Source: Ignavibacteria bacterium (GTDB lineage: Bacteria; Bacteroidota; Ignavibacteria; Kapaibacteriales; Kapaibacteriaceae). From it: a stretch of DNA of 57,132 bases. Below are positions 1-57,132 of this stretch, piece after piece; position 1 is the first letter of the stretch, and each line of letters begins with the position of its first letter. A model generated the notes under the pieces. That model searched no databases and was not told where the DNA came from. It was given only the letters and a program-made list of their open reading frames with translations. A program made the translations under genes and the position numbers. Where the stretch lies: assembly GCA_016191145.1 (NCBI GenBank), contig JACPPD010000007.1:155158-212289 (forward strand), written 5' to 3'.

Positions 1-616
1 CGAGGACGATTGTGTACGTGTCCTTTAGCTCCGTAATCAATTCCTCAACCTTTGTTGTAGAGATCGGGTCGAGTGCAGAACAGGGCTCATCCATCAACAG
101 TATTTCTGGATTAACGGCAATTGCACGAGCAATACAGAGCCTCTGCTGCTGGCCCCCTGACAAGCCCATGGCGCTGTGCTGCAGCCTGTCCTTTACCTCA
201 TCCCATAAGGCTGATCTTCTCAAAGAAGATTCCACAACGTCGTTGAGAGTGGACTTCGAAACGCGCTCGTTGAGCGTTAAACCGTATGTGATATTCTCAT
301 AAATGGACTTTGGAAATGGAATCGACTTTTGGAAAACCATGCCGATTTTCCTGCGGAGTACGGCAACATCCACTGTACGATCGTACACATCGATACCGTC
401 GATGATTATACGTCCATCGTTGCGTACACTGTCGATGAGATCGTTCATTCGGTTAATGGACCGAAGAAACGTCGACTTGCCGCATCCCGACGGTCCAATG
501 AATGCCGTCACTCTGCGATCGGGGATATCGAGAGTGATGTCGAACAGAGCTTGTTTAGGTCCATAGTGGACGGAAAACTTCGAAGAATGGATTTTTGTTG
601 CTAACTCTTTTGCCAT
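1..616 (-). CDS. pstB: Phosphate ABC transporter ATP-binding protein PstB (C-terminus beyond window)
   Basis: ATPase that drives the PstSCA high-affinity phosphate importer at the cytoplasmic face of the inner membrane. Reading from the ATG at 616, the frame is open to the window edge, giving about 205 of the usual 250-270 residues. Visible landmarks are the Walker A motif GPSGCGKST about 40 residues in, the PstB-typical run RSINRMNDL just after it, the Q-loop (MVFQKS), the ABC signature [14 protein letters not shown], and the Walker B segment [13 protein letters not shown]. The gene follows pstA by 17 bp, so pstS-pstC-pstA-pstB read in the standard order. phoU is not visible and may lie just outside. 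Function is certain by family; only the C-terminal end is unseen. Confidence 0.96.
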
Positions 617-633
617 AGGAACTCTGTAATAGC

Positions 634-1551
634 TCAGCGCCGACGCAATCGCGAACGGATTATGATTGCAGAAAAATTCAACGTAAACGTTAGCCCTAGC
701 AAGACAAGTGTAGTTGCGTATTGCAGCGGCAGCGTTTTCTCAACGTCGGGCGATTGCGTTGCGAGAACATAAAGGTGATATCCCAAGTGCATGAACTTTT
801 CAGTCACTGCATTCGGCAATGCCTCTGCCGAGTAGGTAACTCCAACGAACATAATGGCAGCCACCTCGCCTGCGCCGCGTCCAACAGCCAGTATGGATCC
901 CGTAAGGATTCCTGAAACAGCATTTGGCAGGATGACCTTTGTAATTGTCTGAAATCGCGTTGCTCCAAGAGCTAGCGACGCTTCTCGCAATTCTAAGGGA
1001 ACAGCTCGCAGTGCTTCTTCGACAGAAACGATAACAACGGGCAGCGTGAGCACTGCAAGGGTGGCGGACGACCATAACAACGAGCCATCACCTAAAGCAA
1101 CAGTGCCTGTGACAGCATCGATTCCTACTCCAACAAACTGAATAAAAAAGCCCACTCCGAATAAACCAAAGACAATCGAGGGGACACCTGCCAGAGTGTT
1201 AACGGCGAATATCACCGTGCGCGCAAACCACGCATCCTTACGTGCGAACTCCGACAAATACACTGCCGTTGCAGTACCAATGGGAACGCCCATCAACGTC
1301 ATTAACAACACCAGAAATGTAGTGCCGGCAAGTGCAGGCCATATTCCCCCCTCCATATTGCTGTTTCGAGGAAACTCCGTCAGAAATGACCACGACAATT
1401 CGCCCCCTCCCTGAACAACAAACTCCACCATCATTCCGAGTATCACTCCCAGAATTGCAACCGTTGCCGTTACCGCAATCATCACTGCAAAGAATCCAAC
1501 GATTCTCCGCGATAACGGATGTGGTCCGGAAAATGGTGATGCCAACATCAT
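634..1551 (-). CDS. pstA: Phosphate ABC transporter permease PstA
   Basis: Second membrane subunit of the phosphate importer, 305 residues, which is normal for the family. It has an N-terminal transmembrane segment (about residues 17-45) and further hydrophobic segments. The cytoplasmic EAA loop, in the stretch [21 protein letters not shown], docks the PstB ATPase. The ATG overlaps the pstC stop by one base (TAATG), so the two are probably translationally coupled. Its job is to form the translocation path with PstC. The PstA versus PstC assignment rests on gene order, on the shorter length, and on the [12 protein letters not shown]-type loop. Confidence 0.96.
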
Positions 1552-2729
1552 TACTTACCTTGAAATCGTTTGATGAGCCTCTTCTTTACATAGAGCTCCG
1601 TCAGTGCATTCAAACCAAAGCTGACGATGAACAGTATGGTACCGAGCAGAAACAACACGCCATAGTGTTCTGATCCCCAGACCACTTCTCCCATTTCGGA
1701 TCCGATGGTGGCGGCAAATGTTCTGGAGGGTGTAAGGGGCCACCAATCCGCGAGTGGTGCGTTACCTGTTGCCATAATTGCAATCATGGTTTCGCCAAAT
1801 GCTCTGCCAATTCCTAGCAACACTGCGGCAAAGACTCCAGGAGCCGCAGCGGGCAGCATCACACGGTAGGCAGTCTGCCATTCACTTGAACCAAGCGCCA
1901 GTGAGGCTTCACGCAAGGATTTTGGTACGGCGCTTAACGAATCTTCTGCAATCGAAAACACAATCGGAACAACTGCAAGCGATAATCCGATACCGCCAAT
2001 CAAAGTGTTAAGCCTGAATTCAGAATCAATTGTGCTTTGAACAAACGAAGCAACAATTACCAGACAAAAGAAACCAATGACGACGGAAGGAAATCCAGCA
2101 AGCAATTCAATAGCGGGCTTCACGATTTCTCTAAGCCGCCGAGGAGCAAAGAATGCGGTGAAAATGGCGGCGAGTATTCCCAGCGGAGCGCCAATAATAA
2201 TTGCTATAAAGGTTGTCTTCGCAGTGCCGATTATCAAAGGAATCAATCCAAACTTTGGCTGTTCGCCAACCGGCTGCCACACATCGGTTGTCAGATTCTT
2301 CCACAGCGGTATGCCATTCTCTCCAGCAGGATTTGTGTGGTCTTCATTTGATACGGCATCCATGTCCGGCGGAAACATCCCCGTCTCTGCATTGTAAATT
2401 TCCGGATAATATGGATTCTTAGGTGTGTAAACCCCCGAGGGTTTCCCTCTGCCGACACTTTCCGAAGCTGGTTCTTGGGGAACCTCTTCGGCCTGATACG
2501 ACTCCGGTTTGTACGAATCAGGTGTGAGTTGGGTAGAATCAGACCGAGCAGTTGTGGCTGTAGAACCGGATAGATCCGAACGAGACGTAAACAGAGTAAG
2601 TGTTTCTCGGAATACAAACAGGAAGATGAGAAAGATCGTTAGAATGGAAAACGATGCTACTATCCTGATAGTCCATTCTGCGGCTCGCTCAATCGGATGA
2701 CGAGTAGTGCTCCGAAACGGATTTTCCAC
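1551..2729 (-). CDS. pstC: Phosphate ABC transporter permease PstC with a large periplasmic insert
   Basis: First membrane subunit of the phosphate importer. At 392 residues it is clearly longer than the usual ~300. The excess lies between the first transmembrane helix (about residues 22-45) and the second (about 160-185): a polar, Ser/Pro/Glu-rich stretch that should face the periplasm. The remainder is canonical, with a permease core and the EAA loop [24 protein letters not shown], followed by GIGRAFGETMA-like sequence. It lies 21 bp downstream of pstS. The insert could contact PstS or the cell wall; nothing in it is recognisable. Confidence 0.95.
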   Translation of the reverse strand: MENPFRSTTRHPIERAAEWTIRIVASFSILTIFLIFLFVFRETLTLFTSRSDLSGSTATTARSDSTQLTPDSYKPESYQAEEVPQEPASESVGRGKPSGVYTPKNPYYPEIYNAETGMFPPDMDAVSNEDHTNPAGENGIPLWKNLTTDVWQPVGEQPKFGLIPLIIGTAKTTFIAIIIGAPLGILAAIFTAFFAPRRLREIVKPAIELLAGFPSVVIGFFCLVIVASFVQSTIDSEFRLNTLIGGIGLSLAVVPIVFSIAEDSLSAVPKSLREASLALGSSEWQTAYRVMLPAAAPGVFAAVLLGIGRAFGETMIAIMATGNAPLADWWPLTPSRTFAATIGSEMGEVVWGSEHYGVLFLLGTILFIVSFGLNALTELYVKKRLIKRFQGK

Positions 2730-2750
2730 GTTGTGATTTCGTTGACGTTG

Positions 2751-3575
2751 TTACTTGATGGGATAGTAACCCACTTCCCGGACAACCTTCTGCCCTGGAG
2801 GGGATATCACCCAATCAATAAACTTTTTTATTGTTCCTTCTGGTGGCTTTCTCGTATAAAAGTACAGGAACCGCGAGATTGGGTAATCACCGTTCAGAAT
2901 CGATTGCTCTTCGGGCAGAACATACTTTTCCGACGCAGCTTTTGCGATTGCAATAGCCTTAACATTCTTTGCATAAGCAGCGCCACCGTATCCAATTGAA
3001 AATGGATCCTTCGAAATTGCATTGATAAGGGCAGCGGTTCCGGCCATGTGCTGCGCGGCAGAGGAGAAATCCTGCTTGTTAAGAACATGCTCTTTGAAAA
3101 ACTCATACGTGCCCGAGTTGTTTTCGCGTGAATACAGGATGATTTTCTTGTCGGGCCCGCCAATTGACTTCCAATTGGTAATCTGACCTGTGAAGATCTG
3201 CTTGATTTGATCTATGGTTAATCGGGAAATGGGATTCGATCTGTTTACATAAACCGAAAGCCCATCTCGCGCCACACGGATTTCCATTCCGCGATACCCT
3301 GATTTGTCGATCAACTGCTGAACTTCATCTTTTTTAATAGGACGCGATGAAGCGCATATATCTGTAGTTCCGTTAATTAGCGCTGCAATCCCCGTTCCCG
3401 ACCCGCCTCCTGTGATTTGAAACTCGAGTTTCTTCTTGTTGGGATATACTTCTGTCCATCGCTGGACGAGTATTACCATGGTATCGGAACCCTTAATTGT
3501 AATTCGTTCCCTGGTAGGAGCAGCAAGGAGCACAGTGTTCGTCAGCAGCAGAGCATATAGAACTATGTGCTTCAT
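2751..3575 (-). CDS. pstS: Phosphate-binding periplasmic protein PstS
   Basis: Periplasmic substrate-binding protein that delivers phosphate to PstC/PstA. I place the start at the ATG at 3575 because it begins a clean signal peptide (MKHIVLYALLLTNTVLLAAP). The frame can be extended six codons upstream to 3593, but those residues precede the signal. The mature part opens with ITIKGSDTMVIL and contains GGGSGTGIAALINGTTDI and SRENNSGTYEFFKEHVL, the phosphate-binding loops of the PBP-like PstS fold. Length (274 residues) is normal. It is the first gene of pstSCAB and follows the porin gene on the same strand, separated by an inverted repeat. Confidence 0.94.
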   Translation of the reverse strand: MKHIVLYALLLTNTVLLAAPTRERITIKGSDTMVILVQRWTEVYPNKKKLEFQITGGGSGTGIAALINGTTDICASSRPIKKDEVQQLIDKSGYRGMEIRVARDGLSVYVNRSNPISRLTIDQIKQIFTGQITNWKSIGGPDKKIILYSRENNSGTYEFFKEHVLNKQDFSSAAQHMAGTAALINAISKDPFSIGYGGAAYAKNVKAIAIAKAASEKYVLPEEQSILNGDYPISRFLYFYTRKPPEGTIKKFIDWVISPPGQKVVREVGYYPIK

Positions 3576-3660
3576 AGGTGAATGTGGCAGCATGGTTATT
3601 ATGGCATCGAATGGAAAACAAAATTACTGTGTTGTGCGCATGGTCCCTTTACTACAATTC

Positions 3661-3682
3661 AATGTTACCTGTTGATAACATT
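3661..3682. repeat. Inverted repeat between the porin gene and pstS
   Basis: AATGTTA (3661-3667) and its exact complement TAACATT (3676-3682) flank an 8-base spacer. It lies 5 bp past the porin stop and about 86 bp before the pstS start, both on the minus strand. It could be an operator for pst or a weak attenuating hairpin after the porin gene. It does not match a classic Pho box and has no T-run, so its role is open. Confidence 0.4.
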
Positions 3683-3686
3683 GCGT

Positions 3687-4916
3687 CTAGATTCCGAACT
3701 CAACGCTGTACCTGCCAAAGTAATTCGACGTCTCGAGGTTTGAGTTAAAATTTGTTCTGCTGTTCAAACCCATCTCAAGCTGCGTTTTAATTCGGTGATT
3801 TTTTATGTAGTAGGCTACAACGCCTGATATTGACTGATCCGTACCGTATTCAGGACGCCCTGCAAGATCGTCTGACGTCTTAACATAGGCGTAGCGTCCA
3901 CCAAGCGCGATTCCTGAAAGGAACGTATATGTTGCCTGACCCATATATCCCATGCCTACCAACACTGCCTGAATCTTTGTGCTGTCAGTTGGAAGGTAGG
4001 TCAGTGGAGCCGGCGATGTTCTGCTGGCATATTCCCCATACAAAGCCAAACCGTTCCACTTCATTACTGCATCAGCATAGATTGTAGTAGCCTCTGTTTT
4101 GGAATACAGTTCGGTGCCAAGCTCACCACGAGTACGGCGCATGTTCTCGTTTAATTGACCCGACAAGCCGATGCTCAGCTTTGGGCTTTGTTCGTGCTCA
4201 AGGTCTCCTTCGAAATAATCTCCACGGTTCTTAAAGGCCCCAAATGGGAGGAGTTCAATGCGTCCGGTATATGCAAGTCCACCGCCCAGAGACGGCGCCT
4301 GATTTCTTCCCCTACCATCTGTTAGGGCAGCCATCAGATTAACAATCACATCGCCGTTGATTGGACGCCAGAATCCTTGAAATCCAAAATCTCTGTCAAT
4401 GTTGAAAGCCCCATTCACAATTGATCTGTCAGGAAATTCCATATCACCGGATGAAATCACACGCTGCCTGTTTCCCGGCAATTTTGTTTGCCCAAAGCCA
4501 ACCTGAAGGTTTTGCGAGAAACTCCAATACACCATTGCATCGCCAATAATGTTTGGAGCTTGTGGTGTTATAAAGTCCTGATCGGCCTTGGAAAAGAACA
4601 ACTCAATTTTGTACGTCAACCTTGGGTCGACGAGTTGCCCGCTGATATTGAGGCGTAAGCGTCGCACTAAGAAATCAATTGACTGAGCCGACAAGTCGGT
4701 TTCACTTTTTGAAACGTACGTCACCCAGTTCTGCATGCGAAATCGCAAAACAACCTTGTTCAAACTGTCCGCCGATTGAAAGATGATTCCCTTGGGTCCA
4801 AAATCGACACCACCTCCATTTTGCGTTCCATTCTGAGCAAAAGCACAGGTTGCCGAAAAGAGGAAAGACCCAAGTACTGAGTACAAGGTGATTGCAATCG
4901 TACACACAGATTTCAT
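3687..4916 (-). CDS. Phosphate-selective porin, OprO/OprP family
   Basis: Outer-membrane beta-barrel, 409 residues from the chosen ATG at 4916. That codon begins a signal peptide (MKSVCTIAITLYSVLGSFLF, cleavage near CAFAQ); the frame extends 24 more codons upstream, but these are not signal-like. Family features are FGPKGIIFQSADSLNKVVLRFRMQ near the mature N-terminus, RRLRLNISGQLVDPRLTYKIEL, and FGQTKLPGNRQRVISSGDMEFPDRSIVNGAFN, typical of the phosphate-selective porin O/P domain. The C-terminus ends in alternating barrel strands (YFGRYSVEFGI). Placement immediately upstream of pstSCAB supports anion uptake across the outer membrane, probably induced together under phosphate limitation. Confidence 0.88.
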   Translation of the reverse strand: MKSVCTIAITLYSVLGSFLFSATCAFAQNGTQNGGGVDFGPKGIIFQSADSLNKVVLRFRMQNWVTYVSKSETDLSAQSIDFLVRRLRLNISGQLVDPRLTYKIELFFSKADQDFITPQAPNIIGDAMVYWSFSQNLQVGFGQTKLPGNRQRVISSGDMEFPDRSIVNGAFNIDRDFGFQGFWRPINGDVIVNLMAALTDGRGRNQAPSLGGGLAYTGRIELLPFGAFKNRGDYFEGDLEHEQSPKLSIGLSGQLNENMRRTRGELGTELYSKTEATTIYADAVMKWNGLALYGEYASRTSPAPLTYLPTDSTKIQAVLVGMGYMGQATYTFLSGIALGGRYAYVKTSDDLAGRPEYGTDQSISGVVAYYIKNHRIKTQLEMGLNSRTNFNSNLETSNYFGRYSVEFGI

Positions 4917-5003
4917 CAATCGTATCCAAATGTTGTTGAAAAAATAAGTGTGCGAACATAAGATGTCATTGATGGAAACAGTTACCACCTATTTTCGCCA
5001 GCA

Positions 5004-5963
5004 ATGAAACGCATTGCTGTTTTTACCAGCGGGGGCGATGCACCCGGTATGAATGCTCACATACGCGCCGTTGAAAGGGTTGGAGAGAAGCGCGGTCTGG
5101 AAGTGATCGGAATCATCGGAGGCTACAGCGGTATGATTGCCGGACACTTCGAAGTGCTGGACCGCATCCGTACTGCTAACATCATCGACAGGGGCGGAAC
5201 TGTTCTTAAAACAAGCCGCTGCGAGGAATTCCTGTATCCTCAGGGACGCGAAGCTGCGGCTAGGGAATTGAAGGCGCATGGAATCGATGGAGTGATTGCC
5301 TGCGGAGGCGATGGTACGTTTCGAGGCGCTCACGCACTTTGCTTAGAGCATCACATACCAATTGTGGGCACTCCCGGAACTATTGACAACGATCTGAGTG
5401 GGACCGATTACACAATCGGCTACGACACAGCCGTAAATACAGCTACCGAAGCAATCGATAAAATTCGCGATACTGCCGATTCGCATGGCAGGCTGTTCTT
5501 CATTGAAGTGATGGGACGTCATGCGGGTTTTATCGCCATGGACGTTGGCATTGCCAGCGGAGCTGAGTTTATTGCTGTTCCAGAAACAATCACCGATGTC
5601 GAAGTCCTCTATCAGCGAGTACTCGCACAGGGATTGGATAAGCGAACCATCGTCATCGTTGGTGAAGGAGATGAATTAGGGGGCGCAACTATGCTATCAA
5701 ACCTCATCAATGAGCGCTACGGGTTGGAAGCACGCGTCGCTATTCTTGGGCACATTCAGAGAGGGGGCTCTCCAACAGTTCGCGATCGTGTTTTAGGGTC
5801 GAGACTTGGTGCTGCGGCCGTCGATGCGCTGCTGGAAGGACATACCGATGTAATGGTTGGCGATATGGCCGGAGCCATTACACATGTGTCTCTCGAGCAA
5901 ACATGGACGTTTCGAAAACCTGTGCCTCCAGTAATCGTTGAACTATCATCCTTGCTTGTATGA
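5004..5963 (+). CDS. pfkA: ATP-dependent 6-phosphofructokinase
   Basis: Phosphorylates fructose 6-phosphate to fructose 1,6-bisphosphate in glycolysis. It is 319 residues, standard for bacterial PfkA. The N-terminal ATP loop is TSGGDAPGMNAHIRA. GGDGT at residues 101-105 has Gly at the position where PPi-dependent enzymes carry Asp, and PGTIDND (about 124-130) has Gly where PPi enzymes carry Lys; both point to ATP use. The catalytic Asp lies in TIDND, and GYDTAVNTATEAIDKI, MGRHAGF and the C-terminal LGHIQRGGSPT substrate and effector motifs are intact. It is divergent from the porin gene and overlaps the next gene by 4 bp (ATGA). Confidence 0.97.
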   Translation: MKRIAVFTSGGDAPGMNAHIRAVERVGEKRGLEVIGIIGGYSGMIAGHFEVLDRIRTANIIDRGGTVLKTSRCEEFLYPQGREAAARELKAHGIDGVIACGGDGTFRGAHALCLEHHIPIVGTPGTIDNDLSGTDYTIGYDTAVNTATEAIDKIRDTADSHGRLFFIEVMGRHAGFIAMDVGIASGAEFIAVPETITDVEVLYQRVLAQGLDKRTIVIVGEGDELGGATMLSNLINERYGLEARVAILGHIQRGGSPTVRDRVLGSRLGAAAVDALLEGHTDVMVGDMAGAITHVSLEQTWTFRKPVPPVIVELSSLLV

Positions 5964-6235
5964 AACCAACTTTTTTAACTCTGATTCAGATGTTCCAACT
6001 TGAAGGCATGGTTGCGCTGGGAAAGATGTTAAATCCTGCAACAGGAGAGCTCGCCAGAAATCTTGAACATGCACAGTATGTCATTGATATTCTTGAAGTG
6101 CTTCACACAAAGACTTCGGGCAATCTTGCCGATGATGAGCGTAGATTTCTTGAACAAACGCTGAGCACCCTCCGATTGAATTATGTAGAGGAGGTAGGAA
6201 ATCCTGTTTCACCTCCAAAGGGAGATGTTACCTGA
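5960..6235 (+). CDS. DUF1844 domain protein
   Basis: Small cytoplasmic protein of 91 residues with the DUF1844 pattern: an N-terminal hydrophobic helix (FLTLIQMFQLEGMVALGKM), then LNPATGELARNLEHAQYVIDILEVLHTKT, and DDERRFLEQTLSTLRLNYVEEV. The family has no established biochemical function and is widespread in the FCB group and other phyla. The start overlaps the pfkA stop by 4 bp, and the stop overlaps the nadK start by one base, so the three genes form a tightly coupled operon. That suggests constitutive co-expression with central metabolism rather than telling us its role. Confidence 0.85.
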   Translation: MKPTFLTLIQMFQLEGMVALGKMLNPATGELARNLEHAQYVIDILEVLHTKTSGNLADDERRFLEQTLSTLRLNYVEEVGNPVSPPKGDVT

Positions 6236-7101
6236 TGTTGAAAATTGGTGTGATAGCACTGCTGCAGCGCGATGATGCAGTCTCGTGGGCTATGATTGCC
6301 ATCCGGCGGTTTACGGAAGAAAATGTCGAAGTTTTTCTCGAAGAGGGATTAGCAGAGCTTGCTCCTCCGGACTTGAGATCGAAGTGTGAATCGTGTGCGA
6401 TCAGAGATTTCGAAAAATATTCCGACATGGTAATCACGTTTGGCGGCGATGGGACACTTCTGCACGCCGCCTACCATTTAATCGGTTCAGACACACCCAT
6501 AATGGGAGTGAATGTTGGAAAGCTCGGCTTTCTTGCCGAATTCTCCGTAACGAATCTTGAAGAATCGATTATGTACCTGCTAAAAGGTAATTATCGTATC
6601 GTCGATCGATCAACACTACAGATTACATTACGAAATAAGACTCACTATGCACTGAACGAAATACTGCTGGAACGTGCATCCGAAGCTAAGATGATTGCAG
6701 TCCGAGCTTCAGTCAACGATCATCATGTTGCCGACTATCGCGCAGATGGTGTGATAGTAGCAACTCCAACAGGGTCCACCGCTTATTCATTGTCTTCCGG
6801 CGGCCCAATCATAACGCCTTCTGCAGATGTGCTGTGCATTACTCCCATTTCTCCGCATACACTCACCATCCGCCCTCTTGTAATTCGCGACGATAGCGAC
6901 ATCAAATTAGAGCTGACGGGTGAAAACTCCACGGCGCAGATTGTAACCGATGGACGAATCGTCGGCCAGATTGATCAGGGCGATATTGTAACTATTAAAA
7001 AAGGTGAGTATATCGTCAAGCTTGTAAAAAGAGCGGACAGCACATACTACGATATGCTTCGTGAAAAGCTCTTGTGGTCGGCCGATCCGGTCAGATTTTG
7101 A
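6235..7101 (+). CDS. nadK: NAD kinase
   Basis: Phosphorylates NAD+ to NADP+ (ATP/polyphosphate dependent), the only route to NADP. It has 288 residues, normal length. The diagnostic nucleotide motif GGDGT lies at residues 70-74 (ITFGGDGTLLHAAYHL). NVGKLGFLAEF follows, then the YALNEILLER substrate motif and the Gly-rich RADGVIVATPTGSTAYSLSSGGPI. Both family signatures are intact. It is the third gene of the pfkA-DUF1844-nadK operon, with a hairpin about 50 bp downstream that may end transcription. Confidence 0.97.
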   Translation: MLKIGVIALLQRDDAVSWAMIAIRRFTEENVEVFLEEGLAELAPPDLRSKCESCAIRDFEKYSDMVITFGGDGTLLHAAYHLIGSDTPIMGVNVGKLGFLAEFSVTNLEESIMYLLKGNYRIVDRSTLQITLRNKTHYALNEILLERASEAKMIAVRASVNDHHVADYRADGVIVATPTGSTAYSLSSGGPIITPSADVLCITPISPHTLTIRPLVIRDDSDIKLELTGENSTAQIVTDGRIVGQIDQGDIVTIKKGEYIVKLVKRADSTYYDMLREKLLWSADPVRF

Positions 7102-7150
7102 TGGAAGTAAAAGAAGAGTTGTTGTTGCCTTAGGCTACTACCGTGAACAT

Positions 7151-7173
7151 GACTGAAACGGTGGGTTTCAGTC
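7151..7173 (+). terminator. Probable hairpin terminator after nadK
   Basis: GACTGAAAC (7151-7159) pairs perfectly with GTTTCAGTC (7165-7173) around a 5-base loop. It lies 50 bp after the nadK stop. The downstream sequence (GGTTCGTTTATA) has only a weak T-tract, so efficiency is uncertain. Position and perfect 9-bp stem are the evidence. Confidence 0.5.
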
Positions 7174-7222
7174 GGTTCGTTTATACATCCAATATTGGCT
7201 TCAAGTCCTTCGGAAGAAGAGT

Positions 7223-8092
7223 ATGGCTATTCTCATCACAATGCTATTCGTCTTTTGCGGATTGATTCAGGTTCGCGGACAAAGCGTCCTCATTGTAGCT
7301 GCCCATCCCGCCGACGAAGGAGCATGTGCTGCAATGATCTACCGAATTACCAAGGAGTTGGGCGGCAGCGCCGACCTTGTTGTTATTACAAATGGCGAAA
7401 ATGGGTATAAGTATTCAACCCTTGCAGAAAATGTATATGGAAAGCCTCTGACGACAGCGGATACCAGCCGCAAATATTTACCCGAAATCAGAAAAAAGGA
7501 ATTGTTGGCCGCAGTGAAATGGATTGGTATTAGGAATGTTTACTTTCTCGATCAAACAGATTCGAAGTTAACGCTCGATGCAGACGGTGTGTTGAATACT
7601 GTTTGGAATGTTTCGGAAATACAGCGCAGACTCGAAGACAGGATGACTTCACAACAGTATGATTTTATCCTTACCATGCTGCCATTACCCGAGACCCACA
7701 GCAATCAAAAAGCTGCCTCAATTGTTGTGCTTCAAACTTTTGAGAAACTTGTGAAAGAACGCCGCTTCCCCGGTAAGGAAGTTCCTGCAATTTTAGGTAT
7801 GACTAATGGCGGACCAGAATCTCTCAAACTATTCAGAGAGCTGAAGTCGTACCCGATTACAGCAATTGATACCGCCGCTCAAGTGTTTGTATTCGACAGG
7901 ACTCAATCGTTTGGTTACGATAATAAACTTGATTACACAGTTATTGCCAGGTGGCATGCTGCAGAATATAAAAGCCAGGGCGCGCTGCAAAATGTCGACG
8001 TGCCAAAGGCGGAACGCTACATGCTCTTCAAAGTCAATCGTGGAAGTGCCAGAGGAAGAGCCAAGTGGCTGTTCAATAGAGTTCAGCGATAG
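7223..8092 (+). CDS. PIG-L (LmbE-like) family deacetylase, exported, with altered active-site motif
   Basis: PIG-L proteins are zinc-dependent N-acetylglucosamine deacetylases (MshB, BshB, LmbE-like). Residues 1-19 form a signal peptide (MAILITMLFVFCGLIQVRGQ), so the protein is exported. The metal motif that is normally AHPDDE reads AHPADE here (H28, P29, A30, D31, E32). The metal ligands His28 and Asp31 remain, but the Asp regarded as the general base in MshB is alanine. Downstream ITNGENGYKYS and the later His in LPLPETHSNQKA are kept. At 289 residues it is near family length. The substrate is unknown and it may have reduced or changed activity. It sits between nadK and ade with no obvious link. 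Confidence 0.8.
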   Translation: MAILITMLFVFCGLIQVRGQSVLIVAAHPADEGACAAMIYRITKELGGSADLVVITNGENGYKYSTLAENVYGKPLTTADTSRKYLPEIRKKELLAAVKWIGIRNVYFLDQTDSKLTLDADGVLNTVWNVSEIQRRLEDRMTSQQYDFILTMLPLPETHSNQKAASIVVLQTFEKLVKERRFPGKEVPAILGMTNGGPESLKLFRELKSYPITAIDTAAQVFVFDRTQSFGYDNKLDYTVIARWHAAEYKSQGALQNVDVPKAERYMLFKVNRGSARGRAKWLFNRVQR

Positions 8093-8108
8093 GTAGCTTT
8101 GCATTCCA

Positions 8109-9767
8109 ATGAAAACAAAACAATCCAGGCAGATGATTGAAAGTAGCAGCCATTCGATTTCAGGAATTATTTACGATTTAATGGACCGAAGAAAATTTCC
8201 AGGTACTGTGTATGTCGAAGGGGGCTTGATAGCAGATATAGTTGAGGACGAAACTGTAAACTCTCAGCAACTGATAATGCCTGGTTTGGTGGATGCCCAT
8301 GTACACATCGAATCTTCGATGCTTGTGCCTTCGGAATTTGCGCGGTTGGCAGTTGTGCATGGTACTGTGGCAACAGTCAGCGATCCGCACGAGATTGCAA
8401 ATGTCTGTGGAATAGACGGCGTTAGATTCATGATCGAAAACGGCGAGGAAATGCCGTTCACATTTGCATTCGGCGCTCCATCGTGCGTTCCAGCAACTAG
8501 ATTCGAAACAGCGGGAGCAGAGATTACAGCAGACGATATCAGGGAGCTGTTTAAAGACAAGAGAATTCTCTATTTAAGCGAAATGATGAACTGGCCCGGC
8601 ATCTTGAATGAAGATGCCGAGGTATTGGCAAAGATTGCAGTTGCTAAAAAAGCAAAACGTCCAGTCGACGGACATGCACCCGGTCTTAAAGGCGCCGATG
8701 CGCGCAAATACGCAAAGAGGGGGATATCCACAGACCACGAATGTTTCACACTCGAAGAAGCGCTGGATAAAATTAAAGCTGGAATGAAAATTCTTATTCG
8801 CGAGGGTTCTGCAGCCCGAAACTATGATACCCTGCATACACTCTTACAATCGCACCCGGAGAGCATCATGTTCTGCTGCGATGATATTCATCCAGATAGT
8901 CTAGTCGCTGGACATATTAATGAACACGTAAAACGCTCGCTAGAGCTCGGTTACAACGAATTTGATGTTCTCAGAGCCGCATCGGTGCATCCGGTAGAAC
9001 ACTACAAGCTTCCAGTAGGTTTATTGAAAAAGGGCGATCCAGCAGATTTTATTGTTGTTGATAATATTGATGACTTTAACATCATTGAAACATGGATAAA
9101 GGGGTTTAAGGTTGCTGATAATGGTAAAACTCAGCTTCAGCATAGTTCGACGCCCAAAAACGGGACAGATGTTAATCCAATTAACAACTTCAGTCGGACA
9201 GAAATAACGTCAGGTGATATCCATATTGACGTCGACGATGAAGAAATACGCATCATCGTAGCTCATGATGGTCAGCTTGTAACAACGGAGGAAATTGGCC
9301 ACACAAAAGATCCGGACGTGCTAAAAATTATTGTGGTGAACAGATATGCAGACGTAAAACCCTCTGTAGCGTTCATAAAGGGCATGGGGCTGCGTCACGG
9401 TGCAATCGCTTCAAGCGTTGCTCACGATTCACATAACGTAATTGCTGTAGGGTGTACCGACGATGAAATCGTTGCAGCGGTGAACGGAGTAATTGCCGAG
9501 CGTGGAGGGATTAGCGTTGCAGTCGGACGTACGGTACAGGTTTTACCCCTGCCCGTAGGTGGCTTGATGAGTCTCGAGGACGGTTACAATGTTTCTCGTA
9601 TGTACAAAACACTCGATCGGTTGGCTAAGAATCAGGGTTCGCGGTTACGAGCCCCCTTCATGACGTTGTCTTTCATGGCCCTACTGGTTATACCACATCT
9701 TAAACTGAGTGACAAAGGACTATTTGATGGAAACACCTTTACATTCACAGAACTTGCAGTCGGTTAA
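8109..9767 (+). CDS. ade: Adenine deaminase
   Basis: Converts adenine to hypoxanthine plus ammonia in purine salvage. It is an amidohydrolase-superfamily metalloenzyme, 552 residues long. The metal-binding MPGLVDAHVHIESSMLVPSEFARLAV motif lies at about residues 57-82, followed by HGTVATVSDPHEIANVCG. Further His/Asp ligands appear in VDGHAPGLKG and ISTDHECF, and CCDDIHPDSL precedes the HPVEHYKLPVGLLKKGDPADFIVVDNI segment. The C-terminal adenine-deaminase-specific domain is present (SVAHDSHNVIAVG, RGGISVAVG). All diagnostic parts of the Ade family are visible. It is 16 bp downstream of the PIG-L gene and one base before the chosen nadC start. Confidence 0.95.
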   Translation: MKTKQSRQMIESSSHSISGIIYDLMDRRKFPGTVYVEGGLIADIVEDETVNSQQLIMPGLVDAHVHIESSMLVPSEFARLAVVHGTVATVSDPHEIANVCGIDGVRFMIENGEEMPFTFAFGAPSCVPATRFETAGAEITADDIRELFKDKRILYLSEMMNWPGILNEDAEVLAKIAVAKKAKRPVDGHAPGLKGADARKYAKRGISTDHECFTLEEALDKIKAGMKILIREGSAARNYDTLHTLLQSHPESIMFCCDDIHPDSLVAGHINEHVKRSLELGYNEFDVLRAASVHPVEHYKLPVGLLKKGDPADFIVVDNIDDFNIIETWIKGFKVADNGKTQLQHSSTPKNGTDVNPINNFSRTEITSGDIHIDVDDEEIRIIVAHDGQLVTTEEIGHTKDPDVLKIIVVNRYADVKPSVAFIKGMGLRHGAIASSVAHDSHNVIAVGCTDDEIVAAVNGVIAERGGISVAVGRTVQVLPLPVGGLMSLEDGYNVSRMYKTLDRLAKNQGSRLRAPFMTLSFMALLVIPHLKLSDKGLFDGNTFTFTELAVG

Positions 9768-9768
9768 G

Positions 9769-10653
9769 ATGCCTGGCAACACCCCTGCCAGCAGACTTTT
9801 AACCGATGCTTCGATTATCCGCCTTGTACAGATTGCAATAAACGAAGATGTTGGATCCGGCGATGTTACTACAGAACTCACCGTTCCCGCTGATGCTGTG
9901 GCTGCAGCGCGCTTTATTGTTAAACAAGATGGGATAATCTGCGGTCTGCCAATTCTTGAACTGGTACTGCGGCAGTTTTCTAAAGATTTCAATCTTGAAT
10001 TGAAAGTTAACGAGGGTGACTATGCAGATGCCGGAACAGTTGTTGCCACTGTCGACGGGCCTGCCCACGCTCTGCTTGGCGCAGAGCGGACGTGTTTGAA
10101 TTTCATTCAGCGAATGAGCGGCGTTGCAACTAAGACGCGAGCCTATGCCGATCGCATTGCCGGAACCGCAGCACGGATTCTCGATACGCGAAAAACAATT
10201 CCCGGATGGCGTCTGCTTGATAAATACGCTACTTCAGTTGGCGGCGCAATTAATCACAGGGTTGGACTGTATGATATGGTTATGATTAAGGACAATCACA
10301 TAACAGCAAGCGGTAGTATTGGTAGCGCAGTTAATTCTGTCGTGGAGGAATTAAGGGGCCGATCGAATCTGAAGGTGGAGGTTGAAGCGCGCAATCTCGA
10401 CGATGTGGAGGAGATTATGCGGTGCGGCGGAATCGATAGAATCATGTTCGACAACTTTACTCCGCAGCAAGTACACGAAGGCGTGATGATAGTTGACAGG
10501 CGAATGGAAACTGAAGCGAGCGGAGGAATTACATTCGACAATATTTACAGATATGCCGAAACGGGCGTCGACTTCATCAGCGTCGGCGCAATCACCCACA
10601 GTGCTGCCGCGTTAGATATCAGCATGAAACTCTACGTGCCGAGGAGTTCTTAA
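9769..10653 (+). CDS. nadC: Nicotinate-nucleotide pyrophosphorylase (quinolinate phosphoribosyltransferase)
   Basis: Converts quinolinate and PRPP to nicotinate mononucleotide in de novo NAD synthesis. From the ATG at 9769, one base after the ade stop, it is 294 residues, the family size. The frame extends 20 codons into ade (to 9709), but those residues are not family-like. Motifs include EDVGSGDVTTE near the N-terminus, ERTCLNFIQRMSGVATKT, RILDTRKTIPGWRLLDKYATSVGGAINHRVGLYDMVMIKDNH (PRPP and quinolinate site), EVEARNLDD, and the C-terminal FISVGAITHSAAALDISMKL. With nadK close by, two NAD(P) synthesis genes share this cluster. Confidence 0.96.
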   Translation: MPGNTPASRLLTDASIIRLVQIAINEDVGSGDVTTELTVPADAVAAARFIVKQDGIICGLPILELVLRQFSKDFNLELKVNEGDYADAGTVVATVDGPAHALLGAERTCLNFIQRMSGVATKTRAYADRIAGTAARILDTRKTIPGWRLLDKYATSVGGAINHRVGLYDMVMIKDNHITASGSIGSAVNSVVEELRGRSNLKVEVEARNLDDVEEIMRCGGIDRIMFDNFTPQQVHEGVMIVDRRMETEASGGITFDNIYRYAETGVDFISVGAITHSAAALDISMKLYVPRSS

Positions 10654-10659
10654 ATAAGG

Positions 10660-11190
10660 TTACGTTTTTCTTGGCCTATGCCCGTTGATGATGCTCATTG
10701 CCACATGGTGTACACTGTCGCGCAGGTGCGCCGGTTTAAGCACGCGAATCTTACCGCCGAACGAGATAATCCAATGAACTAGCACATCGGTGACTGGTAC
10801 GGTTAGCATGAGCTGAATCTTGCCACCTTCGAGTTCGACAATTTTTTGTGAAGGATGCAATTCCATAAGGTGAAATTGATCGGCGATTTCAGAATCAATT
10901 TCAAGCACCACATTAATGTAGTCGCCATGATCGGTGTGAGCGTTTAGACCGCTGATATGCGGTGCGAACAGAACCGGGATCGGACCATTCAGTGTATAGG
11001 ACTTTTTCTTCGGATCGTACGCGATTGGCAGATGCAGGCTGTTAATTAAATAGTCCAAATCGCGCGCTATTGTGCGAGGACTAACTTCAAGAATAGTTGC
11101 CATCGCGCCTGCAGTTACCCGTTCCCCATGAATGAGCGAGCTAAGGATTGACTGGATGCGATAGAGCGTTGGTCTTGACACGCTCTTCAT
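10660..11190 (-). CDS. HTH regulator with WCX-like C-terminus, central WYL domain missing
   Basis: A helix-turn-helix region of the DeoR/HTH_11 type spans the first 65 residues (LYRIQSILSSLIHGERVTAGAMATILEVSPRTIARDLDYL). A C-terminal part follows directly (VVLEIDSEIADQFHLMELHPSQKI, then LTVPVTDVLVHWIISFGGKIRVLKP) that resembles the WCX oligomerisation segment of WYL regulators. The ~100-residue WYL ligand domain usually between them is absent, giving 176 residues rather than ~320. I chose the ATG at 11190 because the HTH starts there; the frame is open to 11316. It lies downstream of rpoN on the same strand. Targets are unknown. Confidence 0.72.
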   Translation of the reverse strand: MKSVSRPTLYRIQSILSSLIHGERVTAGAMATILEVSPRTIARDLDYLINSLHLPIAYDPKKKSYTLNGPIPVLFAPHISGLNAHTDHGDYINVVLEIDSEIADQFHLMELHPSQKIVELEGGKIQLMLTVPVTDVLVHWIISFGGKIRVLKPAHLRDSVHHVAMSIINGHRPRKT

Positions 11191-11337
11191 TAAAAAACTG
11201 AATTGAACTTCACGAATTAGATGCGATGCTACGTCGCTCACTATGCCATATACTGTCATAGTCGGAAATTCAACGTGTTTTTCTTGGTTTGTCACACATG
11301 TACGTCGTGTGTACATGGCGTAATGTGACTACACTAA

Positions 11338-12993
11338 CTACAGTTCCCGACGAAGCCGTGCAACAGGAATGCGAAGTTGTTCGCGGTACTTGGCAACGGT
11401 TCTTCTGGCAACCTTATAGCCAACTTTTTTCAGATCTCTGGCAAGCTTTTCGTCGCTCAGCGGTTTAACTTTCGATTCATCCCCGATTAAATCTCTAATT
11501 TTTTGTTTGATAATTCTTGTCGATACCTCTTCACCTTCTTCTGTAATCAGTGATTCACTGAAGAAATACTTCAGCTCGAACGTTCCAAACTCTGTCTGAA
11601 CGTATTTACCGTTTACAATTCTGCAAATCGTGGATATGTCGAGTCCGGTAATTGCGGCCACATCGCGATAGATAAGGGGCTTTAAACCTATCGGACCAGA
11701 CTTAAGAAATTCGGTTTGTAATCCCGCAATGGCCGTCATTACACGCAGCATGGTACTCTTTCGCTGACGTATTGCCTGTATCAGAAACTTCGCATCTTCA
11801 TATTTCTTGCGGAGCCACTCACGTGTTTCTTTGTTGAACTTGTGATTTCGAGCCTCACGCTTTAGCCGTTCGTAAGCATTGCTGACGCGAAGCGTGGGCA
11901 GCCTGCTGTCGTTCACTGTGATGGAGAAATCCGATTCATCTTCAGTTTTTTCGATGATAAAGTCGGGGACAAGAGTGTTGACTTCGTATTCAATGGTTCC
12001 GCTGCCCGGGCGAGGATTCAGGTGGCGAATTACGTCGATTGCTTCACGCAGGTATTCTTCGGTAACATCAAGCTGTCGTTCAATAACGTTAAAATGCTTC
12101 ATTGCAAATGCTTCGTATGCATCGGTCAGTACTAGCAATGCAAGCTTCTGCGCTGCATTGGGTTTCCGAACCGACTTCAATTGAGCGATGAGGCATTCCT
12201 GCACATTCCGCGAAGCAAATCCGGGAGGATCCAGCATTTGGATTTTCTTCACAACCTGGTCGGCCTGTTTCAACGAAATTGGAATTAGGGAGCGATCGAT
12301 TCCGTCTATCAGTCCTTTCTCGTAGGCAGACTTCTTTGCGCCAAGCAACAAATGAGCATGCAAGGCAAGGTCGTGTTCCGAAAACACTGCATTGACTTCG
12401 GCAATGAGATCATTGATATCGCGACGCAGATATCCGTCTGAGTCAACATTACCGATGACGTACTCGCCAAACAGTCTCTCTTCATCGGAAAGGTTCAGAA
12501 ATTGCAACTGCTCTGTAAGTTCATCTTCTAACGATGGGGCATCGCGGAACTGTGGTTCTGTTCCCTCCGAATCATCATCGTCACCTGCAAAATCACTAGC
12601 CTTGCCAGAGCTTGGGTCTTCACCCCATATCAGCTTGTAAAACTCAAAGGCATCCGTTTCATCAAATGGCTGTGGTTGTTCGCTAATGGATTCGTCTGAT
12701 TGATGCGGCGCGCTCAGTGAATCAGCAGGTATGGCAGAGGATCCTCGGTCGGGCAATTCGGATGGAGATTCCTGCAACGATGCTTCTGCATCCCGACTGC
12801 GAAATGATTCGTCTCCCTGCACATTCTCTGGTACATCGTCGCGTTCCTCTTCAAGCATAGGATTGTTCTCAACCTCGCCGCGAACGTGCTGTTCGAACTG
12901 AAGCGCCGACAATTGCAAAAGCTTCAGATACTGTATCTGCTGAGGCGTCAGCGTTTGCTGAAGCGATGCCTGCAGATTTAAACCAAGCTTCAT
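11338..12993 (-). CDS. rpoN: RNA polymerase sigma-54 factor
   Basis: Alternative sigma factor that binds promoters with GG/GC elements at -24/-12 and needs AAA+ activators. It is 551 residues. Region I is Gln/Leu rich (MKLGLNLQASLQQTLTPQQI), followed by a long acidic linker (about residues 50-150, DE-rich), the core-binding domain, and the DNA-binding domain. The diagnostic RpoN box reads ARRTVAKYRE at residues 529-538. The ATG overlaps the stop of the DUF3109 gene by 4 bp. No sigma-54 activator is visible in the window, so its regulon cannot be read here. Confidence 0.97.
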   Translation of the reverse strand: MKLGLNLQASLQQTLTPQQIQYLKLLQLSALQFEQHVRGEVENNPMLEEERDDVPENVQGDESFRSRDAEASLQESPSELPDRGSSAIPADSLSAPHQSDESISEQPQPFDETDAFEFYKLIWGEDPSSGKASDFAGDDDDSEGTEPQFRDAPSLEDELTEQLQFLNLSDEERLFGEYVIGNVDSDGYLRRDINDLIAEVNAVFSEHDLALHAHLLLGAKKSAYEKGLIDGIDRSLIPISLKQADQVVKKIQMLDPPGFASRNVQECLIAQLKSVRKPNAAQKLALLVLTDAYEAFAMKHFNVIERQLDVTEEYLREAIDVIRHLNPRPGSGTIEYEVNTLVPDFIIEKTEDESDFSITVNDSRLPTLRVSNAYERLKREARNHKFNKETREWLRKKYEDAKFLIQAIRQRKSTMLRVMTAIAGLQTEFLKSGPIGLKPLIYRDVAAITGLDISTICRIVNGKYVQTEFGTFELKYFFSESLITEEGEEVSTRIIKQKIRDLIGDESKVKPLSDEKLARDLKKVGYKVARRTVAKYREQLRIPVARLRREL

Positions 12994-13565
12994 TGGGTTT
13001 TCTCCTGCCGCCTCTTCAAACTTAGTTGAACAATCCTGTTGTACATGTCTTCGCCGACGGCGCGGATCAGTGCTTCTCGCACTGTTTCGATCAGCTTGAC
13101 GTTACTTCGCTCACCACGCTGTCTTCCCGGCTTACATTCCTCAAATTGTTCGTAGAAAATATATGGTCCTCCAAAGTCGGCAATTCGAATAGGAAAGAGA
13201 TGGCATGAAAGGGGCTTCCTAAATGTGCTCTCGCCGGCATGCCATGCCTTTTCGAGAGTGCATACGGCTACATTTTGTTCGTAAGCAACAAATACACAAT
13301 CTTTATCATCAATGCACACAGTAGTCCAATCACCTGCGTGGCCTTCAAGCGGACCCTTCTCATGAAGAACTTTCTTCGATGCTTCGCTGAGATATTTTTC
13401 AGCGGCAGGTTGTGCGCTTTGAATTAATTCAACTTCTTTATCAAGTACTGGCGCGCCGGCACCGCCGGGTAGCGTGCAACATGCCCCTTTACAGCGATGT
13501 ACGTCGCATGCAAATCGTGCACTTAGCACGGTTTCGTCGATAAGCAAATGGTCCAGCGAAATCAT
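12990..13565 (-). CDS. DUF3109 family cysteine-rich protein
   Basis: Cytoplasmic protein of 191 residues with the DUF3109 signature. The N-terminal Cys cluster reads ACDVHRCKGACC. Further conserved segments are CVFVAYEQNVAVCTLEKAW, KPLSCHLFPIRI and FEECKPGR, so many cysteines are placed as if to bind a metal or Fe-S cluster. The family function is not established. I chose the ATG at 13565 because family members begin at this point (MISLDHLLIDE); a GTG six codons upstream (13583) is possible. It overlaps rpoN by 4 bp downstream and follows copA by 26 bp, within a long minus-strand transcription unit. Confidence 0.86.
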   Translation of the reverse strand: MISLDHLLIDETVLSARFACDVHRCKGACCTLPGGAGAPVLDKEVELIQSAQPAAEKYLSEASKKVLHEKGPLEGHAGDWTTVCIDDKDCVFVAYEQNVAVCTLEKAWHAGESTFRKPLSCHLFPIRIADFGGPYIFYEQFEECKPGRQRGERSNVKLIETVREALIRAVGEDMYNRIVQLSLKRRQEKTQ

Positions 13566-13591
13566 TTCGCTGAAAAATAGCACGTTTTTTG

Positions 13592-15868
13592 CTAGAGCAT
13601 GCGTTTTAAGCGCAGCGCATTACTAACAACCGTCACCGAACTCAGGGCCATGGCGGTTGCGGCAATGATTGGCGAGAGCAGCCAGCCAGTGAAGGGGGCC
13701 AGAATTCCGGCAGCAATGGGAATACCGAGCGTGTTGTAAAGAAAGGCTAGAAACAGGTTCTGACGAACCGTTTTCATGGTGGTTTTTGAGACGTCGATGG
13801 CGTCGATAAGACTGGAAATGTCGTTTCTTACAAGGGTAACGTCGGCAGTCGACTTTGCAATATCCGTTCCTCCGCCTACTGCAACTCCTACGTCGGCCTG
13901 CGCCAGCCCGGGCGCATCGTTGATGCCGTCACCGACCATTACAACTTGCTCGCCCCTTCGCTGAAGATTTTCAATCGCCGCTGCTTTGTCGGCAGGAAGA
14001 ACTTCGGCGATGACTTCATCGATGCCAACCTGACGTGCTATCGCTTGCGCCGTGGCTTTTTTGTCTCCCGTGATTATCGATACTGAATAACCTCGGTTCT
14101 TAAGATTTTTTATTATGTCTGCCGAGGCTGGCCTTATCGTGTCAGCGGTTCCAACTGCAGCGAGAACCATACCGTCGATGGCGACGAAGTTAGGCGAAAC
14201 TCCCTGTTCTGACCATTTCGCAGCATAGTTTTCCAGATTCGAATCGATGAGAAGCATTGCATCAGTCATCAGCGATTCATTGCCAATGCGAACCTTGTGT
14301 TTCCCCACAGTACCCACTACGCCCTTACCGGGTATCGCTTCCGTGCTTTCAGGTTCTGTGGTTCCTATGGCTTCACCATTTGGGTGATAATTTGTAAAAC
14401 ACTTTGCAAGAGGATGCTCAGATCTTCGCTGAACAGAATGAACGAGTTCCCACAGCGCTGTGGCTGCATCGGTTCTTTGCCAGCGGAGTGCAGCAGTGTT
14501 TTCAAAAGTTTGAGAGTATTCTACGTTCACCACCTTCGGAGTACCGTGTGTAATGGTTCCGGTTTTATCGAACACGAACCTGGTAGCTTCGCTGAGCTTC
14601 TGAAGAGCTTCTGCATTGCTGAATAGAATGCCGCGCTTGGCAGCAGCTCCGCTCCCAACTATGATGGCAGCGGGAGTTGCCAGACCCAACGCGCATGGAC
14701 ATGCAATGATGAGAACTGAAATCGATGTAGTAAGCGCCATCGCGAGCGGTGCATCAGCAGGAGATGCCAACATCCACACAACGAAGGTTACAACTGCAAT
14801 TACAATTACGATTGGAACGAAGACGCTGCTGATTCGATCGGCAAGATGCTGAATCGGCGCCTTAGAGGCTTGAGCGCTTTCAACAGACCTAATGATTCCT
14901 GCTAGCACCGTATCGGAGCCCACTGCCGCTGCCCGCATAACTAACGTACCGTTTCCATTCAGCGTGCCGCCCGTTAGAACAGCGTCCTTGCCCTTCTCGT
15001 TAGGACTGCTCTCACCGGTAATCATGGATTCATCAACGCTGGAGAATCCGGAGATCACAACACCGTCGACGGGAATCCGCGTGCCGGGAAGGACGATGAC
15101 GGTGTCGTTGACGATAACGTTGGAAGCATCAACATCAACTTCCTCGCCATTACGCCGAACCCTGGCAGTTGGCGGCGCAAGTTCAAGCAGTGCATGCAGC
15201 GCCTCGGCAGTCTTGCCCTTTGCCCGCGCCTCAAGCCATTTCCCCAAAAGGATCAGCGTGATGATAACAGAAGCAGTATCGAAGTATGCTCCGGCATGGG
15301 ACTCTCCGGCGAACAGCCCCTCCGGCCTAAAAGTTAAAAATGTTGAGTAAATGAATGCTGCCAGCGTTCCTATGGAAACGAGAGTGTCCATCGTAGCGCT
15401 TCCATGCAGCATGGACTTCCACGCTCCGATGTAGAACATACGGCCAGCCCAGAGAACTGGAAGGGTTAAAGCAAACAAAACAGTGTTCCATTCTGCAGTG
15501 TGAAGACCTAACAGAGTTGGGTTGAACATTAGCGTCATCGACGCTGCAACAACCAACACGGTAAATGGTAGCGACAAGAACAGTGCCTGTTTAATTCTGT
15601 TGGTTGAAATGTCCTGACGCTTCACGACGTCAGACTTCGACGTCTTCCTCTCAGAATAGATGCCTTCTACTGTGTAACCTGCACGCTCAATTGCCTGATG
15701 CAAATCTCTGTCTTCTACAACGCCATCAATTTCCACCCGCGCCTGGTTCAGCACCAGGTTAACGGAAGCCTGCACCACACCAGGCACCTTTGATAACTGG
15801 TTCTCAACTCTCTGCACACAGGAGGCGCAGTGCATGCCCCCTACATCAACAGTCTTTGTAACGCTCAT
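13592..15868 (-). CDS. copA: Copper-translocating P-type ATPase
   Basis: P1B-type ATPase exporting Cu(I) from the cytoplasm. It is 758 residues with a single N-terminal heavy-metal domain (GMHCASC, Cys14 and Cys17), a membrane domain with the CPC metal site at residues 390-392 (IACPCALGLATPAA), the phosphorylated Asp434 in DKTGTITHGTP, and GDGINDAP at 646-653. Residues TGES and HPLAK-type nucleotide-site elements are also present (SEHPLAKCF). CPC with GMxCxxC supports copper or silver rather than zinc or cadmium. The start overlaps the stop of the dienelactone hydrolase gene by 4 bp. No CsoR/CueR-type regulator is adjacent, so control is unclear. Confidence 0.95.
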   Translation of the reverse strand: MSVTKTVDVGGMHCASCVQRVENQLSKVPGVVQASVNLVLNQARVEIDGVVEDRDLHQAIERAGYTVEGIYSERKTSKSDVVKRQDISTNRIKQALFLSLPFTVLVVAASMTLMFNPTLLGLHTAEWNTVLFALTLPVLWAGRMFYIGAWKSMLHGSATMDTLVSIGTLAAFIYSTFLTFRPEGLFAGESHAGAYFDTASVIITLILLGKWLEARAKGKTAEALHALLELAPPTARVRRNGEEVDVDASNVIVNDTVIVLPGTRIPVDGVVISGFSSVDESMITGESSPNEKGKDAVLTGGTLNGNGTLVMRAAAVGSDTVLAGIIRSVESAQASKAPIQHLADRISSVFVPIVIVIAVVTFVVWMLASPADAPLAMALTTSISVLIIACPCALGLATPAAIIVGSGAAAKRGILFSNAEALQKLSEATRFVFDKTGTITHGTPKVVNVEYSQTFENTAALRWQRTDAATALWELVHSVQRRSEHPLAKCFTNYHPNGEAIGTTEPESTEAIPGKGVVGTVGKHKVRIGNESLMTDAMLLIDSNLENYAAKWSEQGVSPNFVAIDGMVLAAVGTADTIRPASADIIKNLKNRGYSVSIITGDKKATAQAIARQVGIDEVIAEVLPADKAAAIENLQRRGEQVVMVGDGINDAPGLAQADVGVAVGGGTDIAKSTADVTLVRNDISSLIDAIDVSKTTMKTVRQNLFLAFLYNTLGIPIAAGILAPFTGWLLSPIIAATAMALSSVTVVSNALRLKRML

Positions 15869-16713
15869 TTTAACAAGTTCTCTTTAAAAAAATTTATCAT
15901 TAAATTGTAGGCATCGGCAGACGCCACGGAATCATGATTGGGGTTGCTAGGATTAGCAAAGGCATGATCGGCATTGTAATACTTTACAGTAAGTGAATTG
16001 CCTGTAGCAGTCATCGCCTGCTGAAAACCGTTTACAACGTCGCGAGTAATCCATGCATCTTTCTCAGCAAATATTCCCAGGACCGGCGCATTCAGCGATT
16101 GCAGTTTGTCCCGATCCAGCTCTGGCATGCCATAGTATATCACACAGGCTTTTGCTCTGCGCTGAGCAATCAAGGTAGCTTGCATCGACCAGCCCCCTCC
16201 AAAGCACCATCCGACCGTACCAATACTGTTATCCGAAGGAACTTCTTTGAGGACTGCCCTAATTCCTTCACGGGCTTCTGCGTCATCTACACCTTGCATT
16301 AAAGTTGCAGCCTGATTACGGTTGGTAGCAACCGTGCCACCGAATAAATCCACTGCAATTACCGTGGACTTCTCATCAAGTGATTTGTAGATCTCGTCGC
16401 ACTGTTGTTTGATATAGTCGTTTAAACCCCACCATTCATGAAAAACAAGGACTGTTGCGCGGCTTTGAGTGCCGCCTTTTACTTTGTAAATCTTAACCTT
16501 CTTGCCCGAATTCGTCGTAACAAATTCATTTGATCCCAGTGCTTTGGCGTATGCAAACGGAGTGGGCACATCATGAGACAAACGAAATGCAGCGTTTGTG
16601 CTGAATGCTGCAAACTGTTCCGTTGGGGAACAACATGGCTGTTGTGCTGAAGTCATCGTTGCGGCAATCACAATGAAAATAAAAATGCAGTCGAATTGTT
16701 TAACAACATTCAC
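15865..16713 (-). CDS. Exported dienelactone hydrolase family protein
   Basis: Alpha/beta hydrolase of the dienelactone hydrolase type with a cysteine nucleophile. The nucleophile elbow is GWCFGGG with Cys170. The acid is in FAEKDAWI and the base in YYNADHAFAN. An N-terminal hydrophobic signal (about residues 8-23, FDCIFIFIVIAATMTSAQQ) indicates export. It has 282 residues; the N-terminal ~60 residues extend beyond the core fold and include a CC pair (QPCCSPTEQ). It overlaps copA by 4 bp and follows msrA by 5 bp, so it sits in a metal and oxidative-stress unit. The natural substrate is unknown; the family includes many non-dienelactone esterases. Confidence 0.86.
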   Translation of the reverse strand: MNVVKQFDCIFIFIVIAATMTSAQQPCCSPTEQFAAFSTNAAFRLSHDVPTPFAYAKALGSNEFVTTNSGKKVKIYKVKGGTQSRATVLVFHEWWGLNDYIKQQCDEIYKSLDEKSTVIAVDLFGGTVATNRNQAATLMQGVDDAEAREGIRAVLKEVPSDNSIGTVGWCFGGGWSMQATLIAQRRAKACVIYYGMPELDRDKLQSLNAPVLGIFAEKDAWITRDVVNGFQQAMTATGNSLTVKYYNADHAFANPSNPNHDSVASADAYNLMINFFKENLLK

Positions 16714-16718
16714 TGTCG

Positions 16719-17384
16719 TTACTTGTATTCGGTTTTAACACGGTCTTTGAATTGCTTCATAAACTTTTCTACTTTCGGTCGGACAACAAATGCACAATAC
16801 GGCTGTGAGCCATTCTCGTTAAAGTAATTCTGATGGTAATCCTCGGCCTTGTAAAACGCTTTAAAGGGCGCAACCTGCGTAACAATTGGATCCTGCCACG
16901 TTTTCAGTTTCTCAAGCTGACGCAGGTATTCTTCGGCGATATTTTTTTGATATTCATCGTGATAAAAAATTGCGCTTCTATATTGAGTTCCAACGTCGTT
17001 GCCCTGGCGGTTCAGCGTTGTAGGATCGTGTGCCGAAAAGAAAACGTGCAGGATGTCTTCGTACGATATCACCGACGCGTCGAACGTTATCTGACATACT
17101 TCTGCATGGCCGGACGTGCCCGCCGACACTTCTTCGTACGTTGGATTAGGCTTGCTGCCGCCACTATACCCGCTTTCAACTTTATGGACGCCTTCGAGGC
17201 GTTGATACACAGCTTCGATGCACCAAAAACAGCCGCCTGCAAGTGTGGCAGTATCCATTGATTTATTAACCATAGCAAGTGATTGAGTTGTTACGCTGGG
17301 GGCTGGGATATTCTTGTTATCCTGTGCACACGAGAGAACTGACTGTGCACCTAACACCATCAATGCCCACAAGAACATGTTCAT
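16719..17384 (-). CDS. msrA: Peptide methionine sulfoxide reductase MsrA, lipoprotein form
   Basis: Reduces methionine-S-sulfoxide in oxidised proteins. The core carries GGCFWCIEAVYQRLEGV with catalytic Cys52, GYSGGSKPNPTYEEVSAGTSGHAEV, and DPTTLNRQGNDVGTQYRSAIF, all diagnostic. The N-terminus is a lipoprotein signal ending in SVLSC (Cys19), so the enzyme should be anchored in the envelope and act on periplasmic proteins. It is 221 residues, with a linker of about 30 residues before the catalytic motif. It lies between mscS and the hydrolase in the copA-containing minus-strand unit, consistent with copper or oxidant damage repair in the periplasm. Confidence 0.95.
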   Translation of the reverse strand: MNMFLWALMVLGAQSVLSCAQDNKNIPAPSVTTQSLAMVNKSMDTATLAGGCFWCIEAVYQRLEGVHKVESGYSGGSKPNPTYEEVSAGTSGHAEVCQITFDASVISYEDILHVFFSAHDPTTLNRQGNDVGTQYRSAIFYHDEYQKNIAEEYLRQLEKLKTWQDPIVTQVAPFKAFYKAEDYHQNYFNENGSQPYCAFVVRPKVEKFMKQFKDRVKTEYK

Positions 17385-17412
17385 TCCAGTCTGTTCGTTA
17401 TGTATACCCCAT

Positions 17413-18192
17413 TCACGACGGCGGCAGAGATACTGATTCCGCTACCGTTCTTATCACATCGTTTGTGGCCGCATAGACGTTCCAGTAATCGGCAGGATTG
17501 CAGTAAGGCCTTATGGCAAGGATTGGACCGGAAGGTGTAAGGTCTATTACCCAGACTTCGGGCGGTGGAGTCTTAAGTACTCCGGGCGTGGCTTCGAGTC
17601 TCGATTTAAGCCGGTTAATCACATCGTCGATGTTTGCATTGTGAGCAAGCTGCATCAACCTATCGACACGGCGAATCGTTTCACTGGAGAGGTTTTGGAT
17701 GTTATCGCTGAAGATCTTGTTGTTTCCAACGTATGTGCGGATTCCATCTGCTGTAACCAGCGTTGTGGTAAACAACCCAATTACTTCAACAGTACCTGAA
17801 GTCCCCGCGGCAACAATGAAGTCACCAACTTTAAAGGGTCGAAGAATTAACAGAAATGCTCCCGCCGCAAAGTGAGCGAGCAAGCCGCCCCATGCAGTGC
17901 CAACGGCAAATCCGGTAGCGGCCACCAGTGCAGCGAAGGAAGTAGTGTTGATGCCGAACTGTGATAAGATGGCAATTATCAGCAGGATGTTGAAAGAAAC
18001 GCTGGTGATGGAGGCAACATACTGCTGAAGTGTAGGGTCGAGGCTCCTTGCCTTAAGAGCCTTGCGAATAACTTTTACAAAGAGATTGATAAGCCACCGT
18101 CCAACAATCCAAAAAACGAGGGCAACAACAACCATCAAGCCGTACTTAACAATCTCCGATTCGATTTGAGCCCATATCGTATTCAAGTCCAT
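17413..18192 (-). CDS. mscS: Small-conductance mechanosensitive channel, MscS family
   Basis: Inner-membrane channel that opens on membrane tension and releases solutes on hypo-osmotic shock. At 259 residues it is close to the E. coli MscS length of 286. Hydrophobic helices lie at about 17-38 and 62-85. The pore helix TM3 is the Gly/Ala-rich ALVAATGFAVGTAWGGLLAHFAAGAFLLILRPFKVGDFI, the family hallmark. The beta-domain follows (GTVEVIGLFTTTLVTADGIRTYVGNNKIFSDNIQN). The start lies 10 bp inside the crcB gene, so the two are co-transcribed. Confidence 0.94.
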   Translation of the reverse strand: MDLNTIWAQIESEIVKYGLMVVVALVFWIVGRWLINLFVKVIRKALKARSLDPTLQQYVASITSVSFNILLIIAILSQFGINTTSFAALVAATGFAVGTAWGGLLAHFAAGAFLLILRPFKVGDFIVAAGTSGTVEVIGLFTTTLVTADGIRTYVGNNKIFSDNIQNLSSETIRRVDRLMQLAHNANIDDVINRLKSRLEATPGVLKTPPPEVWVIDLTPSGPILAIRPYCNPADYWNVYAATNDVIRTVAESVSLPPS

Positions 18193-18566
18193 GTTATACT
18201 CCTTCCTATGATGATTCCCGCATAAGCCGCTGCGGTGCAGCCGAATAATGTCGAAAAAACATAGATCAGCATTCTGCTAATTTCTCCAATGTGTAGCAGA
18301 TTCAGCGATTCGACCGAAAAAGCCGACATTGTTGTAAAGCCGCCACATACTCCGGTTCCCAGTAGCAAAAGCATCGATCTACTCAGTACATCCGAACGGT
18401 ATGCAATGCCGGACAATAAACCCAGAGCAAAGGAGCCCAGTACGTTAACGACAAGCGTTGCCAATGGTAATCTGTCGGCAACGTATCCAATGGAGTGGCT
18501 CAGCAAGAAACGAAATGCACTTCCGATTGCTCCGCCAACCATTACAAGTAGAACGTCACGCGTCAT
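18183..18566 (-). CDS. crcB: Fluoride ion channel FluC/CrcB
   Basis: Dual-topology membrane channel that exports fluoride; 127 residues, standard. It has four hydrophobic segments, the N-terminal GGAIGSAFRFLLS motif, LVVNVLGSFALG (conserved Asn), and the family signature GVCGGFTTMSAFSVE. No fluoride (crcB) riboswitch is visible in the 50 bp separating it from the divergent aminopeptidase gene. It is the first gene of a long minus-strand unit (crcB, mscS, msrA, hydrolase, copA). Confidence 0.94.
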   Translation of the reverse strand: MTRDVLLVMVGGAIGSAFRFLLSHSIGYVADRLPLATLVVNVLGSFALGLLSGIAYRSDVLSRSMLLLLGTGVCGGFTTMSAFSVESLNLLHIGEISRMLIYVFSTLFGCTAAAYAGIIIGRSITWT

Positions 18567-18616
18567 GTTGAAATATAACCGTTAGTAATTTCATTGTTTG
18601 CTTTTCAGGAAAATGC

Positions 18617-21073
18617 ATGACGAAGTTGCTGATCTACACTCTGTTAATGTTAGTTGATTGCTCCGCAGCCGTCCGTTTACAGGCTCAGGGGGCATTCCAA
18701 CATACCGTTTCCTACTATGATTCACCGGAAGGCATTCCGCGGGAACATCCGCTGGATTTTTCACGAATGTCGCTCGACGTCAGCTTTGAACCAGATTCCG
18801 GCTTGGTTAAGGGGCGTGTAACACATGTTTTCAAGGTGCTGCAGGAAAGGGTTGATTCAGTTATACTCGATGCCGTTAACATAAGAGTGCTGCAGGCAAC
18901 TGTTGGGACCAAACCAACGCGATACCGCAATACCGACTCCACAATTATTGTGTTTTTCGAGCCTGCACTGATGTGGGATCGGACCGACAGCATCGTGGTT
19001 ATCTACGAGGCTTCGCCGCGCAAAGGTCTGTACTTCGTTGGCTGGTCTGATACAACTGCAACGCGGCAACGGCAGATATGGACGCAAGGTCAGCCGCGGG
19101 ACCATCGGCATTGGATACCAATGTATGATAACTTAAATGATAAAATGTTAACGGAAGCTACAATAACCTTTGATTCATCGTATTCAGTTGTTTCCAATGG
19201 AATCCGTTTGGCGACGATTGATAATAGCAATGGCACCAAAACGTGGAGATACAAAATGATGAAGCAGCATTCCAGTTATTTATTCATGTTGGCAATCGGC
19301 AAGTACGCAGTCACCAACATGGTTTCATCATCGGGAGTGCCTATCGAGCTGTATAGCTATCCGCAGTATCCGTCCCAGATAAAACCAACGTATGCCAACA
19401 TGGTATTAGCGTTTGACTTTTTAGAATATAGAATCGGTATGCCTTATCCCTGGTCTGTGTACCGACAAGTCCCAGTTGCCGATTTTATTTTCGGCGCGAT
19501 GGAGAATACAACTGCAACAATCTTTGGAGACTTCTATCTCACCGATTCACGCGCTGCTCTGGATCGGTCGTATCTCAGCGTGAATGTGCATGAACTCACT
19601 CATCAGTGGTTTGGAGATCTCGTAACGGCGCGAAGTGCGAAAGATCATTGGCTTCAGGAAAGTTTTGCAACATTCTACCCCTTGTTGTTCACTGAGACCT
19701 TGCAGGGAAAAGATGCCTATCAATGGAGTTTAAGGGGCATGCAGAACGCTGCACTTTCGGCTGGGGAAGCAGACAGATTGCCCGTGGCACACCCCAAGGC
19801 TGGAGGCTCAAGAGTGTACCAAAAGGGCGCAGCAGTACTCGACATGATGCGATACGCCTTTGGCGATGATGCACTGCGCCGCGTAATTCTTCACTATTTA
19901 AAGCATAATGCATTTAGCAATGTAGAAACTAACGATCTTTATCTTTCTTTTCAGGATACATTGGGCTTGTCGCCAAAATGGTTCTTCGATCAATGGATAT
20001 ATCATGGCGGAGAGCCGCACTACAGTGTGTCTTACAAATCGAGTAAAATCTCTTCTGGCGGAAGACTACGCGATGTTACCCTTGTTGACGTAGAGCAGAT
20101 ACACCCAACCGATGCTTTTACCGGGTTTTTCGAAATGCCGGTGATCATTGAGGTCCACTACGCAGGCGGGAAAAAAGACAGCGTTAAAGCATGGGTGAAG
20201 GGTGAGCGGACAGTCGTCGAAATCCCCAACACTGAGGGAAAAACCCCGCTATTTGTTTTGTTCGACGCAGGATCGCGAATTCTCAAGCGTTTAACCTTCA
20301 AGCGTACTGCTGCTGAACTGGAAGCTCAGGCAAGGAAAGCCCCTTACATGATTGACCGGTACGATGCCCTAATGGCTTTGTTGGAAGACTCATCGCAGGT
20401 TCAATCTGCGCTGTCAGTGGCACTGGATGCTATGTCGGCAGAGCCATACTATGCCATGCGTTCCGCATCGATCGACGTTGCCAGGCAGGCAATGCGGCGA
20501 GAGCCAGACCTTGCATGGAAAATTTTTGAAAGGGGGCTTGCAGACAGCAATTCACAGGTTAGGAAGGCAGCATTGTCAGCTATGGATACCGTTCCAGAAC
20601 GCCTCAGGGCCAAACTAATTCAACTACTCGCGGACTCATCATTTTTTGTGATACAACGGTCGCTTACCATGTTGTGTTCGTCGTTCCCGTCCGAATCTGT
20701 TATTTTTGCAAATCAAGTCCGTGCTGTTAAATCGCCGGAGGCATTTGTTGAAATCACAGCGCTCGAGATGAAGGCCATACAAGGCGATTTACCGGCAATT
20801 GATAGCATTGCTGAGTATGGTAGCAATCGGCATGAGTTTGGGGCGAGACGGAATGCCTTTAATGCCCTGAAGCGATTAGGCATACTAACCGAGACGGCAG
20901 CAATCAACTTGATTGATGCGTCTCAAAATCCCAACGAAAGGCTTGTGGCTGCGGCAATGGATACGATTGAATACTTATCGGAACAAACCCGTTGGAAGGA
21001 GCTTCTTAGGCGAGTTGTTCTTCGTGGCAACGTTGTGGGAAATGCAATTAAACTCGAAAGACTGATCCGATAA
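18617..21073 (+). CDS. Secreted M1-family metallo-aminopeptidase with C-terminal HEAT-like repeats
   Basis: Zinc aminopeptidase removing N-terminal residues from peptides. It is 818 residues with a signal peptide (about residues 1-24, ending near RLQAQG). The N-terminal saddle domain is followed by the exopeptidase motif GAMENTT at 293-299 and the zinc motif HELTHQWFGDL at 325-335 with the distal Glu in WLQESFATF. After about residue 575 there are helical repeats of HEAT type (for example SNSQVRKAALSAMDTVPERLRAKLIQLLADSS). It is probably periplasmic or surface-exposed; no T9SS tail was seen. It is divergent from crcB and stands alone on its strand, with 205 bp before the next gene. Confidence 0.93.
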   Translation: MTKLLIYTLLMLVDCSAAVRLQAQGAFQHTVSYYDSPEGIPREHPLDFSRMSLDVSFEPDSGLVKGRVTHVFKVLQERVDSVILDAVNIRVLQATVGTKPTRYRNTDSTIIVFFEPALMWDRTDSIVVIYEASPRKGLYFVGWSDTTATRQRQIWTQGQPRDHRHWIPMYDNLNDKMLTEATITFDSSYSVVSNGIRLATIDNSNGTKTWRYKMMKQHSSYLFMLAIGKYAVTNMVSSSGVPIELYSYPQYPSQIKPTYANMVLAFDFLEYRIGMPYPWSVYRQVPVADFIFGAMENTTATIFGDFYLTDSRAALDRSYLSVNVHELTHQWFGDLVTARSAKDHWLQESFATFYPLLFTETLQGKDAYQWSLRGMQNAALSAGEADRLPVAHPKAGGSRVYQKGAAVLDMMRYAFGDDALRRVILHYLKHNAFSNVETNDLYLSFQDTLGLSPKWFFDQWIYHGGEPHYSVSYKSSKISSGGRLRDVTLVDVEQIHPTDAFTGFFEMPVIIEVHYAGGKKDSVKAWVKGERTVVEIPNTEGKTPLFVLFDAGSRILKRLTFKRTAAELEAQARKAPYMIDRYDALMALLEDSSQVQSALSVALDAMSAEPYYAMRSASIDVARQAMRREPDLAWKIFERGLADSNSQVRKAALSAMDTVPERLRAKLIQLLADSSFFVIQRSLTMLCSSFPSESVIFANQVRAVKSPEAFVEITALEMKAIQGDLPAIDSIAEYGSNRHEFGARRNAFNALKRLGILTETAAINLIDASQNPNERLVAAAMDTIEYLSEQTRWKELLRRVVLRGNVVGNAIKLERLIR

Positions 21074-21278
21074 AAATTGGTTCGGTAATTGCTAGCCCTG
21101 TTGGTGGCTTCCTATGTCGTCTATGTGTTAAGGCTGATTAACATTAGGTGACAGGGGTATGTGTGGAAACCCAGTTCAGTACCGATCTTTGTGGTACGTT
21201 GAACGTTGGGTATTTTACAGTTTGGAAAAAAGTTTTGAAATCAAGAATTAGCATCACTATTTCACAGTTGGAGGAATT

Positions 21279-24200
21279 ATGACTCGCAACGCTACGCGTT
21301 TTGTGTCGTTGCTGGTTACACTCGTACTTTCGGGGGCTGCAGTCGCAGTCGCCGGCACAATAGGCTCGACTTTGTCGTACGATGTTGCCAATGGCAACTA
21401 CGCAGAGATCTCGGGGGGTACGGTGCTTGCTAGCGGTACAGGAATTGAGGGGTATAACGGTAGTGTTACGCTGCCATTTAACCTTGCATGGGATGGCGGA
21501 GCTGTTAACACAGTTTATATCTCATCTGATGGATATGTATCGTTCGATCCCAATGCAGGCGGTTCCATCGGATCGTCGGGTGTTGCGGCATGGGCGAATT
21601 ATCTAACCGGCACAGCGACAGGCGAGTTGGGGTATAAGACAGTTGGAAACTCGCCTAACAGAGTTTTTGTTGTGCAATGGAAGAACGTAACGCGAGCCCC
21701 TTCCGGTTCATCGAATGATGTGTACAATTTCCAAATTCGCCTTTTTGAGAATGGCGGGTATGCAGAAGTTGTGTATGGTTCGATGACGTTGACTGCTGCA
21801 ATGGGCGCACAGATCGGTGCTACGTGGCCCAGCAGTGATGATATATATCTAATCGCAGATTATAACGTCAGCACTTGGAATAATCCGGTTATTTCAATGA
21901 GCGCCCAGGAATCGAGAGCATTGGAAGGCTGGGGTCCAGCCTCCGGATTAACATACACCTTTGGCAGTATTGGAAATGTTGATGCTGGTGTAATAGGTGT
22001 TGCCAACCCATCCGGCAAGTTCAATGCCAACACGTCGATGATGATTCAGGCTACGATACGAAACTGGGGTGCAACAGCTCTCGACAGCGTTGTAATAAAC
22101 TGGAAGATCAACGCTACAACACGTACACCTGTGACCTTTTATCCCCAGCCAGCATTGCAGCCTGGGGAAGAAGCAACGGTAAACCTCGGTACGGCAAACT
22201 TTACTGCCGGCTCGTTTAACACACTTACAGTTTGGACGTCCGCTCCGGATGGCGGCGGTGACGTCAATCCTGGAAACGACACACATATCCGATACCTTGC
22301 ACCGCGCGTTCAGGGCAATCTAAATCTTGCTATGAGTGGCAACAACGGAATATTCACGTCGTTCCGCGATGTTTTCCGTTATCTCTATACCTCTGGCATC
22401 AGCGGTAATACTATTGTGAGAGTATTCAACGGCAATTGGGATGAGCAGATTATTGTTCCTAACGTCAATGCCAATCCGTCGAATAGTATTGTAACTATTG
22501 CAAGTGCACCTAGTAATGCTCCAGTCATTGTATGGACACCGTCGTTTTACCCGTGGTCGATGTATGGTACTTTCGACGCAGATCATGCACAGGCAACTGT
22601 GCTGGATGGTGCATCGGTTAACTTCTCTAACCTCAAGTTTATGCTCGCGAATGGTTTGAACTGGGGTAGCCACATCTACTCGCCGAACAGCTCTCGTTTA
22701 GGCGTAGACATGTGCAATCTGCAGGGACCAAACAACTTCTTGTCGGCAACGGACCCATCATACTCCATATCGGTATACAGTGGTACAAATACCATTACCA
22801 ACAACACCGTCAACAACATGCGTTATGGATTAAACATTCAGTCGTGGGGTACGGTGTCGACTGTTACAAACAACGTTGTTACTAATTGTGCCGAGCAAGG
22901 CATTTATATCTACTCGTCGAACATGACGGTTGACGGTAATGAAGTGTCGGGAGCGGCAGGTGCATCGAATTTCACCGGCATCACCGCTGAAGGGGCTGGC
23001 AAAGTATCTAACAATATGGTATGGGGCGATGTCTCCGTTGCAGTGGGTAGCCAGGCAACTGGAATTTTTGGATATTCCTATGATGGTACAGGCGGGTCAA
23101 ATGGCCTAACCATAGTTAATAACATGGCAAGTGTTGCTGCAACTGGCGGCACATTTGGCTTGTATGTTTACACTAATGCTAGCTTGGCAACAACAAAGTT
23201 GTATCACAACTCTCTAAACGTAACCGGAAGTGCAGCACCGAATTCTTCAGCACTTTGGTTGGTTGGGTATACGGCAGCGGAAGTGATTAACAACATTTTC
23301 CAGAATTATGGGAATGGTAATAATGGTGGTTATGCAGTGTATGTTCAGAACTACAGTGCAACCAACACTTATAATGTGGCTGACTTTAATAATCTGATGA
23401 CTACGGGAACCAACGTAGGCTCAGTGAACGGGACACCCTATGTGCGAAATGCAGTTGGGAATCCGCTTACATCGTGGAGAACTGGAACCGGGAAAGACTT
23501 GAACTCATCTTCTGTTGCCGTGAATTTTGTTGGCGGTGCAGACCTTCACCTCTTGTCAATTCAGCCGAAATTATGGGGCTCTTCAGTCCTTCTTTCCGCG
23601 GTGCCAACGGACATTGATGGTGATACCCGTACCAAGCCATATATGGGCGCCGATGAAATCAAACCTGCTATTAGAATTCTGCAAAATCCTGAAAGCCGCT
23701 ACGCGTGCTTAGGAGAATCGTTTACACTCATAACAGTTGCCGAAGTCACAAATGGCGCCACCATTACCTACCAGTGGTATAAGGATGGTGTAGAATTAAC
23801 AGGTCAGACAGGAGCAATTCTTTCGTTTGGCAGTATTGGTTATGGTTCTTCAGGTGTATACACATGCCTGGTTAAGGCTAACGACGGTACTAACTTTGTT
23901 GAGGTAATGTCTGAGCCGGCAGTCATTATCGTCGTGCGGCAGACGTCAATCACTCAACAGCCTACCTCGCAGCCCGTGGCCCTCGGCGGGACTGCAATTC
24001 TTCAGGTATCAGCCGAAGCCATTGGTGCTCCGACTGACTTTGTCCCAACCTACCAGTGGAAGAAGCGATACTGGAGCACAACGGCAAATGCCTACCTTGA
24101 CTCCAATGTTGTTGATAACGGGCGGATCACCGGCTCACAGTCGTCGACACTAACCATTCGTAATGTCGCGACAATCGACACGATGGATTCGTATGTGTGC

Positions 24201-25346
24201 GAAGTCGCCGGATACTGTGGCACGGCAATATCCAAGACAGCGCGTCTGTTCATTCCAATTGTTGCTCTTTCTAACAACACACCGAATGCCTGCGCAGGCG
24301 GCATCATTCAAATCGAATGCGCAGTATTCCCGTCGGCTGTTCCCGGTTCAGCGGTGTATTTCGAATGGTTCCGTAATGGCATTAAGTTGTTTGATGGAGG
24401 CGATGTTTCCGGCGCCACAACAAAGGTTCTTACCATTACGAATGTTAGCGCTACCGATGCTGGCGAATATCACGCCGAAGTAACGTGGGATGGTGTTGAC
24501 GTAACAATCTCTTCAGATACCATCAACGTCAAAGTATCTGTACCACCAACCGTTGCAACGCAGCCTGTTGGTGATACGCTTTGCGAAGGCCAGACGTTGA
24601 CGTTGACGACTAGTGGTACTGGAAACAATCTCTTGCATCAGTGGTTCAAGGATACTACTGCAATTCCGGGCGCTAGGGCACAACAGTATACGGTTACTGC
24701 AGTAACTGCGGCCGATGCAGGTACATACTACGCACGCATTACTAATGCTTGCGGTGAAGTTCTGACTGATGCAGTCGACGTAGTTGTCAATACACCTCCG
24801 GCTATCACAGATGATCCAACAGACGTTGCCTTGTACGATGATCAGACACTTACTCTTACAGTAACTGCATCTGGATCCGGTCCGCTCGAGTATCAGTGGT
24901 ACAAGAACGACACTGCCATCGCTGGTGCCACTTCATCCACGTACACCAAGACTCCGACAACAGGCCAAGACCAAGGTTCGTACTCCGTTGTTGTTTCTAA
25001 CGAATGCGGTTCCGATTCATCGGATGCCGCTGTAGTTAACATCACAACGGGAATTGCTGGTGGCGATGTGCTGCTTAACGGCTTTATGCTGGGCAGTGCT
25101 GTTCCGAATCCTACAACCGACGCTATCGCGTTTACGGTTGTAGTGCCGACAGCTCAAAACGTTACAGTAACTCTTTCCGACATGCTCGGTAACCAGGTTG
25201 CAACTATCCTCAACGGATTCGTTAACGAAGGAGCATCTCCGGTACGGTTTAATGCAGGCGATTTTAATCTCGCTCCGGGCGTGTACACATACACATTCGT
25301 TGCAAAGGGATTTGTTGCTGCTCAGCAGTTTGTATACGTTAGATAA
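21279..25346 (+). CDS. Large T9SS-exported protein: beta-helix, Ig-like repeats and type A sorting domain
   Basis: A 1355-residue surface or secreted protein. In order it has a signal peptide (residues 1-27), a jelly-roll-like N-terminal part (to about 230), a CARDB-like segment (about 235-340), and an Asn/Gly/Thr-rich right-handed beta-helix (about 350-800, repeated NNxV and NNM motifs). About five Ig-like domains follow, with the recurrent YQWYKDG...AGxYxxxV pattern (about 800-1265). The C-terminal T9SS sorting domain spans roughly 1275-1355: AVPNPTTDAIAFTV, VTLSDMLGNQVATI, and LAPGVYTYTFVAKG. The RBS is GGAGG, 6 bases before the ATG. It could be an adhesin or carbohydrate-associated protein; no catalytic residues were recognised. 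It ends at a strong terminator. Confidence 0.9.
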   Translation: MTRNATRFVSLLVTLVLSGAAVAVAGTIGSTLSYDVANGNYAEISGGTVLASGTGIEGYNGSVTLPFNLAWDGGAVNTVYISSDGYVSFDPNAGGSIGSSGVAAWANYLTGTATGELGYKTVGNSPNRVFVVQWKNVTRAPSGSSNDVYNFQIRLFENGGYAEVVYGSMTLTAAMGAQIGATWPSSDDIYLIADYNVSTWNNPVISMSAQESRALEGWGPASGLTYTFGSIGNVDAGVIGVANPSGKFNANTSMMIQATIRNWGATALDSVVINWKINATTRTPVTFYPQPALQPGEEATVNLGTANFTAGSFNTLTVWTSAPDGGGDVNPGNDTHIRYLAPRVQGNLNLAMSGNNGIFTSFRDVFRYLYTSGISGNTIVRVFNGNWDEQIIVPNVNANPSNSIVTIASAPSNAPVIVWTPSFYPWSMYGTFDADHAQATVLDGASVNFSNLKFMLANGLNWGSHIYSPNSSRLGVDMCNLQGPNNFLSATDPSYSISVYSGTNTITNNTVNNMRYGLNIQSWGTVSTVTNNVVTNCAEQGIYIYSSNMTVDGNEVSGAAGASNFTGITAEGAGKVSNNMVWGDVSVAVGSQATGIFGYSYDGTGGSNGLTIVNNMASVAATGGTFGLYVYTNASLATTKLYHNSLNVTGSAAPNSSALWLVGYTAAEVINNIFQNYGNGNNGGYAVYVQNYSATNTYNVADFNNLMTTGTNVGSVNGTPYVRNAVGNPLTSWRTGTGKDLNSSSVAVNFVGGADLHLLSIQPKLWGSSVLLSAVPTDIDGDTRTKPYMGADEIKPAIRILQNPESRYACLGESFTLITVAEVTNGATITYQWYKDGVELTGQTGAILSFGSIGYGSSGVYTCLVKANDGTNFVEVMSEPAVIIVVRQTSITQQPTSQPVALGGTAILQVSAEAIGAPTDFVPTYQWKKRYWSTTANAYLDSNVVDNGRITGSQSSTLTIRNVATIDTMDSYVCEVAGYCGTAISKTARLFIPIVALSNNTPNACAGGIIQIECAVFPSAVPGSAVYFEWFRNGIKLFDGGDVSGATTKVLTITNVSATDAGEYHAEVTWDGVDVTISSDTINVKVSVPPTVATQPVGDTLCEGQTLTLTTSGTGNNLLHQWFKDTTAIPGARAQQYTVTAVTAADAGTYYARITNACGEVLTDAVDVVVNTPPAITDDPTDVALYDDQTLTLTVTASGSGPLEYQWYKNDTAIAGATSSTYTKTPTTGQDQGSYSVVVSNECGSDSSDAAVVNITTGIAGGDVLLNGFMLGSAVPNPTTDAIAFTVVVPTAQNVTVTLSDMLGNQVATILNGFVNEGASPVRFNAGDFNLAPGVYTYTFVAKGFVAAQQFVYVR

Positions 25347-25393
25347 ATAATTTGATCGTGGCTCGAATCTTTTATCGAGGCCCCGAATATGTT

Positions 25394-25430
25394 AGAGGCG
25401 AGCCTGCGCAAGCAGGCTCGCCTCTTTTTT
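25394..25430. terminator. Strong bidirectional-type rho-independent terminator
   Basis: A perfect 13-bp GC-rich stem: GAGGCGAGCCTGC (25395-25407) pairs with 25412-25424 around the loop GCAA. An extra A:T pair comes next and a run of six T. It sits between convergent genes, 48 bp after the T9SS-protein stop and 15 bp before the stop of the minus-strand LolA gene, so it probably serves mainly the plus-strand gene and may also stop the opposite transcript. Confidence 0.92.
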
Positions 25431-25444
25431 ATGCCTTTAGTTGT

Positions 25445-26047
25445 CTATCTCAAATCAACAGTCTGCCACCCTGCGGGCGGACTGAAGGTAAGCTGGGCGG
25501 TGTTGATCTTGTTATTTAATTTCAGATTTTGTACAGACCAGGTTGTTTTCATAGAATTGTTGTACACATCTATCAACCTTAGGTCTAATGTTCTTGTACA
25601 CGTCAACTCAACTTTGTCCACCCCTGCAATGGTTGCGTCCTTGTCGGGGGGAAGTAATCGAATCAGTACGAGCTTAGAGGTGTTCATGATTACCTCGGCT
25701 CTGTAAACATTGAGAAGGGTAAAGAGAATCTTCTCAACGGATATATCATCAGTTTTGTCGTCGTATTTGTTTATTACAACAGTCTTCGTGGTATACTGTA
25801 TGTTATATACTGCCTTGCCATCGCTGACTATTGATCTTTCTCCCAGCTCAATGCGATACTTTCCGCCGCGCACCGCATACATCGTTCCCTGAAAGCCACT
25901 CGATGTAAACTTGCACGACATACTTGATAAATTATCATACTTTTTGTGAAATGCCTGCAAGATATCCTCATCCGATGCTGCGAAACTTACAGTTCCGACA
26001 ACGGCAAACAACGACACAGCGATTGGTCTGTACAGGTTAATCTTCAT
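25445..26047 (-). CDS. LolA-like outer-membrane lipoprotein carrier protein
   Basis: Periplasmic protein of 200 residues with a signal peptide (MKINLYRPIAVSLFAVVGTVSFAAS). The rest has the LolA pattern: ILQAFHKKYDNLSSMSCKFTSS, GTMYAVRGGKYRIEL, SDGKAVYNI, and the C-terminal TWSVQNLKLNNKINTAQLTFSPPAGWQTVDL. LolA carries lipoproteins from the LolCDE complex to the outer membrane. Sequence-level similarity across this family is low, so a related LolA/LolB-fold role is possible. It is encoded 6 bp after the DUF3108 gene and is presumably co-transcribed. Confidence 0.8.
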   Translation of the reverse strand: MKINLYRPIAVSLFAVVGTVSFAASDEDILQAFHKKYDNLSSMSCKFTSSGFQGTMYAVRGGKYRIELGERSIVSDGKAVYNIQYTTKTVVINKYDDKTDDISVEKILFTLLNVYRAEVIMNTSKLVLIRLLPPDKDATIAGVDKVELTCTRTLDLRLIDVYNNSMKTTWSVQNLKLNNKINTAQLTFSPPAGWQTVDLR

Positions 26048-26053
26048 CAGGGT

Positions 26054-26911
26054 TCAGCGGTCCTCTGTTTTCACCTTGGCCTCGATAGCGCCTCGGGTTC
26101 CTCTGTACCCGGTAAGTACTGCGTCGATAGAGCCGATAGGGATTTGTGTGCTCACCTTTATTGGAATTTTTCTATCGTCGGCCGACATCCACATTAACAG
26201 CCTTCCCTTGAATGCAAAGGGGCTGCCGGACTCGATGATTGGTTCAATTACGACGCAGTTGAATACGCCAGCATCAACGGATATACGCTGTCGGCCCAGA
26301 ATCTTCACAGTCAGATCATGCGTCTTTCGATCAAAAAAATTTTTAAGGTGAATTGTTTCACCCTTCTTGCACGATCGTAGATCGTAAGTCCTAACGTAAT
26401 AAAATGCCGACACGATGTCATGAACATATTCCGGAATGTCGAATGTTCCTTCCGTCGTAATGGCTTTGTGTTCCAGCTGATCGAACTCAGCCCGATAATC
26501 CTTTGAGAAATTTCGTTCCCTCGTTAATTGCTCAAACTTCCAAGGAAAGATTCCATCAACGTCGATCCACGTTGTATAGGAATCCCGAACCTTGTAGATA
26601 AACTCCAAACTCTTGTGTGATGCTACGACGAACGAAACTTCATAACAGGGCCTGCCGGAAACATATACAGGATCCCTTGCCACAGAGAAGACGGCCGTGC
26701 CTGCCGAAATGAATTTGTAGCCAACATCATATTCCAATCTTTCGCCAAATCCATACGCTTCGTTTTTTGTGTATCGTAATATGTTGCGCGGTTTGGGAGT
26801 GGTAGAATCATCCAAAGGTGGAAGAGAATGAGTCGGCTCCGATGACGTCATCGTTAACGCCACAGTTGCGATGGCAACGACAACTGCAACTGCGATGCTC
26901 ACAACTCTCAT
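26054..26911 (-). CDS. DUF3108 domain envelope protein
   Basis: A 285-residue protein with an N-terminal signal or anchor (MRVVSIAVAVVVAIATVALTMTSSEP). The DUF3108 core begins AYGFGERLEYDVGYKFISAGTAVFSVARDPVYVSGRPCYEVSF. YKVRDSYTTWIDVDGIFPWKFEQLTRERNF and the later VLGRQRISVDAGVFNCVVIEP segments are also typical. The family is a periplasmic beta-rich domain of unknown function, common in Bacteroidota. The neighbouring LolA gene and a shared transcript suggest a role in envelope lipid or lipoprotein handling; this is inference. Confidence 0.85.
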   Translation of the reverse strand: MRVVSIAVAVVVAIATVALTMTSSEPTHSLPPLDDSTTPKPRNILRYTKNEAYGFGERLEYDVGYKFISAGTAVFSVARDPVYVSGRPCYEVSFVVASHKSLEFIYKVRDSYTTWIDVDGIFPWKFEQLTRERNFSKDYRAEFDQLEHKAITTEGTFDIPEYVHDIVSAFYYVRTYDLRSCKKGETIHLKNFFDRKTHDLTVKILGRQRISVDAGVFNCVVIEPIIESGSPFAFKGRLLMWMSADDRKIPIKVSTQIPIGSIDAVLTGYRGTRGAIEAKVKTEDR

Positions 26912-27213
26912 GTTACCTTTGACGTTAAAAAAAACTACTCCGTGCCTCCCACGTCGCCCAGCCCCCTACCATTATAGTTCCAGCAATCCCACACTCCCAA
27001 CATCTGATCCGGCTATACGCTTAATGGAAACACACCCTGACGGGATGCAATCTCTCGTCGGTGCGTGATTCGGCAACAGCTCTATCGCGCTCTGCCTGAA
27101 GCTGTGCTACAAATTCCTGTCTCGATTACTCTTCGATGGACTGAGCCAGCACTGTTCCGACAGTAAAACTTGAGTGGCAATGAGGACAAATGATCTGAGT
27201 GCTTGACGTGTTG
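26912..27213. other. Intergenic stretch upstream of the DUF3108 gene
   Basis: About 300 bp between the DUF3108 start and tRNA(CAT). On the minus strand there is a short open stretch (about 27137-27213) encoding ICPHCHSSFTVGTVLAQ, which looks like half a zinc ribbon, but it has no start codon and is preceded by the tRNA. One AGGGGGC motif lies at 26961-26967. I see no other gene or RNA. Confidence 0.5.
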
Positions 27214-27286
27214 TGGGCCCGGCAGGATTTGAACCTGCAACCAACGGATTATGAGTCCGTTGCTCTAACCGTTGAGCTACGAGCCC
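27214..27286 (-). tRNA. tRNA with CAT anticodon (Met, or Ile2 if lysidine-modified)
   Basis: A complete 73-nt cloverleaf on the minus strand. The acceptor GGGCTCG (5', 27286-27280) pairs with CGGGCCC (3') with one G:U. The D-arm begins TAGCTCA, the anticodon stem ACGGA/TCCGT encloses the loop CTCATAA (anticodon CAT), and the T-arm GCAGG TTCAAAT CCTGC is perfect. Discriminator is A; CCA is not encoded. It does not look like an initiator because the acceptor starts with a G:C pair, so it is elongator Met or Ile2. Confidence 0.95.
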
Positions 27287-27292
27287 GATTTC

Positions 27293-28057
27293 CTAGTTGA
27301 ACAAGCCTATCAGAATTCCTACCTGAGTTGAAAACGCATCGACGGAAATTCCGCTCGGAACGCCCGATACATTGCTTACTCTATTACCCGTCCAACCTTC
27401 AGACGTCAGAGATAAAGTATAGGCAGCCTGAGCCCGAATTGCGACAAACGGAGTAAGCGCGTACTCGACATTTAATCTGGGCATCACATAGAACGAAGTC
27501 CTTGTCAACTCGGAGAACATGTCGGGTGATGTTTGGATTTTATAATCATTCCACGTACGGTTGGGGTAAGCCTGGAACGTCGAAATTGTTTGTGTTCCCC
27601 AACCAAGGCCAGCTCCGGGAAGAATTGCAAACGACTTGAAGGGCACAATTGCATAATCGGCATGGAAGGTAACTGAGTTCAGGCGGTAGTTGAGAGTTTT
27701 TGCAAGTTTAGTGTCGCCCGAGCCGAAAGTCTTTTGAGTCTGATTTGAGCCATTAACCCAACTGAAACCGACGCGTACATTGGGTACAACACCAATCGCC
27801 GTAAAGATTTCGGCCCCCCACTGTAAAAGCGGTCCGTTAATGGCATCTAAACTCAGATCGTTTGTCCGTGTATTCAAATCTGTCCACGACGGAAAGCCGA
27901 TTGTAAGTACCGGACCAACGCCGATCGCAAAATACGGTACAGGTTCGTCGGTAATCGGAGCTTCTTCGAAATCCAAATCATCGAGGCGGTCATCTTGTGC
28001 GAATCCCGGTGCAGCGATACACACTAAAAACAACGCCGCAACAATGGATCTAATCAT
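27293..28057 (-). CDS. Outer-membrane beta-barrel protein
   Basis: Porin-like or OmpW/opacity-type barrel of 254 residues. The start at 28057 is supported by an AGGAG Shine-Dalgarno 8 bases upstream and by a clean signal peptide (MIRSIVAALFLVCIAAPGFAQ); the frame is open 35 codons further but without a signal. The mature part starts with an acidic segment (DDRLDDLDFEEAPITDEP), then alternating strands such as YFAIGVGPVLTIGFPSW, FAILPGAGLGWGTQTI and YALTPFVAIRAQAAYTLSL, and ends FSTQVGILIGLFN. Function is unknown. It lies 6 bp before tRNA(CAT) on the same strand and is divergent from manC. Confidence 0.8.
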   Translation of the reverse strand: MIRSIVAALFLVCIAAPGFAQDDRLDDLDFEEAPITDEPVPYFAIGVGPVLTIGFPSWTDLNTRTNDLSLDAINGPLLQWGAEIFTAIGVVPNVRVGFSWVNGSNQTQKTFGSGDTKLAKTLNYRLNSVTFHADYAIVPFKSFAILPGAGLGWGTQTISTFQAYPNRTWNDYKIQTSPDMFSELTRTSFYVMPRLNVEYALTPFVAIRAQAAYTLSLTSEGWTGNRVSNVSGVPSGISVDAFSTQVGILIGLFN

Positions 28058-28143
28058 GTATTTACTCCTTGAAGACATCAAAACGCAAAGATACGACGTG
28101 CATTTAAGGTAGGGGGCTGGTACAGCTGAGTTTGTAGTTTGCA

Positions 28144-29238
28144 ATGATGAGAATTGCAGCAATTATCCTTGCAGGCGGTTTGGGTTCGCGGTTATGGCCC
28201 CGTAGTACGGAGAGAACACCCAAACAATTCGTACACGTTTTGGGTGAGGGCACGCTTATACAAAACACGGTTATGCGCCTGATGCCCTTTGTCTCTACGG
28301 AAGATGTTTACGTTGTTACTCCCGCTGACATGGTGCACCATGTTTCCGAACAACTGCCAGTTCTGAGAACAGCAAACATCTTTGTTGAGCCGTTTGGAAG
28401 GAATACCGGACCTAGTATCGCACTTTCGGCAACACTCCTCAGAGAACGGATGGGCGATGATGGAGTTATGATAGTGCTTCCTGCAGACCATATCATATCG
28501 AGTGTTAGGGAATTCCAAAACACACTTGAATTGGCAACATCGGTGGCTGGGTCTACCAACAATATCGTTACCATTGGCGTTGCACCTACACGCGCCGATA
28601 CGGGCTATGGCTACATACAGGCGGGTGAGGAGATAGTTGGTGAAGGGAGCTCGTATGTGGGTGCAGTTCACAGAGTGAGAACGTTTGCCGAAAAACCAGA
28701 TGTAGCAACTGCTCAGCGTTTTATCGATGCAGGAGATTTTGTATGGAACTCAGGCATCTTCGTTGGAAAGGTTGGTACTATTCTCAGCGCAATTGAAAGA
28801 CATCTTCCAGATCATGCACCGTTGTTTTCGTTACTGACAAAACATATTGGTACAGATTTATACCCGGATTTTCTGGAGAATGTATTCAAACAAATCAGAT
28901 CGGTTTCATTTGATATTGGTGTGATGGAAAAGGCTCGAAACGTGTGCGTTGTCGACGGTACTTTTGGGTGGAGTGATGTTGGTACTTGGGATGAATTGTA
29001 CCGTCTTTCGATGAAGGACGGAAGGAACAACGTCATAGAAGGAAATGTTGTTACTCTTAATGCGAACTCATGTCTCGTCTATGGAACTAGCGCAAGAGTG
29101 ATTGGCGTTGTTGGCGTCGATAATCTCGTTGTTGTCGAAACAGATTCGGCCGTAATGATCTGCAGGCGCGGACAAACTGAGCAGGTTAAAGATCTTGTCG
29201 ATTTACTTCGCAGAAGGCATATTGGTAACCGCAGTTAA
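28144..29238 (+). CDS. manC: Mannose-1-phosphate guanylyltransferase
   Basis: Makes GDP-mannose from mannose 1-phosphate and GTP for glycan synthesis. It has 364 residues, the single-domain form lacking the C-terminal isomerase domain of AlgA-type bifunctional enzymes. The nucleotidyltransferase motif is AIILAGGLGSRLWPRSTERTPKQF, with FGRNTGPSIALSA, VLPADHII, TFAEKPD, FVWNSGIFVG and FGWSDVGTWDEL all characteristic. The stop is 13 bp before the RlpA-like gene. No other GDP-sugar genes are adjacent. Confidence 0.93.
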   Translation: MMRIAAIILAGGLGSRLWPRSTERTPKQFVHVLGEGTLIQNTVMRLMPFVSTEDVYVVTPADMVHHVSEQLPVLRTANIFVEPFGRNTGPSIALSATLLRERMGDDGVMIVLPADHIISSVREFQNTLELATSVAGSTNNIVTIGVAPTRADTGYGYIQAGEEIVGEGSSYVGAVHRVRTFAEKPDVATAQRFIDAGDFVWNSGIFVGKVGTILSAIERHLPDHAPLFSLLTKHIGTDLYPDFLENVFKQIRSVSFDIGVMEKARNVCVVDGTFGWSDVGTWDELYRLSMKDGRNNVIEGNVVTLNANSCLVYGTSARVIGVVGVDNLVVVETDSAVMICRRGQTEQVKDLVDLLRRRHIGNRS

Positions 29239-29251
29239 TTACACTTCGCAG

Positions 29252-29902
29252 ATGAAGGTGCGCCTTATCATTACTGCAGTGATGATGGCCATTATTACAT
29301 CTCCAGTATGGAGCCAGACCGAAGATTCGACATTGATAGAAGAGCAAACAGTGCTTGCTCGAAGGGCCGACAGTCTGAAAACCGAGTGGTCTCGTTTATG
29401 GAGGATGAGCGACAGTTTGCGTATCGAAGCGATGTTACTCCGCATGAAATCTGACAGCATTCGGCGAGCTGCTTCGGCTGACCAAAACGCAATCGTGGAC
29501 TCAATGACTGCTCTGCTCAATGCACGATTTGCTGCTGCAAGGATGTCCAGCGGAATGGTAAGAGATGGTCAAACTCTCAGCGATTCAGTGACTTTTTATA
29601 TAATGTCTGCTGAGGGCGACTCAGGCATTGCATCGTTCTATGCCGATGAATTTCACGGCAAGCGTACATCAAGTGGTGAGTTGTACAACATGAACGCTCT
29701 CACGTGCGCTCACCGCTGGTTGCCTTTTGGAGCGATGCTAAAAGTTGTTAACGTATCGAACGGCAATGAAGTAACAGTTAGGGTAAATGACAGAGGGCCG
29801 TTTAAGCACGGGAGAGTAATTGATCTTTCAAAGCGAGCCGCTCAGGAGCTCGGCTTTGTTTCCAAGGGTACGGCATTTGTTCGTATTTACGTTGTACGGT
29901 GA
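29252..29902 (+). CDS. RlpA-like septal ring/lytic transglycosylase domain protein
   Basis: Exported protein of 216 residues. I use the ATG at 29252 because it opens a signal peptide (MKVRLIITAVMMAIITSPVWSQ) and avoids overlap with manC. Residues about 25-95 are charged and helical, with heptad-like Leu, Arg and Ser (a likely coiled coil: RRADSLKTEWSRLWRMSDSL). The C-terminal double-psi beta-barrel of RlpA follows: GIASFYADEFHGKRTSSGELYNMNALTCAHRWLPFG, VNVSNGNEVTVRVNDRGPF, and RVIDLSKRAAQELGF. RlpA proteins cleave or bind denuded peptidoglycan. The conserved Asp in VNDRGPF is kept. The SPOR domain of classical RlpA is absent. Confidence 0.88.
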   Translation: MKVRLIITAVMMAIITSPVWSQTEDSTLIEEQTVLARRADSLKTEWSRLWRMSDSLRIEAMLLRMKSDSIRRAASADQNAIVDSMTALLNARFAAARMSSGMVRDGQTLSDSVTFYIMSAEGDSGIASFYADEFHGKRTSSGELYNMNALTCAHRWLPFGAMLKVVNVSNGNEVTVRVNDRGPFKHGRVIDLSKRAAQELGFVSKGTAFVRIYVVR

Positions 29903-29909
29903 AGGTTGC

Positions 29910-31001
29910 TCATACGAATGGTGTCTTTGTAATCATTGCGGGAAACCACGATCCGCGAGCGCTAATTTCAATAATAGTGCCGGGAGCCGAATGCTCTATG
30001 CCAACGTAACCAAGTCCAATTCCCGTTCCCAGGCCGGGGCATATATTCCCGCTCGTTACCGCACCTACATGATGTCCGCTGGCAATGATTTCGTAACCAT
30101 GACGAGGTATAAGCTTTTCTGTTCGCATTACAAAACCAACAAGAAGTCTTTTCGGTCCATTAGCTTTTACCTGCTCTATTACAGACTTCCCGTTAAAATT
30201 ACTCTTTGAGAGTTTGGTGATCCATCCCAAGCCTGCTTCGATAGGATTGGTGCTTTCGTTGATGTCGTTGCCATACAAGCAATAACCTTTTTCCAGACGT
30301 AATGTGTCGCGGGCGCCGAGACCAATCCAGCTAATGCCGTGCTTGCCCCCTTCAGACCAAAGAGCATCAACAACGCGCGATGCAATCTGATAATCTCCTC
30401 GGAAGTACAGTTCGAATCCAATTTCCCCCGTATAGCCGGTTCGGGATATAATCATAGGGACGTCTGCAAGGCTCCCCTGTAAAAAAGTATAGTATGCCAG
30501 ATTTTCGACATGATCACTCGTTAGCGCGCGGATTATTTCCAGACTTTTCGGTCCTTGCACAGCCAGCAGATTGACTTCGTCGCTGACATTCTTTACTTCG
30601 ACATTCTCGAACTGCTGAGCATTCTCCATTACCCATTCAAAATCTTTAGTAACGTTAGCGCCATTAACAACCAGCATAAATTCGTCGTCGGCCAACTTGT
30701 AAACAATGAGGTCATCAATGATATTCCCAGTTGGGCGGCACATAGCTGAGTATTGAGCCTTGCCCGGCGTTAGCTTGGAGGCGTCATTCGTAGTGAGTAC
30801 TTGAACAAGGTCCAGACTCTGAGGTCCGGATATTTCGAATTCGCCCATGTGGGACACATCAAAAACGCCAACTTTATTCCTAACAATCCTATGTTCTTCC
30901 AGAATCCCAGTCGGATACTGAATTGGCATTTCGAAACCTGCGAATGGAACCATCTTGGCCCCTGCTGCTACATGGTAGGGATGAAAGACGGTGGTTTTCA
31001 T
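29910..31001 (-). CDS. gcvT: Aminomethyltransferase, T-protein of the glycine cleavage system
   Basis: Transfers the methylene group from lipoyl-H protein to tetrahydrofolate and releases ammonia in glycine breakdown. It is 363 residues from the ATG at 31001, where family members start (MKTTVFHPYHVAAGAKMVPFAGFEMPIQY). Also visible are DVSHMGEFEISGP, DDLIVYKL, ISRTGYTGEIGFELYF, GLGARDTLRLEKGYCLYGNDI and the C-terminal GHHVGAVTSGNICPGLGTGIGLGYV. No glycine riboswitch and no gcvH or gcvP gene is nearby. It is convergent with the RlpA-like gene and divergent from the next membrane-protein gene. Confidence 0.95.
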   Translation of the reverse strand: MKTTVFHPYHVAAGAKMVPFAGFEMPIQYPTGILEEHRIVRNKVGVFDVSHMGEFEISGPQSLDLVQVLTTNDASKLTPGKAQYSAMCRPTGNIIDDLIVYKLADDEFMLVVNGANVTKDFEWVMENAQQFENVEVKNVSDEVNLLAVQGPKSLEIIRALTSDHVENLAYYTFLQGSLADVPMIISRTGYTGEIGFELYFRGDYQIASRVVDALWSEGGKHGISWIGLGARDTLRLEKGYCLYGNDINESTNPIEAGLGWITKLSKSNFNGKSVIEQVKANGPKRLLVGFVMRTEKLIPRHGYEIIASGHHVGAVTSGNICPGLGTGIGLGYVGIEHSAPGTIIEISARGSWFPAMITKTPFV

Positions 31002-31072
31002 CGCGTGCCTTTTCGTAAAATGGAGCACAAATATACCCGTACCACATTCAGAGGCACGGTCAGGAGGTTCAG

Positions 31073-31558
31073 ATGATACCCGTTATATGGAGTCTTGCAG
31101 GAGGCATTGCTGGATTGCTCCTGCTCATCTTAGCTTCTGTTCTCGGGCTATACGATTCGCATCCAAACTTTGGAACAACAACACTTTGGCTCGTTATCGG
31201 CCCTGTTTCGGTAGTAGGCGCCATGGTGCATCAGCGTCGGGTTTCGGATCGATATCGGTACGTCGATGCGTTAAGAACAGGGGCTATTACAACGATGCTA
31301 TCTACTGCGAGCCTCCTCATTGCATGGCTAATTTACATTTTAGTGATAGAACCAGATTTTTTTTCCTTAATAATTGTTAGTGTTGAAAGAGAAGCAATGG
31401 CGGCAGGCAATTCGCCTGCTATTGTATCATCGCGAGTTGGAGCTGCCAGCATAATTCATTCATCACCTGCGTTTTATGTTGTAAGCGCCATCGGACCGCT
31501 AGCCTCCGGCATTATTGCTTCAATTGTAGCAGCGGTGGGTCTTAGAAAGAAAAGTTGA
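31073..31558 (+). CDS. Four-helix membrane protein, DUF4199-like
   Basis: 161-residue integral membrane protein with four predicted helices (about 5-27, 37-50, 67-95 and 131-157). The pattern (Gly-rich first helix, HQRR basic loop with SDRYRYVDALRTGAIT after helix 2, polar stretch with EREAMAAGNSPAI before helix 4, final RKKS) resembles the DUF4199 family of Bacteroidota. Function is unknown. A GGAGG Shine-Dalgarno lies upstream (within AGGAGGTTCAG). It stands alone between divergent gcvT and the SusC remnant. Confidence 0.7.
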   Translation: MIPVIWSLAGGIAGLLLLILASVLGLYDSHPNFGTTTLWLVIGPVSVVGAMVHQRRVSDRYRYVDALRTGAITTMLSTASLLIAWLIYILVIEPDFFSLIIVSVEREAMAAGNSPAIVSSRVGAASIIHSSPAFYVVSAIGPLASGIIASIVAAVGLRKKS

Positions 31559-31822
31559 TATTGAGGCTATGATTTTGTTACGTTTGTTTATCCAGATGTT
31601 TGACATTTGGTTTATCAGACTGAGCAAATCCTGGAGGTACCGTGAAGCATGCTGCTGAAATGCAACATCCTCCGTGAGAAATTACCTACGACCCTCTTGG
31701 GGAATATATTTGGGGACGTTGGTTTGCTAGGCACTGAAGTTGCCTTTGAGTTGTTGTTGGGACCAACAACTAAGCGCCCCCTGCACACAGTTAATGATTT
31801 TTTCAATTTAACGTGCAGGTGT

Positions 31823-32533
31823 ATGAAAAATTTAATACTTCTTGTCGTTGGGATTATTTCTGCAACGGCTTTTGCCATCGCGCAAAACCGCACAGTTACC
31901 GGAAAGGTAACTGATAAAGATGGCACCGGGCTGGCTGGTGTTGTCATTCAGGCAAAGGGCTCATCAGTTGGCACCTTTTCCAAGAGCGAAGGGAAATACA
32001 AGATTGTTGTACCGGGAGGCACAACAATACTCGTATTTAAACTCATCGGTAAAAAGACAACTGAAGTGCAGCTTGGAACAAGTGACGAGGTTATTGTGGC
32101 ACTTGAAGAAGATGCGTTACGAGCCGACGAAGTTGTGGTAACTGCAATTGGTATCGAGCGGCAAAAGAAATCACTCGGCTACGCAACACAGGAGATAGAA
32201 GGCCAAGAGATCGTTAACTCTCGCGAAACAAACATTGTAAACGCTTTATCCTCGCGCATTGCCGGCGTACAAGTGAACAATTCTGCAGGTGTTCCGGGAG
32301 CATCGTCGTTTATCAGAATTCGAGGTTCGAGTTCCATCAGTGGTAATAACCAACCGCTATTTGTAATCGATGGCATTCCCATCGACAATTCTCAGCTTTA
32401 TTCGGGCAATCCCGATAATGTTGAGAACAACCTTTTGGCAGGAGTCGCCTATTCCAACCGTGCAATCGACATAGATCCAAGCACCGTAGCAAGCATGAAC
32501 GTTCTCAAGGGTCCTGCCCCTCTCTGCCAATAA
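31823..32533 (+). pseudogene. Truncated SusC/RagA-type TonB-dependent receptor
   Basis: Only the first ~230 residues of a ~1000-residue receptor remain. The order is signal peptide (MKNLILLVVGIISATAFAIA), carboxypeptidase-like beta-sandwich (RTVTGKVTDKDGTGLAGVVIQAKG, about 22-100), then the plug opening DEVVVTAIGIERQKKSLGYATQEIEG, IRIRGSSSISGNNQPLFVIDGIPID, and TVASMNVLKGPA. The reading frame leaves the family exactly where intact SusC proteins continue with ALYG. The last residues (PLCQ) and the stop come from foreign DNA at about 32519. No barrel or SusD partner is found downstream. It is almost certainly inactive. Confidence 0.9.
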
Positions 32534-32609
32534 CTTCCTGGACACAATCAGTGGCGTAAATTAAGCTACTAATTGAGGGTGAGAAGGACATTGTGATGAG
32601 AGAAGAAAT
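32519..32609. mobile_element. Foreign sequence between the SusC break and the IS66 end, possibly an IS3-type end
   Basis: These ~90 bp belong neither to SusC nor, judged by the mapped inverted repeats, to the IS66 copy. The start TGCCAATAACTTCCTGGACA resembles the terminal sequence style of IS3-family elements. A GAGAAGGACATTGTGATG near the end looks like an RBS and start codon interrupted by the IS66 insertion. If correct, IS66 is nested in an older insertion. This is inference only. Confidence 0.35.
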
Positions 32610-32633
32610 GTATCCGCCCCAGCAAGTACATCT
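32610..32633. repeat. IS66 left terminal inverted repeat
   Basis: It begins GTATCCGCCC and ends AAGTACATCT. It is the reverse complement of 34612-34635 except at two positions (G/A at the seventh base and C/T at the eleventh). The same GTATC start recurs at 51990 in the solo relic. Confidence 0.9.
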
Positions 32634-32688
32634 GTTTGTCAATATAATGATGAAATAACTTCGCACCACAACATACGTAAGTGGCGTG

Positions 32689-32952
32689 ATGAACAAACAG
32701 GAAAAAATGTTTAGTGTGGTGGAGGCGTGGAAGCAGAGCGGCCTCGGGGGACAGAAGTACGCGGCACAGATCGGCATGCCGTACGCGACGCTGCAGTACT
32801 GGGGCAAGCGCTACCGCGATCATCAGCAGCAGAACACGCCAATGCCAGCGAGGTTCGTTGCCCTGGAAGTCCCGACAGAAGAGAGATCACCCTCAATGGT
32901 ATCGGGAATCGTGATCATTCTGCCCAGTGGCGTTCGTATTGAAGTGCACTGA
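32689..32952 (+). CDS. tnpA: IS66 accessory protein TnpA
   Basis: 87-residue small protein of the IS66 transposition set. It has the family layout: a helix-turn-helix-like start (FSVVEAWKQSGLGGQKYAAQIGMPYATLQYWGKRYRD) and a beta-hairpin tail (IVIILPSGVRIEVH). TnpA is needed with TnpB and TnpC for IS66 movement, though its exact role is unsettled. The frame is intact. The stop overlaps the tnpB start (ATGA), the normal translational coupling. The ATG at 32689 follows a GTG at 32686. Confidence 0.88.
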   Translation: MNKQEKMFSVVEAWKQSGLGGQKYAAQIGMPYATLQYWGKRYRDHQQQNTPMPARFVALEVPTEERSPSMVSGIVIILPSGVRIEVH

Positions 32953-33283
32953 TGCTTGCCTGGCCACGGCAGATCCGCTACTGGCTCTACCCGGCAGCGA
33001 CGGACATGCGCAAGGAAAAGAGGGCCGCGACAGTTTGAGCGGTCTGGTACGAAACACGTTATTGCGTGATCCGCTGATGGGTGACGTCTTCGTGTTCGTC
33101 AGCCGCATGCGCATGCACATCGAGGCCCGCTTTTTTGTACTGGGATGGTGACGGGTTTGTGCCGTACTACAAACGTCTGGAGAAGGGGCGCTTTGATTTT
33201 CCGATCACGGAAGCGGCCGTGCGTGAACTCAAACGCGATGCAGCCCGCTTTTGCTGATGCTCCTGGAAGGTGTGCGCCTGTGA
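32952..33283 (+). pseudogene. tnpB: IS66 TnpB, frameshifted
   Basis: The TnpB sequence is recognisable but spread over frames. MLAWPRQIRYWLYPAATDMRK starts at 32952. DSLSGLVRNTLLRDPLMGDVFVFV continues in another frame after a change near 33015. YWDGDGFVPYYKRLEKGRFDFPITEAAVRELKRDA follows a second change at the T-run near 33131. The terminal LLMLLEGVRL needs a third change near 33250. At least three lesions exclude a functional product. Intact TnpB is about 115 residues and matches this span. Confidence 0.88.
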
Positions 33284-33389
33284 GCGATGACACGGAAGAC
33301 GCGATATCACATTGGGCAGTAGCGCCGGACGTGCAAGATACGCAGATAATAAATAAGCATAGATAAAAAGAACGTGCGATATTTGTCCA

Positions 33390-34605
33390 GTGACAACGGC
33401 GCTGCAACATCTTTCTCAGAGTGCTCTCATCGAGCTTGTGCTTGTGCAGCAACAAGAACTCATCGTAAAGGACGATAGCATTCGTGTAAAGGACGACAGC
33501 ATTCGTGTAAAGGACGACAGCATTCGTCACTATGAAGCACGGGTGTTTGATCTTGAATTTCAGATCAAAGAACTTCAGCGTCTGCTCTTCGGAGCAAAGC
33601 GCGAGCGTTTTGTTTCGCAGATGCCTGCAAGCCAACTCATGCTGAACTTTGAAGCTAATGAGGCCGAAGTTGCCTCAGCCGTGGATGCCGAGCTTGAGAA
33701 AATCAGCTACGAGCGCAAGAAGCCACAGCTCCTGGCAGCGCCTGACGGCAGAACACCTGCGTCCGCTGCATGCTGCGCTGCATGTGCAGGTGATGCAGGC
33801 ATCCTATCTGCAGGTTGATGAAACAGGTCTGGCCGTGCAGGACAGAACAAAACAGGGAACAACGCACAAAGGGTTTCTGTGGGGATACCATGCACCCGTG
33901 CAGCGGATTGTCTACTTTGAGTATCAGAAAGGACGCGGGCAGACCCATTGCAGGGAGTTGTTCGACGCCTACAGCGGATACCTGCAGACCGACGACTATC
34001 AGGCCTATCATGCACACAAGGCGCGCGACGGCGTCATCGGCCTTGCCTGCTGGGCTCATGCACGCAGGAATTTCGAGAAAGCGTTGGACTACGACCATGA
34101 ACGAGCGTCGACGGTGATGAAGCTGATTCAACAACTCTATGCTGTCGAGCGTGAAGCGCGTGACGGCGGACTCTCCCATGATGCCCGCAAAGAACTGCGT
34201 CTGCAGAAGTCTTTGCCGTTACTGAACACCATCAGCGCCTTGTTGATCCATCAACTGCCGGACACGCTTCCAAAGAGTCCGATGGGCAAAGCTCTGCGCT
34301 ATGCCATTCGCCTGTGGGATGACCTCATGGCCTATCTCTGCGACGGCAGACTCGAAATTGATAATAACCTTATGGAGAATGCCATTCGTCCGATCGCTCT
34401 GGGCAGAAAAAATTATCTCTTTGCCGGATCACACGACGCGGCGCAGAACATCGCGATGTACCGCTCGCTCTATGCCACGTGTTCTCTTAATCAGGTCAAT
34501 CCATACCAGTGGACTCGATACGTACTTACGCATATTAATTCCACTGCCCCCGTTAATTATCACACGCTGCTACCTCATCGCATCGATAAATCTCTGCTCA
34601 GCTAA
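33390..34605 (+). pseudogene. tnpC: IS66 transposase TnpC, internally deleted and frameshifted
   Basis: The N-terminal coiled-coil part (GTG at 33390, ending near ERKKPQL at about 33735) is joined in a different frame to the C-terminal catalytic part. The Cys-rich middle of the ~510-residue protein (roughly 150-180 residues) is missing at the junction near 33735-33760. The C-terminal part still holds the DDE residues: YLQVDETGL, YLQTDDYQAYHAH and DNNLMENAIRPIALGRKNYLF. The second frame stays open to 34605. The deletion plus frame change makes this inactive. Confidence 0.9.
33465..33527 (+). repeat. Three tandem 21-bp repeats inside the tnpC coiled coil
   Basis: Three in-frame copies (33465-33485, 33486-33506, 33507-33527) encode KDDSIRV three times. 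Copies two and three are identical; copy one differs by one base. They extend the predicted coiled coil of TnpC by whole heptads, as expected from slippage. Confidence 0.9.
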
Positions 34606-34611
34606 TTGGCA

Positions 34612-34635
34612 AGATGTACTTGCTAGGGTGGATAC
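34612..34635. repeat. IS66 right terminal inverted repeat
   Basis: It begins AGATGTACTT and ends GGGTGGATAC. It is the complement of the left repeat with two mismatches and lies 6 bp beyond the tnpC stop, the usual arrangement in IS66 elements. Confidence 0.9.
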
Positions 34636-34655
34636 GGAACAACGTTCTTCCACTA

Positions 34656-35114
34656 TCAATTCGTACTTCCTACGTCAGCCGGCTCAGTTCGTGCTTCAAC
34701 AGTGCCAATTAACCCGGGTTTAAACACCTGTTCGAGCTCATCCTGGACTGTCTTCCTTTGGTGATAACGCGGTTGGTCGCGTACGAACGACGCAAGAATA
34801 TCAATATGCCAGGGGGGAAGTAGGGTAACATGTATCCCGTCGTCAAATTCAAATTCAGGCTGTATCGCCCGTATCGAGTCGATTATTGAAGCCAATGCTT
34901 CCTGTACAAAATGGACGGCTCGGTCCTCGTTTGGGGCTTCGATCAGAAAATGGATATGATCGTGGCCAACATACGTTTCGTGGTGGATGCATTGGTTCAT
35001 AAGGCATGTTGTCGAAATGGCTGTATTGATTGAATCAACCGTTTCGGAAGAAATATGCAAGTTTGATGAAGCAGGGAGCATCATCACATGTATGCCGATT
35101 GATGGTGTGCGCAT
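34656..35114 (-). CDS. IS200-like (Y1/RAYT-type) protein with Phe in place of the catalytic Tyr
   Basis: A 152-residue protein of the HUH single-strand transposase fold. HIH at residues 53-55 (YVGHDHIHFLIEAP) is the HUH metal motif. The segment DGIHVTLLPPWHIDILASFVRDQPRYHQRKTVQDEL corresponds to the family's terminal helix, usually written as YIxNQxxHHxxxSFxxE. There Tyr performs the DNA cleavage; here residue 110 is Phe (SFVRDQ). The start at 35114 follows AGGA by 6 bases; the frame is open to 35237 but would overlap the divergent gene. It could be a decayed transposase, or a domesticated DNA-binding protein. Confidence 0.72.
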   Translation of the reverse strand: MRTPSIGIHVMMLPASSNLHISSETVDSINTAISTTCLMNQCIHHETYVGHDHIHFLIEAPNEDRAVHFVQEALASIIDSIRAIQPEFEFDDGIHVTLLPPWHIDILASFVRDQPRYHQRKTVQDELEQVFKPGLIGTVEARTEPADVGSTN

Positions 35115-35169
35115 TGGGAGTCCTGAGTGATGTACTTGTAAGTATCCTCCAGTATCGTAAGTGTGACTT

Positions 35170-36969
35170 TTGAGATCCGTGTCGCATTGGAAATTGTCAG
35201 CCATCATTGCCGCCCTTGTACTGGGTACCGCACTCATTGCTACCTATTTCTTCATTCAAAGCCACATCGTAAGTACCATCAACAGGGCTCTGATATACTA
35301 CGTCAACGAACGTCTGTTGTTCGCGGCTCATGAAGCTTCTGGCGGTAAGGCTTCCGTAAACATTGGCGATATCTCATATCACATTTTTACAAATACCGCG
35401 TTGATTCAGAAGGTGAGGATAACATATCGAGATTCAACGCATGATGGATCCACCGAGATAATGTTAACCGTTCCCGCTGTCACAGTTTCAGGCGTGTGGC
35501 CATGGGAAATGTTATGGGGCAATGGACTGCACATCGGACACATCGTTATCAATAAACCTGAGTTTGCATTCGCAGCCAATGGCAATAATGAATCAATCCT
35601 GGAAAAGGATGATGTCTTAAATGATACGTCGGCGTTTTCTCTTCCCAACATTCCCAATGTCGACTCATTGGTTAGCTCGTTCGCAGCATTGTTCCTTCCA
35701 AATAATTTAGCCCCCCTCACTATCGACCACATTGAAGTTCGCGATGCCAATGGGAGCTATGCCAATGCTTTCGGCATTGAAAGGCTGTCAGGAATGTATG
35801 AAGACGTCGACCTGATGGTTGCAAACGTTAAGATATTTAGCGGCCGACATTCACCCGATCGTGTGATAAACAACGTGAGCATACACGTGGGATTTCTGCG
35901 GCACTTCTCAAAACAGTCAACACTGTTGACAACGGCCGGCATCGATATCACACTAAATTCAATTGATACAGTGCTTACAATCGATACCTTCAATTATCAA
36001 AATGAATCATCGTATACCTATAAGGTGTCGGATATTTCCATCTCTTTCTCCAAAAGGATTATAGCTGTCGACTCATTCTCCATTACGGCAACACAATCAG
36101 ATGCGAAATTCTTTGCGGTTTCCGACAATGGATCCGACTTGTTTCGAATGCATGGAAAGGGGCTTGAACTACGCAATGTAGACATGCCAAGACTTAGCGA
36201 TAAGCAGGGTCTAATCGTTAAGTCGGTGACTTTAGACTATGGGCATCTGAGTGTTGTAAGCCAGAAAAATTCTACAGCAGCGCGAAAGTCCAGAAAGCAT
36301 CCACCACCAATGTTATACCAAGTATTGCGGGACCTGCCATTCGACGTTGATATTGACAGCATCGGAGTAAGGAACCTTGCAATTCTCTATGAAGAACATT
36401 ACTCTGGTGTGCAGACTGCTGCAGCTCTCGATTGGAAAAATGTAGATGCAACAATCACTGGACTGTCAAACATTGAATTAAGACAGCGGAAAATGCCCCT
36501 TACAATTACTGCATCAGGGATATTCCTGAATCATGCTCCAATGAGGGCAACAGTTATCATGCCACTGAATATCGACAGGTATAGGTTGTCTGCAACCGGA
36601 ATGGTATCGAATCTTAACATAACGAAATTGAATACCTTTTTACCTATTGCCGACAAGGTGAAAATATCTGATGGATATTCGGAAACATCGACGTTCGAGT
36701 TCGAGCTGATTGGACGAAAAGCCAGGGGATACGTGGATACCAAATACACAAACCTCGTTATAGACGTGCTCGATGAAAGTACGAGAGCATCAACTGTACT
36801 TACTGACGTGACGTCGTGGCTAATTAATATGATCGCTATTCGAAGTGACAATACTGGAATTGCATTCAAACGGGGAAGAATAGACTACACAATGCGTAAG
36901 AATGCTGCCATCATACAGACAATCTGGTTTCCCATTCGCGACGGGCTTGCCGACGTCATAGGTTTCTAG
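35170..36969 (+). CDS. AsmA-like envelope protein (hypothetical)
   Basis: 599 residues with one N-terminal transmembrane helix (about 9-31, LSAIIAALVLGTALIATYFFIQ) followed by a long beta-rich periplasmic region. The pattern of repeated I.L..I....V/G.Y motifs (INRALIYYVNERLLFAAHEASGGKASVNIGDISYHIFTNTALIQKVRITY near the start, and GLHIGHIVINKPEF) resembles AsmA/DUF748-type bridge proteins. No catalytic motif is seen. AsmA-family proteins are thought to move lipids between membranes; assignment here is tentative. It precedes the iron locus by 104 bp and overlaps the upstream reading frame of the IS200-like gene. Confidence 0.6.
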   Translation: MRSVSHWKLSAIIAALVLGTALIATYFFIQSHIVSTINRALIYYVNERLLFAAHEASGGKASVNIGDISYHIFTNTALIQKVRITYRDSTHDGSTEIMLTVPAVTVSGVWPWEMLWGNGLHIGHIVINKPEFAFAANGNNESILEKDDVLNDTSAFSLPNIPNVDSLVSSFAALFLPNNLAPLTIDHIEVRDANGSYANAFGIERLSGMYEDVDLMVANVKIFSGRHSPDRVINNVSIHVGFLRHFSKQSTLLTTAGIDITLNSIDTVLTIDTFNYQNESSYTYKVSDISISFSKRIIAVDSFSITATQSDAKFFAVSDNGSDLFRMHGKGLELRNVDMPRLSDKQGLIVKSVTLDYGHLSVVSQKNSTAARKSRKHPPPMLYQVLRDLPFDVDIDSIGVRNLAILYEEHYSGVQTAAALDWKNVDATITGLSNIELRQRKMPLTITASGIFLNHAPMRATVIMPLNIDRYRLSATGMVSNLNITKLNTFLPIADKVKISDGYSETSTFEFELIGRKARGYVDTKYTNLVIDVLDESTRASTVLTDVTSWLINMIAIRSDNTGIAFKRGRIDYTMRKNAAIIQTIWFPIRDGLADVIGF

Positions 36970-37017
36970 CTAGCAGCCGACGGAATTAGAGATCGAGGTG
37001 AATATTCGTTATTTGGA

Positions 37018-37068
37018 TTTGGTCTAAATAAGAGTTAATTTAGGACTAAAATAGTCTACAATTAGGAC
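37018..37068. promoter_or_regulatory. Tandem iron-box-like operator sites before the DUF4856/imelysin operon
   Basis: Three related sites at 21-22-bp spacing: TTTGGTCTAAA (37018-37028), TTTAGGACTAAA (37039-37050) and TTAGGAC (37062-37068). The middle one is a perfect palindrome, TTTAG-GA-CTAAA. The sites end 5 bp before the ATG of the first gene. The half-site TTAGG/CCTAA style is like DtxR/IdeR boxes (known to use TTAGG...CCTAA). Regulation of this iron locus by a DtxR-type repressor is therefore plausible but inferred. Confidence 0.6.
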
Positions 37069-37073
37069 AACAC

Positions 37074-38204
37074 ATGAAGTCACCCTCAATTCTCCGTATT
37101 CTCTACACCGTTCAGGCTGCTACGTTTAGCATTTTGCTTTCAGGCTGTACCGGAGACTCTCCGGCTACGCCTGCGCCGCTTAAAGTACCAGAGAGTTACG
37201 ATGCCAGTACATATTCTGCATCCACGTCTGACATCTATCAATTGCGCGACGATTATGAGGCATTGATTTTAAAGATCAAGAGCGGACGCGACAAAAGTAC
37301 TATAATCACATACGAGGAGCTGGCTAATCTTTACGCCCCCTTACAACCATTCACGATGCCAGAATTTGATCCTATGGTCGAAAGCCTGCTTCAGTCTGCC
37401 GTCTCTTCGAGTGGCAAGGATTTCGATCCTATGAGTAATCCACAAAATTCTTCTAACGGCGGCGTATATGGTGGATACTTTTTTGATAAGTACGGCAGGT
37501 GTATCGACGAAAATTTTGAGAAAGGAATGTATGCCGCATTGTTATACAACCAAGCGAATATATTGATCAGTGATGGAGTGTCCGTTACAGATATTGACAA
37601 ACTAATCGCCCTGTTCGGAGCAAGCCCCTTGTTCCCTAATACCGGAAATGCCGCAGAGAACGCCGATGTATTCAGTGCCGAGTATGCAGCACAGAGAGAT
37701 AAGAACGATGGTAAGGGATTTTACTCTCAAATCAAGAAGGCGTTTATTACTGCACAAGCCGCAGCCAAGGCTGGTGATAATTATCGCGACGACCTCAATG
37801 CCTCAATTGCAACAGTTAAATCTGTTTGGGAACGGGCTTTGATGGCGACAGCAATTAGTTATTTGTATTCAACGGTCTCGCAGCTAAGTGCCACGAATCT
37901 CGACGCACCAGCTCGAGCATCGGCAATCCATTCATTTGGGGAGGCAAGTGGTATCGTGTTTGGCTGGCGATTCTTAAACAGCAAACAGCGTATTGCTACC
38001 GATTACCAATTAGCTGAAATATTGTCGCTTATTAAAATGCCCGCTGATCAGGAACCAACAATACACTTGCTTTGGCAACAATCGTTCGCGGAATTACCAA
38101 AACTTGAAACAGCCATTGGAAGGCTTCAGGCTATCTATGGGTTCTCTGCCTCCGACCTTGAAGATTTCAAAACAAATTGGGTCAATGCTCAGGGTAGGAA
38201 TTAA
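37074..38204 (+). CDS. DUF4856 domain lipoprotein of an iron-uptake operon
   Basis: Lipoprotein of 376 residues: the signal peptide ends SILLSGC (Cys at about residue 25). The mature part contains VPESYDASTYSASTSDIYQLRDDYEALILKIKSGRDKSTI, and GGYFFDKYGRCIDENFEKGMYAALLYNQANILI, typical of the DUF4856 family in Bacteroidota. The family regularly sits beside imelysin-like proteins, HTTM proteins and a TonB receptor, as it does here. Helical regions with conserved acidic residues suggest a metal-binding role similar to imelysins; no direct proof. It is the first gene after the tandem operators. Confidence 0.8.
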   Translation: MKSPSILRILYTVQAATFSILLSGCTGDSPATPAPLKVPESYDASTYSASTSDIYQLRDDYEALILKIKSGRDKSTIITYEELANLYAPLQPFTMPEFDPMVESLLQSAVSSSGKDFDPMSNPQNSSNGGVYGGYFFDKYGRCIDENFEKGMYAALLYNQANILISDGVSVTDIDKLIALFGASPLFPNTGNAAENADVFSAEYAAQRDKNDGKGFYSQIKKAFITAQAAAKAGDNYRDDLNASIATVKSVWERALMATAISYLYSTVSQLSATNLDAPARASAIHSFGEASGIVFGWRFLNSKQRIATDYQLAEILSLIKMPADQEPTIHLLWQQSFAELPKLETAIGRLQAIYGFSASDLEDFKTNWVNAQGRN

Positions 38205-38238
38205 TACAACACGCCAGCAATAACCATCAGGGAGATTT

Positions 38239-39333
38239 GTGCTGAAGACAATCAGTCTAACCGGTGCCTTTATTGCGTTGCTGACCTTAATAGGCTGTCA
38301 ATCAGATAAACAGACTCCAAGTGATGCATTCGATAGGAAAGCAATGTTAACCGACGTTGCCGACGCATTGATTATACCCGCGTATGCATCGGTAGATAGC
38401 GCTAATGTGGGTCTAAGAAACGCAGTGGACCAGTTTACCGCACAGCCATCGGAGCCGTTACTATCGGAATGTAGGAACGCATGGAAAGTGTGCGTTTTCC
38501 TTTGGCAGCGTGCCAGCCCTTATAACTTTGGACCAGCCGAAGGACTGTATGGAAATCTGAGGGAAAACATAGCAACATTTCCAGCCAATGCAGATTCAAT
38601 TGAAAAATACATCGCTGCAGCCGACACATCGCTTCAGAATTTCAATCGAGATAGCCGGGGATATTATGGCCTCGATTATCTGTTGTTTTCAGGTGATATT
38701 ACATCGGTAACTCAGAGATTTCAGGATGATGTAAATCGAAGAGCATACTTGAGAGCAATTGTGCGCGACGTTGAACAGAGGGTTTCGACGGTATACTCTA
38801 CATGGGCATCTGCATACCGAAATGAATTCATTTCCCGTAACGGAACAGATGCAGGCAGCAGCACGAGCCTTCTATTCAATCACATGAATATGAGCTATGA
38901 GCTGGCAAAGAATTACAAGGTATCGCTACCTCTGGGCAGACTTGCAGGTCAGACGCAAATCGAACCAGGAAAAGTTGAGGCATACTACTCAGGGTATTCT
39001 ATTGCATTACTAAGGGAGCATTACGCAACCATCATGCGAATATGGAGGGGCGAAACGGCAGAGGGTGCTAATATTGTTGGATTCAAAGAATATTTAGAAT
39101 CTGTTCCCGGCGGTGACAGACTTATCGTTGATACGGAAATGCAATCAGACTCAGTCTCGATAGCGCTCCAATCTCTATCCGAAGACGAAAGCCTATCAGC
39201 CATCATCATCAACCAACCCGATAGGCTTGAACCGTTGTATGCCGGAGTGCAAAAGTTTACACGGTTTATCAAGAGTGAGTTATCATCTCTGATAGGCATT
39301 GCAATCACGTATAGCAGCGGCGATGGCGATTGA
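38239..39333 (+). CDS. Imelysin-like (IrpA/ICMP family) lipoprotein
   Basis: Helical envelope protein of 364 residues linked to iron uptake. A GTG start at 38239 has GGGAG 6 bases upstream; the lipoprotein signal ends LLTLIGCQSD. Imelysin features are CRNAWKVCVFLWQRASPYNFGPAEGLYGN and RGYYGLDYLLFSGD. The latter sits where IrpA carries GxHxxE (GYHAIEFLL); here it is GYYGLDYLL, so the conserved His and Glu are Tyr and Asp. The second imelysin half (YELAKNYKVSLPLG..., GKVEAYYSGYSIALLREHY) is present. It lies 34 bp after the DUF4856 gene and overlaps the HTTM gene by 11 bp, and is surely co-expressed. Confidence 0.85.
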   Translation: MLKTISLTGAFIALLTLIGCQSDKQTPSDAFDRKAMLTDVADALIIPAYASVDSANVGLRNAVDQFTAQPSEPLLSECRNAWKVCVFLWQRASPYNFGPAEGLYGNLRENIATFPANADSIEKYIAAADTSLQNFNRDSRGYYGLDYLLFSGDITSVTQRFQDDVNRRAYLRAIVRDVEQRVSTVYSTWASAYRNEFISRNGTDAGSSTSLLFNHMNMSYELAKNYKVSLPLGRLAGQTQIEPGKVEAYYSGYSIALLREHYATIMRIWRGETAEGANIVGFKEYLESVPGGDRLIVDTEMQSDSVSIALQSLSEDESLSAIIINQPDRLEPLYAGVQKFTRFIKSELSSLIGIAITYSSGDGD

Positions 39334-40639
39334 TATTACAGAGAGATTCTCGCAGTACCTGGGAAAGCAACTGCCGTCGAAACACGTTGGGATTCTGCGA
39401 GCTCTCTTTGGTGCAATGATGGTCTTCAGTTGCACACGTTTCATCACATTGGGATGGATACAGGAGCAATACGTTAAACCCATAATGCACTTCCCATATC
39501 TGGGTTTTGAATGGGTTACGTCCTTGGGCTCACCTGGAATGGAGATTCTGTTTGCACTCATGCTGTGTTCAGCCGTGGGAGTGATGTTTGGTGCGTGGTA
39601 TCGAGTGAGCATCATCATTTTGTTTCTAACTTTTACATATATAGAACTGATAGATAAAACCTACTACTTAAATCATTACTACTTTGTAAGCATTACAGCG
39701 TTTCTATTCTGTCTTCTGCCGGCACACGCCGGGTTTTCCGTGGATGCATTGCGGCACAAATCGCAGCATCGGCCAACACTACCCCTATGGATGCTCGACG
39801 TTTTTAAGCTGCAGATCGCAATTGTATACCTTCATGCAGGGTTTGCCAAAATCAATTCATCGTGGCTCATAGATGCCATGCCTCTTCGGCTGTGGATGCC
39901 TGCTAACGATACGCTTCCGTTAGTAGGCGGGCTGATGGTGATTCCGTGGATGCCTTGGGTGTTCTCATGGGCTGGGATGTTGTTTGATACAACAGTCCCG
40001 GTATTCCTATTGAACCGACTAACTCGTCCGTATGCATACATCGCTGTGATATTCTTTCATACGGTTACAGGCATGATGTTTCAAATTGGAGTCTTTCCGC
40101 TTGTAATGATTGCCATGACAACGTCATTTTTTCTTGCTGACAAGAAATACGTTGTTCAACGAGAATCCGAAACTGCTCAACAACGTCGTTCATCAAAAGT
40201 GTTATTAAGCGTACTAGCCGTTCACTTTTTCATTCAGATTGCTGTTCCTTGGAGGTACGTTTTCTATCCGGGTAATTTATTCTGGACTGAGGAGGGCTAT
40301 CGGTTTGGATGGCGTGTTATGCTGGTTGAGAAGGCGGGGACGGCGCTCTTTACCGTTGAAGATAGGGCGACGCATCGGAAGGGTGTTGTTGCTAATTGTG
40401 ATTTCCTAAATGAGCATCAGGAAAAACAAATGGCGATTCAGCCCGACATGATTGTTCAGTACGCTCATTACCTGCACGATATTTATGCACAACGCGGGAT
40501 CACCGACCCAATAGTACGCGCAGAGGCTTGGGTAACAATGAATGGAAGAGCAAGCCGGCTACTTGTTGATCCGCACCGGGATCTGGGAAGGGTAAATCTA
40601 GGAATTGGACGCTCTGACTGGATTATTTCGTATGAATAA
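39323..40639 (+). CDS. HTTM domain membrane protein (vitamin K-dependent gamma-carboxylase-like)
   Basis: Integral membrane protein of 438 residues. The HTTM horizontally-transferred transmembrane region shows GILRALFGAMMVFSCTRF, DKTYYLNHYYFVSITAFLFCLLPAHAGFSVD, and LQIAIVYLHAGFAKINSSWLIDAMPLRLWMP. The C-terminal part is soluble (from about residue 290). The family resembles gamma-glutamyl carboxylases, but bacterial members lack proven substrates. I chose the ATG at 39323; the frame can start at TTG 39299. It sits between imelysin and FecA-like genes, overlapping both, in an operon structure common in Bacteroidota. Confidence 0.85.
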   Translation: MAIDITERFSQYLGKQLPSKHVGILRALFGAMMVFSCTRFITLGWIQEQYVKPIMHFPYLGFEWVTSLGSPGMEILFALMLCSAVGVMFGAWYRVSIIILFLTFTYIELIDKTYYLNHYYFVSITAFLFCLLPAHAGFSVDALRHKSQHRPTLPLWMLDVFKLQIAIVYLHAGFAKINSSWLIDAMPLRLWMPANDTLPLVGGLMVIPWMPWVFSWAGMLFDTTVPVFLLNRLTRPYAYIAVIFFHTVTGMMFQIGVFPLVMIAMTTSFFLADKKYVVQRESETAQQRRSSKVLLSVLAVHFFIQIAVPWRYVFYPGNLFWTEEGYRFGWRVMLVEKAGTALFTVEDRATHRKGVVANCDFLNEHQEKQMAIQPDMIVQYAHYLHDIYAQRGITDPIVRAEAWVTMNGRASRLLVDPHRDLGRVNLGIGRSDWIISYE

Positions 40640-42854
40640 CCGCGTCCGTTTTCTTTTTGCAATTATTCTCTGTACCGTCAAAGTTAACGCCTTCTATGTA
40701 GAAGATAAAAATAGTTATGAAGCTGTTTCCGACACGGTGAATTATCCAGGTGTCGAAGTTGTCGACTCCCTAAATTCTGGCTCGGGATTACGACGTCTGG
40801 ATGATGTCCAAACAGGCTCCATCTACGCTGCTAAGAAGACCGAACTGATCAGAATTCGCGATCTGACCATCAACACATCCACAAACAATGCTCGGCAAGC
40901 ATTTGCATCTGTTGCAGGATTGAATATATGGGAGAGTGATGGTGCAGGACTACAGCTCAGTATCGGAGGCCGAGGACTATCTCCCAACAGAACATCGAAC
41001 TTCAATACGCGCCAGAATGGTTATGATATTTCCGCCGATCCACTCGGTTATCCAGAAGCGTACTACACGCCCCCTCTCGACATAGTTGAGCGCATCGAAC
41101 TCGTGAGAGGAGCTGGGTCGTTACGTTATGGAACGCAGTTTGGAGGCACATTGAATTTTGTTCTGAGGAAGGGCGACAATACCACGCCTATTGCGGTGCG
41201 GTCGCGTTTGGGAGGGGGCTCGTACGGATTTGCCACCGGATTCGCCGAGCTGGGAGGGACAGCATATCAAACGAATTATATAGCTTCTTATCAGTTTAAG
41301 AGAGCAGACGGATGGCGGCCCAACTCGCAATTCGAAATGCATACAGCAAATGCCTCCGCAACTTATACGATTACTCCTTTGTGGTGGGTAAAGGCAGACT
41401 ACACGTACATGTCGTATCTCGCCCAGCAGCCCGGTGGTCTTACTGATAACCAATTTTATAAAGATCCAACAGTTAGTGTTCGGGCAAGAAATTGGTTTAA
41501 TGTTATTTGGAATGTTGCTTCGATCCAACTCGATGGTATTCTAAGCGACAGGACTGCAATCCGATCGTTAACGTTCGGGAATTTGAGTCAACGTCAGTCA
41601 GTTGGTGATTTATCGCGGATCAACCAAGCCGATTTAGGCGGCGCCCGAACACTCATCGATGGGCAGTTCTATTATTTTGGGAATGAAACAACTATCACTA
41701 CAGACTTCGATTTTCTGAGCGATACATCTGTTCTCGTAACGGGAGTGCGATATTTCCGTGGAGAGACCAGGCAGCGTCAGGGCGATGGATCGGCTGGTTC
41801 CGACGCCAACTTTAAATTCACTAATCCCAATAATTTGGAAGGTTCGGACTACACATTTCCTAACGACGATGCGGCGCTATTTGCCGAAGCTGTTATTCCA
41901 ATTGCCAACGATTGGCGTTTAGTACCTGGCATTCGAGCAGAATACATAACAACCCGCGCCGATGGGTGGTACAGAAGACGCATCAAAGATCTTGCCGGCA
42001 ACATTGTTCTCGATAGTGTTATTGATGAACAGCGTTCACGTTCACGAGTGGTAGCTCTTGCAGGTATTGGCATTTCGTGGAAGCCAAATGAGGGGCTGGA
42101 GCTATATGGCAATGCCACTCAGAATTACCGTTCGATAACCTTCTCGGATTTACGAGTAACAAATCCAAATCTTGTCATCGATCCAAATATTAGTGATGAA
42201 AGGGGCTATACATTAGATCTTGGGACGAGAGGTACGCTTTTCGGATCGGTGTCTTTTGATGCGAGTATTTTTTATCTGCGTTATAGCGATAGAATCGGAG
42301 AAGTACTGCGTGTTGGCGGGCCCCCTTACTACCTGCCTTACACATACAGAACAAACATTGGCGATGCCTATACATCTGGTATTGAAGCGGTTGTGGATTT
42401 GAATATTTCCCAGGTTTTCGAACTTTCGGAATCGCTGCCAACAATTCATTGGCTAATTAATGGATCTGCCATGCGTAGCCAATACCTGGAGTCGGAAGCT
42501 GCTTCGGTGGAAGGTAACGCCGTTGAATTTGTTCCTGCCTATATCATTCGTACGTCTCTATCTGCACAGTGGAGTCGGGTGCGATGCTCAATTTCAACAT
42601 CGTGGGTTGGAGAACACTATACCGATGCTTCGAACGCAGTGTACACTGCGTCGGCAGTGACCGGTAGCATACCTGCTTACAGCGTTACCGATTTATCCAT
42701 TTCATATTCGGCATCGTGGTTTTCAATCGAAGGCAGCCTTAACAACATATTAAATGCTTACTATTTCACCCGTCGGGCTTCATCTTATCCGGGACCAGGT
42801 ATCATCCCCGCCGAGCCGAGGACAATTACCGTCATCGCTCAATTCCAATTCTAG
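40632..42854 (+). CDS. TonB-dependent receptor, FecA-like iron-chelate transporter
   Basis: Outer-membrane receptor of 740 residues. The start at 40632 overlaps the HTTM gene by 8 bp and begins a signal peptide (MNNRVRFLFAIILCTVKVNAF). The plug holds ASVAGLNIWESDGAGLQLSIGGRGLSPNRTSNFNTRQNGYDISADPLGYPEAYYTPPLDIVERIELVRGAGSLRYG, closely patterned on FecA (ferric dicitrate). The barrel ends with AQFQF, a terminal aromatic typical for BamA recognition. No carboxypeptidase-like domain precedes the plug. It should import iron chelates with TonB energy, fed by the imelysin and DUF4856 lipoproteins. Confidence 0.9.
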   Translation: MNNRVRFLFAIILCTVKVNAFYVEDKNSYEAVSDTVNYPGVEVVDSLNSGSGLRRLDDVQTGSIYAAKKTELIRIRDLTINTSTNNARQAFASVAGLNIWESDGAGLQLSIGGRGLSPNRTSNFNTRQNGYDISADPLGYPEAYYTPPLDIVERIELVRGAGSLRYGTQFGGTLNFVLRKGDNTTPIAVRSRLGGGSYGFATGFAELGGTAYQTNYIASYQFKRADGWRPNSQFEMHTANASATYTITPLWWVKADYTYMSYLAQQPGGLTDNQFYKDPTVSVRARNWFNVIWNVASIQLDGILSDRTAIRSLTFGNLSQRQSVGDLSRINQADLGGARTLIDGQFYYFGNETTITTDFDFLSDTSVLVTGVRYFRGETRQRQGDGSAGSDANFKFTNPNNLEGSDYTFPNDDAALFAEAVIPIANDWRLVPGIRAEYITTRADGWYRRRIKDLAGNIVLDSVIDEQRSRSRVVALAGIGISWKPNEGLELYGNATQNYRSITFSDLRVTNPNLVIDPNISDERGYTLDLGTRGTLFGSVSFDASIFYLRYSDRIGEVLRVGGPPYYLPYTYRTNIGDAYTSGIEAVVDLNISQVFELSESLPTIHWLINGSAMRSQYLESEAASVEGNAVEFVPAYIIRTSLSAQWSRVRCSISTSWVGEHYTDASNAVYTASAVTGSIPAYSVTDLSISYSASWFSIEGSLNNILNAYYFTRRASSYPGPGIIPAEPRTITVIAQFQF

Positions 42855-42856
42855 AC

Positions 42857-42972
42857 GATGCCGGGAGGGATATGCTGCCGGGGAAGATGCCGGGAGGCAT
42901 ATGCTGCCGGGTAAGATGCCGGGAGAGATATGCTGCCGGGTAAGATGCCGGGAGGGATATGCTGCCGGGGAA
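42857..42972 (+). repeat. Four tandem 29-bp repeats after the receptor gene
   Basis: Units at 42857-42885, 42886-42914, 42915-42943 and 42944-42972, near identical and direct. Each unit holds TGCCGGG twice, at a half-unit distance (GATGCCGGGAG and ATGCTGCCGGG). The array starts two bases after the FecA-like stop codon. There are no spacers, so it is not CRISPR. It could form stacked RNA structures at the mRNA end or be a slippage product. Confidence 0.95.
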
Positions 42973-43126
42973 ACTTTAACAATTGGCTCTTAACTCGTTG
43001 TGCCTCAACACAGAGGCTAATGCAATGGCAGAAGAATTTCGTGCAGAGACGCTACCGAATTTCATAATTGATAAATTTTATTTTGAATATCTCGTAGGTT
43101 AGCCCTTCACTTTTGTCGGGGTAGCC

Positions 43127-45034
43127 ATGAATAGATTGCTATTCGTTGTTCTCTTGTTGGTGACAACTGCAATAACGAGATTACATGCAACCGACTTTGT
43201 AGCAAAGCAACTAAAGGTTCTGCCGATATCTGTTGGTGTCTACCAGCTTATTCTGGTTGTTCGCAACGACAATGTGCTGGCAGATGCATTTGCTGTCAGG
43301 TGGGAGATTTATTTAGGTACCAATGCAACCGGTCCTAAGGTGTTCGATTATACACAAGATGAGCCCACGCTTCAGCCGTATACCGATCGTGACGTAACGT
43401 CGGCAGAAAACTTCACAGCAACGACTGCGGGCTCTCACTACGTTCGCGGCACGGTTGTTTATGGCAGTGAAATCGATCCATCCGACAATATAACGTCACT
43501 GATTTTCGAGGCCATTGTTCCCGGCTGCGAGGCTGGTGAGACGTGGCGTGCAGGTCCTGCGATGACGATTGTATCTTCGTTTAAAATCTGGCCAGACACG
43601 CCAATGGTTGGTGATAAGTTACGTCCGGCCGACGTAATCGGAATTTCAGCCTTAGTTACGGATGCCGACTTGCTTGAACAATCTTGTGGCTGTTTGGATG
43701 AAGACACGTCGGTTGTTCGCGGGCCATATCCCGACGAAGTTTCCTACGAATGGACTCTCGAAGGTCCTGGCACCCTGATTCAGCCTCCCTCGGGTAGCAA
43801 GAACACCGTCATGTACCAATTGCCTGTTTGTCCTCCTTCGGAATTCTTTTCAGCAACAGTTCGGCTGCGGGTGACGAATGCAGGGGGCAAGGCACGCGAT
43901 GAAGAAGTGTCGGGTTCGGTTTCCTTTAGCGTGTCGACTGCACGTATTTACTCTGCGGATTTTACGCCAACGTGGGATGCATATACGTACGATGTTTCGC
44001 CCTCCTACAACCATCTTGTGCCAAAATCTGACGGTGTAGTGGAAACAGCATCAGGAAATGCATGCACACCTCTTGAACCAATTTGGGAGAAAGGGCCCGC
44101 CATATCTGTTAATGGTGGAATCAGAAAATCATCGGCGCCGTTACTGTGTCCTGAGTATCTCACTCTTCTATCTGTTAGTGCAAGCGATATTGACAAATAC
44201 AAACTTGTATGCGGATCCACGCCAACAACTTGTTCACCGAGCGATACTCTTTCTAACACAAGCAATGATGGCCTTACATATTCCTGGTCTATTATAGGAG
44301 GCGCTGGCGAATTACCGATTCCTTCAACTGGTTCATCCATTGTTGTACGCCGCTCAGCATCTAAACCAACCATTGTTCAGTGCATCATCAATGATGGGGG
44401 GTTACAGGCAAACGACGATCCTGTAACTGTTATCGATACCCTGCCCCCGGTTGGGAAGCCAAAGGCTTTTGTCGGGCTGGGAGATGACGAAGGTACAAGC
44501 GTTTCAAAACTTGCAGGCAGTGTTTGGGATACCTGGAAGGAGATATTGGGAGGGACATCTTCTGGTGAGGAGTTGTATGGAGGCAGATCCGGCGCTTTGA
44601 AAAGTGCATACGAGTCGTTGGTATCAAAACTTACAAATGCAGGGTATGATGTAATTGGAGATGATTCTCTCGTTGTAACTGAGTTTCAAGCGATAGTAGA
44701 AAACCCGTGTATTAAGACATTTGCCTTTGTTGGTCATGGAGCATCGGGGAAAATAAATATGGCTCGAATGTTTATCGCCGGATCGTGGAATACTCCACAG
44801 CGAGGTGGTGAGCATGTAAAGGGTATTTCACAAACAGCCTTCAACTGCGACAGACATCCCTTTTGGCGCGATCTTGTTCTGCTAGCCTGCGAAACAATGC
44901 AAGGTTCGTGGGGGAGCGTACAGGTGTATGGAAGAAGTCATGGTTACACTACAACGAAGAGCTTTGCCAAGCTCAGATGGTGGGCGTATTGGTCGTACGA
45001 CCCACTTCCGCCAATTATTCTCACTGTAGACTAG
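43127..45034 (+). CDS. Secreted Ig-like protein with C-terminal caspase-like (clan CD) domain, putative
   Basis: 635 residues with signal peptide (residues 1-20, MNRLLFVVLLLVTTAITRLH). The N-terminal part is CARDB/Ig-like (about 25-130); two PKD/Ig-like domains follow (YEWTLEGPGTLIQPPSGSK; YSWSIIGGAGELPIPSTG). The C-terminal ~170 residues hold LVSKLTNAGYDVIG, TFAFVGHGASGKIN (His537) and DLVLLACETMQGSWG (Cys588). A GHG after a beta-strand, then ACE/T after the next strand about 50 residues on, is the His/Cys dyad layout of clan CD peptidases (caspase, CHAT, gingipain). No known family is matched end to end. There is no clear T9SS tail. It lies 9 bp before the YCF48/T9SS gene. Confidence 0.7.
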   Translation: MNRLLFVVLLLVTTAITRLHATDFVAKQLKVLPISVGVYQLILVVRNDNVLADAFAVRWEIYLGTNATGPKVFDYTQDEPTLQPYTDRDVTSAENFTATTAGSHYVRGTVVYGSEIDPSDNITSLIFEAIVPGCEAGETWRAGPAMTIVSSFKIWPDTPMVGDKLRPADVIGISALVTDADLLEQSCGCLDEDTSVVRGPYPDEVSYEWTLEGPGTLIQPPSGSKNTVMYQLPVCPPSEFFSATVRLRVTNAGGKARDEEVSGSVSFSVSTARIYSADFTPTWDAYTYDVSPSYNHLVPKSDGVVETASGNACTPLEPIWEKGPAISVNGGIRKSSAPLLCPEYLTLLSVSASDIDKYKLVCGSTPTTCSPSDTLSNTSNDGLTYSWSIIGGAGELPIPSTGSSIVVRRSASKPTIVQCIINDGGLQANDDPVTVIDTLPPVGKPKAFVGLGDDEGTSVSKLAGSVWDTWKEILGGTSSGEELYGGRSGALKSAYESLVSKLTNAGYDVIGDDSLVVTEFQAIVENPCIKTFAFVGHGASGKINMARMFIAGSWNTPQRGGEHVKGISQTAFNCDRHPFWRDLVLLACETMQGSWGSVQVYGRSHGYTTTKSFAKLRWWAYWSYDPLPPIILTVD

Positions 45035-45043
45035 GGTGGTAAC

Positions 45044-47107
45044 ATGAAAACACTAATTGTAACGATTGCAAATATCCTAGCCGTAGCAAGCGCATTGTCG
45101 CAACAATACGTCAGCAGGATAGACAATTACTCATTCGGAGGATATACAATCACCGATGTGGAATACAATGCCCCCTACCTGTTTATTTGTGGGGACCAGG
45201 CAACCATAATGTATTCGGAATTGACGAATCCAGATTTCAAGAAAGCCTTCACCGATGTTGGCGACTCCGTTCTCCTTAACGATATTGAATTTGGTCCAGC
45301 ATCAATGGGGCTGTGCGTTGGGTCTGACGGAACCATTTTGCGATCGTCCAACGGAGGTCAAACGTGGGCAGGTATTTCAACTGGAACGTTCGAACATTTC
45401 TATGGGGTCGCTATCAGCCCATCCGGCAACGATGCTATTTGCGTTGGCACTGGCGGTATTGCAATGAAATCTGGCGATGGAGGGGCGACTTGGCAGACAA
45501 CAAATACAGGAACTAAATTGACATTATATGATGTTACTATCCTGCCCGGTGGGGCATTCCTGGCCGTTGGTGAGGGCGGTTACATTGCCACGCTTGCTTC
45601 TGGATCTTCGACTTGGCAGGTGCGTTCAGGGTCTTCGAGCAGGACATTTTACTCTTGCCTTTTTACTAGTGCTCAGAACGGCTGGGTTGGAATTAACGGA
45701 GGTATCCTTCGTACCGAGGATGGTGGAGTTACGTGGACTCAACAGTTATCGGGCGTTTACGGGTCGATCATGAATATAGATCGAGATGCCAACACACTTG
45801 TTGCCGCGGGTTCTGCGTATGGAACAATAGGCGTTTCGCAGGATGGTTCCACCTGGCAGCAGGTTTATGTTGGCGACACAGTAGCTACAAAAGGAGTTTT
45901 ATATTCCTCCGTCATCAGTGCCGCTGTTGTTACCGGTGAGGATGGAATGGTGAGGGTCTTAGAACTTGGACCAGCATTGATTTCTGAGATTGGCGCATAC
46001 AATGCCCCTTTCTATTTCGACCACTTAAAACTTGGCGATGGAACATTGTGGTGTGTTGGCTCTAATGGAGCCGTGCATTCACGCTCGAGCGCGGGTGAAT
46101 GGATAAAGCATACTACAGGGAGTACGGCATTGCTGACGGGTATCGCTTCTAATATTGATGGCAGCATCTTGTGCGTCAGCGGTGCAGATGGCGTTGTACT
46201 GCGTTCATCAGATGGTGGTTCAACGTGGAATTCAATTTCTTTACCAAACCAAACTCCGCTTTCTTCCATTTCGTTCAATGGTTCGTTCTGGGCCGCTGGT
46301 AGAGAGAAGGTCTATGTGTCTTCCGATGGTTCTTCGTGGTCGCAGGCGGGATCGGTTACAGGTACAAGGTTGCTTGACGTTGAAGCAGTCAGCTCAAATG
46401 AAGCATACGTCTGCGGCACTGGTGGTATAATATCTAGGACTACAGACGGCGGCAGCACGTGGACGCTGCTTACAACTAATGTTACTTCAACCTTTATGGA
46501 TGGTGACATCGATGCATCTGGTATCGGACTATTTGTTGGGCAATTCGGCTTAGGCTTGCTTACCACCGACGGAGGCAGCACGTTCTTGCCTCTTACCATT
46601 CCCGAGAGTTCCATCATGATTACTGCAGTCGATGCCGACGCATCAACTGGTCGTGCTGCAATAACAACCATAAGTGGTAAAATTATTTACCGTGCCAGTC
46701 CCACTTCGCAATGGGCGGTATTCGACGGTGCAACCCAATTCTCTGACGTTGCTCTAACCGCCGATGAGATAACGGCTGTAGGTGAAGGGGGCACTGTAAT
46801 ACGCGTTCCACTATCGGCAGTATCTGTCGAAGAAGCGCCATTGCAGCACGCCCTCCTCATAACTCCCAATCCTGCAAACGAATCCATCGAAGTAATTCTA
46901 GATGAAGCAGAGAAGGCGCGAAATGACGGATACCAATTGGTTGTAACATCAATTGAAGGAAAGGTAGTAAAGAAAAATAGATTTGAGCCCGGGCGAAGCA
47001 GGTTAACTTTTGATGTGAGCCGATTGCCGATTGGAGTGTATTCAATCTCAGCATTTGATAAGGAAGGCATACCGATTGGCAGTGGACTAGTAACGCTGTC
47101 ACGATAA
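45044..47107 (+). CDS. YCF48/BNR-type propeller protein with T9SS sorting domain
   Basis: 687 residues with a signal peptide (MKTLIVTIANILAVASALSQ). The middle is a series of repeats of the kind SSDGGSTWNSIS and SNGGQTWAGIS, typical of YCF48 (photosystem II assembly-like) and BNR propellers; at least eight repeats are visible. The C-terminal ~85 residues (LITPNPANESIEVILD, YQLVVTSIEGKVV, LPIGVYSISAF) are a type A T9SS sorting domain. The protein should be exported and attached to the surface. The start lies 9 bp after the caspase-like gene, so they are co-transcribed and may be partners. Confidence 0.87.
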   Translation: MKTLIVTIANILAVASALSQQYVSRIDNYSFGGYTITDVEYNAPYLFICGDQATIMYSELTNPDFKKAFTDVGDSVLLNDIEFGPASMGLCVGSDGTILRSSNGGQTWAGISTGTFEHFYGVAISPSGNDAICVGTGGIAMKSGDGGATWQTTNTGTKLTLYDVTILPGGAFLAVGEGGYIATLASGSSTWQVRSGSSSRTFYSCLFTSAQNGWVGINGGILRTEDGGVTWTQQLSGVYGSIMNIDRDANTLVAAGSAYGTIGVSQDGSTWQQVYVGDTVATKGVLYSSVISAAVVTGEDGMVRVLELGPALISEIGAYNAPFYFDHLKLGDGTLWCVGSNGAVHSRSSAGEWIKHTTGSTALLTGIASNIDGSILCVSGADGVVLRSSDGGSTWNSISLPNQTPLSSISFNGSFWAAGREKVYVSSDGSSWSQAGSVTGTRLLDVEAVSSNEAYVCGTGGIISRTTDGGSTWTLLTTNVTSTFMDGDIDASGIGLFVGQFGLGLLTTDGGSTFLPLTIPESSIMITAVDADASTGRAAITTISGKIIYRASPTSQWAVFDGATQFSDVALTADEITAVGEGGTVIRVPLSAVSVEEAPLQHALLITPNPANESIEVILDEAEKARNDGYQLVVTSIEGKVVKKNRFEPGRSRLTFDVSRLPIGVYSISAFDKEGIPIGSGLVTLSR

Positions 47108-47162
47108 CGATCTTGGATTCTTGTAAGCAGCAGAAAGGACTGAGCAATAGGGCAGCAGAGAC

Positions 47163-47525
47163 TTACTCGAGTACACCTGCATCAAGAGCCCCCCTAGCGT
47201 AGGCAGCGTCTGGCGGAATGAGCTGCCAGATTCGGGCTTCAAGGCGTTTTGAGGCCTGTGGTTTTATTCGAGTGAAATACATTTTAGCATCGCTGGCAAC
47301 TTCAATACTATCGGCATTGTAGAACCTCACACGAACAACAGGATCTACAAGCGTTTTCTTTGTTCCATTCTTCACAGTTACCGTAACAACTGCATCCTCG
47401 CCCCTTCTCATCCAAGACACACTGCAGCTACATTGTTTTAACATCGTGGAAGTATCCTGAGCCATAAGCAAGTCAAGTCCGGCGCAGATGAACAGGAAGA
47501 CCATGAGATGACGGAATAGCATCAT
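47163..47525 (-). CDS. Small exported protein of unknown function
   Basis: 120 residues from the ATG at 47525, which begins a signal peptide (MMLFRHLMVFLFICAGLDLLMAQ). The frame is open upstream to 47720 but overlaps the next gene. The mature part is a single beta-rich domain (CSCSVSWMRRGEDAVVTVTVKNGTKKTLVDPVVRVRFYNADSIEVASDAKMYF) that looks like an Ig-like or CARDB-like fold. I recognise no family. It lies 2 bp after the barrel-like gene and is probably co-transcribed with it. Confidence 0.65.
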   Translation of the reverse strand: MMLFRHLMVFLFICAGLDLLMAQDTSTMLKQCSCSVSWMRRGEDAVVTVTVKNGTKKTLVDPVVRVRFYNADSIEVASDAKMYFTRIKPQASKRLEARIWQLIPPDAAYARGALDAGVLE

Positions 47526-47527
47526 AC

Positions 47528-47956
47528 TTACAAGATATATCGAATACCAATGGCACCAGCAAAGTAAAACGCCGATTTGTTTATGATCTGCAATCCTGGA
47601 GCGAGTTGTCCAAAGACTTCTATTCTTTCTGCCGGGAACCACTGTAATCCAACGGGTACACGTGCCGCAAGTAGGAATGGATCTCCAATGCCGAGATCGA
47701 CGCCGGGACCAAGGTACCAATCAAGATGCTCTGCAAGATTTTCTTTGAGAAGCCACACGTCGACCGTTGTATGCAGATATCCACTATTTCCAAACCTCCA
47801 CGCGGCACCAATCGGAATATTATCAAATCTTAGTGACATGCCCACCGTTCCGGGATGTCCGAATTGAATGCCAATCCCCGTATCAGCATACATCTGATAG
47901 GGGGCAAGCAGCGAAACGAAGACTACGAGCGACAGCAAAAGAGTTTTCATGGACAT
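47528..47956 (-). CDS. Small outer-membrane barrel-like protein of unknown function
   Basis: 142 residues with signal peptide (MSMKTLLLSLVVFVSLLAPYQMYA). The start at 47956 has GAGG 5 bases upstream. The mature part shows amphipathic strands with Gly/aromatic pattern (GIGIQFGHPGTVGMSLRFDNIPIGAAWRFGN, WYLGPGVDLGIGDPFLLAARVPVGLQWFP) and a final AGAIGIRYIL. This suits a small 8-strand barrel such as OmpA-N or DUF3996-type proteins. No closer assignment. tRNA-Arg(TCG) lies upstream on the same strand. Confidence 0.65.
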   Translation of the reverse strand: MSMKTLLLSLVVFVSLLAPYQMYADTGIGIQFGHPGTVGMSLRFDNIPIGAAWRFGNSGYLHTTVDVWLLKENLAEHLDWYLGPGVDLGIGDPFLLAARVPVGLQWFPAERIEVFGQLAPGLQIINKSAFYFAGAIGIRYIL

Positions 47957-47997
47957 CGGTGCCTCAGAAATATAAAGGTAAAATCATTTAGTAACTG

Positions 47998-48071
47998 CGG
48001 ACCCATAGGGATTCGAACCCCAAACCTGCTGATCCGAAGTCAGCTGCTCTGTCCAGTTGAGCTATGGGTCC
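47998..48071 (-). tRNA. tRNA-Arg (anticodon TCG)
   Basis: 74-nt cloverleaf on the minus strand: acceptor GGACCCA/TGGGTCC, D-arm starting TAGCTCAACTGG, anticodon stem GCTGA/TCAGC with loop CTTCGGA (TCG), T-arm with loop TTCGAAT. Discriminator G; no CCA encoded. It reads CGA codons. Confidence 0.95.
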
Positions 48072-48116
48072 GGCACAGAGTCTCAAAAATACATCCTATG
48101 CCAATCCATTCAACCA

Positions 48117-48604
48117 TCATATTCGCAAGGAATAAAAGTATCCTGACGATATCTGAAGTACAGCGTTAAATGGTTTATCTGAGCGGGCAAACGATCTGCT
48201 GAACGACTCCGAACACTTGCCCCCTACATCGCTCCAAACGTTATCAGTTACTGAACCGGTAATAGCGTTGTATGTATTTGCTGTTCCACCTCTCTCAAGA
48301 ACCAGGACGATATACGTCTGGTCGAGAACCTGGCTCGTTCCCGTAGCTGCAGTTATCTTAACTATTGTTAGAAAGAATTTGTCACCCGATGTTGCAGAGG
48401 TTCCCAACATGACAATTATTCCTCTACCCGAAGAATCGAACGCCACCGAAGCGGAGTCGTAGTCATAAGCTGAATATTTTTCGTAATTGCTCCCCTCGCC
48501 ATTAGCAACAAAGGAGTTTTCCTGTACCGACCCATTTGGAAAGGTGGGATTGTTTTTTATGCAGCCAATGTACCAGGTGCAATGCTAAGAATAGCAAATA
48601 ACAA
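48117..48604 (-). pseudogene. Frameshifted gene for a small exported protein
   Basis: The frame ending at 48117 is open back to a TAG at 48585, about 155 codons (WYIGCIKNNPTFPNGSVQENSF...SVAFDSSGRGI...FYSLRI), but has no ATG; the first usable start is a GTG at 48446. In another frame immediately upstream is a signal-like run (LLFAILSIAPGTLAA, from a TTG at 48604). It ends in a stop beside a run of six A. A shift there would join signal and mature parts. Either this is a frameshifted pseudogene, or the short GTG-started form (109 residues) is made. No family was recognised. Confidence 0.5.
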
Positions 48605-48691
48605 TCACAGTACCATAACACATTTCCAGTACAATGGCAAAATATTCAAACCAATTGCTTCCAGAAATGTTTCTCGCAGAGAATCTCTTTA

Positions 48692-49078
48692 TCAGAGTTT
48701 CTCGATAACGGATTTTAATGCTTCGCGAACTTCGTTTCCCAGTTCTTCCAGATTGGGATTATTCACGCTCTGCATGCTGGCTACAGGGTCGACAGCCGAT
48801 ACATCCGTTGTGCCATTACCTGCATCCTCCACAACAACATTACATGGCAGAAATACTCCAATCTTATCTTCCGTCTGCAATGCACGGTATGCATAATTCG
48901 GATTACAAGCGCCAAGAATCCTGTATTCCTTGAAATCAACATCAAGCTTCGATTTCAGCGTTTCCTTGACGTTAATTTCAGTCAGAATCCCAAAACCGAC
49001 AAGTTTCAACTCTTCTGTTACCCGAGCGACCGCTGCGTCGATTCCAACATTCAGCGTCTTAGTAAAGTAGTACATCAT
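48692..49078 (-). CDS. DUF302 family protein
   Basis: 128-residue cytoplasmic protein from the ATG at 49078 (MMYYFTKTLNVGIDAAVARVTEELKLVGFGILTEINVKETLKSKL). The DUF302 pattern continues with YRILGACNPNYAYRALQTEDKIGVFLPCNVVV and SVNNPNLEELGNEVREALKSVIEKL. The family is a small alpha/beta fold with a conserved Cys/Asn (ILGACNP) and no settled function; some members occur with metal or sulfur genes. The frame extends upstream to 49171 without family residues. An inverted-repeat operator candidate lies 55-80 bp upstream. Confidence 0.88.
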   Translation of the reverse strand: MMYYFTKTLNVGIDAAVARVTEELKLVGFGILTEINVKETLKSKLDVDFKEYRILGACNPNYAYRALQTEDKIGVFLPCNVVVEDAGNGTTDVSAVDPVASMQSVNNPNLEELGNEVREALKSVIEKL

Positions 49079-49132
49079 GCACAAAAATACACTGAAGTTA
49101 AACGCTGCCTGTAATGGGAAAATTGAACACAA

Positions 49133-49158
49133 TACAGGTTCTCGATTTTGAACCTGTA
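49133..49158. promoter_or_regulatory. Operator-like inverted repeat upstream of the DUF302 gene
   Basis: TACAGGTTC (49133-49141) and GAACCTGTA (49150-49158) are exact complements around an 8-base spacer. The site lies 55-80 bp before the DUF302 start and no coding region overlaps it. A dimeric repressor or activator site is the likely reading; the regulator is unknown. Confidence 0.5.
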
Positions 49159-49422
49159 CGACGTCAAGCATGGCGCTTTACCAAACACAGATTAAATAGA
49201 ACCGATCCAACTCAACGCTCGGAGATACGACATTCATCGAATCCGAACGTGAGCGTGTTCACAATAAATAATCGTCTTAGTATTTTCGGTTTTTCAATTA
49301 GGGTAGATCACATCGTATAGGGGGGGGACCTTGTGAAAAGCCCGAGTGCGCTTCAATATTATCATTGCTTTTTTGCAAAACATGGAAGAATTGACCGATG
49401 CCAATTGGAATAATTGTGCATG

Positions 49423-49584
49423 GTGATCATGCTGTGCATTTATTCAGAGCGCGACAACCGACAATTCTGGAGCGGAAAAGTAGGGCTAGACAAAGCTTTA
49501 GCCAAGATAGAAAAAAATATCGATAATTATAATCGACGTCGTCTGCATTCACCTCTCAGGCACACTACACCAGATGCATTCTAA
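49423..49584 (+). pseudogene. C-terminal fragment of an IS3-type transposase
   Basis: The frame ending at the TAA 49582-49584 encodes ...FWSGKVGLDKALAKIEKNIDNYN then RRRLHSPLRHTTPDAF. The YN-RRxHSxLxxxTPxxF tail is the classic end of the IS3 integrase core. No start and no DDE residues upstream. It is a relic. Confidence 0.75.
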
Positions 49585-49748
49585 TGTGCTGCATTTGTAA
49601 ACAGCGATTTAACAGAGATAGTGTCTGGTTTAGCGTACCTGGTACATTTTTCATAGAAGCTGCTGGATATTGAGCTTTAGAAAGTGCTGGTTATACATAC
49701 ACCCGAGAGGAAGGTGTTCGAGTAGTTTCAATTGATCTCCTTGGTCTA

Positions 49749-49958
49749 TTGGATTGCCGTAGGTTATTGCCTAATACAACAGGAGTACGAGACTGCAGGG
49801 CTCATGGGCGTAACAAAACATTTGCATACTTTCAACCGGGGAGACCTTTTCAAAATACATGCGCTGAAAGTTTTGTTGGCACAATTCGAAGAGAGTTCTT
49901 CTATGATGAAGACTTTGGTCACTGCTCGGGGCACATGTCATATCCAGTCAAAAGGTGA
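49749..49958 (+). pseudogene. Internal fragment of an IS3-type transposase
   Basis: In the frame from 49749 the run FAYFQPGRPFQNTCAESFVGTIRREFFYDED is the end of the IS3 integrase core (the Glu of the DDE triad in ESFxGxxRxEF). In intact elements it precedes the YNxRRxHS tail, but here it lies downstream of that tail, so the two relics come from different copies or from a rearrangement. The gene-like frame has no upstream catalytic Asp residues. Confidence 0.7.
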
Positions 49959-49997
49959 AAAATCTATCTGCTCAGGATAATGTAGACAGCTCGCAAA

Positions 49998-51839
49998 ATG
50001 ATATACGATTTCAATCTATCACGACGAAGAAGAGACACGGTTCGACCGTTATGTGTAGCAATTCTCGTTTGTCTGTCAATCGGTAGTTGTAGTACCACCG
50101 AGTTGACTAAACCAATTTGTGGAAAGCAATTGCGCTTAGCAGTTCTACGAGATTCGTTGTCATCAATATTTCAGAGCGGAGATCTTGGACGTTATAGTGA
50201 GACATTCTCGAATTATATATTTCAAACGCGGGAGGAAAAAGAGTTTATTGCACAAACGGATTACTTACTAAAAACTGATACTTCTCTATTCAGAGGAAGA
50301 CCAATACCTCAGGTAAATACCGACAATTCTGAAGAAACCAACCCCGTCTTAGACGGAAAAGAAAGACTCTATTTCACTCGATCTGGACCAACTACTCTCC
50401 TTGGTAGTGAGGATATATTTATTTGGAATAGGGAACCTGGAACAAATTCAGTAACCCCGCTCCCAAGGCCAATAAACGATGCTCATGAGAATTCGCTGCT
50501 GTTCTTGGATGGAGATACATTGTATGTATATGGACAATATGATAGTAGAAAACGATACTTCGTTACTTTAGGATCAATGCAGTTGACAATTCCAACTTTT
50601 ATCGTGAATCATCCCAATGGATTTCCCAGGTATTCGAATTATGTTTATGCTTATGATCCACTCGCTGATTTTCCATCGGCCGAATTATTGTTGTATTACC
50701 CTGTGTCAAAAATGTTGAATGAGCGAGAGTACAAGAGGATAGAATTGTTGAGCTCAGCCAGTGGCTCTTCAGATTCAAGGGGCGGCGTGTTCGTTTTCTG
50801 GCGAAATGAAATGAATAACTATCGTTACCAAAGGCAATTAGAAAGCCCCATCAATACTTCATATTGGGATTCGGACTTATTCTTTAGCAAGAACAAAAAA
50901 GTCGCCTTCATTTCTTCTGATAAAACCAGCAACGACTGTCTCGTCGGCAACAAGCTGTCGGCAAGGAAGTCCAATCCATATATCATGGCTGGGAATACCG
51001 ATTTGTTTTTGATTGACAGTGCTTGGATTGGAACCGACAGCCAGTACGTTTTCGACTATCCAATAAATACAGTGCTTTCCGAACGAACTCCAAGTCTGTC
51101 TTTTGGTGAAGACACGCTTTTCTTTGCTTCAAATGGTCTTCCGGGCTACGGCGGCTTTGACATCTATTACTGTGTAAAGGTGCGGGATAGTTCGTTTAAA
51201 TACTGGACGAAGCCACGCAACCTAGGTCCGTTGGTCAATTCGAATGGTGATGAACTTTGGTTTCGCCAAAGTGACGATGGTCAATTTGTTTATTCTAGCA
51301 ATAAGGGTGGCACATTTGACATTTATGAAGCCATTACAGCAGATCGTTTTGTTCAATCTCATACAAAGCAGACCTGTGGCGATTGGCGTGAACACAAAGC
51401 ATACTTCAAACGAGAAGAGGACAGGACTGAGACACTTCACATTATGTATGAGGAATTTCTCGATACGGCAGACAGTGTGAGGTCGCAACGGCAAATCAAT
51501 ATGCCGATTGATAGGACGTTTGACGCAGATTGTGTTGAGCAAAACGGGCTAACGGATAAAGAGATATTTCACAATTCATGTGCGTTGAAACAAGCAACAA
51601 GTTTATCTCACCAAACAACAGAAGTTTATATATCGGATTGCGAAACCGACAAGTCGATTATAAACTTGATTAGAATAATCTCTTCGGCTATTGAATTTGA
51701 TAAGGAGAGTAGGGTTATGATAGAGTTTTCAGATAATAGAAGAATAGATGCAGACTTGATCACTGATGTCTTAAGCAAGCACGGAATCAAATACGACATG
51801 ATGAAAGTTGATTTGGGACATCTGTTGATCAAATACTAA
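49998..51839 (+). CDS. PD40 beta-propeller lipoprotein, outer-membrane type
   Basis: 613 residues. A lipoprotein-like signal ends CLSIGSC (Cys at about 31). PD40/WD40-like blades are visible: NPVLDGKERLYFTRSG, TPSLSFGEDTLFFASNGLPGYGGFDIYYC and GDELWFRQSDDGQFVYSSNKGGTFDIYEA, the FASN..GYGGFDIY style of Bacteroidota OmpA/PD40 proteins. The C-terminal ~60 residues (LIRIISSAIEFDKESRVMIEFSDNRRIDADLITDVLSKHGIKYDMM) vaguely recall a degenerate OmpA-like domain. The gene is more AT-rich than its neighbours and follows IS3 debris, so transfer is possible. Function is unknown; gliding or T9SS accessory proteins share this architecture. Confidence 0.72.
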   Translation: MIYDFNLSRRRRDTVRPLCVAILVCLSIGSCSTTELTKPICGKQLRLAVLRDSLSSIFQSGDLGRYSETFSNYIFQTREEKEFIAQTDYLLKTDTSLFRGRPIPQVNTDNSEETNPVLDGKERLYFTRSGPTTLLGSEDIFIWNREPGTNSVTPLPRPINDAHENSLLFLDGDTLYVYGQYDSRKRYFVTLGSMQLTIPTFIVNHPNGFPRYSNYVYAYDPLADFPSAELLLYYPVSKMLNEREYKRIELLSSASGSSDSRGGVFVFWRNEMNNYRYQRQLESPINTSYWDSDLFFSKNKKVAFISSDKTSNDCLVGNKLSARKSNPYIMAGNTDLFLIDSAWIGTDSQYVFDYPINTVLSERTPSLSFGEDTLFFASNGLPGYGGFDIYYCVKVRDSSFKYWTKPRNLGPLVNSNGDELWFRQSDDGQFVYSSNKGGTFDIYEAITADRFVQSHTKQTCGDWREHKAYFKREEDRTETLHIMYEEFLDTADSVRSQRQINMPIDRTFDADCVEQNGLTDKEIFHNSCALKQATSLSHQTTEVYISDCETDKSIINLIRIISSAIEFDKESRVMIEFSDNRRIDADLITDVLSKHGIKYDMMKVDLGHLLIKY

Positions 51840-51989
51840 TAATATTGAGGAATTGGATTAAAGTTGCCTGGCAAGTTCCTTCTGTGATGGCAAATAATTG
51901 GAGTTATTGATGGAAGGGGGTAAGGTTCTCTGCGGTATTACGCGAAGTTCAGATCTGAAGTCACTGACTTGGTCATGGTGAGTAGGGTG

Positions 51990-52079
51990 GTATCGTCTAA
52001 GCCAGCCTCTCTGTTACTAAGCAAATTGACGAAATCGTTTTGCGCCATAACATACAAAAATGGTGAGATGAGCAACTAG
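51990..52079 (+). mobile_element. Solo relic of an IS66-type left end
   Basis: It begins GTATC, exactly as the IS66 terminus at 32610. It aligns with 32610-32700 over ~90 bp, with about 70% identity in the last 39 bases (GCGCCATAACATAC, then TGGTGAGATGAGCAA). It ends at the position of the tnpA start. No tnp reading frame follows. It is the trace of a second, related insertion, 33 bp upstream of tRNA-Arg(ACG). Confidence 0.7.
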
Positions 52080-52112
52080 AATGATATAAATTCTATAACC
52101 CTTTGCTCACTG

Positions 52113-52186
52113 CGGACCCGTAGGGATTCGAACCCCAAACCTTCTGATCCGTAGTCAGATGCTCTATCCAATTGAGCTACGGGTCC
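52113..52186 (-). tRNA. tRNA-Arg (anticodon ACG)
   Basis: 74-nt cloverleaf on the minus strand: acceptor GGACCCG/CGGGTCC, D-arm TAGCTCAATTGG, anticodon stem TCTGA/TCAGA with loop CTACGGA (ACG, inosine-modified to read CGN), T-arm loop TTCGAAT. Discriminator G; CCA not encoded. It is closely related in sequence to the TCG tRNA at 48.0 kb. Confidence 0.95.
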
Positions 52187-52196
52187 GGCTAATGCG

Positions 52197-52454
52197 TCAC
52201 GACGTTAGCTTGGCTACGTGCTTTGCTAGGGAACTCTTCTTATTGGCCGCATTGTTCTTCTTGATCACTCCTCTGGACGCTGCCCGATCGAGAATGGAAA
52301 ATGCCTTGTTCAGAAGTTCCTTAGCTGCCTCTGCCGATGTTGCTGTGCGTACGGTCTTAATGACTTCGCGTATAGCCTTCTTGTTCGTGCGGTTGTAAAG
52401 CTTGCGCGTACGCGACTGACGGATCCGTTTTAATGCTGATTTGTGATGAGCCAT
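52197..52454 (-). CDS. rpsT: Small ribosomal subunit protein bS20
   Basis: 85-residue basic helical protein binding 16S rRNA in the 30S body. MAHHKSALKRIRQSRTRKLYNRTNKK at the N-terminus and SILDRAASRGVIKKNNAANKKSSLAKHV are diagnostic of S20. It is encoded upstream of tRNA-Arg(ACG) on the minus strand and divergent from murQ. A GGA preceding the ATG (AAGGAC) may serve as the RBS. Confidence 0.97.
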   Translation of the reverse strand: MAHHKSALKRIRQSRTRKLYNRTNKKAIREVIKTVRTATSAEAAKELLNKAFSILDRAASRGVIKKNNAANKKSSLAKHVAKLTS

Positions 52455-52522
52455 GTCCTTGTTTGACTTCGTTCAGGAATAGAGAATCACAAATATACAG
52501 GGGGTTGGAATAACTTTGCAAA

Positions 52523-53500
52523 GTGACGCTATTCGAACAACTTGAGGCTCTGACAACTGAAGCCGTTAACCCGGCAACGACAGACATTGACCTTTTGTCT
52601 GCCCGCGAGATTGTTGGCCTCATCAATGATGCCGATAAAACGGTTGCAGATGCCGTTGAATTGGTCCTCGACGCAGTTTCCCGCGTTATCGGAATGGCTG
52701 AAGATGTCGTCCGAACAGGCGGCGGCATCCTGTATGTGGGAGCAGGCACAAGCGGACGCCTCGGAATCTTAGACGCGGCGGAAATGCCCCCTACCTTCGG
52801 AACCCACTCTGACTTGATACGAGGTATTATTGCAGGGGGCGATCCAGCCGTGTTCAGAAGTATCGAGGGCGCCGAAGACTCGTCAGCTAACGGTGAACAA
52901 TCTGTTCTGGACTATATAAAATCCTTTCAGGATTTTGAAAACTCTGAAATGTTGGGCTTGGAAAAATCTGAATATCCGGGCTTAGGTAATTACAGGTTTC
53001 TTGCAATTGGTCTTAGCGCTTCGGGAAGAACTCCGTTCGTGCTTGGCGCACTGCATAAGGCGCATGAACTGGGAATGAGTACGGTATTGGTCTGTACTAA
53101 CAACGAAGCGTCCGCAAGGGGATTTGCTCCCTTTGTTGATGAATTGATTTGCGCAGTTGTAGGCCCCGAAGTTGTTGCAGGAAGTACCAGGATGAAAAGT
53201 GCAACAGCACAGAAAATGATAATAAATATGATTACAACTGCAACTATGATTCGTCTTGGTAAAACGTACGGGAATGTGATGGTGGATTTGCAGCTCTCTA
53301 ACAATAAGCTAAGAGAACGTGCCCGCAGAATTGTTATGATGATCTGCGATGTGCGGTACGATGCAGCTTGCAGCCTTCTGGAACAAGCTGGTAACCACGT
53401 CAAAACCGCTCTGGTGATGGGCCTGTGCCGATGCAGTCGCCCCGAAGCAGATGAACGTCTTCTGAACTCCCACGGGTTTGTTAGGAAGGCTCTTTATTAA
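52523..53500 (+). CDS. murQ: N-acetylmuramic acid 6-phosphate etherase
   Basis: Cleaves the lactyl ether of MurNAc 6-phosphate, giving GlcNAc 6-phosphate and D-lactate, in cell-wall recycling. It has 325 residues from a GTG start at 52523. SIS-domain motifs are GILYVGAGTSGRLGILDAAEMPPTFGT (Glu87 corresponds to a catalytic Glu) and IEGAEDS (second Glu region near 115-118). GLSASGRTPFVLGAL, VCTNN and AGSTRMKSATAQKMIINM follow. A ~25-residue stretch (VLDYIKSFQDFENSEMLGLEKSEYPGLGNYR) is longer than in E. coli MurQ. No anmK or nagZ is adjacent. Confidence 0.95.
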   Translation: MTLFEQLEALTTEAVNPATTDIDLLSAREIVGLINDADKTVADAVELVLDAVSRVIGMAEDVVRTGGGILYVGAGTSGRLGILDAAEMPPTFGTHSDLIRGIIAGGDPAVFRSIEGAEDSSANGEQSVLDYIKSFQDFENSEMLGLEKSEYPGLGNYRFLAIGLSASGRTPFVLGALHKAHELGMSTVLVCTNNEASARGFAPFVDELICAVVGPEVVAGSTRMKSATAQKMIINMITTATMIRLGKTYGNVMVDLQLSNNKLRERARRIVMMICDVRYDAACSLLEQAGNHVKTALVMGLCRCSRPEADERLLNSHGFVRKALY

Positions 53501-53505
53501 TTACG

Positions 53506-53526
53506 TGGCACCTGGCACTTGGCACG
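53506..53526 (+). repeat. Three tandem 7-bp repeats before dedA
   Basis: TGGCACC, TGGCACT and TGGCACG follow one another directly, ending 4 bp before the dedA ATG and beginning just after the murQ stop. They occupy the place of a ribosome-binding site, and none is otherwise evident. See rejected items for the sigma-54 reading. Confidence 0.85.
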
Positions 53527-53529
53527 AGT

Positions 53530-54171
53530 ATGGAACCCATTTTAGACTTCATTCTGCACATCGATCATTATCTCACGCTGATAACATCAGAGTATGGCAG
53601 TTGGACTTACGCTATTCTCTTCCTGATAATCTTTGCGGAGACAGGACTTGTGGCAGCCCCCTTCTTACCAGGGGATTCACTGCTCTTTGCTGCCGGAGCC
53701 ATCTGTGCCTTAGGTACGCTCGATATTGGCTTGCTGATTTTCCTGCTATCACTGGCGGCGGTACTGGGTGATGCCGTGAATTATTTCGTCGGCGCACGTC
53801 TCGGACCACGCGTCTTCAGTAGCTCATCCTCAAGGTGGCTCAACCGCAGGCATTTGGACCGCACGCATCAGTTCTACGAAAAACACGGTGGTAAAACCAT
53901 AATTCTTGCTCGCTTCATGCCTTTCATCCGCACATTCGCTCCATTCGTGGCTGGTATTGGAAAAATGACGTACCCGAAGTTTGCCATATACAATGTGGTA
54001 GGAGGCTTAGTGTGGGTGTCTGCCTTCAGCTTGATGGGATTTTATTTTGGGAATCAGCCCGCAGTCAAGGAGAATTTTACCTTAGTCATCGGAGCTATCA
54101 TTCTTATCAGCGTAATTCCCATTTTTGTCGAGATTATTCGTGCATGGCTTCAGCGACGTTCAATGGTTTGA
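53530..54171 (+). CDS. DedA family membrane protein
   Basis: 213-residue integral membrane protein of the DedA/SNARE-associated family. FAETGLVAAPFLPGDSLLFAAGAI near residue 37 and the later ILARFMPFIRTFAPFVAGIGKMTYPKF (with two conserved Arg) are hallmarks; TM segments surround both. DedA proteins are linked to membrane lipid (undecaprenyl phosphate/phosphatidylethanolamine) translocation and to pH and drug tolerance. It is 29 bp downstream of murQ. The start lacks a Shine-Dalgarno. Confidence 0.92.
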   Translation: MEPILDFILHIDHYLTLITSEYGSWTYAILFLIIFAETGLVAAPFLPGDSLLFAAGAICALGTLDIGLLIFLLSLAAVLGDAVNYFVGARLGPRVFSSSSSRWLNRRHLDRTHQFYEKHGGKTIILARFMPFIRTFAPFVAGIGKMTYPKFAIYNVVGGLVWVSAFSLMGFYFGNQPAVKENFTLVIGAIILISVIPIFVEIIRAWLQRRSMV

Positions 54172-54204
54172 TGAGCTGGTAATGGGTTTGATGAGCTGGT
54201 AATG
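54165..54204 (+). repeat. 20-bp tandem duplication across the dedA stop
   Basis: GGTTTGATGAGCTGGTAATG occurs twice head to tail (54165-54184, 54185-54204). The first copy includes the last codons and the TGA of dedA. It is a recent slippage-type duplication, 26 bp before tRNA-Leu. Confidence 0.95.
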
Positions 54205-54230
54205 CCGGAACGTTGTATTTCTGCACTTAT

Positions 54231-54316
54231 GCTTGGATGGCGGAACTGGTAGACGCACGGGACTTAAAATCCCGTGTTCCGTAAGGGACGTGCGGGTTCG
54301 ATTCCCGCTCCAAGCA
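54231..54316 (+). tRNA. tRNA-Leu (anticodon TAA)
   Basis: 86-nt class II tRNA. Acceptor GCTTGGA pairs with TCCAAGC. The D-arm begins TGGCGGAACTGGTAGACGC, the anticodon stem CGGGA/TCCCG holds loop CTTAAAA (TAA), and a variable arm (TGTTCCGTAAGGGACGT) precedes the T-arm GCGGG TTCGATT CCCGC. Discriminator A; CCA is not encoded (next bases CAC). Confidence 0.96.
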
Positions 54317-54336
54317 CACTAGGGAAAAAAATCCTT

Positions 54337-54365
54337 TTGCATAGTGTGTAACAATCTTGTATGTT
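54337..54365 (+). promoter_or_regulatory. Possible sigma-70-type promoter for the right-end gene
   Basis: TTGCAT (54337-54342), 17-base spacer, TATGTT (54360-54365). A start near 54372 would give a leader of ~270 nt that begins just before the first hairpin. It is a weak match and the lineage uses non-classical promoters, so this is tentative. Confidence 0.3.
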
Positions 54366-54373
54366 ATAAGTTG

Positions 54374-54570
54374 TAACACAAAGTCTTTTCAACTAAAGAC
54401 GTGTTATGCAACTCGGAATAAAAAAGACAACGCCGTAACCAAACCATTTGCCCGGAAGGTCACGACGTCGTTTTGCAGACCGCATACAGCGCTGTGTGCG
54501 CATATATGCGGTTGTTATGTTTAGATCGAGTGCTCATTTTTCTCTCGGGAATGCTGAGAGGTTCCCCGAT
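54374..54570 (+). ncRNA. Hairpin-rich 5' leader or candidate structured RNA
   Basis: Four strong hairpins in ~200 nt. First: TAACAC and GTCTTT (54374-54388, 3-base bulge) pair with AAAGAC and GTGTTA (54395-54406). Second: AACGCCGT (54429-54436) with ACGTCGTT (54465-54472), one mismatch. Third: ACCGCATA (54479-54486) with TATGCGGT (54505-54512), holding an inner GCGC/GCGC stem. Fourth: CTCTC/GAGAG (54542-54560), overlapping the alternative pair GGGAA/TTCCC (54547-54566). It lies between tRNA-Leu and the ATG at 54644. I recognise no Rfam-type family. It may be a riboregulator or an independent small RNA. Confidence 0.5.
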
Positions 54571-54643
54571 CCTTGGCAAATGACAACGAATGGACGATAG
54601 AGTTTCCTTTGAGATTTAAATATTTTTTTTTTGGAGCGTCATG

Positions 54644-57132
54644 ATGAAGTCTATGTACTCTTTTGCATTGAAAATTCTTTTAGGAGTTTTCATTGTAGTA
54701 ATTGCGAGCAGCGTAGTCACAAATGCCCAGCAATACACTGTCGTTCCCGGATACACCGGACCTGGTTCCTACTTGGTAGGCAGTAATTATTATGCATATA
54801 ATTACCCGAACTACTACCGGAGCACCCAATACACCTATATGATGTTCTACGACTATTTCGCTCCAGTATATACAGAGTGGATCGTTACTGCGCAGGACAT
54901 GAGAAATGCTGGGTTGTGTGCAGGTCCTATCGATGCCATGAGCCTTCAGTTTATTCGCAATCCGATTACCTGGAATGCCCGGATCAGGCTATTTGTCAAG
55001 GCAATTCCATCAACTCAGAGCACATTGGGGTACAACTTTGCCAATGGTGGATATCCTGATTACTATTTCACGGCTGTAAAGGGGATGGGTTCTAATATCC
55101 AGGCGGCAACCGGTGGTGTTGAAGTCCATGATGATCCGAACTTCAGCATGGCTCCTATTCCACCAAATGATACTACGTGGGTAAACTTCAATTTTAATAA
55201 GAACACCTTCACGTGGGACGGAACGAGCAGCATTGTTATCGGCTTAGAGCGTTGTCAGACAACGTATGCATATCAGTACGCTGAGTATATGGTTACAAGT
55301 GTTCGCCCCCCAAACCCCTATACGTATTACAATGGGAATTTTGGGAGCTACCCAATGAACACGGGTTATTATTACGCGTTCTATTCCCGGACGTGCGAAC
55401 AAGGACCAGCCTACTATATCCTTCCCAATTTTTTATATGAATATAATTATCAAACATATCAGTATAACAATTCAGCGCTGCGTCCGTACCTCCGATTGCG
55501 AAATCTCTCGGGAATATCCCAGTCCTTCCCAGATGATGTAGACCCGAGGTACATCCTACGTGCAACGGAAGTGTACAACGGTTCCGACGCAACTCATCCC
55601 TTGCCATCACTTACATACTATTCTCAAATCGGCAAATCTTACACAATCACTTATAAGATTACTGGTCCTAATCCCAGCTTGGCGACTGTCTATGAAGCAC
55701 GCCAGAGCGGAAACACCAGTATTACCTTTACAGGAACTGTCAATGGCTGGACTACCTATTCTTTCGGCGAAGCAGTAGGTACCTATGCCGGCACTGCCGG
55801 CGCATTGGACCTGACGAACGCGACGGGTGGCTCGTACCGGGTTATTGCATCCTTTGCATCAGATTGCGGCACACAGACCTGGGCCAAACAATTCATTATT
55901 GCCTTCCCGTGGGATGTAGCGATGGCCGAGATTCGTTCACCTAAACCACTTCCCAAGAAAAATCCGCTCAACGTTACCCTGCCCCTTTCCGCACAAATCC
56001 AAAATGTGGGCCTGAACAACATCACTGATGTAGACGTTAATGTAGTCGTACGCAAATACCCGAGTGGCGTCCAGGTGTTTGACCATCAGGTGAAGTGGAC
56101 AGGCAACATGGCAACAGGTCAGCGTGGCGTTGTTGACCTTATAGGTAAGGCATTTATCCCAACAGCGGTTGGGACGTATTCTGCTGAGTTCTGTGCCAAG
56201 CTCAACGACAACATAGACCAGCAGGTTGCCAATGACTGCCTGCCTACGTCCGGAACGTATATTTTCCAGGTGAACTATAACGCAGAAGCTAGCGCTGGGT
56301 CTATAATTAAGCCATCACCGAGTGGGAGCTACTACGCTAACCGTCCGTTGCAGCCACAAGGTGACATTTTTAACAATGGAATTCTTGACCTTTCCGATGT
56401 TCCGGTTTTGATGGAAATCTTCAATGCAGCCGGACAGAAGGTGTACAGTGAGCAGGTTCTTGTGCAGTCGGTCGATGCTGCTGCTCCGAATAACTATGCT
56501 GGAGTTGTGTTCCCATTGTTCACTCCGGATGCTCCTGGACAGTATACTGCCTGCATGACGGTGAAATATCCCGGTGATCCGGATAAAACCAATGATCAGG
56601 TTTGCCAGACCTTTACTGTAAATCCAAACCTCTCTGGTACCTATACCATTGGGACTCTCAAAAACGGTCAGCCGCGGAACTATTCCAACATAGAACTTGC
56701 CATGAGCGACCTGTTCCTGAAGGGCGTATCTGGTCCGGTGGCCTTCGAGTTTACCGACGCATCTTACACTATTAACGGGTCTATTAGCACCAACAACGTT
56801 GCCCTCGACCTTTCGGGCTACGTTCCAGGGATGAGTGCGACGAATACCGTGACGTTCAAGCCAGCGCTGAATCAATCGTTGTCAAGGGGCTCGGTAACCA
56901 TCACGCTGAATTCTCTCAACGGTATTGGTGTACTATTTGGACAGCAACTTCAGCCGTCTAACTATAACTCCTTAGGCCGTGAGTTTCCATATGTGCGGAG
57001 CTATTCGAACTCGGCAGGCTATTACATTTTCGACGGCGGTCTGCAGAAATCTATCCGTGTGCAGTTAGGGGCAACCACAGCGTTTCGAGCACCATTCTAT
57101 CTGGGCAACGGATCTCAGAACATCACGCTGAA
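54644..57132 (+). CDS. Large secreted repeat protein with CARDB-like domains (C-terminus beyond window)
   Basis: Open from the ATG at 54644 to the window end, at least 829 residues. An ATG one codon earlier (54641) is possible, but 54644 has GGAG at 7 bases. The signal peptide is MKSMYSFALKILLGVFIVVIA (cleaved near TNAQQ). Residues about 30-280 are very Tyr/Asn-rich (NYYAYNYPNYYR, YAYQYAEYM). CARDB-like domains follow (LPLSAQIQNVGLNNITDVDVNVVV; CMTVKYPGDPDKTNDQVCQTF), then a beta-helix-like start (TYTIGTLKNGQPRNYSNIELAM). By analogy with the protein at 21.3 kb a T9SS tail is likely beyond the edge. It is preceded by a structured leader. Confidence 0.85.
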   Translation, partial: MKSMYSFALKILLGVFIVVIASSVVTNAQQYTVVPGYTGPGSYLVGSNYYAYNYPNYYRSTQYTYMMFYDYFAPVYTEWIVTAQDMRNAGLCAGPIDAMSLQFIRNPITWNARIRLFVKAIPSTQSTLGYNFANGGYPDYYFTAVKGMGSNIQAATGGVEVHDDPNFSMAPIPPNDTTWVNFNFNKNTFTWDGTSSIVIGLERCQTTYAYQYAEYMVTSVRPPNPYTYYNGNFGSYPMNTGYYYAFYSRTCEQGPAYYILPNFLYEYNYQTYQYNNSALRPYLRLRNLSGISQSFPDDVDPRYILRATEVYNGSDATHPLPSLTYYSQIGKSYTITYKITGPNPSLATVYEARQSGNTSITFTGTVNGWTTYSFGEAVGTYAGTAGALDLTNATGGSYRVIASFASDCGTQTWAKQFIIAFPWDVAMAEIRSPKPLPKKNPLNVTLPLSAQIQNVGLNNITDVDVNVVVRKYPSGVQVFDHQVKWTGNMATGQRGVVDLIGKAFIPTAVGTYSAEFCAKLNDNIDQQVANDCLPTSGTYIFQVNYNAEASAGSIIKPSPSGSYYANRPLQPQGDIFNNGILDLSDVPVLMEIFNAAGQKVYSEQVLVQSVDAAAPNNYAGVVFPLFTPDAPGQYTACMTVKYPGDPDKTNDQVCQTFTVNPNLSGTYTIGTLKNGQPRNYSNIELAMSDLFLKGVSGPVAFEFTDASYTINGSISTNNVALDLSGYVPGMSATNTVTFKPALNQSLSRGSVTITLNSLNGIGVLFGQQLQPSNYNSLGREFPYVRSYSNSAGYYIFDGGLQKSIRVQLGATTAFRAPFYLGNGSQNITL

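Follow-up and report, generated by a model that had tools for sequence, protein, structure and literature searches.

Results

A predicted exported protein and a propeller protein are encoded 9 bp apart

We analyzed a stretch of 57,132 nucleotides from an Ignavibacteria bacterium (the window) and concentrated on two neighboring genes of its forward strand. The first-pass annotation, made from the letters of the window, had called two open reading frames here, and both were found where it put them: 43127-45034 (635 amino acids) and 45044-47107 (687 amino acids), with 9 bp from the gene 1 stop to the gene 2 start. The features are as follows.

43127..45034, + strand: gene 1, 635-residue predicted exported protein; open reading frame with ATG start and homologs in six other genomes
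43127..43189, + strand: gene 1 Sec signal peptide, assigned by eye; predicted cut before Thr22 (LHA↓TDF)
43190..43516, + strand: gene 1 N-terminal module (N-module), weakly CARDB-like, residues 22-130
43520..44026, + strand: gene 1 Cys-rich module, copy 1, residues 132-300 (hhalign)
44054..44455, + strand: gene 1 Cys-rich module, copy 2, residues 310-443 (hhalign)
44456..45031, + strand: gene 1 putative clan-CD-like (caspase-like) domain, residues 444-635 (profiles against C14 and DUF4347)
44735..44737, + strand: His537 codon (CAT), proposed catalytic His of GHG; invariant in 7/7 loci
44888..44890, + strand: Cys588 codon (TGC), proposed nucleophile in LLACE; invariant in 7/7 loci
45044..47107, + strand: gene 2, 687-residue YCF48/BNR propeller protein (PF14870, PF18962); signal peptide by eye, T9SS type A-like tail
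46865..47053, + strand: gene 2 match to a T9SS C-terminal sorting domain, residues 608-670 (PF18962, E 2.7e-7)

A promoter call by consensus scanning was dropped, since 4 were found where 6.8 were expected.

From N to C terminus, the gene 1 protein thus consists of a signal, the N-module, a duplicated Cys-rich module, and the clan-CD-like domain. The signal junction, A/G↓TD(F/L), recurs in gene 1 homologs with a readable start, including those of G164, G602, and G710, and the product is predicted to be exported via Sec. The N-module is also N-terminal in 10 other proteins, seven of which bear a C39-like cysteine motif further on; Pfam gave hints of CARDB (E 0.097, in L169) and of WxLIP_HBD (E 8.6e-5, under the cut-off, in L168). 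The “Ig-like domains” that had been proposed for gene 1 found only loose support: the repeated unit at residues ~132-300 and ~310-443 is a duplicated Cys-rich module (copy 1 against copy 2 by hhalign, P 6.5e-9 over 119 columns), with no match to a Pfam Ig model. Copy 2 has invariant cysteines at positions 313, 341, 362, and 419, and in one other protein the Cys-rich modules stand before an HExxH motif. The modules of gene 1 swap onto other peptidase-like domains.

Gene 2 is a propeller protein with a T9SS tail

The annotation of gene 2 as a propeller protein with a T9SS tail was borne out, with PF14870 scoring 90.1 bits and PF18962 31.2 bits (cut-off 27 for each); by Pfam, the window protein carries the C-terminal sorting domain of T9SS cargo. 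The NCBIfam T9SS tail model TIGR04183 scored 20.3 bits, just under its cut-off of 23. The sequence suggests two propellers, with PDB matches to Ycf48 over residues 79-274 and to HCF136 over 380-491. The PF18962 tail is over the cut-off in four of the seven partners (window, L004, G602, and G710) and under it in the other three (G164, 20.7; G669, 15.3; G446, 16.5). The PorZ model NF052228, which the searched library contains, had no match at E≤1 in the four of seven partners compared with it.

The pair is conserved across diverged loci

Six relatives of gene 1 were found, five of them diverged (28-32% identical to the window protein) and one a sister (94%), and the full architecture occurs in 6 of 123 genomes of the order. 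A YCF48 gene is the next gene downstream, in the same orientation, at all seven loci (window, L004, L005, L036, L038, L039, and L166); the pair that had been noticed in the window is therefore real and conserved. In a YCF48 tree, one clade (support 97/97) united the six partners that belong to the window's order; it carries long-branch warnings, and the G446 partner fell outside it. The tree comprised 16 of 22 proteins (lengths 600-900), of which nine were non-partner YCF48 proteins for comparison, taken from G000, G164, G669, and G710 (four of the six genomes); other YCF48 proteins of G602 and G446 are thus absent. By BLAST, some other YCF48 proteins rank as high as the partners.

These data bear on whether the propeller is a partner at all. 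Gene 1 could encode a free-acting secreted or periplasmic peptidase that digests proteins, for nutrition or competition, while the propeller is simply a co-expressed surface neighbor. Among the N-module relatives are several C39-like proteins that carry T9SS-type tails and resemble ordinary secreted degradative enzymes, and the patchy occurrence of the pair in its order is what would be expected of accessory digestive genes. However, the YCF48 gene stays adjacent at every locus across ~30% protein identity and six partners form one clade, and we regard this explanation as rather unlikely.

The C-terminal domain of gene 1 is probably of clan CD type

The first-pass annotation had placed a domain of clan CD type at the C terminus from residue 460, with GHG (His537) and ACE (Cys588). 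Both motifs are at those residues, and the domain was retained with a slightly earlier start, near residue 444 (KPKAF). Its invariant positions are PKA, GY, PC, HG, C, W, and G. H537, G538, and C588 are invariant in 6/6 aligned gene 1 sequences, window included, and the His-Gly and Cys of the clan CD dyad are conserved at all seven loci, where the equivalents of H537 and C588 lie 48-54 residues apart. Cys528 and Cys574 might form a disulfide at the base of two adjacent strands. We dropped an argument that an odd cysteine count implies a free nucleophile: there are 11 invariant cysteines, and merging columns 452/453 adds a twelfth, which voids the argument.

In hhalign comparisons, the domain profile matched C14 with scores of 31.9-32.2, HG and Cys in register. 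The score of 32.2, from the A4 profile, was reached by 0/150 shuffles (top shuffle 20.7), and a score of 32.3 against DUF4347 was reached by 0/100 (top shuffle 22.6). Both scores stayed at or above 29.6 when any one sequence was left out, and the C14 score is comparable to those of five-sequence C14 profiles against C25 (28-41). The hhalign probabilities are just 41-48%, the match between C14 and the profile of the five diverged homologs (A5) spans the HG half only, and DUF4347 against C14 in the same test gave 19.2, no link. Against C25 the domain scored 15.8, with 21/100 shuffles as high; C11 was within noise, and CHAT gave a 12-column match at the Cys with 2/100 shuffles as high, barely above noise. 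The family alignments used 25 of 33 C14, 27 of 29 CHAT, 24 of 47 C25, and 18 of 20 DUF4347 matches, and the C11 profile was built from the seven proteins holding the 10 C11 matches.

With C14 and DUF4347 scores above every shuffle and the motifs in register, the proposed clan CD type held, and the domain is probably of this type. The proposal that it is not family C25 held as well, its score lying inside the shuffles and its His-Cys spacing being different. GHG and ACE could instead be chance motifs in an unrelated domain of alpha/beta or Ig-like type: the protein matches no Pfam or NCBIfam family, PDB sequence matches are noise, and AlphaFold run on residues 440-635 as a single sequence, with no alignment, gave an unusable model (pLDDT 33.8 and pTM 0.28). 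Such a coincidence is very unlikely in our estimation, given the in-register profile matches over all shuffles and the far lower scores of unrelated control profiles (YCF48, 16.1; RpoB, 13.7).

The residue two before the Cys (Cys-2) is Leu or Met at all seven gene 1 loci and Asp in 25/25 C14 sequences. We equate the latter with the pocket aspartate of the metacaspase TbMC2, whose catalytic Cys we take to be number 213. That pocket aspartate is Asp211, according to an excerpt of PMC6426788. Its absence from gene 1 argues against a metacaspase-type pocket for Arg or Lys. The missing Asp could also point to a caspase fold that has no protease activity, retains HG and Cys for structural reasons, and serves as a binding or sensing module, in the manner of pseudo-orthocaspases. 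Among bacterial p20 proteins, pseudo-enzymes are frequent (858 of 9,994 orthocaspases in the same excerpt of PMC6426788), but they are recognized by loss of the dyad, both residues of which are invariant here (7/7). We consider an inactive fold improbable and infer that gene 1 is catalytic.

Gene 1 falls outside the families searched

The 635-residue protein had no family match in Pfam (E≤1), NCBIfam, or PADLOC, and the domain alone matched 0 Pfam families at E≤10. There was specifically no match to PF00656 (C14), PF01364 or NF033707 (C25, PorU), PF14252 (DUF4347), or PF12770 (CHAT). PF18962 had no match on the gene 1 proteins scanned with Pfam (P0001, L002, and L166). A PDB sequence search gave nothing beyond noise, the domain alignment found nothing in viral_contigs, plasmids and phages gave no match, and a single-protein scan of genome_contigs returned only the 94% sister record. 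Membership in C25 was rejected on the lack of a Pfam or NCBIfam match and a profile score within shuffles, CHAT on the lack of a PF12770 match and a profile barely above noise, and orthocaspase on PF00656 and the Cys-2 Asp. Taken together, the clan CD profile link, the missing Asp, and a C25 score in the noise lead us to call the domain, as its best description from sequence, a new clan-CD-like family, neither orthocaspase nor gingipain.

Weak matches to the domain profile occurred in 15 of 395 genomes of other Bacteroidota, besides G000 and G164 (E 0.009-0.09). We judged them to be chance, as in the 6 of 15 loci aligned each covered only part of the domain. In one, L046, GHG is present and the Cys part is not aligned. 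A match in G087 (E 9e-4) was dropped, as it covered residues 352-479 only; by eye, the G087 locus encodes long repeat proteins with gliding-type C termini.

Discussion

The first-pass annotation knew of no described system with this pair. This was too strong, as the literature describes a broadly similar pairing, PorU-PorZ. In the excerpts available (PMC5121618, PMC8545088), PorU is a C25-type surface cysteine peptidase/sortase and PorZ consists of two propellers and a CTD; PorZ binds PorU, whose surface exposure requires PorZ.

By analogy, we favor, at about even chances, the reading that genes 1 and 2 form a non-orthologous accessory pair comparable to PorU-PorZ, made up of an exported clan-CD-like peptidase and a dedicated T9SS surface propeller. 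Gene 1 would be an exported cysteine peptidase, or a peptidase-fold transpeptidase, of an unnamed clan-CD-like family that uses a His537/Cys588 dyad. Gene 2 would be its dedicated double-propeller partner, taken to the cell surface by T9SS, where the propeller would place the peptidase and/or present substrate, as PorZ does for PorU. The two products presumably bind each other, adjacency being no proof of binding. Since gene 1 has no T9SS tail match, its product may stay in the periplasm.

Alternatively, gene 1 may be a maturation enzyme, a second and specialized sortase acting in the envelope on the gene 2 protein, or on other T9SS cargo, by cleavage or transpeptidation. A CTD-type tail is present on gene 2, no other shared neighbor was noticed by eye, and PorU, an enzyme of clan CD, performs this task for cargo in general (excerpt of PMC8545088). 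Yet the genome already holds a separate true PorU (NF033707, 838.8 bits, our positive control), so no sortase is missing, and gene 1 is not C25; we think a maturation role improbable too.

If the favored peptidase-propeller pairing is right, clan CD gains a family with an exported, multi-cysteine architecture unnamed in the libraries searched, and a clan CD enzyme plus a CTD-bearing propeller becomes a recurring design in T9SS bacteria, beyond PorU-PorZ alone. A bolder version, which we hold to be doubtful, is a second, independently evolved PorU/PorZ-like machine, in which a new clan-CD enzyme family, with a dedicated double propeller exported by T9SS as its host, would reach the surface without a T9SS signal of its own and would cut or link specific cargo or prey proteins there. 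Two questions become testable: whether a partner with a T9SS signal can bring a signal-less protein to the surface, and what a caspase-like enzyme cuts if it lacks the basic S1 aspartate.

Among known families, C14 (PF00656) shares HG...C in register, and the gene 1 spacing of 48-54 lies inside the range of 42-62 in 25 C14 sequences; unlike C14, gene 1 lacks the Cys-2 Asp, is predicted to be exported, and has Cys-rich modules and a T9SS neighbor. DUF4347 (PF14252), a domain common in very large proteins, aligned over 105 columns, with HG and the [G/A]C segment matched and a bulky Cys-2 residue in both (Tyr/Trp in DUF4347, Leu/Met in gene 1), whereas its His-Cys spacing is 37-43; it is present in 12 of 148 genomes, none labeled as the same class or closer. 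Gingipain C25 (PF01364), with two genes in the window's own genome, is likewise clan CD and from T9SS bacteria, but has a spacing of 30-38. The C39-like peptidases (such as L167, L168, L169, and L170) share the N-module, apparent export (by eye), and a Cys-peptidase motif with gene 1; theirs is a papain-like C39 motif rather than clan CD, matched by the C39 model in L167 only (E 0.0017, under the cut-off) and by motif in the others. Their T9SS tail is on the same chain (PF18962 over the cut-off in L167 and L168, under it in L170, and absent from L169, which has a sub-cut-off FlgD_ig), whereas that of gene 1 is on the partner. The nearest parallel in layout is PorU-PorZ, where a clan-CD-like enzyme is likewise paired with a T9SS-tailed propeller protein of similar size (gene 2, 687 residues; PorZ, 776). 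Unlike PorU, gene 1 is not C25 and has no CTD match, and unlike PorZ, gene 2 is YCF48-type and without an NF052228 match.

Results

The two open reading frames that the first-pass annotation described, gene 1 and gene 2, are present in the window as described, 9 bp apart, in the following setting:

33465-33527: short tandem repeat, 21 bp x 3
37074-42854: gene cluster just upstream, comprising DUF4856-like (below Pfam cut-off), imelysin (PF09375), HTTM/vitamin-K-dependent carboxylase-like (PF05090 and PF22777) and TonB receptor genes
42857-42972: 29-bp tandem unit GATGCCGGGAGGGATATGCTGCCGGGGAA, four copies matching at 93%, in the gap that separates the TonB receptor gene from gene 1
43127-45034 (+): gene 1, 635-aa exported-type protein
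45044-47107 (+): gene 2, 687-aa propeller protein
54165-54204: short tandem repeat, 20 bp x 2

The upstream cluster looks like an uptake operon, and the unit GATGCCGGGAGGGATATGCTGCCGGGGAA has four matches in the window against none expected by chance. Gene 1 opens with a signal peptide (by eye), followed by the N-terminal module (N-module) and two Cys-rich modules that are copies of one module (hhalign P 6.5e-9); its C-terminal domain begins near residue 444. It has no model in Pfam, NCBIfam, or PADLOC. Gene 2 encodes a propeller of YCF48/BNR type that carries a Por_Secre_tail (Pfam), and its PDB sequence matches, to Ycf48 and HCF136 at residues 79-274 and 380-491, fit two propellers, the arrangement we infer for this protein.

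A YCF48 propeller gene lies next downstream of gene 1, on the same strand, in all seven loci: the window, a 94% sister record (L004) found by scanning genome contigs with gene 1, and loci in G164, G602, G446, G669, and G710. No other neighbor common to the seven was noticed by eye, some contigs being short. In four loci (window, 31.2; L004, 29.3; G602, 52.2; G710, 41.7) the T9SS tail of gene 2 scored above the Pfam cut-off of 27 bits, and in three (G164, 20.7; G669, 15.3; G446, 16.5) it fell under it. When the seven partners were placed in a tree with nine other YCF48 proteins from the window's own genome (G000), G164, G669, and G710, for which the program issued a long-branch warning, six formed one clade (support 97/97) with the G446 partner outside it, and all seven grouped together in just 10% of bootstrap trees. 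BLAST separates the partners poorly, some scoring no higher than other YCF48 proteins. Gene order, conservation, motifs, and tails are direct observations on this pair, and we conclude that it is real, conserved, and more interesting than one odd gene.

When gene 1 was searched as a single sequence against 395 genomes of the phylum, the matches besides the window's own genome were G164, over the full length at 31%, and G087, partial and weak; profile searches added G669, G602, and G446. At class level, 35/391 genomes matched the profile at E<=0.01, five of them over most of gene 1. At order level, 19 of 123 matched at E<=0.001, with the full architecture in six (G000, G689, G602, G164, G669, and G710), G689 and L004 being one and the same record. 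Gene 1 of G669 is cut off where its contig stops, and a second contig ends in a piece that matches the N-terminal part; the G446 homolog lacks the N-module. In the same search, four other genomes labeled as the same genus were without gene 1 (no match in G059, G228, or G541; only a weak N-module match in G377), and thus the distribution of the pair is patchy. Gene 1 of G710 (L166, labeled as family f2) shares 64% identity with gene 1 of G602 (L038, f4) but just 31-33% with the two other f2 members, a pattern that suggests old paralogs or transfer; no RpoB was found for G710.

The HG and C of the proposed dyad (His537 in GHG, Cys588 in ACE) are invariant in 7/7 loci, at a distance of 48-54 residues. 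PMC4357240 describes seven families in clan CD and assigns the dyad residues of caspases to loops L3 and L4. We built comparison alignments of C14, C25, CHAT, C11, and DUF4347 from same-phylum genomes and judged profile-profile scores against column shuffles, using two alignments of the gene 1 domain, A4 and A5 (the latter from five diverged homologs). C14 scored 32.2 against A4 (0/150 shuffles as high) and 31.9 against A5 (0/100), and DUF4347 scored 32.3 against A5 (0/100); the C14 and DUF4347 matches stayed at least 29.6 whichever single sequence was omitted. CHAT (18.7, matching over 12 columns at the Cys, 2/100), C25 (15.8, 21/100), and C11 (14.4, 25/100) were not separated from shuffles, and unrelated control profiles scored 16.1 and 13.7. 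HG fell on HG and C on C in the A4-C14 and A5-DUF4347 alignments; the A5-C14 alignment covers the HG only and stops short of the Cys. As a yardstick, C14 profiles of five sequences scored 28-41 against C25 and 34-55 against CHAT, and C11 and DUF4347 scored just 21.4 and 19.2 against C14, so some accepted relations escape the test, which also does not place DUF4347 in clan CD. Together, these comparisons lend weak to moderate support, from sequence profiles and not from a fold, to a C-terminal domain of clan CD type. A 578-aa ORF in G324 (L046) has an IYVGHG stretch and a weak match to the domain profile (13.8 bits).

Membership in C14 was rejected because there is no PF00656 match and the Cys-2 residue is Leu or Met in 7/7 loci versus Asp in 25/25 C14 sequences. 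Counted from the catalytic Cys number, Asp211 of TbMC2 would be this Cys-2 position. The acidic pocket of orthocaspases, which includes TbMC2 Asp211, has been linked to basic P1 residues (PMC6426788). C25 was rejected on its H-C spacing (30-38 versus 48-54 here), and DUF4347 because Pfam and H-C spacing are both against it. On its sequence, we call gene 1 a putative new clan-CD-like family.

Profile searches found the N-module in 16 other loci, at the protein N terminus in 10. Seven of these 10 carry a C39-like cysteine motif, (G)D.NAC.P, further on (L012, L014, L016, L017, L019, L020, and L025; several with a T9SS-type tail); it is absent from the available part of the other three and from all six remaining loci. 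L167, a longer form of L014, has two copies of the motif and matched Peptidase_C39_2 under the cut-off (E 0.0017). L167 and L168 have T9SS tails that exceed the Pfam cut-off, L170 has one that falls short of it, and the only tail match in L169 is to FlgD_ig, likewise under the cut-off. In a 1055-aa protein (L040:2010-5174), the Cys-rich modules known from gene 1 precede a HELAH (HExxH) motif at residue 850; this is possibly a metallopeptidase on the same chassis as gene 1. The modules thus travel with varied exported, peptidase-like domains.

Discussion

Open-licence PMC matches listed for caspase, clan CD, T9SS, YCF48, PorZ/PorU, Kapabacteria, and DUF4347 included, in titles and abstract starts, none on the gene 1-gene 2 pair. 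Bacterial metacaspases are discussed in PMC4933709, with extracellular protein breakdown among the ideas raised. PorZ is reported to have two propellers and a CTD and to be required for the surface appearance of PorU (PMC5121618), which it binds directly (PMC8545088). The window's own genome encodes a true PorU, so the pair is not a PorU replacement. By analogy with PorZ and PorU, gene 2 may host gene 1 at the cell surface, and we infer export, catalysis, and binding for the pair. The C39-like proteins bear the T9SS tail on their own chain, whereas in the gene 1-gene 2 pair the tail is on the partner.
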